Assembly (NCBI GenBank): GCA_944392385.1
Contig: CALXWL010000007.1
Span: forward strand, 1 to 43,239
DNA: 43,239 bases
Reading direction: 5' to 3'
Source of the DNA: an uncultured Clostridia bacterium
GTDB taxonomy: Bacteria; Bacillota; Clostridia; TANB77; CAG-508
The notes under the pieces: model-generated
Database searches by the model: none
Told to the model about the DNA's origin: nothing
Seen by the model: the letters and a program-made list of their open reading frames with translations, nothing else
Made by a program: the position numbers and the translations under genes
Shown here: piece after piece, positions 1 to 43,239 of the stretch
Position numbering within the stretch: position 1 is the first letter of the stretch
Layout: each line of letters begins with the position of its first letter

Positions 1-267
1 GAAAATAGAAATATAATATTTGCAACAGAAGAAAAAGTATCAACATATAGAGTATTTTCAGTATATCAAGTAGAAAAAGAAGATTACTATATACAAACAG
101 AATTTAAGGGTGATGAATTTGAAAAATTTATAGAAGAATTAAAAAGAAGAAGTAAAAAAGATTTTGATGAAGAAGTAGATAAAGATAGTCAAATACTTAC
201 ATTATCTACTTGTGCGAATAATAATAAATACAGAGTAGTATTACACGCAGTTAAAGTTGAAGAATAA
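1..267 (+). CDS. srtB: Class B sortase, C-terminal part (5' end outside window)
   Basis: This is the last 88 codons of a gene that starts before the window. Reading frame 1 is open from base 1 to the TAA at 265-267. The motif TLSTC, with the Cys codon at 211-213, is followed after about seven residues by an Arg in NKYRVV. That is the usual sortase catalytic Cys/Arg pair, and the TLSTC...VVHAVKV ending fits the class B type. Sortases are membrane-anchored transpeptidases that attach or link surface proteins. The next gene, 40 bases downstream on the same strand, encodes a membrane-anchored protein without a visible sorting motif, so it is not an obvious substrate. The N-terminal membrane anchor and catalytic His lie outside the window. 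Confidence 0.85.
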   Translation, partial: ENRNIIFATEEKVSTYRVFSVYQVEKEDYYIQTEFKGDEFEKFIEELKRRSKKDFDEEVDKDSQILTLSTCANNNKYRVVLHAVKVEE

Positions 268-307
268 ATTTCAAAATGAATAATTCTATTTAAAGGGGGA
301 GTAAATA

Positions 308-1423
308 GTGAAGAAAAAAAATACTATCATAATTGTTATGGGAGTAGTTATACTAATTTTAGTAGCTGTTATTGGTGTATTTATATTTTCAACAATAAAC
401 AATAATGACGAGCAAAAAGAAAATAAAAATGCAAAAACAGAACTTCAAAAGCAAGGATTTACAATTAAAGAAAATGAAACAAAATCAATAAAACTAGTAG
501 ATTATGAAAATAATGAACTTACTATGAAAATACCAGAAGGCTGGAAAGTTGAAACAGCAGGAACAGGAATGTTTTATGCACTTAAAGTATATGACCCACA
601 AGATGAAAGAAATCAAATATTTACTATTTTAAAAGCACAACCATTTTTAAAAAATCAACAATCAAAAGATGTTTGGAAAAATTATAGCAATATCAATTCA
701 TCATATAAATTAATATCTGATGCTGTTATATTGCAAAATCCAACTGTAGAAGGGTTTTATACTAAATTTCCAGAGTATATTAATTACGCAAAAAAAGCTG
801 AACCTTTGTACTCAACATTTGCTTTTCCAGAATTAAATGATTTTAAAAAATTAGAAGAATTCCCAGCAAATTCTAGTATGAAATCATTCGCAATGGATGA
901 CAAACTATTGAGAGCAACATTTAAAACTGATGAAGGTAAAGAAGGAGAAGGCTTTTTTATGGCATCAGTTGTAGATTTTGGAGATATTAATATGTATGGT
1001 ACAGATATATCATATTATATGATTTATAATATAATGGGAATTACAGCAGTAAAAGATGAAATGATAGATTATAAAGACATCTTAACTAATTCTTTAAAAA
1101 CTTTGGAATTTAAAGATAGTTTTGTACAAAAAACGATTGATGATGGAAATGAAGAAACTAAAAGAGCATTAGCATTAAACGCTCAAATGCAAGCAGCATA
1201 CGATTCATATAATCAAGCGTGGGAAAATAGACAAACAAGTTATGATATTACAAGTCAAAAATATAGTGATGCGACACTTGGATATGAAAGAGTATATGAT
1301 ACTGAAACTGGCGATATATATAAAGCATACAATGGATTTACAGAGGATTATAGTGGCTCTCGTTACGAGCCTGTAACAGATAATATGTATACAGAAGCAG
1401 TAACTGGATATATAGAAAGATAA
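308..1423 (+). CDS. Membrane-anchored protein of unknown function
   Basis: A 371-residue protein with a GTG start placed by a G-rich ribosome binding site (AAAGGGGGAG) just upstream. Residues about 7-29 form one hydrophobic segment after a KKK start, so it is probably an N-terminal membrane anchor or uncleaved signal with the rest outside the cell. No lipobox Cys follows the segment. An IPEGWKVE stretch near residue 75 begins what looks like a globular domain. The last 90 residues are rich in Tyr, Gln and Asp (YDITSQKYSDATLGYERVYD). There is no LPxTG-like sorting signal. I do not recognise the family. It lies directly after a sortase B gene and ends at a hairpin terminator, so the two may share a transcript. 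Confidence 0.7.
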   Translation: MKKKNTIIIVMGVVILILVAVIGVFIFSTINNNDEQKENKNAKTELQKQGFTIKENETKSIKLVDYENNELTMKIPEGWKVETAGTGMFYALKVYDPQDERNQIFTILKAQPFLKNQQSKDVWKNYSNINSSYKLISDAVILQNPTVEGFYTKFPEYINYAKKAEPLYSTFAFPELNDFKKLEEFPANSSMKSFAMDDKLLRATFKTDEGKEGEGFFMASVVDFGDINMYGTDISYYMIYNIMGITAVKDEMIDYKDILTNSLKTLEFKDSFVQKTIDDGNEETKRALALNAQMQAAYDSYNQAWENRQTSYDITSQKYSDATLGYERVYDTETGDIYKAYNGFTEDYSGSRYEPVTDNMYTEAVTGYIER

Positions 1424-1442
1424 AAAATTAAATATATATGCT

Positions 1443-1508
1443 TATGGTATAATAAATAGGATATGAACGGTTCACTTATAAGAGAATAGTTCATATCCAA
1501 CTTTTTAT
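1443..1508 (+). terminator. Hairpin terminator between convergent genes, with a promoter-like box beside it
   Basis: The arms GGATATGAAC (1459-1468) and GTTCATATCC (1489-1498) are perfectly complementary over 10 bp and are followed by CTTTTTATTTT. This should end transcription from the upstream gene. The convergent gene's stop lies just beyond it, so the stem may serve both directions. Immediately upstream, TATGGTATAATAAATA (1443-1458) matches the extended -10 boxes seen at several real promoters in this window. Confidence 0.7.
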
Positions 1509-1846
1509 TTTGATATTACAGTATTTATAAAATCTTTAATTGCTGCATTAACTAACCTAGTAACTGAAATTCTAGTATTTTTACTTGTTTTAGCAAGCCA
1601 GGCTATATTATCTTCACGGAGCATAACACTTCTATAAGTTACAGTTTCTTTTTCAGGTTTTCCATAGAAATTTGGATTATCTTTTATGGCATAATCTTCA
1701 ATAGCAACATTAATTAAATCGCTAATAGTAGCATCAAACTTATTCTGTGTAAAATTAATAAGTTTCTTATAAAGAGAATCATCTATATTTACAGATTTTT
1801 TTGTAGTTCTATTGTTGATACTATATAATCTATCTATTGCACTCAT
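1505..1846 (-). CDS. Tandem ribbon-helix-helix DNA-binding protein
   Basis: A 113-residue protein with the strong binding site AAGGAGG before its ATG. It reads as two consecutive ribbon-helix-helix units. The first is KKSVNIDDSLYKKL plus a second helix near ATISDLINVAIEDY (residues about 16-52). The second is YRSVMLREDNIAWL plus ISVTRLVNAAIKDFI (about 71-108). Each has a short strand followed by two helices. RHH proteins normally dimerise to form one DNA-reading ribbon, so two units in one chain could build the fold within a monomer. Such proteins are usually repressors or antitoxins. No toxin-like gene is adjacent, and the candidate operators upstream suggest it controls its own promoter. 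The RHH call is by pattern only. Confidence 0.6.
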   Translation of the reverse strand: MSAIDRLYSINNRTTKKSVNIDDSLYKKLINFTQNKFDATISDLINVAIEDYAIKDNPNFYGKPEKETVTYRSVMLREDNIAWLAKTSKNTRISVTRLVNAAIKDFINTVISK

Positions 1847-1871
1847 AAATTAAACCTCCTTATATTCAAAT

Positions 1872-1940
1872 TATGAGTAAATTATATAAAGATTATTCTT
1901 CTTTTGATACCAGATAAATTTACTCTAAATATGAGTATAA
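1872..1940. promoter_or_regulatory. Candidate operator cluster between divergent promoters
   Basis: Three copies of a TATGAGTA-like word lie between the divergent genes: TATGAGTAAATT at 1872-1883, its exact inverted form AATTTACTC at 1917-1925, and TATGAGTATAA at 1930-1940. The first copy sits next to a minus-strand -10 box (TATAAT reading 1886 to 1881). This arrangement is what autoregulation by the adjacent RHH protein would need. Binding is inferred. Confidence 0.45.
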
Positions 1941-1944
1941 ACAG

Positions 1945-1972
1945 GTTGATATATTTTATAAATATGTTATAA
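1945..1972 (+). promoter_or_regulatory. Promoter for the interrupted response-regulator-like gene
   Basis: TTGATA (1945-1950) and TATAAT (1967-1972) are separated by 16 bp and lie 29 bp before the binding site and ATG at 2001. The candidate RHH operators sit immediately upstream of the -35 box. Confidence 0.55.
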
Positions 1973-2000
1973 TGTTATTGGAATAGGAGATAGTGAAATT

Positions 2001-2613
2001 ATGAAAAAATAAAACAATTCTAATAGCAGAAACAAATAAACCACAAGATAAATTTATAAAAGAGGCATTGATAAGAAATAACGTGAATGTGAAAATTATA
2101 GATAATATTCCTATTAATTGTAGAGAATTAATGGATTCTATTATATCACTTAAACCAGATATTGTAGTTACAAATGAGAGAAAAACGGACGGATTGGCAT
2201 CAGATGTTATTAGTGAAATTCAAAAAAATAAAAATATAAAACAGCCTATGTTTATTCTAGTATCGGGATATAGCAAAAATGATATGGAATATGTAGTTAA
2301 TAATAAAGGTATAGATGTACATATAATCATTAAACCATATAACTTCGATGATTTAGCACACTATATAAAGAGTATGGATAAAAATGATTTTTATGAGAAC
2401 TGGAAAGAAAAATATTATAATAAAAGATATATTGAAATAGAAAAATATCTAAATGGATCTGATTTTAACCTATTAAATAAACTTGGCATAAAGGTATATA
2501 GAAAAATATATATTGAACACGAATTTGAAGTTATGAATATGGATGTTCTCGCATATTATGATGATCCTGTTTTTGATAAACTAAAAGTGGTCCAAAGAAT
2601 TAGAAAATTCTAA
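2001..2613 (+). pseudogene. Response-regulator receiver-like protein, frameshifted and truncated by an IS element
   Basis: An AGGAGA site precedes the ATG at 2001, but the frame stops at once (ATG AAA AAA TAA). Dropping one A from the A6 run gives a continuous frame, MKNKTILIAETNKPQDKFIK, which runs into the long open frame ending at 2613. The first 115 or so residues resemble a receiver domain. They have a hydrophobic strand ending in SG (ILVSGYSK) and an IIKPYNF motif where the conserved Lys sits. The phospho-acceptor position reads VVTNER, with no obvious Asp, so it may be a pseudo-receiver. The segment beyond residue 145 faintly recalls the Spo0A effector domain, but this is weak. The last 13 codons (from about 2575) belong to the left end of the IS21-type element, so the native C-terminus is missing. 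Confidence 0.6.
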
Positions 2614-4518
2614 TTGAAAAATGGTCCACTTTAAAAATACTCCAAATATATGGTTAAATATATGTTGGAGGCGAAAGGAATGAAAGATTTAATGGATAAA
2701 TTATCGATAATTAAATTAAAGGAACAAGGATATTCTAATAGAAAAGTAGAGAAACTTTTAAAAATAAATAGAAAAACAGTTGGTAAATATTGGAATGAAT
2801 ATTTAGAAAATTTAAATAAATTGACTAATGAAAAAGATAACTCTAAAATTGTTGAAATACAAGAAGCAATAACTTCTGCACCTAAATATAATACTCAAAG
2901 TAGAATGAGAAGAAAGTTAACAGACGACTTTTTCACTCAATTACAGAATATTTTAGAATCAGAAGAAGAAAAGAAAAAAATATTAGGTACTAACAAACAC
3001 TGCTTAACCAAAATTCAAATATATGAAATATTAAAAAAATCGGGATTTAATGTTGGATATTCTACGGTAGTTGCTGAAATAAATAAAATTAAGCAAAGTG
3101 GTAATGAATGTTTCATAAGGCAAGATTATGAGTTTGGTGATCGATTAGAATATGATTTTGGAGAAGTTAAATTAGTAATAAATGGTATAATAAAAAAATA
3201 TTACATGGCTGTATTATCTAGTCCCGCAGGCAATTTTAGGTGGTGTTATCTTTATGATAATTGTAAAAAAGATGTATTTATGGATTCTCATGTTAAATTC
3301 TTTAAAATGATTGGAGGTGTTTGGAAAGAAGTTGTTTATGATAATATGAGAAATGTTGTTTCTAAGTTTCTTGGTAAGAACGAAAAAGAATTAAATGAAG
3401 ATTTGATAAAAATGAGCTTGTATTATGGATTTAATATAAATGTAACAAATGCTTTTAGTGGTAATGAGAAAGGCTATGTTGAAGGAAGTGTAAAATATTT
3501 AAGAAACAAAATATTTGCTGAAAACTACAAATTTTCATCTGAAGAAGCCGCTATAGAATATATGGAAAGTCAATTAATTAAGCTAAATGAAAATAGCAAG
3601 ATTGAAGAAGAAAAGAGATTCTTGAAACCTAGTAAACCACCTTTAGAATTAGCAAATATAAAAGAAAGTGTTGTTAATAAATATAGTTTTATACAAATTG
3701 AAAACAACTTCTATTCTGTTCCAGAATATCTAGTAGGATTTACTGTTACAAGCAAAATATACTACAACAAAATTTTAATTTACTCAAACAATGAATTTGT
3801 ATGTGAGCATAAAAAATTAGATGGAAATAAGAAGATAAGTGCAGATATCCGTCATTACCTAAAAACACTTACCTTCAAACCAGGAGCTTTAAAAAACTCA
3901 TATGTTTTAAAAAGTAATCCAAAATTAAAATCCATCTTTGATAAATATTATACCAATAATCCGAAGAAATTCATAGATATAATATCAAAAAATAAAGAAA
4001 ATATAATTCTAATTGGAACACCAGGAGCAGGAAAAACACATTATGCAATAGGATTAGGAATGAAAGCATGTATAGAAGGAAAAAGCGTACTTTTTGTATC
4101 TGTACCTAATTTAATAATAGAATTACGAGAAGCATTAAGTAGAAGTGCGTTAAATGCATATAAGAAGAAATTTGAAAAATACGATCTAGTGATATTAGAT
4201 GAACTTGGATATGTTTCTTTTGATAAAGAAGGTTGCGAAATATTGTTTAATTTATTGTCAAATAGAAATGATAAAGGATCAATAATAATAACAACAAATC
4301 TTACATTTGATAGATGGGAAGAAATATTTAAAGATGCAATGCTTACAGGTGCTATGGTAGATAGGTTAGCATATAAGGCACATATACTAGATATATCAAG
4401 AGATATAAGTCATAGATATGAAGAAACTTTATCTTGGAAAGAGAATAAATAACTAATTTCTATATTTGAAAAAGTGGACCATTTTTCAAGTATAACTTGG
4501 ACCGATTTTCACTTGACA
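2574..4518 (+). mobile_element. IS21-family insertion sequence, about 1.95 kb
   Basis: The ends carry the paired repeats typical of IS21. The outer 21-bp ends start TGATAAACT (left, 2574) and, on the other strand, TGTCAAGTG (right, ending 4518). They share 14 of 21 positions including GGTCCA. The inner copies match over 19 bp (2614-2632 and the complement of 4471-4489, core AAATGGTCCACTTT). No matching target duplication is visible: the left flank reads CCTGTTT and the right AACACAC. The outer boundaries are therefore inferred, and loss of flanking DNA is possible. Family members are usually longer, which fits the internally deleted coding region. Confidence 0.75.
2680..4452 (+). CDS. Fused IstA-IstB transposition protein, internal part missing
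   Basis: A 590-residue single ORF. The start at 2680 is chosen because GGAGG (2667-2671) lies 8 bases before it; the ATG at 2650 has no such site. Residues 1-40 hold a helix-turn-helix (GYSNRKVEKLLKINRKTVGKYW). The IstA integrase core has candidate catalytic residues D159 (EYDFGE), D221 (VVYDNMRN) and E268 (KGYVEG). From about residue 437 the chain becomes IstB-like: P-loop GTPGAGKT at 446-453 and Walker B VILDELGY near 505. Normally istA and istB are separate, overlapping genes. Here the roughly 100-residue N-terminal part of IstB before its P-loop is absent and the two frames are joined. Both cores look intact, but function is uncertain. Confidence 0.8.
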   Translation: MKDLMDKLSIIKLKEQGYSNRKVEKLLKINRKTVGKYWNEYLENLNKLTNEKDNSKIVEIQEAITSAPKYNTQSRMRRKLTDDFFTQLQNILESEEEKKKILGTNKHCLTKIQIYEILKKSGFNVGYSTVVAEINKIKQSGNECFIRQDYEFGDRLEYDFGEVKLVINGIIKKYYMAVLSSPAGNFRWCYLYDNCKKDVFMDSHVKFFKMIGGVWKEVVYDNMRNVVSKFLGKNEKELNEDLIKMSLYYGFNINVTNAFSGNEKGYVEGSVKYLRNKIFAENYKFSSEEAAIEYMESQLIKLNENSKIEEEKRFLKPSKPPLELANIKESVVNKYSFIQIENNFYSVPEYLVGFTVTSKIYYNKILIYSNNEFVCEHKKLDGNKKISADIRHYLKTLTFKPGALKNSYVLKSNPKLKSIFDKYYTNNPKKFIDIISKNKENIILIGTPGAGKTHYAIGLGMKACIEGKSVLFVSVPNLIIELREALSRSALNAYKKKFEKYDLVILDELGYVSFDKEGCEILFNLLSNRNDKGSIIITTNLTFDRWEEIFKDAMLTGAMVDRLAYKAHILDISRDISHRYEETLSWKENK

Positions 4519-4627
4519 AACACACAAATTATAATTTTGTAAAAGAACATAATGAAATTAAATACTTTAATACCTGTAAAAAATATTGAAAATAAAAATT
4601 AAAAAATAGTATAAAAAATCAATTTTC

Positions 4628-4638
4628 TATGGTATAAT
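4628..4638 (+). promoter_or_regulatory. Extended -10 promoter of the toxin-antitoxin pair
   Basis: TATGGTATAAT contains a TGn extension directly before TATAAT (4633-4638), 29 bp before the antitoxin ATG. I see no good -35 box, which is tolerable for extended -10 promoters. The rest of the IS-to-antitoxin gap (4519-4627) holds only a short open remnant that I cannot assign. Confidence 0.5.
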
Positions 4639-4667
4639 AAATAATATATAGAAAAGGAGTTGGTAAC

Positions 4668-4919
4668 ATGACTGTAAAAAAACAAGAATTATATAATATT
4701 ATAGATACATTACCAGAGGAACTTTCAAGCAAAGTTATTGACTATATAGAATATCTTAAATTTACAGCTGTAACAAATCAAGCACCAGAAAGTGTAATTG
4801 TAAAAGATGAAGATGATTTAATAGAAAAATTAAAAGAAGGTATAGAAGCAACAGAAAATGGAGAAGTTTGTTCTCTTGAAGAGGCTTTTAATGAAATTGA
4901 AAAAATATTAGTGAGTTAA
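4668..4919 (+). CDS. Type II antitoxin-like protein
   Basis: An 83-residue acidic protein with a good AAGGAG site before its ATG. Its first 30 residues (ELYNIIDTLPEELSSKVIDYIEYLKF) match the helical pattern common to small antitoxins paired with RelE/ParE toxins. The acidic tail (EDDLIEKLKEGIEATENGE) would wrap the toxin. It lies 14 bases before the toxin gene, in the usual antitoxin-first order. It should neutralise the toxin and repress the operon. Its fold class is not clear from sequence. Confidence 0.7.
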   Translation: MTVKKQELYNIIDTLPEELSSKVIDYIEYLKFTAVTNQAPESVIVKDEDDLIEKLKEGIEATENGEVCSLEEAFNEIEKILVS

Positions 4920-4933
4920 GACGGAGGCAATAG

Positions 4934-5251
4934 ATGTCAAAAAAATATGATGTGAAATTATCTATTGAAGCAGAAAAAGATTTACAGGGTATAATTATAT
5001 ATATTAAAGATAAATTAAAAGAACCAATTATTGCGAAGAAACATGCTCATATAATGAAAAAAGAGATTAAAAGTTTAGAATATTTTCCGGAAAGATATGC
5101 TATTATAGATAATAAAAAAATAAAAGAGTTAGGAATTAGAAAACTTATTATAAAAAACTATATTGCATTTTATAGAATTAACGAAGATAAAAAGATTGTA
5201 AATGTAGAAAGAATTTTATATGGAGCATCAGATTGGATGTATGAATTATAA
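4934..5251 (+). CDS. RelE/ParE-superfamily toxin
   Basis: A 105-residue basic protein with a GGAGG site. It shows the family pattern: a first strand (YDVKLSIEAEKDLQGI), two helices, then RKLIIKNYIAFYRINEDKKIVNVERILYGASDW, which forms the C-terminal sheet. RelE members cut mRNA on the ribosome, while ParE members poison gyrase. The sequence alone does not decide which this is. The length is normal and nothing looks broken. Its position amid decayed mobile DNA is typical for such addiction pairs. Confidence 0.8.
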   Translation: MSKKYDVKLSIEAEKDLQGIIIYIKDKLKEPIIAKKHAHIMKKEIKSLEYFPERYAIIDNKKIKELGIRKLIIKNYIAFYRINEDKKIVNVERILYGASDWMYEL

Positions 5252-5285
5252 TAGAAACTTTCAAAATCCTTTCAAAAAACCTTCA

Positions 5286-5386
5286 TTGACATATAAAAAA
5301 CAAGGTGATATTATTTTAATATGAAAAATTGAAAGCAAGAAACTAAGTTAGAGAAATCTAGCTTTTTTTCTTGCTTTTTATTTTTT
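5286..5386 (+). promoter_or_regulatory. Promoter plus attenuator-like leader hairpin
   Basis: TTGACA (5286-5291) and TATTAT (5309-5314) are spaced by 17 bp. The leader then forms a stem of AAAGCAAGAA (about 5331-5340) with TTTCTTGCTTTTTATTTTTT. A smaller nested stem AAGTTAG/CTAGCTT lies inside. The result is a terminator-shaped structure between a good promoter and the next gene, so transcription may be attenuated. Confidence 0.55.
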
Positions 5387-5412
5387 AAATATATTATATG
5401 GAGGTTTTGCAT

Positions 5413-6012
5413 ATGGCAGAAACAAATCAATTATTATTAAATTATTACAAGAAAGAGGAAATCAAAAAGATTAAGAAACTATCTAAGGAGAAGGCTAGTT
5501 TAAAAACTATTTTAGGCGTTGTAGATTTAAACTACATAACTAAGGATGAAGTTTTAGAAATAGTAGGAGAGGATTATGAGCAAGAGATTGAAGATATTAA
5601 AGACACAACGGAAAATGATTTTAATACTTCAAGTGTAATTGAAAATACACCAATGGAAAAAGCAAAAGAATATAAAAAGTGTTTTGAACACTACAATAAA
5701 AATAGGGTTTTAGTTTGTAAAGAAAAAAACATAGGTAATGGAACATTGCAAAGATATTTAAGATTAAATTATTTAATACCAGAATTGCAAGATTTAGTTG
5801 ATAAACGAAAACTAGGAGTAAATTCAGCAGAACATATAAGTTTTATAGGGGATAAAAATCAATTTATAATCTCTAAAATAATTGAAAACTATAATTACAA
5901 TATTACAGATAGCTTAGCACAAAGAATAAAAGAAGATTACTATAACTACAGGACTAAAAATAAACGAAAGGCTAAGAGTAGCAGCATATGCAAGAGTAAG
6001 TACAGATTCTGA
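5413..6012 (+). CDS. ParB-like protein, 3' end merged with a recombinase frame
   Basis: A 199-residue ORF. The ATG at 5413 is chosen over 5398 because GGAGG (5400-5404) lies 8 bases before it and overlaps the earlier ATG. Residues about 80-175 resemble the DNA-binding part of ParB/KorB proteins (TPMEKAKEYKKCFEHYNKNR, then LQRYLRLNYLIPELQDLVDKR and AEHISFI). The usual N-terminal CTPase region with its GERR motif is not visible. The first 70 residues are charged and helical. The last 20 codons overlap, in another frame, the start of the serine recombinase remnant, and the tail KRKAKSSSICKSKYRF looks like out-of-frame reading. It is probably a partition-like gene of a decayed element. Confidence 0.5.
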   Translation: MAETNQLLLNYYKKEEIKKIKKLSKEKASLKTILGVVDLNYITKDEVLEIVGEDYEQEIEDIKDTTENDFNTSSVIENTPMEKAKEYKKCFEHYNKNRVLVCKEKNIGNGTLQRYLRLNYLIPELQDLVDKRKLGVNSAEHISFIGDKNQFIISKIIENYNYNITDSLAQRIKEDYYNYRTKNKRKAKSSSICKSKYRF

Positions 6013-6562
6013 AGACCAATTAAATAGTTTTGAATCACAAGTAAAATATTATAATGAAAAGATATCACATAAATTAGAATGGTCGCTAGTTGAAGTGTAT
6101 GCAGATGAATCAATATCAGGAACACAAGATTACAAACGTAGTAATTTTATGAGAATGATTGCAGACGCTATGTCTGGTAAAATTGATTTAATACTTACAA
6201 AATCTATATCAAGATTTGCAAGAAATACATTAGATACTCTTAAACATGTAAGAATGCTAAATGAAAAAGAAAAACTTAAATCTAAAATAAATAAATTAAT
6301 TGATTTAAGTATAGAAAATGCCATAGATAGAGAAACATTTTTAGAGAGAAAAGAAAAAATACAAAATAAAATCAATCAATTAAATTTAGAACAAGAAAAA
6401 TTAATTTTAGAGGAAGAAAATAAACAAAGTAAAGAGCTTAGTCTAAACAAGTTAAAAAAGTATCTTGAAAATGGAAAAATAATAACAGAATTTGATAAAG
6501 ATGCTTTTGAAATTTTAGTAAAACAAGTTATAATTGGTGGATATGATGAAAAAGATTTATGA
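5957..6562 (+). pseudogene. Large serine recombinase remnant with the middle deleted
   Basis: Reading frame 2 opens without any ATG, GTG or TTG and encodes LRVAAYARVSTDSEDQLNSF. This is the N-terminus of a large serine recombinase, with the catalytic Ser codon at 5996-5998, followed by DLILTKSISRFARNTLDTL. At KHVRML it jumps straight to the C-terminal coiled coil (NEKEKLKSKINKLIDLSIENA) and the IIGGYDE ending. The roughly 300-residue recombinase/zinc-ribbon middle is therefore missing. A TGA closes the frame at 6562, but another frame stays open from 6552 to 6650, suggesting a further frameshift. It marks a former integrated element and is almost certainly non-functional for site-specific recombination. 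Confidence 0.75.
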
Positions 6563-6697
6563 GAGAAAAGGCAAAAATAAGATAAAAAGAGTAGAAAATC
6601 ATAAAATCAAAGTAACGATAGAAGTTGACCTGGTGTGCGGAGTAGTATAAATTTAATAATAAAAAATAAATGAATGTTTAGAGGTAGAACTTAAATT

Positions 6698-6727
6698 GGA
6701 AGTCTTTGGGGAAAGGCTTTCTTTTTT
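6698..6727 (+). terminator. Intrinsic terminator
   Basis: GGAAGTCTTT and AAAGGCTTTC pair around a GGGG loop and are followed by TTTTTT. It lies after the recombinase remnant. The surrounding 6651-6796 shows no gene. Confidence 0.65.
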
Positions 6728-6796
6728 CGCCTTTATGTGATAGAATTAGATAAAATTTAAGCGATATACTTATAAAAGTATAAGATAGGGGCAAAT

Positions 6797-7105
6797 ATGC
6801 AAGTATATTTTACAGATGTTTTTAATGTAGATGAAAAGGTGTTAGATGAATATGGTGCATACAATATTTCTTTAATAAATGATATGCCATTATTTGTAGA
6901 TCCATTTTTATTATTTTATAGTACAAAAGAAGAATATAAGAAGTTACATGATGATATTATAAAATATATTATATTTTTAAAAAATAAATCTATAATACCA
7001 TTAAGTGCAACACAGTTAAAAGCATGGTATATGTTTCCAGAACAAAAACAAAATTGGTTAGGATATAGTATGTCAGGAAATACTGGAAAGGTTAAAAGAG
7101 AATAA
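6797..7105 (+). pseudogene. N-terminal fragment of an uncharacterised protein
   Basis: The frame encodes MQVYFTDVFNVDEKVLDEYG, then INDMPLFVDPFLLFYSTKEEY and KQNWLGYSMSGNTG. From memory this resembles the start of a larger family of uncharacterised proteins. I cannot name the family or its function. After SGNTGK the frame changes to KVKRE and stops. At the same point (about 7080-7086) a different frame continues as a piece of LarB, so two unrelated genes have been joined by a deletion or rearrangement. A GGGG-containing site (AGATAGGGG) precedes the ATG. Confidence 0.5.
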
Positions 7106-7355
7106 GTTATCAATAGAACAAGCAGAAAAAGAAATAAAAAATAGCCAATATGAAGATTTAGGGTATGCAAAAATTGATCATAATAGAAAAGAAAGATTAG
7201 GAGTAGGAGAAGTTGTATTTTGTCAGAATAAGCCAGATGAGTTCTTAAGCAAAATATATAAGACGATTTATAAAGAAGATAATGAGGTATTAGGCACAAG
7301 AGCAACTATTGCAAATCAAATTAATAAATTAGCAATAAAAAAGGAGAATACATAA
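7080..7355 (+). pseudogene. larB: LarB fragment (nickel-pincer cofactor biosynthesis)
   Basis: Frame 0 from about 7080 reads ILERLKENKLSIEQAEKEIK, then YEDLGYAKIDHNRKERLGVG and EVVFCQNK. The motif YEDLGxAKxDHxRxxR, followed by a GxxEVVF-like stretch, is characteristic of the LarB N-terminus. LarB carboxylates and hydrolyses the NAD precursor used to build the nickel cofactor of lactate racemase. Only about 90 residues remain: there is no start codon, and the frame stops at 7353-7355 before the AIR-carboxylase-like core. No larA, larC or larE is seen nearby. The remaining gap to 7436 holds nothing I can identify. Confidence 0.75.
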
Positions 7356-7436
7356 AATTAGAAAATGCAATAGAAAAAAACTAATGTTTAAGAAAGAAAA
7401 ATATGGAAAAAATACTATTATAGAAAGGAAGTTACT

Positions 7437-8066
7437 ATGATAGTATTTTTTATAATTCTAGGTATAATTCTTCTAACTATATTATTTATAATATGTTCAA
7501 CTTTAAAAATAAATATAAAAGAGTTAGAAATTGCTAATAAAAAAATAATAAAATTTAATGTAAAGCTTACGTTAAATTTATTCAATAGAATAGCATGGCT
7601 AAAAATAACAATTAATAAAGATAGAATCAATAAACTAAAAGGAAGCAATAAATTAAAAATAATAAATAATATTTTGAAAACAAAAATACTTAAAGACTAT
7701 CAAGATATAAAAGCAATATCAATAAAAGATATTAAGCCAATATTAGAAAATATTAAAAAAATAAAAATAGAAAAAACAAACATTAAGCTCGATATAGGCA
7801 CTGAAAATGCAGCACTTACAGCGTATATAACAGGAGCAATAGCAGCCATTATAAGTATATTACTGGCAAGGAAAGTTACAAAACTACAATACTTAATAAC
7901 GCCAGTATATACGGATAAAAACTATATATTTTTATCCATAAATTGTATAATAGCTTTAAAATTGGTACATATTATCAATATAATAAAACAACTAAAAGGA
8001 AAGGAAGTGTACCAAAACCATGGAAAAACATCCAATAGAAGGACTTATGCTAACAGCAATGGATAG
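7437..8066 (+). CDS. DUF2953-type membrane protein (YtfI-like)
   Basis: A 209-residue protein. An N-terminal transmembrane segment (residues 2-22) is followed by a Lys/Ile-rich region, a GTENAALTAYITGAIAAI stretch near residue 122 and a second hydrophobic segment (about 130-142). The GxENAALTA-like motif and its position directly before gerW/ytfJ fit the DUF2953 (YtfI) family. This pair is widely conserved in spore formers. Its last 47 bases overlap the start of gerW, so the two are probably translationally coupled. The exact role is not established. The low-complexity Ile/Lys composition reflects the AT-rich genome. Confidence 0.7.
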   Translation: MIVFFIILGIILLTILFIICSTLKINIKELEIANKKIIKFNVKLTLNLFNRIAWLKITINKDRINKLKGSNKLKIINNILKTKILKDYQDIKAISIKDIKPILENIKKIKIEKTNIKLDIGTENAALTAYITGAIAAIISILLARKVTKLQYLITPVYTDKNYIFLSINCIIALKLVHIINIIKQLKGKEVYQNHGKTSNRRTYANSNG

Positions 8067-8544
8067 CATAAAAGATATGATAGATGTAAACACAATAATA
8101 GGTAAGCCAATGCAAATACAAGAAGATATAAGCATTATTCCTGTATCAAAAGTATCTTTTGGCTTTGCAGCAGGAGGAAGTGAATTCAAAGGAGAATCAA
8201 TAGAAGATTATAACAAAAGAGAAGATGAAGAAAACATTTCATATAGAAATCCATTTGGAGGAGGAAGTGGAGCAGGAGTGACAATAAAAGCAGTAGCATT
8301 TCTAATAATACAGGGAGGAACTGTAAAATTATTACCAGTAGAACATAATTGTACAATAGACAGAGTATTAGATTATGTGCCAGAACTATGTGAAAAAGCA
8401 GAAAAAATAATAAATAAAATAATGAATAAAAAAGAAAATACAGAAGAAATAAAGATAAAAAGCCCAAAAATAAGAAAAACAGGAACAAACTATAAATATG
8501 ATTATGAAGAGCAAAAAGAAGAAAGCAAAAATGAAGACGAATAG
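8020..8544 (+). CDS. gerW: Sporulation protein GerW/YtfJ
   Basis: A 174-residue protein with the family hallmarks: HPIEGLMLTAMDSIKDMIDV at the start, then TIIGKPMQI, IIPVSKVSFGFAAGGSE, a Gly-rich FGGGSGAGV and VAFLIIQGG. The family core is about 130 residues; the extra charged tail from about residue 135 (KKENTEEIKIKSPK...) is probably disordered. In Bacillus the protein is needed for normal spore germination. It overlaps the ytfI-like gene upstream and ends at a terminator, so the pair forms a two-gene operon. Confidence 0.9.
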   Translation: MEKHPIEGLMLTAMDSIKDMIDVNTIIGKPMQIQEDISIIPVSKVSFGFAAGGSEFKGESIEDYNKREDEENISYRNPFGGGSGAGVTIKAVAFLIIQGGTVKLLPVEHNCTIDRVLDYVPELCEKAEKIINKIMNKKENTEEIKIKSPKIRKTGTNYKYDYEEQKEESKNEDE

Positions 8545-8550
8545 ATAAAA

Positions 8551-8591
8551 AAAATGGAAAGGGTTATATGAACTCTTTCCACTTTTTTTTA
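8551..8591 (+). terminator. Intrinsic terminator after gerW
   Basis: GGAAAGGGTT and AACTCTTTCC form a stem around a short loop, followed by a run of T (8583-8590). Confidence 0.8.
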
Positions 8592-8610
8592 CAATTATTC
8601 CCAGAAAACA

Positions 8611-8639
8611 TTGACTTTTGACAAAAAAAATTATACAAT
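8611..8639 (+). promoter_or_regulatory. Promoter of minDE-rodA
   Basis: TTGACT (8611-8616) and TACAAT (8634-8639) are spaced by 17 bp, 45 bp before the minD ATG. Confidence 0.65.
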
Positions 8640-8683
8640 AGAATAGTTAAAAAACACATAAAAGTGCAAGGAGGATAGATGTT

Positions 8684-9478
8684 ATGGGAGAAGTAATAGT
8701 TATAACATCAGGAAAAGGTGGAGTAGGAAAAACTACAACTACAGCAAACCTTGGGTCTAGTCTAGCAGAAATGGGGAAAAAAGTTGTTTTAGTAGACACA
8801 GATATTGGACTTAGAAATCTTGATGTTGTTATGGGACTAGAAAATAGAATAGTATATGATTTAGTTGACGTAATAGAAGAAAAATGTAAATTAAGACAAG
8901 CCCTTATAAAAGATAAGCGTTTTGACGAATTATTTTTATTACCTGCTGCCCAAACACGAGATAAAAATGCAATAAATGAAGAACAGATGAAAGAATTAAC
9001 AAACAAACTAAAGGAAGAATTTGATTATGTATTAATAGATTGCCCCGCAGGAATAGAACAAGGCTTTAAAAACGCAGTTGCTGGAGCAGATAGAGCAATT
9101 GTAGTAACAACAGCAGAAATATCGGCAATAAGAGATGCAGATAGAATAATAGGATTATTAGAGTCATCTGAAATTAAAAACCCAGAATTAATCGTCAATA
9201 GATTAAGACCTGCAATGGTAAAAAAAGGCGAAATGATGGATGTAGATGATATAGTAGATTTATTATCAATAGACTTAATAGGTGTAGTACCAGATGATGA
9301 AAATATTATTACACAAACAAACAAAGGAGAACCAGTAATAAAAAATAAAAGAGCCCCATCAGGAAAAGCATATATAGAAATAGCAAAAAGAATCTTAGGA
9401 GAAAATATCGATGTTACAATTCCGGGGAGGGAAAAAGGTTTTTTTGTAAAAATAAAAAGTCTATTAAAGAAAAATTAA
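8684..9478 (+). CDS. minD: Septum-site determining ATPase MinD
   Basis: A 264-residue ParA/MinD ATPase with the deviant Walker A KGGVGKTT at residues 11-18, DTDIGLRNLDVVMG, and DYVLIDCPAG. The last residues (KGFFVKIKSLLKKN) form the amphipathic helix that attaches ATP-bound MinD to the membrane. MinD positions the division inhibitor MinC away from midcell. An AAGGAGG site precedes the ATG at 8684. minE follows 26 bases later. minC is not in this window, so it must lie elsewhere or be absent. Confidence 0.95.
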   Translation: MGEVIVITSGKGGVGKTTTTANLGSSLAEMGKKVVLVDTDIGLRNLDVVMGLENRIVYDLVDVIEEKCKLRQALIKDKRFDELFLLPAAQTRDKNAINEEQMKELTNKLKEEFDYVLIDCPAGIEQGFKNAVAGADRAIVVTTAEISAIRDADRIIGLLESSEIKNPELIVNRLRPAMVKKGEMMDVDDIVDLLSIDLIGVVPDDENIITQTNKGEPVIKNKRAPSGKAYIEIAKRILGENIDVTIPGREKGFFVKIKSLLKKN

Positions 9479-9504
9479 AACATTAGAAATTTGGAGGAAC
9501 AGAC

Positions 9505-10002
9505 ATGTTTGAAAATATACTAAATTTTTTTAAGAAAATTGGAAAAAATGATAACAAAGAATCAAATGGCAGCAAGAATAAGGCAAAAGAAAGATTACAT
9601 TTAGTATTAATGCAAGATAGAGCTAATGTCTCAGCAGACTTTTTAGAATTAATGAAACAAGAAATAATAGAAGTAATAAAAAAATACATAGAAGTAGAAG
9701 AAAGTGAAATTGATGTGAGACTAACAAATGAAGTAAAAGAAGATGGTACAACAGGGGCACCATCATTGTATGCCAACATTCCAATAGTAAATATAAGAAA
9801 TGATATGAAAAAAGATATTGAAAAAGAAAAACAAGTAGATTCAGATGAAAAAAATGAAGAAACTCAGGAAGAAGAAACAAAAAATGTAGAAAATAATGAA
9901 GAAGAAAAGAAAAAAGAAAAAGAAGAAAAAATAAAAAAAGAGGAAGAAAAAGTAGAAAGCGAGCAAAATAAAAAAGAAGCTGCAGAGCAAACACAAAACT
10001 AA
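9505..10002 (+). CDS. minE: Cell division topological specificity factor MinE, with long charged tail
   Basis: Residues about 28-95 match MinE: ERLHLVLMQDRANVSADFLE is the MinD-contact region, and KEDGTTGAPSLYANIPI lies in the dimer domain. MinE stimulates MinD ATPase and sets the polar gradient of the Min system. Typical MinE is 80-90 residues. This one has 165, because residues about 97-165 form a tail of mostly Glu, Lys, Gln and Asn (EEEKKKEKEEKIKKEEEK). The tail is probably a single charged helix or disordered. A GGAGG site lies upstream, and the gene sits between minD and rodA. Confidence 0.9.
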   Translation: MFENILNFFKKIGKNDNKESNGSKNKAKERLHLVLMQDRANVSADFLELMKQEIIEVIKKYIEVEESEIDVRLTNEVKEDGTTGAPSLYANIPIVNIRNDMKKDIEKEKQVDSDEKNEETQEEETKNVENNEEEKKKEKEEKIKKEEEKVESEQNKKEAAEQTQN

Positions 10003-10035
10003 TTTAAGAAAATTTCATGTTTTGAAAGGAAAAAT

Positions 10036-11131
10036 ATGAATAAAAAACAACTAAAAAATACAGAGTGGAGCATATTAATTTGTACAATAATCCTAATAAT
10101 AGTGGGATTATTTGCACTTTATAGTGCAAGCATTTCATCAGAATTGGAAACTTTTAAAAAACAAGTAATGTGGGTAATTGCATGTATACCAATACTTATA
10201 GTTATGCTAATTATAGATTATAGAACAATTGCAAAGATAAGTATAGTGTTTTATATATTATCAATAATACTGCTAATAGGTGTACTTCTAACAAGTGCAA
10301 TAAATGGAGCAACTAGCTGGTTTAGTATAGGACCAATATCAATACAGCCAGCAGAATTTGCAAAAATTGCAGTTGTTTTATTTTTAGCAAATATAATGTC
10401 AAAAATGTCAAGAAATGAAATAAATAAACCACTAAAACTTGTAATGATAATTGGAATAGTACTAATTCCAGTTCTATTAATAGTATTGCAACCAGACTAT
10501 GGAACAGCAATGACATATATTGTAGCATTAATAGTTATGTTATATGTAGCTGGAATAAAAAAAAGATATATTATAACATCTTTTTTAATAGTAATAATAG
10601 CACTGCCACTATTGTATTTTTTTGTATTACCAGAGCATGCTAAGCTAAGAATAGATGTGTACTTAAACCCTTATTTAGATCCTAGAGGAGCTGGATACAA
10701 CATTATACAATCAAAACTTGCAATAGGAGCAGGAAGGCTTGTAGGACAAGGTTGGCTAAATGGAACACAAACTCATTTAGGATTCCTTTATCCAAAAACA
10801 ACAGATTTTATATTTGCAGTAATAGGAGAAGAATTAGGATTTATAACATGTGCAGGAATAATAATAGTATATATAGCATTAATTACGAGGTCTATACATG
10901 TTGCAAAAACAGCAAGAGATGATTTAGGTTCATATATAGCAGCAGGAATAGTACGGTATATTTATATTCCATGTTCTAGAAAATATAGGTATGACAATGG
11001 GATTACTTCCAATAACAGGAGTACCACTTCCTTTTATAAGTTATGGAGGAAGTAATATGATTACAAATATAATATGTATAGGATTACTACTTAATATTAG
11101 TTCTAAACGTCAAAAATCAATATTTAATTAA
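10036..11131 (+). pseudogene. rodA: Rod-shape SEDS glycosyltransferase RodA, one-base frameshift
   Basis: Removing one base (the C at 10954) gives a continuous 364-residue SEDS protein. Up to AAGIV it has the expected membrane segments and the motifs NGATSWFSIGPISIQPAEFAK, LQPDYGTAMT and GEELGF. After the shift it resumes as ENIGMTMGLLPITGVPLPFI, then SYGGSN, to the TAA at 11129-11131. As written, the frame reads into an unrelated tail ending at 11055, losing the conserved last 60 residues. RodA polymerises peptidoglycan strands with a class B PBP. Position after minDE favours RodA over FtsW. Given its usual importance, a sequence error is as likely as a real mutation. Confidence 0.85.
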
Positions 11132-11187
11132 AGATATGTGCCATAATTTGCCTATACTATATAATATAATGAAAGAATGAAGAAAAA

Positions 11188-12165
11188 ATGTATATAAAAA
11201 AATTGAAAATAGGAAATGTAGAATTAAAAAATAACATATTGCTAGCACCAATGGCTGGAGTAACAGACTTATCCTTTAGAAAGATATGTAAAAAATATGG
11301 AGAACCAGGCTTAGTATGTACTGAAATGATAAGTAGTAAAGGTCTATTTTATAATGATAAAAAAACAGAGCAATTCTTAAAACTTAATGAAGAAAAAAGA
11401 CCAATAGCCATACAAATATTTGGTAGTGACCCAGAAATAATGGGGAAAGCTGTAAAAATAGTTGAAAAATACGCAGACATTATAGATATAAATATGGGGT
11501 GTCCTGCACCAAAGGTAGTAAAAAATGGAGATGGAAGCAAGTTATTACTAAACTTAGAACTAATAAGTAAAATAGTAAAAGAAGCTGTAAAGAATACAGA
11601 AAAACCAATAACAGTAAAAATTAGAAAAGGTTGGAATGATGAAAATATAGTAGCTGTTCAAGCAGCAAAAATAATAGAAGAAGCAGGGGCAAAAGCCATA
11701 ACAGTACATGGTAGAACAAGAGAACAATACTATTCTGGACAAGTAGATTTAGATATAATAAAAGAAGTAAAAAAGGAAGTAAAAATACCAGTAATAGGAA
11801 ATGGTGATATAAAAAGTGCAAAAGATGCAATAAAAATGTTTGAATATACAGGTGTAGACGGTATAATGATAGGAAGAGGAATTCTAGGAGAACCTTGGGA
11901 GATGAAAAACATTATAACAGAACTGCAAGGCAATAAAGAAATAATAGAAAAAACACCAAAAGAAAAATTCGAAATAATAAAAGAACACATAGAATTAGAA
12001 ATACAAGAAAAAGGTGAATATGTAGGAATAAGAGAAATGAGAAAACATATTTGTTGGTATTTAAAAAATCTAAAAGACTCAAGCAAAGTAAAACAAATAA
12101 TTAACCAGTTAGAAACCAAAGAAGAAGTAATAAATACATTAGATAATTACTTTAAAACTTTGTAA
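11188..12165 (+). CDS. dusB: tRNA-dihydrouridine synthase DusB
   Basis: A 325-residue TIM-barrel flavoenzyme that reduces specific uridines in tRNA. Visible motifs are LAPMAGVTDLSFR at the start, DINMGCPAPKV near residue 100 with the catalytic Cys, ITVHGRTREQYYSG, GNGDIKS and MIGRGILGEPW. The last motifs bind FMN phosphate. The length is normal. The ATG has only a weak purine-rich site (GAATGAAGAAAA). An AT-rich ATATAATATAAT stretch just upstream (about 11160) could be its promoter. It is followed by lepA after 36 bases. Confidence 0.95.
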   Translation: MYIKKLKIGNVELKNNILLAPMAGVTDLSFRKICKKYGEPGLVCTEMISSKGLFYNDKKTEQFLKLNEEKRPIAIQIFGSDPEIMGKAVKIVEKYADIIDINMGCPAPKVVKNGDGSKLLLNLELISKIVKEAVKNTEKPITVKIRKGWNDENIVAVQAAKIIEEAGAKAITVHGRTREQYYSGQVDLDIIKEVKKEVKIPVIGNGDIKSAKDAIKMFEYTGVDGIMIGRGILGEPWEMKNIITELQGNKEIIEKTPKEKFEIIKEHIELEIQEKGEYVGIREMRKHICWYLKNLKDSSKVKQIINQLETKEEVINTLDNYFKTL

Positions 12166-12201
12166 AATAAAAAACTCGATGGTATTTAGAGAGGAGAACT
12201 T

Positions 12202-14011
12202 ATGGATAAACAAAAACAAATTAGAAATTTTAGTATAATTGCACATATTGATCATGGAAAATCCACATTAGCAGATAGATTAATCGAAAAAACAGGACTA
12301 TTATCATCAAGAGAAATGGAAAGTCAAGTACTAGATAACATGGATATAGAAAGAGAAAGAGGAATTACAATAAAATCTCAAGCAGTTAGAATGGAATATA
12401 AGTCAAAAGATGGTCAAACTTACATATTAAATTTAATAGACACGCCAGGTCATGTAGACTTTAATTATGAAGTGTCAAGAAGCCTAGCTGCTTGTGAAGG
12501 AGCAATACTAGTGGTAGATAGTAGTCAAGGAGTAGAAGCCCAAACACTAGCAAATGTATATCTAGCAATAGATAATAATTTAGACATATTACCAGTTATA
12601 AACAAAGTAGATTTACCAAGTGCAAGACCAGAAGAAGTAAAAAAAGAAATAGAAGATATAATTGGAATACCTGCAATGGATGCTCCTTGTATATCTGCAA
12701 AATCTGGTTTAAACATAGAAGAAGTACTAGAAAGAATAATAACAGATTTTAAACCACCTGTTGGAGACTCTACAAAGCCACTAAGATGTCTAATTTTTGA
12801 TTCATTATATGATAACTACAAAGGAGCAGTATGTTATTTGAAAGTTGTAGAAGGTACAGTAAAACCAGGAGACGAAATTTTATTTATGGCAACAAACAAA
12901 AAATTTATAGTAACAGAGCTTCGGATACTTAGAACCAGGAAGTTACAAACAAGCAGATAAGTTAGAAGCAGGAGAAGTTGGATATATTGCAGCTAGCATA
13001 AAAACAGTTTCAGACTTAAATGTAGGTGACACCATAACAATAGCAGAAAACCCAGCAAAAGAACCATTACCAGGATATAAAAAAGCAAATTCAATGGTAT
13101 TTTGTGGAGTATATCCATTAGATGGTGGAGATTATGAAAACCTAAAAATGGCACTAGAAAAACTAAAATTAAATGATGCAGCATTAAGTTATGAACCAGA
13201 AACATCTGTAGCACTAGGATTTGGCTTTAGATGTGGCTTTTTAGGACTATTACACTTAGAAATAGTACAAGAAAGACTAGAACGAGAATTCGATTTAAGC
13301 TTAATTACAACAGCACCATCAGTTATATATAAAGTATATAAAAAAGATGGCACAATTCTTGAACTATACAACCCAGTTGACTTGCCACCTGTTCAAGATA
13401 TAAGTTACATAGAAGAACCAATGGTAAAAGCACAAATAATGCTACCAAAAGATTATGTAGGGAATGTAATGGAAATATGTCAAGAAAGAAGAGGCATATA
13501 TATCGACATGAAATACTTAGATTCTACAAGGGTAAGATTAGAATATGAACTTCCTTTAAATGAAATAATATATGATTTTTTTGATACATTAAAATCAAAA
13601 ACAAAAGGATATGCATCAGTAGACTATGAATTTAGTGAGTATAGAAAATCAGAATTAGTAAAACTAGATATTCACATAAACAACGAACAAGTAGATGCAT
13701 TATCATTCATAGTACACAAAGATACAGCATATACAAGAGGTAGAAAAATGGCAGAAAAATTAAAAAATGTAATTCCAAGGCAACTATTTGAAATACCAAT
13801 ACAAGCAATAGTTGGTGGAAAAATAATAGCAAGAGAAACAATTTCAGCAATGAGAAAAGACGTTTTAGCAAAATGCTATGGAGGAGATATAACAAGGAAG
13901 AAGAAACTATTAGAAAAACAGAAAAAAGGCAAGAAAAAAATGAGACAAATTGGAAATGTAGAAGTACCACAAGAGGCATTTTTAGCAGTGCTAAAGTTGG
14001 ATGAAGAGTAA
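12202..14011 (+). pseudogene. lepA: Elongation factor 4 (LepA), one-base frameshift
   Basis: The first 240 codons encode the translation GTPase domain: [14 protein letters not shown] (P-loop), [20 protein letters not shown] and NKVDLP. At VTEL the frame breaks. Removing the C at 12922 gives [20 protein letters not shown], then [11 protein letters not shown] and onward without interruption to 14011. The corrected protein of 602 residues has the normal length and the LepA-specific C-terminal domain ([18 protein letters not shown]-like). EF4 remodels stalled ribosomes and is often dispensable, so loss is tolerable. The defect is the same kind as in rodA, 1.97 kb upstream. Confidence 0.85.
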
Positions 14012-14044
14012 GAGATTTTTTAATAATGAATAATAGATTGGAGT

Positions 14045-14824
14045 GTGGAAGTTTTGGAAAGCAATAGAAAATTTAGAGACGATGATAGCTCTAGGGGTCA
14101 GGTTGAAGGAAGAAATTCTGTTTTGGAGTTATTAGATAGTAATAGAGATATAAATAAAATATTTGTGGAAAAGGGAGAAAAGCATGGGTCTATAAATAAA
14201 ATATTGGCAAAGGCAAAAGATAGAAAGATTGTAATAGTTGAGGTTGATAAGCAAAAATTAAAGCAAATGGCACAAACAGACAATCATCAAGGGGTTATTG
14301 CTATTGTTCCTCCTTTTAATTATTGTAGAGTACAAGATATATTAGATGAGGCATATAATAAAAATGAAAAGCCATTTATTTTAATATTAGATGGAATAGA
14401 AGATCCACATAATTTAGGTGCCATAATAAGAACAGCAGAAACGGCAGGAGTTCATGGAATAATAATACCAAAAAGAAGAGCTTGCTCAGTAAATAGCACA
14501 GTATATAAAGTATCAAGTGGTGCAGTAGAACATATGAAGATTGCAAGGGTAAATAATATAAATGAAGAAATAAAATATCTAAAAGAAAATGACATTTGGA
14601 TATATGGAACAGATGTTGAAGCAAAAAAATATTACTATGAGGAGAACCTAACAGGTGCAATTGCAATAGTAATTGGTAATGAAGGACAAGGTATGAGTAG
14701 ATTGGTAAAAGAAAACTGTGATGTGTTATTAAAAATACCTATGAAAGGAAATATAACTTCATTAAATGCTTCTGTATCAGCAGGAATTGTAACATATGAG
14801 GCAGTAAGGCAAAGAATGTTTTAA
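14045..14824 (+). CDS. rlmB: 23S rRNA 2'-O-methyltransferase RlmB (TrmH/SpoU family)
   Basis: A 259-residue SPOUT methyltransferase. It has an N-terminal substrate-binding domain (GRNSVLELLDSNRDINKIFV) and a catalytic domain with LDGIEDPHNLGAIIRTAETA, IVIGNEGQGMSRL and the knot motif NASVSAGIVTYEA. It probably methylates the ribose of G2251 (E. coli numbering) with S-adenosylmethionine. The start is uncertain: GTG at 14045 lies almost on top of the GGAG site, while TTG at 14054 has more natural spacing and still keeps the whole domain. A clear terminator follows. Confidence 0.85.
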   Translation: MEVLESNRKFRDDDSSRGQVEGRNSVLELLDSNRDINKIFVEKGEKHGSINKILAKAKDRKIVIVEVDKQKLKQMAQTDNHQGVIAIVPPFNYCRVQDILDEAYNKNEKPFILILDGIEDPHNLGAIIRTAETAGVHGIIIPKRRACSVNSTVYKVSSGAVEHMKIARVNNINEEIKYLKENDIWIYGTDVEAKKYYYEENLTGAIAIVIGNEGQGMSRLVKENCDVLLKIPMKGNITSLNASVSAGIVTYEAVRQRMF

Positions 14825-14828
14825 ATGA

Positions 14829-14855
14829 ATGGGAATAAATTCCCATATTTTTTTC
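14829..14855 (+). terminator. Intrinsic terminator after rlmB
   Basis: ATGGGAAT (14829-14836) pairs with ATTCCCAT (14839-14846), followed by ATTTTTTT. Confidence 0.8.
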
Positions 14856-14865
14856 TCATTTTTTC

Positions 14866-14894
14866 TTGACTTGTTTTTTTCGATATTATATACT
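14866..14894 (+). promoter_or_regulatory. Promoter of the hydrolase/anchor operon
   Basis: TTGACT (14866-14871) and TATACT (14889-14894) are separated by 17 bp. They lie 41 bp before the ATG of the dockerin-bearing hydrolase. Confidence 0.7.
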
Positions 14895-14935
14895 ATATTT
14901 ATCAATAAATTTACAAATGATAATCGGAGGAAAAA

Positions 14936-16816
14936 ATGTTTAAATTCAAAAATACATTAAAAATAGTCTTTGCATTAACAATACTGTTTTTTATATTAAT
15001 AGTAAGCACTCTAAATAGTAATGTTTATTCAGCTACTAGGACAGAAGATTTATCAAGTCTAGTAAATTACCCAGAAATATATACTGCTGTTCAAGAAATG
15101 AAAACAGCACATCCTAATTGGACTTTTACCATTTTGTATACAGGTTTAGATTGGGATACGGTTATTTATAATGAAACAACAGAACTGCATACAAGAAGTC
15201 TAGTGCATAATTCACTTATAGTAGGAGATATAAATGATTGGATTTGTCCAACCTGCTACACAACTGCTCAAGACAATGGAACTTGGCTTTGTGCCTCAAA
15301 TAAAACAGCTTCATATTACATAGATCCACGAAACTGGTTAAATGAAACTTATATATTTGCATTTGAAACATTATCTTTTAATAGCAATGTACATACTCTA
15401 GAAGGTGTACAAGCAATGCTTGCAGGTACTTTTATGGATACGAGTACAATTACATATATAGACACCAATGGAAATCAGCAAGTTATAAATAAATCTTATG
15501 CTCAAGTAATTTTTGAAGCTGCACAAACTAATGGAATAAGCCCATATCATCTAGCAGCAAGAATTATACAAGAACAGGGAAGTGGAAATAACGCATTAAT
15601 TTCAGGGAAAAAAGAAGGTTATGTAGGCTATTATAACTATTTTAATATAGGAGCAAGTGGAGATACAGAAAACGAAATTATAATAAATGGACTAACTCGA
15701 GCAGTAAATGAAGGCTGGACAACTCCAGAACTTTCAATAAATGGAGGAGCAAGCTTCTTAAAAGGTGGATATATAGGAAATTACCAAGATACATTATATT
15801 TACAAAAATATCATGTAGATAATTCAAGTAAATATGCTTTATATGGTCACCAATATCAACAAAATGTTTCAGCACCATATACAGAAGGATTAGAAGTTCG
15901 TGATACATATGAAGAATTAGGAATTCTAGAAAGTAATTTTAATTTTATTATACCTGTATATGAAAACATGCCAACTACCTCATCAGAAAAACCGGGTAGA
16001 AAAGTATCATTACAAACAGAAAATGTAATGGTTCAAACATTATTCACACCATTAAGCATAAGATCAGGACCTTCAACAGACTATTATATGAAAGCACAAG
16101 CACCAAAAGGAACAACTTTAATAAGAATAGAAAGAGCAGAAGAAATATCAAGCGATGGACGTTACTGGGATAGAGTAGCATATTGTACAGGCAATGATGT
16201 AATTATAGGTTATGCCTCAAGAGAATATTTAGTAGAAATACCAACAGTTGAAACAGTAAATGAAGAAAGAACCATAGAAGTAATGTGCGCACTAAAAAAT
16301 GGACCAGCTTCAACAGTCAATACAAAAGTAAAACAAATACTAAATCCAGGAACTAAAGTAACAGTAATAGATAAAATGCAATACTCAACATTTGGACATA
16401 CTTGGTATAGAGTAAGATTAGAAGATGGAACAGAAGGATATGTATCATCAGCATATTTAACAACTGAACCAGTAGTACAATATGAAATAGAAGGTACATA
16501 TGTATATGTAACGCCAGATACAACGGCAACAGATATTCCAAATTGCATATTAAATGGAGAAGTATTCGGAACAGGAGCAAAAGTTACAATGGAGGAACAA
16601 GAATATACTGTAATAATGCTTGGAGATGTAAATGGAGATGGAGAAGTAGATGCCAGAGATTCCGCTAGAATATTAAAATTTAGCATAAATCAATATGAAT
16701 TAAACGATGTACAAAAAAAATCGGCAGATGTTAATAAAGATACAGCAATTGATGCCAGAGATTCTGCTAGAATACTAAAAGCCAGTATAAATCTGTATAC
16801 AATAACTTTAAAATAA
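14936..16816 (+). CDS. Secreted glucosaminidase-like wall hydrolase with two SH3 domains and a dockerin
   Basis: A 626-residue protein with a GGAGG site. Residues 1-33 are a signal peptide. Residues about 60-330 resemble a GH73-type endo-beta-N-acetylglucosaminidase. FEAAQTNGISPYHLAARIIQ is followed by E213 in the QEQGSG motif, the likely catalytic Glu, then YYNYFNIGASG and INGGASFLKGGYIG. Two bacterial SH3 domains follow (about 355-430 and 445-510; PLSIRSGPSTDYY, GYASREYL, GYVSSAYL). The end (about 563-626) is a type I dockerin with two calcium loops: DVNGDGEVDARDSARILK and DVNKDTAIDARDSARILK. The enzyme should cut glycan strands outside the cell. The dockerin implies docking to a cohesin, and the next gene is a candidate. 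Confidence 0.85.
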   Translation: MFKFKNTLKIVFALTILFFILIVSTLNSNVYSATRTEDLSSLVNYPEIYTAVQEMKTAHPNWTFTILYTGLDWDTVIYNETTELHTRSLVHNSLIVGDINDWICPTCYTTAQDNGTWLCASNKTASYYIDPRNWLNETYIFAFETLSFNSNVHTLEGVQAMLAGTFMDTSTITYIDTNGNQQVINKSYAQVIFEAAQTNGISPYHLAARIIQEQGSGNNALISGKKEGYVGYYNYFNIGASGDTENEIIINGLTRAVNEGWTTPELSINGGASFLKGGYIGNYQDTLYLQKYHVDNSSKYALYGHQYQQNVSAPYTEGLEVRDTYEELGILESNFNFIIPVYENMPTTSSEKPGRKVSLQTENVMVQTLFTPLSIRSGPSTDYYMKAQAPKGTTLIRIERAEEISSDGRYWDRVAYCTGNDVIIGYASREYLVEIPTVETVNEERTIEVMCALKNGPASTVNTKVKQILNPGTKVTVIDKMQYSTFGHTWYRVRLEDGTEGYVSSAYLTTEPVVQYEIEGTYVYVTPDTTATDIPNCILNGEVFGTGAKVTMEEQEYTVIMLGDVNGDGEVDARDSARILKFSINQYELNDVQKKSADVNKDTAIDARDSARILKASINLYTITLK

Positions 16817-16836
16817 TATAAAATAGGAGTAAAAAT

Positions 16837-18312
16837 ATGATTAAGAAAAATTTTTTTAAGATTGTAATTATTGCTTTTTTCATGATAATTATTAATATAA
16901 CGGTTTCTGAAGCAGCAATTTCTGCTTCATCAAAAACAGTTAATTCAGGAGAAAAAGTTCAAATCTCAGTATCTTCGAATATTGCAGTAGCATCATACAA
17001 ATTAACTGTGACAAATAATGGAGGGTTAACATTTATTACAAGTACTGGAGGAGAAGGAGCAGGAACAACAACAATAACAGATGCTAGTACTACAGGGAAA
17101 ACATCTTTAGGCACATTTACATTTCAAGCACCAACTGTAACTGTTGATACAAAATATACAGTTTCATTTAATGCAACAATAATGGAAGATATTAATTTTA
17201 AACCAATAGATGATTCTTCTACTACAGCGACAATAACAGTAAAAGCTCCCGTTGTCCAACCGCCAACTAGTAATGAAAGTGAAAACAGTGGTAATAATAC
17301 TAGTAATAATAGTAGACCATCAAATAATAACCAATCAACTGAAACTCCAACCAAATCAAGTAATTCCAGATTAAGTTCATTACAAATAGCAGAAGGAGTA
17401 ATATCACCAGAATTTGATAGTAGTGTTAGAGAATACACAATAAATGTGCCAAACGAAATAACAAAATTGAGTATAGCAGCAGTAGCAGACCATTCAAAAG
17501 CAACAGTCAGAATAACAGGAAATGAAGAATTACAAGTAGGAGAAAACACTATAGAAATTATTGTAACAGCTGAAAATGGAAGTACTACAACATATAAAAT
17601 ATTAGCAACAAGAGAACTACCAGAGTTAAATTTAGAAAAACTAAGCATATATTACATAAATGAAGAAGGAAACAAAATAGAGCTAATATTAGACCCTCAA
17701 TTTGTGTCTAATGTATATGAATACGTTGTAACAGAAAAACTATCAAATAAGGTAGAAAAATTAGAAATTGAAACTACAGCAAATAGAGAAAATGCAAAAA
17801 TAGAAATAGTAGGAAATAATGAATTAAAAGCAGGGAAAAACGAAATTACAATAAAGGTAACACTAGAAGATGAAGCAGGATTAGAAGAACAAAAAACATA
17901 CAAAATAACAGTAGAAAGAGAAGAAGAACCAGTTGTAGCCACATTAACAACATGGGAAAAGATAGAAAACTGGTTTACAGGAGTAGGTTCTACGATAGGC
18001 AAATGGGTATCAACAAACATTGAAAAAATAATAACAGGAATGTTGATAGTAGCAACAGCAACATTTGTTGGTCTAACAATATACTTTGCATATGACTATA
18101 AAAACTATAAAAGCTTACTATCCAAATTAGCAGAACTAAATAAAACAAACCTAATGGAAAGAGCAAATATAGCATTAGATCCAGAAAATGTAGAAAAAAA
18201 CATAAAAGAAGAAAACATAGAAGAAGTTAAATCTCAAACTGATAAAGTGCAAGAAATACAGCAAGAAGAAAAAAAGGAAGTAAAATCAGGAAAAGGAAAA
18301 AGATTCAAATAA
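16837..18312 (+). CDS. Membrane-anchored surface protein with cohesin-like domain and cadherin-like beta-sandwiches
   Basis: A 491-residue protein, 20 bases after the hydrolase. Residues 1-27 are a signal peptide. Residues about 30-145 form a beta-rich domain (VNSGEKVQISVSSN, VASYKLTV, LGTFTFQAP) that I read as cohesin-like. A Ser/Asn/Thr-rich linker follows (146-178). Next come two cadherin-like beta-sandwich repeats (about 180-263 and 264-360; LSSLQIAEGVISPEFDSSVREYT, GENTIEIIVTAENGSTTTY). A transmembrane helix at about 398-419 leaves a 70-residue charged cytoplasmic tail. So the protein displays its N-terminus outside the cell. The context suggests it holds the dockerin enzyme at the membrane. 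The cohesin assignment is tentative; the repeats and topology are firmer. Confidence 0.65.
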   Translation: MIKKNFFKIVIIAFFMIIINITVSEAAISASSKTVNSGEKVQISVSSNIAVASYKLTVTNNGGLTFITSTGGEGAGTTTITDASTTGKTSLGTFTFQAPTVTVDTKYTVSFNATIMEDINFKPIDDSSTTATITVKAPVVQPPTSNESENSGNNTSNNSRPSNNNQSTETPTKSSNSRLSSLQIAEGVISPEFDSSVREYTINVPNEITKLSIAAVADHSKATVRITGNEELQVGENTIEIIVTAENGSTTTYKILATRELPELNLEKLSIYYINEEGNKIELILDPQFVSNVYEYVVTEKLSNKVEKLEIETTANRENAKIEIVGNNELKAGKNEITIKVTLEDEAGLEEQKTYKITVEREEEPVVATLTTWEKIENWFTGVGSTIGKWVSTNIEKIITGMLIVATATFVGLTIYFAYDYKNYKSLLSKLAELNKTNLMERANIALDPENVEKNIKEENIEEVKSQTDKVQEIQQEEKKEVKSGKGKRFK

Positions 18313-18347
18313 ATTAACAAGTAGCAAATAAATTTAAGATAAAAACA

Positions 18348-18393
18348 AGAAGAAGGAAATAACTTAATTACTAAGATATTGCCTTCTTTTTTA
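18348..18393 (+). terminator. Operon terminator, T-tract used as MITE target
   Basis: AAGAAGG(A)AATA pairs with TATT(G)CCTTCTT (18379-18388), then TTTTTTA. The 179-bp repeat element begins exactly at the end of this T-tract. The sequence CTTTTTAA reappears on its other side. Confidence 0.65.
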
Positions 18394-18572
18394 GTCGCCA
18401 TTCAGACTAAATAATAGCACATTATAGCCCAACGCAGGAGTTTAATATTTATTTTTTATCGAAGACCCCCGAAAAACTTCGCAGGCGTCTCAAACGTGGG
18501 TTCGATAAAAAATAAATATTAAACTCCGACGAGACCTAAGCGGACTTTAGGGTAGTAACTCTGAATGGTAAC
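18394..18572 (+). mobile_element. MITE-like element, copy 1 (179 bp)
   Basis: The ends GTCGCCATTCAGA (18394-18406) and TCTGAATGGTAAC (18560-18572) are near-perfect inverted repeats. Inside, a perfect 27-bp stem (18437-18463 with 18501-18527) encloses a 37-base, unusually GC-rich loop. The flanks CTTTTTTA and CTTTTTAA look like a slightly decayed 8-bp target duplication. The same sequence occurs inverted at 32957-33134. It carries no coding capacity and would need a transposase in trans. It occupies most of the 343-base gap between the surface protein and adhE. Confidence 0.8.
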
Positions 18573-18601
18573 CTTTTTAATAATTAATTTCAAATAAAAT
18601 A

Positions 18602-18630
18602 TTGAAAAAAATCCAACAATATGGTATATA
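18602..18630 (+). promoter_or_regulatory. Promoter of adhE
   Basis: TTGAAA (18602-18607), a 17-bp spacer and TGGTATATA with -10 at 18625-18630. It lies 26 bp before the adhE start. No obvious Rex-type operator is visible. Confidence 0.6.
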
Positions 18631-18655
18631 CTAATGTAGAAAAGAGGAGGATTTT

Positions 18656-21265
18656 ATGGGAAAAGATTATGATATTGTAGACAGTGTAGAAAGTTTAGAA
18701 AAAGCTATACAAAGGATAAGAAAAGCACAAACTGAATTTGGTAAATTTAGTCAAGAACAAGTAGACAAAATATTTATGGCAGCAGCTGTTGCAGCAAACC
18801 AAGCAAGAATTCCACTTGCAGAAATGGCAGTAGCAGAAACAGGAATGGGCATAGTAGAAGATAAAGTTATTAAAAATCATTTTGCAGCAGAGTACATTTA
18901 TAATGCATACAGATATACAAGAACATGTGGAGTTATAGAGGAAGATAAAGCATATGGAATAAAAAAACTTGCTGAACCAATAGGTGTTATAGCAGCAGTT
19001 ATTCCAACCACAAACCCAACATCAACAGCAATCTTCAAAACATTAATAGCATTAAAAACAAGAAATGGAATTATAATAAGTCCACACCCAAGAGCAAAAA
19101 AATCAACAATAGAAGCAGCAAAAATAGTTCTAGAAGCAGCTGTAAAAGCAGGTGCGCCAGAAGGAATTATAGGGTGGATAGATGTACCATCTTTAGACTT
19201 AACTAATATGGTAATGAAAGAAGCAGATACTATTTTGGCAACAGGTGGACCAGGAATGGTAAAAGCAGCATACTCAAGTGGAAAACCAGCACTAGGAGTA
19301 GGTCCAGGAAATACACCAGCAGTAATAGATGAAAGTGCAGATATTTTGCTTGCAGTAAATTCAATAATACATTCAAAAACATTTGATAATGGTATGATAT
19401 GTGCATCGGAACAATCTGTAATTGTATTAGATTCAATTTATGACAAAGTAAAAGAAGAATTTAGCAAAAGAGGATGTTACTTCTTAAATGATGAAGAAAA
19501 AGATAAGGTAAGAAAAACAATCATAATAAACGGTGCATTAAATGCAAAAATAGTAGGACAGAAAGCATACAAAATAGCAGAATTTGCTGGAATAAAGGTC
19601 CCAGAAAACACAAAGATACTTATAGGAGAAGTAGAAAGTGTTGAACTTTCAGAAGAATTTGCACATGAAAAATTATCACCAGTTCTAGCAATGTATAGAG
19701 CAAATAACTTCGATGAAGCTGTAGAAAAGGCAGAAAAATTAATTGAAGATGGAGGACTAGGGCACACATCTTCATTATATGTAAATACAACTACAGGAAC
19801 TGAAAAAATAGAAAAATTCTCACACAGAATGAGAACATCAAGAATATTAATAAATACACCATCATCACAAGGAGGTATAGGAGACTTATATAACTTCAAA
19901 CTAGCACCATCATTAACACTCGGATGTGGTTCATGGGGAGGAAATTCAGTATCAGAAAACGTTGGAGTAAAACATTTATTAAATATTAAAACAATAGCAG
20001 AGAGGAGAGAAAATATGCTTTGGTTTAGAGCACCTGAAAAGGTATATATAAAAAAAGGTTGCCTACCTGTTGCATTAGATGAACTAAAAACAGTGATGGG
20101 TAAAAAAAGAGTATTTATCGTAACAGACGAATTCTTATATACAAATGGTTATACAAAACCAATAACAAATAAATTAGAGGAAATGGGAATATCACATACA
20201 ACATTTTTCAATGTTCAACCAGACCCAACACTTGCAAGTGCAAAAGAAGGAGCAAAAGCTATGTCAAGCTTTAAACCAGATTGCATAATAGCAATTGGTG
20301 GAGGAAGTGCCATGGATGCAGGAAAAATAATGTGGGTATTATATGAACATCCAGAAGTAGATTTTATGGATATGGCAATGAGATTTGTAGACATAAGAAA
20401 AAGAGTATACACATTCCCTAAAATGGGTGAAAAAGCATATTTTATAGCAATTCCAACATCAGCTGGAACAGGTTCAGAAGTAACACCTTTTGCCGTTATA
20501 ACAGATGAAAAAACAGGTGTAAAATATCCACTAGCAGATTATGAATTAATGCCAAAAATGGCAATAGTAGACTGTGATATGATGATGGATGCACCAAAAG
20601 GGTTAACATCAGCTTCAGGAATAGATGCTGTAACACATGACCTAGAAGCATATGCTTCAATGATGGCAACAGATTATACAGATGGATTAGCTCTTCGCTC
20701 ATTAAAAATGATATTTGAATATCTACCAAGAGCATATGAAAATGGCAAAGAAGATATAGAAGCTAGAGAAAAAATGGCAAATGCAGCAACAATGGCAGGT
20801 ATGGCATTTGCAAACGCATTTTTAGGTGTATGCCACTCAATGGCACACAAACTAGGAGCATTTTTCCATATACCACATGGTGTAGCAAATGCATTATTAA
20901 TAAATGAAGTACTAAAATTTAATAGTAGTAAAACACCAGTAAAAATGGGAACATTCCCACAATACAGCTATCCACATACACTTGAAAGATATGCAGAAGT
21001 AGCAGATTACTTAAATCTAGGTGGAAATACAAACGAAGAAAAACTAGAAAATCTAATAAAAGCAATTGATGCATTAAAAGAAAAAATAGGAATAAAGAAA
21101 ACAATAAAAGAATATGGCATAGAAGAACAAGAATTCTTAAATAAATTAGATGAAATGAGTAAACAAGCATTTGATGACCAATGCACAGGAGCAAATCCAA
21201 GATATCCATTAATAGAAGAAATAAAAGAAATGTATTTAAAAGCATATTATGGAGGTGAAAAATAA
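18656..21265 (+). CDS. adhE: Bifunctional acetaldehyde-CoA/alcohol dehydrogenase AdhE
   Basis: An 869-residue fusion that converts acetyl-CoA to acetaldehyde and then ethanol with NADH, regenerating NAD+ in fermentation. Residues 1 to about 440 are the CoA-acylating aldehyde dehydrogenase, with catalytic Cys249 in NGMICASEQS and GPGNTPAVID. After the linker (ERRENMLWFRAPEKVY), residues about 460-869 form the iron-dependent alcohol dehydrogenase: GGGSAMDAGK, IPTSAGTGSEVTPFAVI, and the metal ligands in HSMAHKLGAFFHIPHG. The length is typical. An AGAGGAGG site precedes the ATG. The stop codon overlaps the next start (TAATG), coupling it to the kinase-like gene. In E. coli AdhE forms spirosomes. 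Confidence 0.97.
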   Translation: MGKDYDIVDSVESLEKAIQRIRKAQTEFGKFSQEQVDKIFMAAAVAANQARIPLAEMAVAETGMGIVEDKVIKNHFAAEYIYNAYRYTRTCGVIEEDKAYGIKKLAEPIGVIAAVIPTTNPTSTAIFKTLIALKTRNGIIISPHPRAKKSTIEAAKIVLEAAVKAGAPEGIIGWIDVPSLDLTNMVMKEADTILATGGPGMVKAAYSSGKPALGVGPGNTPAVIDESADILLAVNSIIHSKTFDNGMICASEQSVIVLDSIYDKVKEEFSKRGCYFLNDEEKDKVRKTIIINGALNAKIVGQKAYKIAEFAGIKVPENTKILIGEVESVELSEEFAHEKLSPVLAMYRANNFDEAVEKAEKLIEDGGLGHTSSLYVNTTTGTEKIEKFSHRMRTSRILINTPSSQGGIGDLYNFKLAPSLTLGCGSWGGNSVSENVGVKHLLNIKTIAERRENMLWFRAPEKVYIKKGCLPVALDELKTVMGKKRVFIVTDEFLYTNGYTKPITNKLEEMGISHTTFFNVQPDPTLASAKEGAKAMSSFKPDCIIAIGGGSAMDAGKIMWVLYEHPEVDFMDMAMRFVDIRKRVYTFPKMGEKAYFIAIPTSAGTGSEVTPFAVITDEKTGVKYPLADYELMPKMAIVDCDMMMDAPKGLTSASGIDAVTHDLEAYASMMATDYTDGLALRSLKMIFEYLPRAYENGKEDIEAREKMANAATMAGMAFANAFLGVCHSMAHKLGAFFHIPHGVANALLINEVLKFNSSKTPVKMGTFPQYSYPHTLERYAEVADYLNLGGNTNEEKLENLIKAIDALKEKIGIKKTIKEYGIEEQEFLNKLDEMSKQAFDDQCTGANPRYPLIEEIKEMYLKAYYGGEK

Positions 21266-22005
21266 TGGAAGTTATAGCTGAAAGAAAGACAAAAACAGTT
21301 TACAAAGATAATGATAGAACAATAAAACTATTTATTGAAAATTATTCAAAAGCAGATATATTAAATGAAGCACTAAATCAAGCAAGAGTTGAAGAAACAG
21401 GAATAAATATGCCAAAACTATTAGAAGTTACAAAAATAGAAAACAGATGGGCATTAATTTCAGAACACATAGAAGGAAAAAATCTGCAAGAGTTAATGGA
21501 TGAACATCCAGAAAAAAAAGAAGAATATATGAATTTATTTATAGACATTCAATTAAACATACTATCTAAAACATGCCCAATGCTTAACAAACTAAAAGAC
21601 AAAATGAAAAGGAAAATAGGGGAAACAGATTTATCAGAACCAATAAAATATGATTTAAATGCACGACTAGCTGGTATGCCAAGACATAATAAAATATGCC
21701 ATGGAGATTTTAACCCAAGCAATATAATAATAAAAGAAGATGGTACAGCATATGTAATAGATTGGGCACACGTAACACAAGGCAATAGCTCAGCAGATGC
21801 AGCAAGAACATATCTATTATTTCATCTAGACGGAAAAAAAGAAGAGGCAGAAGAATACTTACAGAAATTTTCAGAAAAATCTGGAATAGAAAAACAATAT
21901 ATACAAAAATGGATACCAATTGTAGCAGCAGCACATTTATCAAAAGCAAGTAAAGAAGAAAGAAAATTCTTAATGAATTGGATAGATGTAGTAGATTACG
22001 AATAA
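21265..22005 (+). CDS. Aminoglycoside-phosphotransferase-fold kinase, substrate unknown
   Basis: A 246-residue small-molecule kinase-like protein. H146GDFNPSN153 is the catalytic loop with Asp148 as base, and VIDW with Asp166 is the metal-binding motif. The N-terminal lobe has TVYKDNDRTIKLF and an EALNQARVEETG helix. It matches the APH/choline-kinase fold and is the usual length for this branch. Its ATG overlaps the adhE stop, and its GGAGGTGA site lies inside adhE, so expression is translationally coupled to AdhE. A real antibiotic-resistance role is unlikely from this context. A metabolite or sugar kinase is more plausible but unproven. Confidence 0.75.
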   Translation: MEVIAERKTKTVYKDNDRTIKLFIENYSKADILNEALNQARVEETGINMPKLLEVTKIENRWALISEHIEGKNLQELMDEHPEKKEEYMNLFIDIQLNILSKTCPMLNKLKDKMKRKIGETDLSEPIKYDLNARLAGMPRHNKICHGDFNPSNIIIKEDGTAYVIDWAHVTQGNSSADAARTYLLFHLDGKKEEAEEYLQKFSEKSGIEKQYIQKWIPIVAAAHLSKASKEERKFLMNWIDVVDYE

Positions 22006-22020
22006 TATCAAAAAGAGTAA

Positions 22021-22052
22021 AAAAAGATTAGTATTATCTAATCTTTTTTTTA
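22021..22052 (+). terminator. Intrinsic terminator
   Basis: AAAAAGATTAG and CTAATCTTTTTTTT form an A/T-flanked stem around TATTAT. It ends the adhE-kinase operon, though the next gene starts only 23 bases later. Confidence 0.75.
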
Positions 22053-22074
22053 ATATATATTAATAGGTGATTTT

Positions 22075-23004
22075 ATGTATGATTGTCATTATGATTTACT
22101 TACATACATCTATATGAATAGAAATAACTTAAAAGAAGTAAAACAACGTTGCAATAAGATATTTAATAACAATATTACAGGTGGAATATTTAATTTATTT
22201 TATATGTCAGAAAAAGAAATGTATGAAGAATTAGAAATTAAACCAGAGGAAATAGATATAATACTAAACTTAAAAAAAGTACAAGAGATAATACAAGAAG
22301 AGAACATTATTCCTAAAAACATAAAATATATAATAGGAATAGAAGGATTAGACTATTTAAAAAAAATAGAAGATATAGATGAGCTTTATAAATTAGGCGT
22401 AAGGTCAGTAAATCCTGTGTGGAATAACCATAATAAATTTGGAACAGGAGTAAGACCAATAAAAAAAACAAATAACAAGAAAGGATTAACCGAGCTAGGA
22501 TGTAGACTAATAAAAAAACTAATAGAAACAGGTATAGCAATAGACTTATCTCATTGTGATGAAGAAACATTTTGGGAAATAATACAAGAATGTATAAAAT
22601 ATAAAAAACTAAAACCAAAAATATTGGCATCACATTCAAACTGTAAATCAATTTATAATGCTCCACGAAACCTTACAGACAATCAAATAAAGGCAATAGC
22701 TGAATTTGGTGGAATAATAGGAATTGTAGAAGTAAAAGCATTTTGTTCGGACTTAGAATATGAACAATCATACATAAAACATATAAATCATGTAAAAAAA
22801 TTATTAGGAAATGTAGAAAACATAGTACTTGCAACAGATGACATGAGTTATTACAAAATCGAACCCAAATATTATCAAAACGTAAATATATTTAAACAAG
22901 AAGAAGTAGAGTATAAAATAACCAAGCTTCTAAAAAATAATAAATTTACTGAAAATGAAATAGAAAAAATCAAGAATAAAAACTATATAAATTTTTGGAA
23001 ATAA
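22075..23004 (+). CDS. Membrane dipeptidase-type peptidase (family M19)
   Basis: A 309-residue zinc dipeptidase-like protein. Metal-binding elements visible in order are D3xH5 (DCHYD), the bridging Glu in IGIEG, AIDLSHCDEETF, LASHSNCKS with NAPRNLTDNQIKAIAEFGG, and ATDD near the end. M19 enzymes cleave dipeptides, including D-amino-acid-containing ones, and may act on wall-derived peptides. It has no signal peptide, so it is probably cytoplasmic. The ATG follows an AGGTGATTTT site, right after a terminator, and I see no strong promoter between them. Confidence 0.85.
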   Translation: MYDCHYDLLTYIYMNRNNLKEVKQRCNKIFNNNITGGIFNLFYMSEKEMYEELEIKPEEIDIILNLKKVQEIIQEENIIPKNIKYIIGIEGLDYLKKIEDIDELYKLGVRSVNPVWNNHNKFGTGVRPIKKTNNKKGLTELGCRLIKKLIETGIAIDLSHCDEETFWEIIQECIKYKKLKPKILASHSNCKSIYNAPRNLTDNQIKAIAEFGGIIGIVEVKAFCSDLEYEQSYIKHINHVKKLLGNVENIVLATDDMSYYKIEPKYYQNVNIFKQEEVEYKITKLLKNNKFTENEIEKIKNKNYINFWK

Positions 23005-23015
23005 CTTATAATGTA

Positions 23016-23043
23016 TTGCAAATTTGTAATTTTATGATATAAT
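23016..23043 (+). promoter_or_regulatory. Promoter of tig
   Basis: TTGCAA (23016-23021), a 16-bp spacer and TGATATAAT with -10 at 23038-23043, an extended -10 promoter. Confidence 0.6.
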
Positions 23044-23086
23044 AATATAGTTAATTTTAGCAAATGGAAAGGATTGGAATTTAATC

Positions 23087-24373
23087 ATGAAAGTAAAAGT
23101 AGAAAATGTTGAAAACAAAGCAAACGAAGTTAAGTTAGAAATTACAGTTGAAGCAGAAAAATTTGATGAAGCAATACAAAATGTATATAAGAAAAATGCA
23201 AAATATTTTAGTATACCAGGTTTTAGAAAAGGAAAAGCTCCTTTTAAAATGGTAGAAAAAGCATATGGAATACAAATATTCTATGAAGATGCTTTTAATG
23301 AAATAGCAGGAGATGTTTATGGAAAAGCATTAGAAGAAAATAAAATAGAAGCAGTAAGTAAACCAGAAATTGATATAGTTCAAATAGAAAGTGGAAAAGA
23401 TTTAATATTCACAGCTGTTGTTCAAACAAAACCAGAAGTAACTTTAGGAAAATATAAAGGTATAGAAATTAAAAAAGTAGAGTATAATGTATCTGATGAA
23501 GATATTGAGCATGAATTATCACACATTGCTGAGCACAATGCAAGATTAGTAGCAGTAGAGGATAGACCAGTTGAAAATGGTGATACTACAATAATTGATT
23601 TTGAAGGATTTGTTGATGGTGTAGCTTTTGAAGGTGGAAAAGCAGAAAACTATGAATTAGAAATAGGAAGTGGAAAGTTCATACCAGGGTTTGAAGAACA
23701 AATAGTTGGAATGAATATAGATGATGAAAAAGAAATAAAAGTTACATTCCCAAAAGAATATCCAGCAAAAGATTTAGAAGAAAAAGAAGCAACATTCAAA
23801 GTAAAATTACATGAAATAAAGAAAAAAGAATTACCAGAAATAAATGACGAATTTGCAAAAGATGCAAGTGAATTTGATACTTTAGAAGATTGGAAAAAAT
23901 CTATAAAAGAGAAAAAAGAAAACGAAAACGCTTCAAAAGCAAAATTTGAGATGGAAGATGAAGCTATCGCAGAAGTTTGCAAAAATGCAAGTGTAGATAT
24001 TCCAAGTGGAATGATAGAAACAGAAATCGACAACATGGAGCAAGACATATCATCAAGATTAAGTTATCAAGGAATGAATTTAGACCAATACTTAAAAATG
24101 ATAGGCAAAACAAAAAAAGAATTTAGAGATGATTACAAAGAACAAGCAGAAAAACAAGTTAAAACAACATTAGTATTAGAAGCTATAATGAAAGATGCAA
24201 AAATAGAAGTTACAGAAGAAGAAATAGAAACAAAGATTAAAGAAATGGCAGAAATGTATGGACAAAAAGAAGAAGATGTGAAAAACAATGTTAACTTAAG
24301 AAAATATGTTCAAACAACTCTAGAAACAGAAAAAACAATTCATTATATTGTAGATAATGCTAAAATAAAATAA
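23087..24373 (+). CDS. tig: Trigger factor
   Basis: A 428-residue ribosome-bound chaperone and prolyl isomerase that receives nascent chains. The ribosome-docking signature GFRKGKAP lies near residue 44. The FKBP-like domain is about 150-245 (ENGDTTIIDFEGFVDG, ELEIGSGKFIPGFEEQIVGM). The helical C-terminal domain follows (TLEDWKKSIKEKKENENASK, QGMNLDQYLKMIGKT). The length is typical. It is followed by clpP and clpX, the classic tig-clpP-clpX order. Confidence 0.96.
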   Translation: MKVKVENVENKANEVKLEITVEAEKFDEAIQNVYKKNAKYFSIPGFRKGKAPFKMVEKAYGIQIFYEDAFNEIAGDVYGKALEENKIEAVSKPEIDIVQIESGKDLIFTAVVQTKPEVTLGKYKGIEIKKVEYNVSDEDIEHELSHIAEHNARLVAVEDRPVENGDTTIIDFEGFVDGVAFEGGKAENYELEIGSGKFIPGFEEQIVGMNIDDEKEIKVTFPKEYPAKDLEEKEATFKVKLHEIKKKELPEINDEFAKDASEFDTLEDWKKSIKEKKENENASKAKFEMEDEAIAEVCKNASVDIPSGMIETEIDNMEQDISSRLSYQGMNLDQYLKMIGKTKKEFRDDYKEQAEKQVKTTLVLEAIMKDAKIEVTEEEIETKIKEMAEMYGQKEEDVKNNVNLRKYVQTTLETEKTIHYIVDNAKIK

Positions 24374-24386
24374 GCAGAATTTACAA

Positions 24387-24412
24387 GGGGCTAGCACCTT
24401 TGTGTTAGTCCC
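24387..24412 (+). terminator. Hairpin between tig and clpP
   Basis: GGGCTAGCAC pairs with GTGTTAGTCCC around CTTT, an 11-bp stem with two wobbles. Only AATAATTTT follows, so this is probably a weak terminator or mRNA-processing/stabilising hairpin that allows readthrough into clpP. Confidence 0.5.
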
Positions 24413-24470
24413 AATAATTTTACTAGTTTATAAAATTAATAAATAAAAAATAGAAAGGAAGATAATGATT

Positions 24471-25070
24471 ATGGAAAAAAATAGTTTAGTACCTTATGTA
24501 ATTGAACAAACAAGTAGAGGAGAAAGATCATATGATATATTTTCAAGACTTTTAAAAGACAGAATAATATTTTTAAGTGAAGATGTAAATCATGTAACAG
24601 CCAGCCTAGTAGTAGCACAAATGTTATTTTTAGAATCAGAAGATCCAGATAAAGAAATATCATTTTATATAAATAGTCCAGGAGGTTCTATAACAGATGG
24701 AATGGCAATAGTAGACACAATGAATTATATAAAATGCCCAGTTTCAACAATATGTGTAGGATTAGCTGCAAGTATGGGTTCTGTATTATTAGCATGTGGA
24801 ACAAAAGGAAAAAGATTTGCAACACCAAATGCAGAAGTATTAATACATCAACCACTAATTTCAGGAGGATTAGCAGGTCAAACAACAGAAATTAAAATAC
24901 ATGCAGACCATATGGTAAAAACAAGAGAAAAATTAAATAAACTATTAAGTGAAAAAACAGGGCAAACTCTAGAACAAATTGAAAAAGATACAGAAAGAGA
25001 CCATTATATGACAGCAGAAGAAGCTTTGAAATATGGACTTATAGATGGAATAATGGACTATAGAAAATAA
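24471..25070 (+). CDS. clpP: ATP-dependent Clp protease proteolytic subunit ClpP
   Basis: The ATG at 24471 is preferred over the in-frame ATG at 24465, because GGAAG lies about 9 bases before it and the protein then starts [13 protein letters not shown], the usual ClpP N-terminus. The protein has 199 residues. Catalytic Ser101 lies in GLAASMGS and His126 in EVLIHQP; the third member is expected in the KDTERDHYM region. [16 protein letters not shown] is also typical. ClpP forms two heptameric rings and degrades proteins fed by ClpX, encoded next. Confidence 0.96.
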
Positions 25071-25136
25071 AAATTTAGCCAAATTGGTCTTAAAAAGACC
25101 AAAAAAGTTAATAAAGTGAAAGGAAAGATTATATAA

Positions 25137-26462
25137 ATGGCAAATAGAAAAGAAGTAAATGAAATAAGATGCTCTTTTTGTGGTAAAGCACAAGAAATGG
25201 TAAGGAAACTAATTGCTGGACCTAAATCAGTATATATTTGTGATGAATGTATCAATGTATGTAACAACATAATAGAAAATGAAGTTTATGATGAAGAATT
25301 AGGGTATGAAGATGTAAAAACAGATGAAATACCAACACCACAAGAAATTAAAAATATTTTAGACGAATATGTAATAGGTCAAGATGAAGCTAAAAAAACT
25401 CTAGCAGTAGCAGTATATAATCATTATAAAAGAATAAATTGTAAAGAAATCATAGATGATGTAGAAATACAAAAAAGTAATATATTACTTTTAGGACCAA
25501 CAGGATGTGGAAAAACCCTTTTAGCTCAAACACTAGCAAGAATATTAAATGTACCATTTGCAATAGCAGATGCCACAACTCTTACAGAAGCAGGATATGT
25601 TGGAGAAGACGTAGAAAATATACTTTTAAAACTTATTCAAGCAGCTGAATTTGATGTAGAAAAAGCACAAAAAGGAATTATATATATAGATGAAATAGAT
25701 AAAATAACAAGAAAATCTGAAAATCCATCAATAACAAGAGATGTAAGTGGAGAAGGTGTACAACAAGCCCTATTAAAAATAGTAGAAGGAACAGTTGCAT
25801 CAGTACCACCACAAGGAGGTAGAAAACACCCACATCAAGAATTTATACAAATAGATACATCAAACATACTATTTATTTGTGGAGGAGCATTCGAAGGACT
25901 AGAAAAAATAATAAAAGATAGAACAAATAAAAAAGCACTAGGATTTGGAGCACAAATAGAAAGCAAAAAAGACTTACATGATAGATACAAAATTTTCGAA
26001 CAACTATTACCACAAGACTTACTAAAATTCGGACTAATTCCAGAATTTGTAGGAAGATTACCAATAATTGCAACACTTCAAGAACTAGATAGAGAAGCCC
26101 TAATAGAAATAGTAACAAAACCAAAAAATGCATTAGTAAAACAATATAAAAAATTATTAGAACTAGATGGTGTAGAATTAGAATTTGAGCAAGATGCACT
26201 AAATGCAATAGTAGATAAAGCAATAGATAGAAATACAGGTGCAAGAGGTCTACGTGCAATAATAGAAGACATAATGAGAGACATAATGTTCGATGTACCA
26301 AGCAACATGAGAATAGAAAAATGTATAATAACAAGAAATACTGTAGAAAAAAAAGCACCACCAAGACTAGAACTATGTAGAGAAGATGAAGTAGATCCTA
26401 GAAGAGGAATAATAAAAAAGAGAAAAGTAAAAAAACAAACCAAAAAAATAGAAACAGCATAA
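25137..26462 (+). CDS. clpX: ATP-dependent Clp protease ATPase subunit ClpX
   Basis: A 441-residue AAA+ unfoldase. The N-terminal zinc-binding domain has CSFCGKAQ...CDECINVC. Walker A is GPTGCGKT and Walker B is IIYIDEID. The pore loop [14 protein letters not shown] and sensor region GGAFEGL are visible, as is the ClpP-docking IGF-like loop (KALGFGA). The C-terminal extension after residue 410 is Lys-rich. The gene follows clpP by 66 bases. That gap carries a TTGGTCTT/AAGACCAA hairpin (25093-25111 region) with no T-tract on the + strand. Confidence 0.96.
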
Positions 26463-26478
26463 AGAGAAAGGGACAAAT

Positions 26479-27027
26479 ATGAAAGAAAAAGTAAAAGAAT
26501 TATTAAACAAAATAAATAGACCAGGAATGCCTGAGCTGTTAGAATTCTTAGAAAAATCTGACTATTATGAAGCACCAGCAAGCACAAGATATCATGGAGC
26601 ATATAAAAAAGGATTAATAGAACACAGTTATAAAGTATATGAAATACTAAAAGAAAAAATAGATTTCCACAAACTAGAAGTAAGCGAAGAAACGCTTATA
26701 ATAGTAACATTGCTACATGACTTATGTAAAGTAAACTTCTACAAAACAGAATATAGAAACGCAAAAAATGCAAAAGGAGAATGGGAAAAAGTTCCATATT
26801 ATACAATAGAAGATACAATACCATATGGGCATGGAGAAAAATCAGTAATGATGATAACAGAATACATAAAACTAACAAACGAAGAAAAATACGCAATACG
26901 TTGGCATATGGGATTCTCAGAACCAAAAGAACAATATGGAACACTTGGCCAAGCATTTAAGAAATACCCACTAGCATTATTACTACATGAAGCAGATATG
27001 GAAGCAACATATTTCTATAATATATAA
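26479..27027 (+). CDS. HD-domain protein, probable phosphohydrolase
   Basis: A 182-residue protein with a GAAAGGGAC site. The HD superfamily metal ligands are visible: IEHSYKV, LLHDLCKV (the HD pair near residues 78-79), YGHGEKSV, RWHMGF and LLLHEADMEATY. The family hydrolyses phosphate esters such as nucleotides or RNA ends. This version resembles short HD proteins found alone or in phages, and the substrate is unknown. It follows clpX by 16 bases and is probably co-transcribed. Confidence 0.8.
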   Translation: MKEKVKELLNKINRPGMPELLEFLEKSDYYEAPASTRYHGAYKKGLIEHSYKVYEILKEKIDFHKLEVSEETLIIVTLLHDLCKVNFYKTEYRNAKNAKGEWEKVPYYTIEDTIPYGHGEKSVMMITEYIKLTNEEKYAIRWHMGFSEPKEQYGTLGQAFKKYPLALLLHEADMEATYFYNI

Positions 27028-27078
27028 GTAAATAAAAACAAACTTTACAATTCAAGCATTTCCTATTTTTTTACTTTC

Positions 27079-27125
27079 ACACCTTTAACATAGAAAGCAT
27101 ATAATATATTAATATGCAATTGCAT
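27079..27125 (+). promoter_or_regulatory. Possible sporulation sigma-K-type promoter and palindrome
   Basis: AC (27079-27080), 17 bases and CATATAATA (27098-27106) match the sigma-K consensus AC-N17-CATAnnnTA. The same bases contain TATAAT (27100-27105), so a vegetative promoter is also possible, though no good -35 is seen. A perfect 12-bp palindrome, ATGCAATTGCAT, sits at 27114-27125 near the expected transcription start. Confidence 0.35.
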
Positions 27126-27153
27126 AAAAAATATAAAAAAGGTGGATGAAAAA

Positions 27154-27597
27154 ATGGAAATGGATTTTGAAGAAAAAAAACCATGCCGTGACATCAAAGT
27201 AGATGGATTTATAGAAAAAGGAAAACAATTCGACTTAGAAATTACTCTACCAGAAGATAACAGAAATGTAATATATGGAGTAATAAAAGACTGCTATAAA
27301 GAACCAGTAGAAGATGCAGTAGTAAAACTAATAGAAGTATGTTATGACTATGGAAAAGAAGAAAGAAACCCAGTATCACACACATTTACAGACAAAGATG
27401 GTGAATTCGTATTTGGACCATTATGTCCAGACAAGAAATATGAAATACAAATATGGGTAGACAGAGTAAAACACTGCAAACAATGTGTTGAATGTAAAAG
27501 ACATGGAAAATGTTTAAAAGGTGTAAGACTAGAATGTAAAGACTATAAACCAGAACACGAACCAGAATGTAAAGACGAAAAACCAGAATGCAAATAA
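27154..27597 (+). CDS. Cys-rich protein with a carboxypeptidase-regulatory/prealbumin-like domain
   Basis: A 147-residue protein. The ATG at 27154 is chosen because GGTGG (27141-27145) is placed 8 bases before it; the GTG at 27142 overlaps that site. Residues about 35-105 look like a beta-sandwich of the carboxypeptidase regulatory-like type (VIYGVIKDCYKEPVEDAVVKL, DKDGEFVFGPLCPDKKYEI). The last 45 residues are rich in Cys, Lys and Glu (CKQCVECKRHGKCLKG and a repeated EPECKDEKPECK tail). There is no signal peptide, so it is intracellular unless the mother cell assembles it. A spore-coat role is a guess from Cys content and the possible sigma-K promoter. Confidence 0.65.
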   Translation: MEMDFEEKKPCRDIKVDGFIEKGKQFDLEITLPEDNRNVIYGVIKDCYKEPVEDAVVKLIEVCYDYGKEERNPVSHTFTDKDGEFVFGPLCPDKKYEIQIWVDRVKHCKQCVECKRHGKCLKGVRLECKDYKPEHEPECKDEKPECK

Positions 27598-27608
27598 TTT
27601 AATCTAAA

Positions 27609-27641
27609 TTTTGGGCGAATTTATTATTCGCCCAAAATTTG
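27609..27641. terminator. Bidirectional terminator
   Basis: A stem of AATTTTGGGCGAAT and ATTCGCCCAAAATT around TTATT, a long perfect hairpin after the Cys-rich gene. Its distal AAAATTT forms the left boundary of the DUF559 cassette. Confidence 0.75.
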
Positions 27642-28262
27642 TTACTAGATAATGGTTTTTATGTTATTATACAAACCTTATTCAGAAAAAAACTTCGAAG
27701 GCATACAGGAAAGCCCCTTTAACAAGGGGGCTGTCGCCTTAGCGACTGGGGGTTCTTTACACTTGTTTTCTCTTTCTTATATTATTAACTATAGCTTCAA
27801 TATACTCACATGCTTATATAAAATTTTTTCTAATCTGTTCATTTGTAAATCGTATTATTCTTATTTTATATGTTTCTAATACTTCTGTTCGTATTTTATC
27901 ATATTTCATGCCTTCCTCTGTATAATGTTGACTTCCATCAATTTCTATTCCTATTTTTTTTGATGGACAGTAAAAATCTAAAATGTAATTATCTATTATT
28001 TTTTGTCTCATAAATCTTACTTGGGATTTTGCTAGATATTGATACCAAAGTTTGTTTTCTTCTGGTGTTGCTTTGTTTCTTAGTTCTCTAGCCTTTTGAA
28101 TTAAATTTTTGTTATATGGTAAATAATTTGGTTCTCCTTTCTAAGAACCCCCAGTCGCTAAGGCGACAGCCACCTTGGTGGCAAGGGGCTTTCCTGTATG
28201 CCTTCGAAGTTTTTTTCTGAATAAAGTTTGTATAATAACATAGAAACCATTATCTAGTAACC
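27641..28262 (-). mobile_element. DUF559 endonuclease cassette between long inverted arms
   Basis: Two arms of about 118 bp (27641-27757 and 28143-28261) are nearly identical inverted repeats. They start GTTACTAGATAATGG and end at ...CTGGGGGTTCTT. Each arm has two hairpins. One is GTCGC-CTTA-GCGAC, the same in both arms. The other is C/G-rich and differs between arms but remains pairable in both (AGCCCC/GGGGGCT on the left, GCCACCTTG/CAAGGGGC on the right). Between them on the minus strand lies a DUF559-type endonuclease frame. AAAATTT flanks both sides and could be a 7-bp target duplication, though its palindromic nature makes this ambiguous. Confidence 0.7.
27814..28140 (-). pseudogene. DUF559 (Vsr-like fold) endonuclease frame without a normal start codon
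   Basis: The minus-strand frame is open from 28140 to the TAA at 27814. It encodes LPYNKNLIQKARELRNKATP, EENKLWYQYL, then FMRQKIIDNYILDFYCPSKK and IGIEIDGSQHYTEEGMKYD. This is nearly the whole DUF559 domain with its acidic residues (DFYCP, EIDGSQH), related to very-short-patch-repair endonucleases. An AAAGGAG site sits at the frame's upstream edge, yet no ATG, GTG or TTG occurs before the internal ATG at 28011, which would remove the first third. It could be a mutated start, a non-canonical start, or a recently dead gene. The rest of the reading frame is undamaged. Confidence 0.65.
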
Positions 28263-28290
28263 AAAATTTTAACAAAAATCACCTTATCAC

Positions 28291-28322
28291 TTGACAAATT
28301 TGAAAAATACTAGTATACTAGT
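28291..28322 (+). promoter_or_regulatory. Promoter of rpmF with an overlapping palindrome
   Basis: TTGACA (28291-28296), a 17-bp spacer and TATACT (28314-28319) give a near-consensus promoter. A perfect 14-bp palindrome, ACTAGTATACTAGT (28309-28322), covers the -10 box and is a possible operator. Confidence 0.75.
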
Positions 28323-28385
28323 TTAGTAGCTAAAAATTAGAAAAGTATATAGATAAACAACACTACTTTAAGAGGAGGGAAAAAC

Positions 28386-28568
28386 ATGGCACAACCAAAA
28401 AGAAGATGGTCAAAAGAAAGAACAAGAACAAAAAGAGCAACATGGAAATTAGAAGAACAGAATATAGCAAGATGTAAACATTGTAATGAACCAGTAATGC
28501 CACATAGAGTTTGCTCAAACTGTGGATATTATGATGGTAAAGAAGTAATAAAAAAAGATGCTGAATAG
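28386..28568 (+). CDS. rpmF: Ribosomal protein bL32
   Basis: A 60-residue basic protein starting MAQPKRRWSKERTRTKRATW, the L32 signature, with a zinc-ribbon CKHCNEPVMPHRVCSNCGYY. It keeps all four Cys, so it is the zinc-binding (C+) form. An AGAGGAGG site precedes the ATG. The DUF177/YceD gene that usually comes before rpmF is not here; the DUF559 cassette and a dedicated promoter precede it instead. Confidence 0.97.
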   Translation: MAQPKRRWSKERTRTKRATWKLEEQNIARCKHCNEPVMPHRVCSNCGYYDGKEVIKKDAE

Positions 28569-28580
28569 GCATTTTTTTTG
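28550..28580 (+). terminator. Terminator overlapping the rpmF stop
   Basis: AAAAAGATGC pairs with GCATTTTTTTT around TGAATAG. The core stem is short (ATGC/GCAT) but is extended by A-T pairs into a T-run. Confidence 0.55.
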
Positions 28581-28591
28581 TACTCAATTTA

Positions 28592-28620
28592 TTGAATAAA
28601 GCTATTATATATGATATACT
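28592..28620 (+). promoter_or_regulatory. Promoter of the coiled-coil protein gene
   Basis: TTGAAT (28592-28597), a 17-bp spacer and TGATATACT with -10 at 28615-28620. Confidence 0.6.
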
Positions 28621-28650
28621 TACAAAAAACATTAAAAGAAGGTAGATAAT

Positions 28651-30864
28651 TTGGAAACTAATGAAAATATAACAGAAAAACTAAAATTTATAGGGCTAAA
28701 TTTAGAAAACATACCAGACAAATTAAATTTTTTAAAAAATATTAATTTTAGAGTTCAAAAAAACTATAACGAAAAAAATTATAAAGTATATAAATACATA
28801 GATGTAAATGAAATAGAAATATTTTTAACTCCAACTAATAGACTAACAGACTATACCGAAAAATACGCAAAAGCCTTACCAATAGGAGCATACTTAAATA
28901 CAGATACACAAGAGAATATAGAAAGAAATGTAGAATTTCTAAAACTTATTAAAGAGCTTCAAATAGAAGCAATAGAAAACTTAAAAACACAACAAAAAAA
29001 TCTAAACAAAAACATACCATACAATGTAAAATTTTATAAAGATTATTTATGGCAAATATACTACTCAGAGCTTTCAAAAAAATATTTCATGCTTGTACCA
29101 ATAAGAGAATCAGAATGTACAGCTTTATTTTATGTATTAAAAACACAGTTAGAAAATAAGCCTGAGCAAAAAATATATGTACCAATATGCTACGCAAATT
29201 ATAGCAATAAATATCTAGATAACGAATCAATGGACGAATTAGAAAAATATTTATGTTTCTTTACTAAAGAATGGCCATTAATATATGAAGTGTATGATAA
29301 AGAAAATAATATGAGTATACAAATAATAGGAAAAGCAGTTATATATGATACAATAAAAAGCGAATATAAAATACTTCTTAGCCAACAAGGGGAAGCAGAA
29401 GACTTTTATAAATTATTAAAAGCACTATTTATATTAGAAACACAGTTATCACATTATTATAAATTCGAGATAAAACTCGATAAAAAAGGAAGCTTACATT
29501 TCTATTTTGAAAACAATGAAATAGAATATAAAGAACTGGTTTCATTCATAAAAAAAGAATATGTTAAAGGGTTAGAAAAAATAATAAAGGCAAAAGAAGA
29601 TAAAATCAACATTGAAAAAAATTTAAAAAATCTAAAAAATCATTGTAGAATATTAGATAAAGAATATTTTGAAAAAGAAAAGCAAATATCCACATTTTTA
29701 GAATGTAAAAAAACATTTCTAGGAAGAGTTAAATATTTTATAAAATACAAGAAAAAAATTACACCAACTACAAAAGAAAAAACAATAGAAAAAGAAGATG
29801 TAGGTAAACTAAAATACTGTGAAAGGATGGAAATAAAAGACAGTTATACAATAGAAGAATTACTCGCATTATATACTAATTTAGATCAAGAAATAAACAA
29901 CATAAAAGACTTAGAGCTAGATATAGAGGCATTAAATAAAAGAATTGATATATTGCAAACAAAAATAAAAAATGCCAATCAATATATAAAAGAGATAGAC
30001 GAACACAAAAAAAGTATTTTTGCATTTTGGAGATTCACAAACAAAGATGAAGCAAAACAATTAAATGAATCTACTTTAGAGACTCCAAAAGTTAAAAAGT
30101 TAAAAAAGACATTTAACTATGAATTAGACTTTGAAGACCTATCAAAACAATTAGATAAAACCGAAAGAGAACTTTTTACAAAAGACGAAACAGATAATAT
30201 ATTTATAGCAACAACAGACATTATAAACGATATAAATCTAATTATAAACAATAACAAAATACAAGAAGAACATCTACAAAATCTAAAAAAAGAAATGGCA
30301 AAAAGCGATAAATTAATAACATTTGATATATTTGGTAGCATATCATCATCAAAAGACAAAATAAAAACCTTGGGAAATATAAAACATAGGGAAAATGAAA
30401 AAAATAAATTTGCAATACTAAATTTAAGAGAAGAAACAACTATGCAAGAATACACAAATACACTAAAACAAATATATGAAAGCATTGAAAAAAGTATGGA
30501 CAAATTTCAAAATAAAATAGAAATACCAATATACAAAACAGGAGATTTAGAAGATGGTTTAAATGTATTTTACATAAATCCTGAAAATGCATTAAAACAT
30601 GCAACAAACAAAGAAACTAACTTATATAAGATAATACTAAAAGAAAATACAAATTGTTTAGCATTTACAAACATAATTTATTATAATAATACAAATCGAA
30701 CCTTACCATTGGGTATGCATGTAACAGATGGAATACTTTTAAATACTAAAAAATTAAATTTAGAGTTAAAAGAAAAAAATGAAAATTACATTATAAAAGC
30801 AGAAGATGATTCAGTAAAACCAGAAACTTTAAAAATAAACATATTAGAATATAAAATATGCTAG
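28651..30864 (+). CDS. Large charged coiled-coil protein of unknown function
   Basis: A 737-residue protein with a TTG start after an AAGAAGG site. No signal peptide or transmembrane segment is evident. Residues 1-310 look globular, with hydrophobic strands (YFMLVPIRESECTALFYVL, KIYVPICYANY). Residues about 315-610 are highly charged and helical, with heptad-like stretches (LDQEINNIKDLELDIEALNK, IDILQTKIKNANQYIKEIDE). Residues about 620-737 are again globular (GLNVFYINPENALKHATNKE). I recognise no family or catalytic motif. It has its own promoter and terminator, between rpmF and spoIIP, so its neighbours give little clue. A structural or SMC-like scaffolding role is possible, but no ATPase motif is visible. 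Confidence 0.7.
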   Translation: METNENITEKLKFIGLNLENIPDKLNFLKNINFRVQKNYNEKNYKVYKYIDVNEIEIFLTPTNRLTDYTEKYAKALPIGAYLNTDTQENIERNVEFLKLIKELQIEAIENLKTQQKNLNKNIPYNVKFYKDYLWQIYYSELSKKYFMLVPIRESECTALFYVLKTQLENKPEQKIYVPICYANYSNKYLDNESMDELEKYLCFFTKEWPLIYEVYDKENNMSIQIIGKAVIYDTIKSEYKILLSQQGEAEDFYKLLKALFILETQLSHYYKFEIKLDKKGSLHFYFENNEIEYKELVSFIKKEYVKGLEKIIKAKEDKINIEKNLKNLKNHCRILDKEYFEKEKQISTFLECKKTFLGRVKYFIKYKKKITPTTKEKTIEKEDVGKLKYCERMEIKDSYTIEELLALYTNLDQEINNIKDLELDIEALNKRIDILQTKIKNANQYIKEIDEHKKSIFAFWRFTNKDEAKQLNESTLETPKVKKLKKTFNYELDFEDLSKQLDKTERELFTKDETDNIFIATTDIINDINLIINNNKIQEEHLQNLKKEMAKSDKLITFDIFGSISSSKDKIKTLGNIKHRENEKNKFAILNLREETTMQEYTNTLKQIYESIEKSMDKFQNKIEIPIYKTGDLEDGLNVFYINPENALKHATNKETNLYKIILKENTNCLAFTNIIYYNNTNRTLPLGMHVTDGILLNTKKLNLELKEKNENYIIKAEDDSVKPETLKINILEYKIC

Positions 30865-30890
30865 GAAGAACAAAACGCCTAGCATATTTT
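30853..30890 (+). terminator. Strong terminator overlapping the coiled-coil gene's stop
   Basis: A perfect 13-bp stem: AAAATATGCTAGG (30853-30865) with CCTAGCATATTTT (30878-30890). The TAG stop is inside the first arm. Confidence 0.8.
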
Positions 30891-30950
30891 CTTGTTATAG
30901 ATAATATATATTAAAGAAGACGAGTTTATAATGAAAGGGTTGGTTTACAA

Positions 30951-32087
30951 ATGAATGTTGCAGTAATAAACTTGAAAGATATATTAAAATATTTCTTAAA
31001 AACACTAGTTGCAATATTCATAATCTTTGTTGCAACACGTTATATGTCAAACTCAGGTAAAAATTTAAAAGAAATAATATCAAATAAAACAAGTGACAAA
31101 TTTCTTAAAACGTGTTTACAAGTAAGTATACCTACATTAAAAAGCCTTGAAAATAGCCAGGAATATCAAATAAAAATAACAAATCTTATGAACATGGAAT
31201 TAGCTATGCTTAATCCACAAATAGAAGAAGTAAATCAAAACAATACGGGAAACATAGAAGAACCGCAAACAGAAGAAACAGAAGAAACACCAGAAACCAC
31301 AACATCGCCACAAGTAGAGATTCCAAAAGTAGCACAAACAGAAGAAGTAACAGAAAGAAACTTTGTTGCAGGTTCAAATACATATTATGGAACAACCAAA
31401 ATAGATAATGAAAGTAGCTATACACTAACAGAAGAAATGCTTGTTCCAGATGTGGAAATAACTAACAAAAAAGATGTATTAATATTCCATACTCATACAT
31501 GCGAAAGTTACACACCATGTGAAACATATAATTATACCATGACAGGAAACTATAGAACAACAGATGCAAATTATAATGTAATAAGGGTAGGAGCAGAACT
31601 TGCAACACACTTAACCCAAAAGGGATTTAATGTAGTGCATGATGGCACATATCATGACTTTCCATCATATTCTGGTTCATATTCTAGGTCATTAGAAACA
31701 GCAACTAACCTGTTAGAAGGGAAAAATACGGAAGTAGTAATTGATATACATCGTGATGCTATAGGAAATGGAGATACATATGGGCCAACTGTAATGGTAA
31801 ATGGACAAAGGGTTGCACAATTAATGTTTGTAATAGGTACAGATGGAGGAGGTTCAGAACATCCGAATTGGACACAAAACCTAAAAATAGCAATAAAAAT
31901 TCAAGAAAAGGCAAATGAAATGTATCCGGGACTATTCAGACCCATGATAGTAAGAAACTCAAGATATAATCAGCATGTAGCAAAAGGAGCATGTATAATA
32001 GAGGTAGGAGCAACAGCAAACACATTAGGAGAATGCTTGCTTAGTATGCAATGTCTAGCAAACGTATTGGAAGAAGTATGTAAATAA
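30951..32087 (+). CDS. spoIIP: Stage II sporulation protein P (SpoIIP)
   Basis: A 378-residue protein with a transmembrane anchor at residues about 14-30, a Glu/Thr/Pro-rich spacer (about 85-135) and a C-terminal amidase/endopeptidase domain. LIFHTHTCESY near 178-186 and VVIDIHRDAIG near 264 carry zinc and catalytic residues, and CIIEVGATANTL near 351 is typical. SpoIIP strips peptidoglycan stem peptides and, with SpoIID and SpoIIM, drives engulfment of the forespore. No spoIID or spoIIM is in the window. Sigma-E control is expected from the family, but I see no convincing sigma-E promoter. Confidence 0.93.
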   Translation: MNVAVINLKDILKYFLKTLVAIFIIFVATRYMSNSGKNLKEIISNKTSDKFLKTCLQVSIPTLKSLENSQEYQIKITNLMNMELAMLNPQIEEVNQNNTGNIEEPQTEETEETPETTTSPQVEIPKVAQTEEVTERNFVAGSNTYYGTTKIDNESSYTLTEEMLVPDVEITNKKDVLIFHTHTCESYTPCETYNYTMTGNYRTTDANYNVIRVGAELATHLTQKGFNVVHDGTYHDFPSYSGSYSRSLETATNLLEGKNTEVVIDIHRDAIGNGDTYGPTVMVNGQRVAQLMFVIGTDGGGSEHPNWTQNLKIAIKIQEKANEMYPGLFRPMIVRNSRYNQHVAKGACIIEVGATANTLGECLLSMQCLANVLEEVCK

Positions 32088-32139
32088 GTTGATAAAAATA
32101 CTAACATATGGTATTATAGAAAAATAGAAAGAGGATAAA

Positions 32140-32982
32140 ATGAAAATTCAAGAGATATTAAATGAAGCAATATTTAGATTAAAAGAAAATAAAATAGAAG
32201 AACCAATTAATAAAGCTAAGCGATTATTAGCATTTACATTAAATGTTACAAAAGAATATTTATTAATTAATTATCAAGAAGAAATACCAAAAGAAAAAGT
32301 AAAAACATATAATGAAAACATAGAAAAACTAATATCTGGAGAACCCATACAATATATAATAGGCAAACAAGAATTTATGGGAATTGAATTTATAGTAAAT
32401 AAAAATGTTTTAATTCCACAGCCAGATACAGAAATATTAGTTGAAAAATCAATAGAAATAGCAAAAACATATGAAAAACCTAAGATATTAGATTTATGTA
32501 CAGGAAGTGGAGCAATAGCAGTATCTATGGGGAAAATATTTCCTCAAGCAATAATATATGCATCAGATATAAGCAAGGAAGCTCTTCTGATAGCAAAAAC
32601 AAATGACAAGTCCAATAAAATAAAGTTCATTCAATCTGATATGTTTGAAAATATAGAAGAGAAATTCGATATTATAGTTTCAAATCCACCATACATAAAA
32701 ACAGAAGAAATAAAAAAATTAAGCAAAGAAGTACAGAATGAACCGAATATAGCATTAGACGGAGGAAAAGATGGTTTGCAATTTTATAAGGAAATAATAG
32801 AACAAGCATATAATTACTTAAACAAAAATGGATATATATGTTTAGAAATAGGAGAAGACCAAAAAGAAGGAGTAACAAAATTAATAGAGAACAATAGACA
32901 TTATAAAGATATAAAAACGTATAAGGACTTAAATAAAAATGATAGAGTAATAATTTGTTACTATTCAGAGTTAGTACCCTAA
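32140..32982 (+). CDS. prmC: Release factor glutamine methyltransferase PrmC, with MITE-derived last codons
   Basis: A 280-residue enzyme that methylates the GGQ glutamine of peptide release factors. LIPQPDTEILVE, LDLCTGSGAIAVSM (AdoMet binding) and the catalytic SNPPYI motif near residue 185 are present. The reading frame crosses into the MITE at 32957, so the last residues (CYYSELVP) are encoded by the element's terminal repeat. Removing the element and one 8-bp duplicate restores ...DRVIIFKKKP-stop, a normal-looking PrmC end. The change affects only the extreme C-terminus, so the enzyme is probably active. Confidence 0.92.
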   Translation: MKIQEILNEAIFRLKENKIEEPINKAKRLLAFTLNVTKEYLLINYQEEIPKEKVKTYNENIEKLISGEPIQYIIGKQEFMGIEFIVNKNVLIPQPDTEILVEKSIEIAKTYEKPKILDLCTGSGAIAVSMGKIFPQAIIYASDISKEALLIAKTNDKSNKIKFIQSDMFENIEEKFDIIVSNPPYIKTEEIKKLSKEVQNEPNIALDGGKDGLQFYKEIIEQAYNYLNKNGYICLEIGEDQKEGVTKLIENNRHYKDIKTYKDLNKNDRVIICYYSELVP

Positions 32983-33134
32983 AGTCCGCCCAATCTCGTC
33001 GGAGTTTAATATTTATTTTTTATCGAACCCACGTTTGAGACGCCTACGAAGCTTTTCGGGGGTCTTCGATAAAAAATAAATATTAAACTCCTGCGTTGGG
33101 CTACAAAGTGCTATTATTTAGTCTGAATGGTAAC
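32957..33134 (-). mobile_element. MITE-like element, copy 2 (178 bp), inverted relative to copy 1
   Basis: Terminal repeats GTTACTATTCAGA (32957) and TCTGAATGGTAAC (33122-33134) enclose the same 27-bp A/T stem and GC-rich loop as the copy at 18394, in opposite orientation. A perfect 8-bp target duplication, AATAATTT, lies at 32949-32956 and 33135-33142. The two copies differ by scattered substitutions; in the loop only two differences are visible. No ORF of its own. Confidence 0.88.
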
Positions 33135-33163
33135 AATAATTTTCAAAAAAAAACCTTAAATAC

Positions 33164-33240
33164 TTGATTTTTCCATAAAATTGTGGTATAGTTAAATAGC
33201 AATTAAATAGAAGACTAAAAGAGTGGGGAAACCCACTCTT
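33164..33240 (+). promoter_or_regulatory. Promoter and leader hairpin of the rimP-nusA-infB operon
   Basis: TTGATT (33164-33169), a 17-bp spacer and TGGTATAGT with -10 at 33187-33192. The leader then has a perfect 9-bp stem, AAGAGTGGG/CCCACTCTT (33219-33240), capped by a GAAA tetraloop. It ends about 12 bases before the AAGGAG site. Few T residues follow, so it is more likely a stabilising or regulatory hairpin than a terminator. Confidence 0.65.
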
Positions 33241-33267
33241 AAGTTTTGAGTATAAGGAGAATGTAAA

Positions 33268-33726
33268 TTGGCTAAGGTTGAAGAAAAGGTTGAAAGCTTG
33301 ATTCAAAATAAGATACAGGAATTAGGATATGTTTTATATGATGTAGAATACGTAAAAGAAGGGAAAGATTATTTTTTACGTATATATATTGATAATGAAA
33401 AAGGTATAACTCTGGATGATTGCGAAAATGTAAGTAATAATATTACAGAACTTTTAGATAATGCAGACTATATTGATAAGCAATATTTCTTAGAGGTATC
33501 ATCTCCTGGGGTAGAGCGTGTTTTGAAAAAAGATAAACATTTACAAAATAATATAGGTGCGAATGTACAAGTGAAATTATTTAAACAATTGAATGGAAAA
33601 AAACAATATGAAGGTATTTTGAAGGATTTTGATGAAAATACAATAGAAATTGAAACAACTGTGCAAAATTTAAAAATAGAAAGACAGAATATTGCACAAA
33701 TAAGAACAATATTTGATTGGAAATAA
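33268..33726 (+). CDS. rimP: Ribosome maturation factor RimP
   Basis: A 152-residue protein with a TTG start after TAAGGAG. The core motifs are LGYVLYDVEYVKEGKDYFLRI, YIDNEKGITLDDCENVSNNI and FLEVSSPGVERVLKK, followed by a C-terminal SH3-like domain. It assists 30S subunit maturation. It is the first gene of the rimP-nusA-rnpM-infB operon, its usual position. Confidence 0.95.
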   Translation: MAKVEEKVESLIQNKIQELGYVLYDVEYVKEGKDYFLRIYIDNEKGITLDDCENVSNNITELLDNADYIDKQYFLEVSSPGVERVLKKDKHLQNNIGANVQVKLFKQLNGKKQYEGILKDFDENTIEIETTVQNLKIERQNIAQIRTIFDWK

Positions 33727-33743
33727 GGGAGGAATTTAGAAAG

Positions 33744-34859
33744 ATGAAAAGTAATGAAAATAAAGAATTAATAATGGCAATCGAAGAATTAGAAAAAGAA
33801 AGAGGAATAAATAAAGAATATTTATTAGAATCACTAGAAGTAGCACTTGCATCAGCATACAAAAAAAATTTTGATTCTGCTGAAAACGTAAAAATAGAAA
33901 TGGATAGTGTAACAGGAGAAATTCATATTTATGCACAAAAACAAGTAGTAGAAAAGGTGGAAAATGATAAACTTCAAATATCTTTAGCAGATGCAAGACA
34001 AATTGAAAAGAAAGCAGAAATAGGAGATATTATAAATATTGAAACAAAACCAAAAGATTTTGGAAGAATTGCTGCGCAAGCTGCTAAGCAACATATAGTT
34101 CAAAAAGTAAGAGAAGCAGAAAGAAATATGATATTTAATGAATATAATGATAGAAAAGGAGAAATTGTAACAGGTATTATACAAAAAGCAGATAAAGGAA
34201 CAGTTATTTTAGATCTAGGAAAATTGGAAGGAATAATGCCTTTAAAAGAACAAATACCAACAGAAACCTACAGAGTAAATGATAAAATTAAAGCATATGT
34301 TTTGAGCGTAGAAAAAGGAGTAAAAGGAGTTCCACAAGTACTAGTTACAAGAAGTCATCCAGATGTTATAAAAAAACTATTTGAATTAGAAATACCAGAA
34401 ATATATGAAGGACTAATAGAAGTAAAAGCAGTATCAAGAGACCCAGGAAATAGAAGTAAAGTAGCAGTATATTCAAAAAATCCAGATATTGATCCTGTTG
34501 GTTCTTGTGTAGGTCCAAAAGGAATAAGAATTCAAAATATAATAAATGAAATGAATGGAGAAAAAATAGATGTTATAGAATGGAATGAAGATCCAGCAAC
34601 ATTTATATGTTCAGCATTATTACCAGCACATGTAATGGCAATAGATATAAAAGAAGATGAAAAATTTGCACAAGTCATAGTTCCAGATGAAGAATTATCT
34701 TTAGCAATTGGTAAAGGAGGACAAAATGCACGTTTAGCAGTTAAGCTTACAAACTGGAAAATTGACATAAAAAGTGAAACACAATATAGAGAACTAATGG
34801 CATATGAAGAAAACAAAAAAGAGCAAGAAACAAAAACAGAAGAAGGAAATGATGAATAA
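33744..34859 (+). CDS. nusA: Transcription elongation/termination factor NusA
   Basis: A 371-residue protein. The ATG at 33744 is preferred over the in-frame TTG at 33717, because the GGGAGG site lies between them. The N-terminal RNA-polymerase-binding domain (EKERGINKEYLLESLEVALA), S1 domain (EIVTGIIQKADKGTVILDLG) and KH domains (VGSCVGPKGIRIQNIINEMN, LAIGKGGQNARLAVKLT) are visible in order. There are no acidic C-terminal repeats, as normal in Firmicutes. Its stop overlaps the next start (TAATG). Confidence 0.95.
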   Translation: MKSNENKELIMAIEELEKERGINKEYLLESLEVALASAYKKNFDSAENVKIEMDSVTGEIHIYAQKQVVEKVENDKLQISLADARQIEKKAEIGDIINIETKPKDFGRIAAQAAKQHIVQKVREAERNMIFNEYNDRKGEIVTGIIQKADKGTVILDLGKLEGIMPLKEQIPTETYRVNDKIKAYVLSVEKGVKGVPQVLVTRSHPDVIKKLFELEIPEIYEGLIEVKAVSRDPGNRSKVAVYSKNPDIDPVGSCVGPKGIRIQNIINEMNGEKIDVIEWNEDPATFICSALLPAHVMAIDIKEDEKFAQVIVPDEELSLAIGKGGQNARLAVKLTNWKIDIKSETQYRELMAYEENKKEQETKTEEGNDE

Positions 34860-35143
34860 TGACAAAAGCCTTTCAAAGGAAGTGCATGGCATGTAATGCT
34901 AAAAAGAATAAATATAGTCTAATTAGAATAGTAAGAATTAAAAATGGCGAAATTCTTATTGATAAAACAGGAAAGCTAGATGGACGAGGAGCATATATAT
35001 GTAATGATATAAAATGTTTAGAAAAAGTAATTAAAACAAATAGAATTGGAAGAATTCTAAAAAGCAATATAGATAAAAAAATTTATGAAGATATAAGGGG
35101 TGTAATTATTGATAACGAGGAACACAATCAAAATAACAAGTAA
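34859..35143 (+). CDS. rnpM: RNA-binding protein YlxR/RnpM
   Basis: A 94-residue basic protein with the DUF448 signature: RKCMACNAKKNKYSLIRIVR, then KLDGRGAYICNDIKCLEKVI and RIGRILKSNI. In Bacillus this protein binds RNase P RNA and modulates its activity. It overlaps nusA by four bases. The L7Ae-like gene (ylxQ) that often lies between it and infB is missing here. Confidence 0.9.
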   Translation: MTKAFQRKCMACNAKKNKYSLIRIVRIKNGEILIDKTGKLDGRGAYICNDIKCLEKVIKTNRIGRILKSNIDKKIYEDIRGVIIDNEEHNQNNK

Positions 35144-35166
35144 AAATTATTTAGGAGGTGATATTA

Positions 35167-38091
35167 ATGGGTAATAAAACAAAAATTCATGAAATAGCAA
35201 AAAAAATGGGATTATCAAGCAAAGAGGTATTAGAAAAAGCACATGCTTTAGGTATAGAGGTATCATCACACTTAAGTGGTGTTGACGAACAAGATGCAAA
35301 AAAAATAGAAGAAAGTTTAAAAACGGCTACTAACAATACTGAAGAAAATCCAAAAAAGCAAAAAGAGAAAAAACCTAAAAAAGAAGTAAAAGAAGAACCA
35401 GTAATAATTAGAAGACAAGTAATTTTAGAAGAAGATGAAGAGAAAAATAAAAAAATAAAAAAACAAGAAAATGCTAGAAATCAAGATGTTGGAGTTGTAG
35501 AACGTGATAGAAATAAAGACTATAATATTGTATACAGAAATAAACAAACAAAGCCTCTTACTGTAAGTGAATTATTTGGAAAAAAAGAAGAAGTTGTAGA
35601 AGTAAAGCCGGTAGAACAAAAAGAAGTAGAAGAAAGCAAAGTAGAGCCAAAGCTTGAGCAAAATAAATTGAATAAAAATGACCAAAATAAAAATTATAAT
35701 AAAGAAAATCAGAATAGAAATTATAATAATAGAGAAAATAAAAATTATAATAACAATAACTATAATAATAACAATTATAATAATCAAAGAAAGTCATTTA
35801 ATAATCAAGATAACAGAAATTACAATAAAAATAATAACTCAAATAACAATGCACACAATGGATTTAGACAAGATAGGGAGAATAATAGAAAATTTAATAA
35901 TAAAAACAATAATTTTAACAAAGATAGACAAGGAAACCATAACAATAGACCATATAACAATAGAAACAATAACAATTACAACAGACCAAATAGATCATTA
36001 GATGAAAGAGGAATAGAGAAAAATATTAAAAACATAATGTCTGCTGATATTGGAGAAAAAGAGAATGTAAGAGAATATTCAAATAAAGCAATAGATAAAC
36101 AGAAAAACAATAACAAATATGATGAAAACAGAAGTAATAAGAAAAATAAAGGAAGAAGAAATAATTATGAAGAAATAAGCCATCATAAACTAAAAGACCT
36201 AAAACAAGAAAGAGGACTTTCAGGAATGTTTGATGAAGGTACTATGCTAGATTACTATGACTTAACAACAGCAAGAGGAAAGAAAAGTAAGAAGAAAAAC
36301 AATAATCAAGAAGAAAGAAATAAACAAAAAATATTCCAATTAACTGAAATAACAATACCAGAAACAATTACAGTAAAAGACCTAAGTACAGAATTAAAGA
36401 AAACAAGTAGTGAGATAATAAAAAAACTATTTGGATATGGAATAATGGCAACAATCAATAACGAAATAGATTTTGATACAGCATTCTTAATAGCACAAGA
36501 ATTTGGAATAACTGCAAATAAAAAAGAAGTTGTAACAGATGAAGATATATTATTTGATGATAGTGAGGATAATCCAGAAGATTTAAAACCAAGACCACCA
36601 GTAATAGTAGTAATGGGTCATGTAGACCATGGAAAAACATCATTATTAGATGCTGTAAGGTCTACAAATGTAATCGAAGGAGAAGCAGGAGGAATTACAC
36701 AACATATAGGTGCATACAAAGTAAAAGTAAATGATAGAGAAATAACATTTTTAGATACACCAGGACACGAAGCATTTACATCAATGCGTGCAAGAGGTGC
36801 ACAAATAACAGATATAGCAATACTAGTAGTAGCTGCAAATGATGGAGTAATGCCTCAAACAATAGAAGCAATAAATCATGCAAAAGCTGCTGGAATACCA
36901 ATCATTGTAGCAATTAATAAAATAGATGTTGAAGGTGCAAATATAGATAGAGTAAAACAAGAACTAATGGAATATGAATTAGTACCAGAAGAATGGGGAG
37001 GAGACACAATATTTGTTCCAATTTCAGCAAAGAAAAAACAAAATATAGAAACACTATTAGAAATGGTATTACTAGTAGCAGATATGAAAGAACTTAAAGC
37101 AAACCCTAAAAAACAGGCAAAAGGTGTTGTAATAGAAGCAAAACTAGATAAAACAAAAGGTGCAGTTGCAACAATGCTTGTACAACGTGGTACACTAGAC
37201 GTAGGAGACACAATCTTAGTAGGTTCTACAATAGGTAGAATAAGAACAATGACAGATGAAAAAGGTAAAAAACTAAAAAAAGCAGGACCATCAACACCAG
37301 TTGAAATAACAGGATTTACAGAAGTACCAGAAGCAGGAGAAACATTCTATGAAGTAAAAGATGAAAAAACTGCAAAACACTTAATGGAAAAGAGAAAACG
37401 TCAAGCAAGGGATAAAGCTTTAAATGCTACAAATAGAGTAACATTAGATGATTTATTTAATCAAATTTCAAAAGGTAACTTAAAACAATTAAATATTATA
37501 GTAAAGGCAGATGTACAAGGCTCTGTAGAAGCAGTAAAACAGTCATTAGAAAAACTATCTAATGACCAAGTTAAAGTAAAAGTAATACATGCAAATGTTG
37601 GAGCAGTAACAGAAACAGATGTTACACTTGCAAAGGTTTCAAACGCTATAATAATAGCATTTAATGTAAGACCAGAACCACTTGCAAAAGATATGGCAGA
37701 AAAAGATAATGTAGAAATAAAAATATACTCTGTAATTTACAATGCAATAGAAGACGTAGAAGCAGCAATGAAAGGAATGCTAGACCCAGTATATAAAGAA
37801 GTTATTATAGGAAATGCAGAAGTAAGACAAATATTTAAAATATCAAATGTAGGAACAATTGCAGGATGCTATGTAACAACAGGAAAAGTAGCAAGAAACG
37901 CTGGAGTAAGAGTATTAAGAAATAATGTTGTAATACATGAAGGAAAATTAATCTCATTAAAAAGAATGAAGGATGATGCAAAAGAAGTAGCAGCAGGGTA
38001 TGAATGTGGTGTGCAACTTGAAAACTTTAATGACATACAAGAAGGAGATATTATTGAGGCTTTTGTTATGGAGCAAATTAAGGAAAATTAA
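35167..38091 (+). CDS. infB: Translation initiation factor IF-2 with a long Asn-rich disordered insert
   Basis: A 974-residue protein. The ATG at 35167 follows AGGAGGTGA; an earlier in-frame start at 35158 overlaps that site. Residues about 3-54 are a first IF2-N domain ([20 protein letters not shown]). Residues about 55-165 are charged. Residues about 168-278 are dominated by Asn, Tyr, Arg and Lys ([15 protein letters not shown]). A second IF2-N domain lies near 385-440. The GTPase domain starts near 477 ([40 protein letters not shown]), followed by domains II-IV. IF-2 positions initiator tRNA on the ribosome. Confidence 0.96.
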
Positions 38092-38131
38092 TAAATAATA
38101 AAAAAGTGAATAATTTTTTGTGAGGTGAACT

Positions 38132-38497
38132 ATGCAAAGGAATACAAATTCAAATAGAATGGGTAGAGTAAATGAGGAATTAAAAAGAGAATTGAGTAAT
38201 ATAATTAATTATGAAGTTAAGAATTCTAATGTTACGGGTATGATTAGTGTTACTAAAGTAAAAACATCACCAGATTTAAAGTATGCTAGGGTTAGTGTAA
38301 GTATATTAAACTCAAAAAATATAAAGCAAACTTTGGCTGGATTAAAGGCTGCTTCAGGGTTTATTAGAAGTAGAATAGCCGAGAAGATGAATTTAAGGGT
38401 AACACCAGAATTTGTATTCGAATTAGATGATAGCTTAGTATATGGTGAAAAAATTGATACAATATTAGAAAAAATAATGAAGGATATAAAACCTTAA
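38132..38497 (+). CDS. rbfA: Ribosome-binding factor A
   Basis: A 121-residue KH-fold protein needed for late 30S maturation. RMGRVNEELKRELSNIINYE, ISVTKVKTSPDLKYARVSVS and LKAASGFIRSRIAEKMNLRV are characteristic. It starts 40 bases after infB with a GAGGTGA site, in the usual order, and has normal length. Confidence 0.95.
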   Translation: MQRNTNSNRMGRVNEELKRELSNIINYEVKNSNVTGMISVTKVKTSPDLKYARVSVSILNSKNIKQTLAGLKAASGFIRSRIAEKMNLRVTPEFVFELDDSLVYGEKIDTILEKIMKDIKP

Positions 38498-38564
38498 GTT
38501 AAAGTCTAACTTTACTTAGAAATTCTAAAGAAGAGCCATATTATGGCAGAAAAGAGAGGGAATA

Positions 38565-39527
38565 ATGACATTAGATAATATTAAAGAAGAAATATGTAGT
38601 GCTAAAAATATAGTTATATTAACACATGATGTTCCAGATGGAGATGCTATAGGTAGTAGTTTAGCAATGTATATAGGGCTAAAACAATTAGGAAAAGATG
38701 TAGATGTAGTTATACCAAAATATTCAAAGACTTATAAGTTTTTACCTTTTACTGATGAAATTAAAGAAAAAGGTAGAGTAGAAAACTATGATTTAGCTAT
38801 AGCATTAGATTGTGGTGATATAAAAAGATTAAATGGATTTGCAAGCTATTTTGAGTACGCAAATTGCAAAATATCAATAGATCATCATGAAGCAAATACA
38901 ATGTTTGCAGACTATAATTTTGTAGATCCTACTGCACCAGCGTGTAGTCAAATATTAATTACAGTATTAAAAGCATTAAAAATTGAAATTACAAAAGATA
39001 TAGGAACATGTTTACTTACAGGAGTAATTACAGATACAGGAGGATTCAAATATAAAAGTGTAAAGCCAGAAACATTTGAATTTGCTGCAGAACTTTTGTC
39101 AAAAGGAGTAAATGTATCAGATATATATAGAAAAGTTTTACAATCAATTCCAGTAGAAAAATTTGAATTAAGAAAAATAGCAATAAATAGAATAGAATTA
39201 CTAGAAGATGGGAAAATATCATTTACATATATAACAAAAAAAGATGAAGAGCAAACAAAATGTGATGACCATGATGGAATTGTAGAAATAGGTAGAGATA
39301 TAGAAGGAGTAGAGGTGTCTATATTCTTACGAGAAGTAGAAGAAGATACTTATAAAATATCATTAAGGTCAAATGATTATGTAAATGTATCAGATATATG
39401 TTTATTATTCAATGGAGGAGGACATATGAGAGCAGCAGGGGGAACAATTAATGGTACCTTTGATAAAGTAAAAGAAAGAATAGTTTCAGAATGTAAAAAA
39501 CATATTGATACTATTTCTAACGAATAA
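38565..39527 (+). CDS. nrnA: Bifunctional oligoribonuclease/PAP phosphatase NrnA (DHH family)
   Basis: A 320-residue DHH/DHHA1 phosphoesterase that degrades very short RNAs and pAp. The motifs are LTHDVPDGDAIGSSLAMYIG, the DHH box in ISIDHHEAN near residue 105, GVITDTGGFKYKS, and the C-terminal GGGHMRAAGG of the DHHA1 domain. It lies between rbfA and truB, its common position in Firmicutes. The gap before it (38498-38564) has a small AGCCATA/TATGGC hairpin. Confidence 0.92.
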   Translation: MTLDNIKEEICSAKNIVILTHDVPDGDAIGSSLAMYIGLKQLGKDVDVVIPKYSKTYKFLPFTDEIKEKGRVENYDLAIALDCGDIKRLNGFASYFEYANCKISIDHHEANTMFADYNFVDPTAPACSQILITVLKALKIEITKDIGTCLLTGVITDTGGFKYKSVKPETFEFAAELLSKGVNVSDIYRKVLQSIPVEKFELRKIAINRIELLEDGKISFTYITKKDEEQTKCDDHDGIVEIGRDIEGVEVSIFLREVEEDTYKISLRSNDYVNVSDICLLFNGGGHMRAAGGTINGTFDKVKERIVSECKKHIDTISNE

Positions 39528-39532
39528 AAAAA

Positions 39533-39576
39533 TTAAAGAGCATTGAGAGAAATATATTACTCCTTTGCTCTTAATC
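39533..39576 (+). promoter_or_regulatory. Intergenic hairpin between nrnA and truB
   Basis: ATTAA(A)GAGCA pairs with TGCTCTTAAT, a 10-bp stem with one bulge around a 20-base loop. No T-run follows, so it is probably an mRNA-processing or stability element rather than a terminator. Confidence 0.4.
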
Positions 39577-39592
39577 TATAAAGGAAGATAGT

Positions 39593-40474
39593 ATGAATGG
39601 AATTTTAATAATAGATAAACCAAAAGGTTATACATCACATGATGTAATAAATATTTTAAGAAAAGAACTAAATACGAAAAAAATAGGACATACAGGCACG
39701 CTAGACCCAAATGCAACTGGTGTTCTTCCAATTTTAGTAGGACAAGCTACCAAAATTTCTAAATATCTTATAGAACATGATAAAACATATATTGCAGAAC
39801 TTAAATTAGGAGAAAAAAGTTTAACTGGTGATACAGAAGGAGAAATTATACAAAAGAAAGTTGTACCCAATCTAACAAATAAAACAGTTGAAAATGTACT
39901 AAAATCATTTATTGGAAAGCAAAAACAAATACCACCAATATATTCTGCTGTAAAAATAAATGGCAAAAAGGCATATGAGTATGCAAGGAAAAATCAAAAT
40001 ATAGAATTAGAACCAAGAGAAATTGAAATTAAGAAAATAGAGTTAATATCTTTCGAAAATGATATAGTAACATACAAGGTAACTTGTACAAAAGGAACAT
40101 ATATAAGAGCATTATGTCAAGATATAGCTGAAAAATTAGGAACAGTAGGCCTAATGCAAAACTTATGTAGAACACAAGTAGATAATTTTAACATAGAAAA
40201 TGCTGTTACATTAGAAGAAATAAGGCAAAAAGGTTTAGGGGCAATAGAAGGAAAGATAATATCAATAGAAAATGTATTTTGCAAAAACAAACGAATAACT
40301 TTAAAAACAAGAGAAACTCAAGCTTTCTTAAATGGAGTACAGTTATTAAATCAAAATGAAGATGGTGTATATAGAATATATGATGAAACGCAATTTTTAG
40401 GGCTAGGAACAATAAAAAATAATTTATTAAAAAGAGACGTCATAGTTATTGACAATCATACAAATAATGTATAG
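39593..40474 (+). CDS. truB: tRNA pseudouridine(55) synthase TruB
   Basis: A 293-residue enzyme making pseudouridine in the tRNA T-loop. The catalytic Asp38 lies in HTGTLDPNATGVLP; KPKGYTSHDVIN, IPPIYSAVKINGKKAYEYAR and CTKGTYIRALCQDI also match. The C-terminal PUA-like region is shorter and divergent (ITLKTRETQAFLNGVQLL). ribF, which usually follows truB in this cluster, is not present; a membrane protein gene follows instead. Confidence 0.95.
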   Translation: MNGILIIDKPKGYTSHDVINILRKELNTKKIGHTGTLDPNATGVLPILVGQATKISKYLIEHDKTYIAELKLGEKSLTGDTEGEIIQKKVVPNLTNKTVENVLKSFIGKQKQIPPIYSAVKINGKKAYEYARKNQNIELEPREIEIKKIELISFENDIVTYKVTCTKGTYIRALCQDIAEKLGTVGLMQNLCRTQVDNFNIENAVTLEEIRQKGLGAIEGKIISIENVFCKNKRITLKTRETQAFLNGVQLLNQNEDGVYRIYDETQFLGLGTIKNNLLKRDVIVIDNHTNNV

Positions 40475-40509
40475 AATAAAGATAAATAATTAATAAGGAG
40501 GAACAAAAG

Positions 40510-40971
40510 ATGTTTGGTTACTTTATTACAACACTTGCAGCAATTTTTTGGGTTTTTAGAGTAATAGTTGCACTAATGTATACAGCAGAAGCAGAATTTC
40601 CTATTGTACCAATTAATATGACATTTGAGATAATAATGTTATTTGTAACTTTTGTATGCATAATACTTGTGGCAAAAAGAAAAATGATTGGAGCTGTAGT
40701 ATATTTAATTGCACAATGTGCATATTTTGGAGTAGATGCGTATAAATCTATAGAAACTATTATAGAAGGACAACCTCAAACAGCAAATTATATAACTTTA
40801 TTTATATCAATCATAGCTGTAATAATACCAGTACTTGCAATAATGAATATTGGTTTGAGTAGTGGAAAGAAAAGTAGCATGCGAAATAGAAAGACAGATT
40901 GGTTCTATGGAACAACTGACTATGATAGGAAATTTGATGATAGAGCAGATAAAAATCAATATAAATTTTAA
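40510..40971 (+). CDS. Small membrane protein of unknown function
   Basis: A 153-residue protein with an AAGGAGGAAC site. Three or four hydrophobic segments are seen: about 3-23, 35-54, 58-76 (weaker) and 95-117. A charged tail (KTDWFYGTTDYDRKFDDRAD) follows and is probably cytoplasmic. The Trp/Tyr/Asp-rich tail looks more conserved than a random tail would, and may be a binding motif. I do not recognise the family. It starts 35 bases after truB and could be the last gene of that operon. Confidence 0.7.
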   Translation: MFGYFITTLAAIFWVFRVIVALMYTAEAEFPIVPINMTFEIIMLFVTFVCIILVAKRKMIGAVVYLIAQCAYFGVDAYKSIETIIEGQPQTANYITLFISIIAVIIPVLAIMNIGLSSGKKSSMRNRKTDWFYGTTDYDRKFDDRADKNQYKF

Positions 40972-41035
40972 TGCTTACAAAGTTTTATCTATTGCAAAGT
41001 GTTTATAATCCGTAAAATTGAAAAATTTTTTTAGT

Positions 41036-41100
41036 TTTACAACAACATTACAATTTTATTACATTTTTATTACATTTATATTACATTTTAGCATTTTATA
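41036..41100. repeat. 11-bp phased ATTACA repeat upstream of the FIST gene
   Basis: ATTACA occurs at 41047, 41058, 41069 and 41080, exactly 11 bp apart, with a variant TTTACA at 41036 on the same register. T-tracts of three to five bases follow each copy, so they recur on one face of the helix. Confidence 0.7.
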
Positions 41101-41129
41101 TTGTTATAAAGAAATACTATTGTTATAAT
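41101..41129 (+). promoter_or_regulatory. Promoter of the FIST-domain gene
   Basis: TTGTTA (41101-41106), a 17-bp spacer and TGTTATAAT with -10 at 41124-41129. A second TGTGTATAAT (-10 at 41135-41140) could serve as an alternative. Confidence 0.6.
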
Positions 41130-41161
41130 TTGTGTATAATAAAATACGAAGGAGGATTGTT

Positions 41162-42328
41162 ATGTTAAAATCAAATGTAACATGGAGCACACACAAAGAT
41201 AGTTATACACAAGGAAAAGAAGCTGCAGAAAAAGCAGTTGTAGATTTAATGCAAACAAAAGTTGCATTCTTATATACATCAGTAGATTGTGATGTATGCA
41301 AAGTATTAGAAGGAGCAAAATCTGAATTAGGAACAGCACCAATTATAGGATGTACATCTAGTGCAGGAATAATTGTACCAGATGGATTTATTTCATCTGA
41401 AAATGGATTCACAGGAATATTAGCATTAGGTGATCCAGACATGGAAGTAGGAGTAGCAAGTTCTGAAAGAGGAAAAGACCCAAGAGAAACAGGAAGAAAA
41501 GTTGCAATGGAAGCTATGGCAAAAGTAGGAAGAACAGATGCACCTTCATATTTTTATATGGTAGCTTCACCTGCAGAAGAAGAATTTTATATTAAAGGAA
41601 TTGAAGATGTTATTGGAAGAGTACCTGTATTTGGTGGAAGTGCAGCAGATAATACAGTTGAGGGAAAATGGAGCATTTATACAAATGATAAAATCTTTTC
41701 AGATGGTGTAGCAGTAGCATTTTTCTATACTGACAAAGAAATGAAAAATGTATATACAGGAGAATATCATGAAACAACAAATTCTGGAGTAATTACAAAA
41801 ATAAAAGGAAATAGAACATTAGTTGAAATTGATGGAGTACCTGCTATAGAAAAATATGCTGCTTGGACAGGCAAAAAAATGGAAGATTTAGAAGGAAATA
41901 ATTTATTAGTTTCAACAATAACAGAACCACTAGGTGTAAAAGATAGACTAGGGGATTTAGTAGCAATTCGTCACCCAATGTTTGGAAACAAGGATGGCTC
42001 TATGAATATAGGAGCTAACTTAGCAGTAAACACAGCAGTTATTCAAATGGAAGCAACTGTTGATGAACTAATATCTTCAACAGGAAAAACAATGAAAGAA
42101 TTAAACCAAGAAATGAATGGAGATATTGGAGCATATTTATTAGTTCATTGCGGAGGAAGAAGATTAGGAATTGGCGATAGAATTGACGAAGTATCAAAAT
42201 TATTAAAGAAACAATCAAATGGAGTTCCTTTTATCGCAATATTTACATTTGGTGAATATGGTGTAAAAGACCATGGAGCTAATACAACAGGAGGTTTAAT
42301 GCTATCATTTACAGCATTCGGTAAATGA
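41162..42328 (+). CDS. FIST-domain sensory protein
   Basis: A 388-residue cytoplasmic protein. The ATG at 41162 follows GAAGGAGG; an upstream in-frame GTG at 41132 lies within promoter sequence. The N-terminal FIST domain has PIIGCTSSAGIIVPDGFISS and GRVPVFGGSAADN. The C-terminal FIST_C domain has EIDGVPAIEKYAAWTGKKME and LLVHCGGRRLGIG near residue 330. FIST domains are thought to bind small ligands, possibly amino acids, and are often linked to signalling modules. This one stands alone, with no kinase, GGDEF or chemotaxis domain. It precedes an aldehyde dehydrogenase gene by 72 bases. Confidence 0.85.
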   Translation: MLKSNVTWSTHKDSYTQGKEAAEKAVVDLMQTKVAFLYTSVDCDVCKVLEGAKSELGTAPIIGCTSSAGIIVPDGFISSENGFTGILALGDPDMEVGVASSERGKDPRETGRKVAMEAMAKVGRTDAPSYFYMVASPAEEEFYIKGIEDVIGRVPVFGGSAADNTVEGKWSIYTNDKIFSDGVAVAFFYTDKEMKNVYTGEYHETTNSGVITKIKGNRTLVEIDGVPAIEKYAAWTGKKMEDLEGNNLLVSTITEPLGVKDRLGDLVAIRHPMFGNKDGSMNIGANLAVNTAVIQMEATVDELISSTGKTMKELNQEMNGDIGAYLLVHCGGRRLGIGDRIDEVSKLLKKQSNGVPFIAIFTFGEYGVKDHGANTTGGLMLSFTAFGK

Positions 42329-42400
42329 AGAGCAGGGAAAAAACCACAACCCAATAAAAATTGTGAATATGAAACTAATAATATAAAGGAGGAATCTAGT

Positions 42401-43239
42401 GTGAAAAATTTAATAGGATATGAATGGAAAGATGCTTCAAATGGTGCTACAATAGAAGTTATAAATCCTGCTACACAAGAATTAATTGATACTGTACCTA
42501 ATGTGACAGAAAGTGATGTAGATGAAGCAGTTAAAGCAGCTATAGTAGAACAAAAAAAATGGGAAAAAAGATCTATATATGAAAGAGCAGATATATTATA
42601 TAAATTTGTAGATCTAATAGAAGAAAATAAAGAAAGACTAGCTACTCTTTTATCAAACGAAACTGGAAAGCCAATTAAAGAAGCTAGAGCAGAATTAGCA
42701 AATGTTAGAATTGGCACAAGAGGATTTATTGAAAGAGCAAAACATTTATATGGTGAAAGTATTCCAGCCGGAACAGAAGCAGGGCAAGAAACTACAATGC
42801 AAATTACTAAAAGATATCCAATAGGTGTAATTGCGGCAATCATACCATTTAATTTCCCAAGTGACCTATTTTGTCAAAAAGTACCACCAGCACTAATGAT
42901 GGGAAACAGTATTATTGTAAAGCCATCAAATTACAATCCATTAACATTAATTGAATATGTAAAATTAATGATTGAAGCTGGTGTGCCTGCAGGGTGTATA
43001 CAAGTTTTAACAGGAGATGGACCAACAGCAGGACAAGCATTAGCAAGACATCCAGGAGTTCATTTAGTATCTCTAACAGGAGGTACAGCAGCTGGAATTC
43101 AAACAATGGGAACAGCTTCACAAAATTTAACACATGTTATGCTAGAATTAGGAGGAAATGATGCACTTATATTCCTAGAAGATGGAGATATGGATTTAGC
43201 AGTAAAAGAAACAATTTGGGGAAGATTATATAATGGTGG
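42401..43239 (+). CDS. NAD(P)-dependent aldehyde dehydrogenase, N-terminal part (runs off the window)
   Basis: The GTG at 42401 follows an ideal AAAGGAGG site (42385-42392), and the frame is open to the window end, giving 279 residues. VINPATQELIDTVPNVTESD is the usual start. PIGVIAAIIPFNFPSDLFCQ, IIVKPSNYNPLT, VHLVSLTGGTAAG and MLELGGNDALIF mark the cofactor domain, and the Glu in LELGGND is the general base. The catalytic Cys would lie just beyond the window, so the substrate class cannot be settled. Succinate-semialdehyde, lactaldehyde or non-phosphorylating glyceraldehyde-3-phosphate types are all possible. It may be co-transcribed with the FIST gene. Confidence 0.9.
   Translation, partial: MKNLIGYEWKDASNGATIEVINPATQELIDTVPNVTESDVDEAVKAAIVEQKKWEKRSIYERADILYKFVDLIEENKERLATLLSNETGKPIKEARAELANVRIGTRGFIERAKHLYGESIPAGTEAGQETTMQITKRYPIGVIAAIIPFNFPSDLFCQKVPPALMMGNSIIVKPSNYNPLTLIEYVKLMIEAGVPAGCIQVLTGDGPTAGQALARHPGVHLVSLTGGTAAGIQTMGTASQNLTHVMLELGGNDALIFLEDGDMDLAVKETIWGRLYNG

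Follow-up and report, generated by a model that had tools for sequence, protein, structure and literature searches.

What kind of element places a single endonuclease-type frame between inverted arms of more than 100 bp, and what moves it? The question is posed by a cassette in the window (the whole stretch of 43,239 nt that was analyzed), which belongs to a draft assembly of 1.33 Mb in 71 contigs (G000). The first-pass annotation had described a DUF559 frame between inverted arms of about 118 bp, and both parts of this description were borne out. The segments 27638-27757 and 28143-28264 are inverted arms of ~118 bp, with 82 nt at 96% and 35 nt at 97% complementarity; their local alignment score is 100.5, the best of 300 shuffles reaching 13.5, and the enclosed frame matches PF04480. 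As also described, no transposase lies between the arms, and no known RNA family was matched in the window by Rfam 15 at the gathering threshold.

Each arm consists of two layers, an outer part of ~67 bp and an inner part of ~47 bp, both of which are also found apart. The outer part of the left arm (27641..27711, plus strand) begins with GTTACTAGATAATGG and constitutes the terminal inverted repeat of an outer transposition unit. It is followed on the same strand by hairpin A (AGCCCCTTTAACAAGGGGGCT, 27712..27732), hairpin B (GTCGCCTTAGCGAC, 27733..27746) and a tail, TGGGGGTTCTT (27747..27757), which is complementary to the C-rich 5' strand of hairpin A; hairpin A lies within a match to the arm model at 27712-27758. 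The right arm has the same arrangement on the minus strand, namely an outer part again beginning with GTTACTAGATAATGG (28191..28261), a variant of hairpin A (AGCCCCTTGCCACCAAGGTGGCT, 28168..28190, within an arm model match at 28142-28190), hairpin B (28154..28167) and the tail TGGGGGTTCTT (28143..28153). A Shine-Dalgarno-like sequence, AGAAAGGAG (28134..28142, minus strand), is located immediately inside the right arm and is followed by the degenerate DUF559 frame (27757..28128, minus strand), the original stop of which was near 27757. The GTCGC-CTTA-GCGAC hairpin assigned earlier to each arm is indeed present in both, at 27733-27746 and 28154-28167. The further claim that the C/G-rich hairpin differs between arms while its pairing is kept holds strongly across copies and relatives and partially within the window copy, where the right hairpin A carries an extra GCCACC in its loop and a single C/T mismatch in its long stem, or forms an alternative 5-bp hairpin. 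Finally, the AAAATTT proposed as a target duplication gives way to a true duplication of 8 bp, CAAAATTT, found at 27633..27640, in overlap with the hairpin that terminates the upstream gene, and at 28262..28269. This matched pair makes it unlikely that the window copy was assembled wrongly from two copies.

The gene of the window copy is dead, as had been suspected. The PF04480 profile matches the minus-strand frame across one TAA (27816-27814), which lies ~20 codons ahead of the normal end and was not reported by the earlier reader. The start codon noted as missing was lost by a 1-nt deletion relative to sister copies of the same genome: the start position at 28128 reads AAT, with one T deleted, and the sister copies have AAATTTATTTACC, with ATT there. 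As a member of a mobile repeat system, the window copy is dead and otherwise ordinary. Start positions vary among relatives. In the same genus, AUU, preceded by a good Shine-Dalgarno sequence, is the apparent start of the intact DUF559 frames L002:1634-2002 (on contig C46) and L030:2884-3252, and AUG is found at the start position in L025, L026, and L028. Five loci from different species (L027, L029, L031, L032, and L069) have in common a frameshift near the N-terminus and AUA at the start position; AUA was rejected as a conserved rare start, since the group shares the nearby frameshift, and these copies are better read as a decayed subfamily, or possibly as a case of programmed frameshifting.

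The intact sister copy on C46 matches PF04480 with 94 bits (E 6.6e-27), above the curated cut-off, and a dN/dS of 0.27-0.30 between intact DUF559 copies indicates purifying selection. Among 31 proteins, the residues D51, E62, D64, G65, H68, D77, and R80 do not vary. The fold predicted for this single ~120-aa domain by AlphaFold2 (pLDDT 87) is closest to 3HRL (Z 14.4), a solved DUF559 protein, and also resembles I-Bth0305I (Z 11.7) and Vsr (Z 9.9). On the strength of this model, DUF559 is a PD-(D/E)XK nuclease of the Vsr/EDxHD fold, sharing with I-Bth0305I and Vsr the catalytic fold and the conserved acidic and His residues, whereas the element described here differs from those systems in lacking an extended DNA-binding region, an intron or intein setting, a single homing site, and a link to a cytosine methylase. 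In Caulobacter, a connection with DNA damage has been reported for the DUF559 protein VsrA (PMC12907096).

About ten copies of the element were found in the host genome. One further full copy (C46) is 96% identical to the window copy, and its frame is open, the start position reading ATT; two copies are internally deleted (C70 and C9), four are cut by contig ends (C25, C19, C28, and C64), and there are shorter arm pieces besides. Three full or nearly full copies, those in the window, C46, and C70, are flanked by 8-bp duplications, the last two by duplications of their own (TGTGCAAA and TATCTTTT, respectively). On C70, the element lies between parB and tRNA-Ser. In the sister genome G007 this junction is uninterrupted and synteny is kept (91% over the junction-spanning match), and parB and tRNA-Ser stand together, with the element absent, in G001-G004 and G006. 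The composite element thus has a clean empty site, and the reading as a mobile cassette with a true target duplication (CAAAATTT at the window copy) is supported. Neither of the other two copies allowed such a comparison: the window copy flanks are not adjacent in G001-G004, and those of C46 are also non-syntenic in relatives. In the left flank of the C70 copy (L004), a different repeat, which ends in CTGAATGGTAAC, lies next to the insertion; G005 and G007 contain dozens of sequences that match it.

The first-pass annotation had raised the possibility of spread in the manner of a homing cassette. In such a drive, DUF559 would cut arm-free alleles at a fixed target and recombination would copy the cassette into them, as with EDxHD enzymes. 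The predicted fold does match the catalytic domain of I-Bth0305I, but the insertion sites are unrelated, diverse AT-rich sequences with 8-bp duplications, a transposition-like pattern with no single homing site. Moreover, DUF559 is one short domain, whereas EDxHD enzymes were described with a long DNA-binding region (PMC3943268), and homing-type drive is the least probable of the explanations considered, with little chance of being correct.

The 118-bp arm had been treated as a single unit, which it is not: its outer part is mobile alone, and the two hairpins of its inner part recur with DUF559 genes elsewhere. A mini-element of 50 bp at C34:11089-11139 consists of the outer ends only, with an 8-bp duplication, CAGTAATG, and a second 50-bp mini-element, on C6, retains 7/8 of its duplication; such mini-elements move without hairpins or gene. 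The outer ends, with the terminal sequence GTTACTAKATAATGG, are confined to G000; in seven congeners, matches to them do not exceed chance. The inner arms and the gene are kept in relatives whose DUF559 is 75-80% identical (e.g., L030), and the outer sequences of these relatives are different or absent. Since the outer and inner parts occur apart, the outer ends of relatives differ, and the matches in congeners stay at chance level, we read the outer ends as a separate, local transposition unit. No autonomous transposase with these ends was found in the G000 draft assembly, and all ends matching GTTACYAKATAATGG there belong to known copies, bearing in mind that multi-copy elements may be missing from a draft. 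The outer layer has the features of a MITE, i.e., terminal inverted repeats, constant 8-bp duplications (window, C46, C70, and C34), 50-bp miniature copies, and no transposase inside, whereas the element as a whole differs from MITEs in containing a gene and two structured inner arms. Nesting is seen again at L069:2718-3314, where the same inner unit is enclosed by another type of outer end, CAAGGTGATTTCACG, with a flanking direct repeat, CATAAAATG, of 8-9 bp.

The same observations bear on a simpler reading, in which the whole is one autonomous transposon with DUF559 as its sole enzyme, recognizing the full 118-bp ends and making the 8-bp duplications, and the mini-elements are internal-deletion derivatives. 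Within G000 the outer ends are nearly always around DUF559, with no other gene between them, as this reading would have it. It is nonetheless improbable, given the quite different or missing outer ends around closely similar DUF559 genes in relatives (L030) and the mobility of mini-elements that have no hairpins; a single-domain PD-(D/E)XK nuclease is also not known to catalyze strand transfer.

The inner arms have a wider distribution. Their general layout starts with a C-rich hairpin A, in most cases followed by a T-G step; next come hairpin B, which is typically GTC...GAC, and a tail partly complementary to the start of hairpin A. Such inverted arms flank DUF559 relatives in other Clostridia, in termite and rumen bacteria, and in one Nomurabacteria genome. 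A search with a covariance model of the inner arm placed an arm within 350 bp of 60/65 DUF559 loci; the density of arms near DUF559 is 2.08/kb vs. 0.073/kb elsewhere in the same loci, an approximately 28-fold difference. The arms tend to face inward, both upstream (25/34) and downstream (58/75) of the gene. Among 99 genomes of the class, arms occur in all 16 genomes with DUF559 (4-59 each) and in 10 of the 83 without it (Fisher p 4.7e-12), and by family in 10/10 vs. 6/48 (p 1.5e-7); these p-values are overstated, as the arm model was partly built from arms of some of these genomes and relatedness was only crudely corrected for, although the direction is clear. The proposed link between arms and DUF559 therefore extends far beyond this genome (60/65 loci, 16/16 genomes). 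It is not exclusive, as arm pairs do not always enclose DUF559: gene-free pairs and single arms are common, and two DUF559-free genomes are rich in arms (36 in G067 and 47 in G070). The neighborhoods of DUF559 in E. coli and Photobacterium are without inverted arms. In cyanobacteria, Deinococcus, and Sinorhizobium plasmids, DUF559 genes (L288, L289, L291, and L290) stand beside C-rich hairpin repeats of other sequences; the Sinorhizobium DUF559 gene adjoins a CTGCCCTGCCGGGCA...CCCCC hairpin repeat. In their layout, the RIME repeats of rhizobia and other intergenic repeats with two C-rich hairpins are similar, and they may be related.

At several loci the upstream arm runs up to the start codon and the 3' end of the frame extends into the downstream arm, and therefore the arms and the gene form one unit. 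In L153, for instance, the frame (1468-1833) is bracketed by arms at 1416-1467 and 1811-1860. The arrangement could alternatively mean that DUF559 and its arms are passengers, the hairpins serving at the RNA level as a terminator on one side and, on the other, in translation control via the Shine-Dalgarno sequence within or beside the arm, all mobility being provided by unrelated MITE transposases. The termination of upstream arms right at the Shine-Dalgarno sequence or start codon (the arm of L153 ends at 1467 and its ATG is at 1468), the complementarity of the arm tail to the 5' strand of hairpin A, and the independent mobility of the outer ends are all in line with such a role. We nevertheless regard it as unlikely, since mere gene regulation leaves unexplained the many single and paired arms far from DUF559, and since arm pairs are heterotypic and inward-facing, as element ends should be.

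The pairing in the arms is conserved better than their sequence. For hairpin B, 91.6% of pairs are kept in 32 arms, with a covariation of 0.510 vs. 0.124 in shuffled alignments and at most 0.123 in slid ones; for both hairpins in nine class-level arms the covariation is 0.313 vs. 0.118. The idea that structure is selected above sequence in the hairpins, raised earlier from the two arms of the window copy, is thus upheld by sequences that vary while their pairing covaries. In many upstream arms (10/32; the GGC...GAC type, e.g., L159 and L083), the second pair of hairpin B is a G/A mismatch that has been kept, which is of interest given that Vsr acts on mismatches.

Adjacent arm pairs are inward-facing in 29/35 cases (p 6e-5), and 25 of these 29 are heterotypic, combining arms of two types that differ in their tails (p 5e-5); a few related copies are included in the counts. 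In the host genome, C3, C23, C11, and C9:1050 hold inner units without outer ends, which form inward-facing pairs separated by about 16-18 nt of linker. Twelve single-arm sites of G116 are occupied in relatives wherever both flanks were found, with no recent arm movement seen; a search of these twelve sites and two element sites in G116/G119 yielded no empty sites. Neither a clean empty site nor a target duplication was found for the inner unit alone; the loci L029 and L025 were rejected as empty sites, since relatives without the element carry other sequence there, which makes these loci replacements. By analogy with REPINs, the single arms resemble older remnants of inverted pairs.

REPINs are inverted pairs of REP sequences linked to RAYT genes (PMC3116915), and the inner unit parallels them in several features: in both, short palindromic extragenic repeats flank a single enzyme gene, inverted pairs have short linkers, singlets are decayed, and the presence of repeats tracks the enzyme gene. 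The two systems differ in the enzyme, which here is a PD-(D/E)XK nuclease of the DUF559 family (PF04480) and not an HUH tyrosine transposase, and in the arms, which here consist of two hairpins each, vary freely in sequence, and have no GTAG foot tag.

We consider it reasonably probable that the cassette is a nested and decayed element, in which an inner REPIN/RAYT-like unit of DUF559 nuclease and arms is carried by transposition of the outer ends. The inner unit comprises the DUF559 gene between inverted arms of two adjacent hairpins each, and the gene-plus-arms units, the gene-free inward pairs, and the single arms would represent one system across Clostridia and probably beyond. The nuclease most likely recognizes the arms as hairpins or cruciforms and initiates their copying through a nick or cut. 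The outer terminal inverted repeats of ~67 bp would transpose in the ordinary way with 8-bp duplications, most likely by means of a transposase supplied in trans, and this outer layer would recently have spread the inner unit over about ten sites of the host genome. We infer the action of the DUF559 nuclease on the arms, the action in trans of an outer-end transposase, and the direction of nesting, with the inner unit within the outer ends. A broader proposition, to which we would give somewhat less than an even chance, is that the two-hairpin arms are widespread REPIN-like repeats mobilized by a stand-alone DUF559 nuclease that reads the hairpin structure, the sequence of the stems mattering little.

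No published description of such a system, and no relevant link of DUF559 to repeats or mobility, was found in the library of papers searched. The data suggest an unrecognized kind of bacterial repeat that is widespread in gut bacteria and owes its spread to a nuclease, not to a transposase. The role played elsewhere by the RAYT transposase appears to fall here to a Vsr-like nuclease. If this is true, it would be a mechanism of mobile elements outside the DDE, HUH, tyrosine/serine recombinase, and reverse-transcriptase classes, and a nuclease-driven counterpart to REPIN/RAYT that is directly testable. It would also explain where the C-rich hairpin repeats that abound in gut bacteria come from, and it would assign a function to the DUF559 proteins, a large orphan family whose members are common and have no agreed role.
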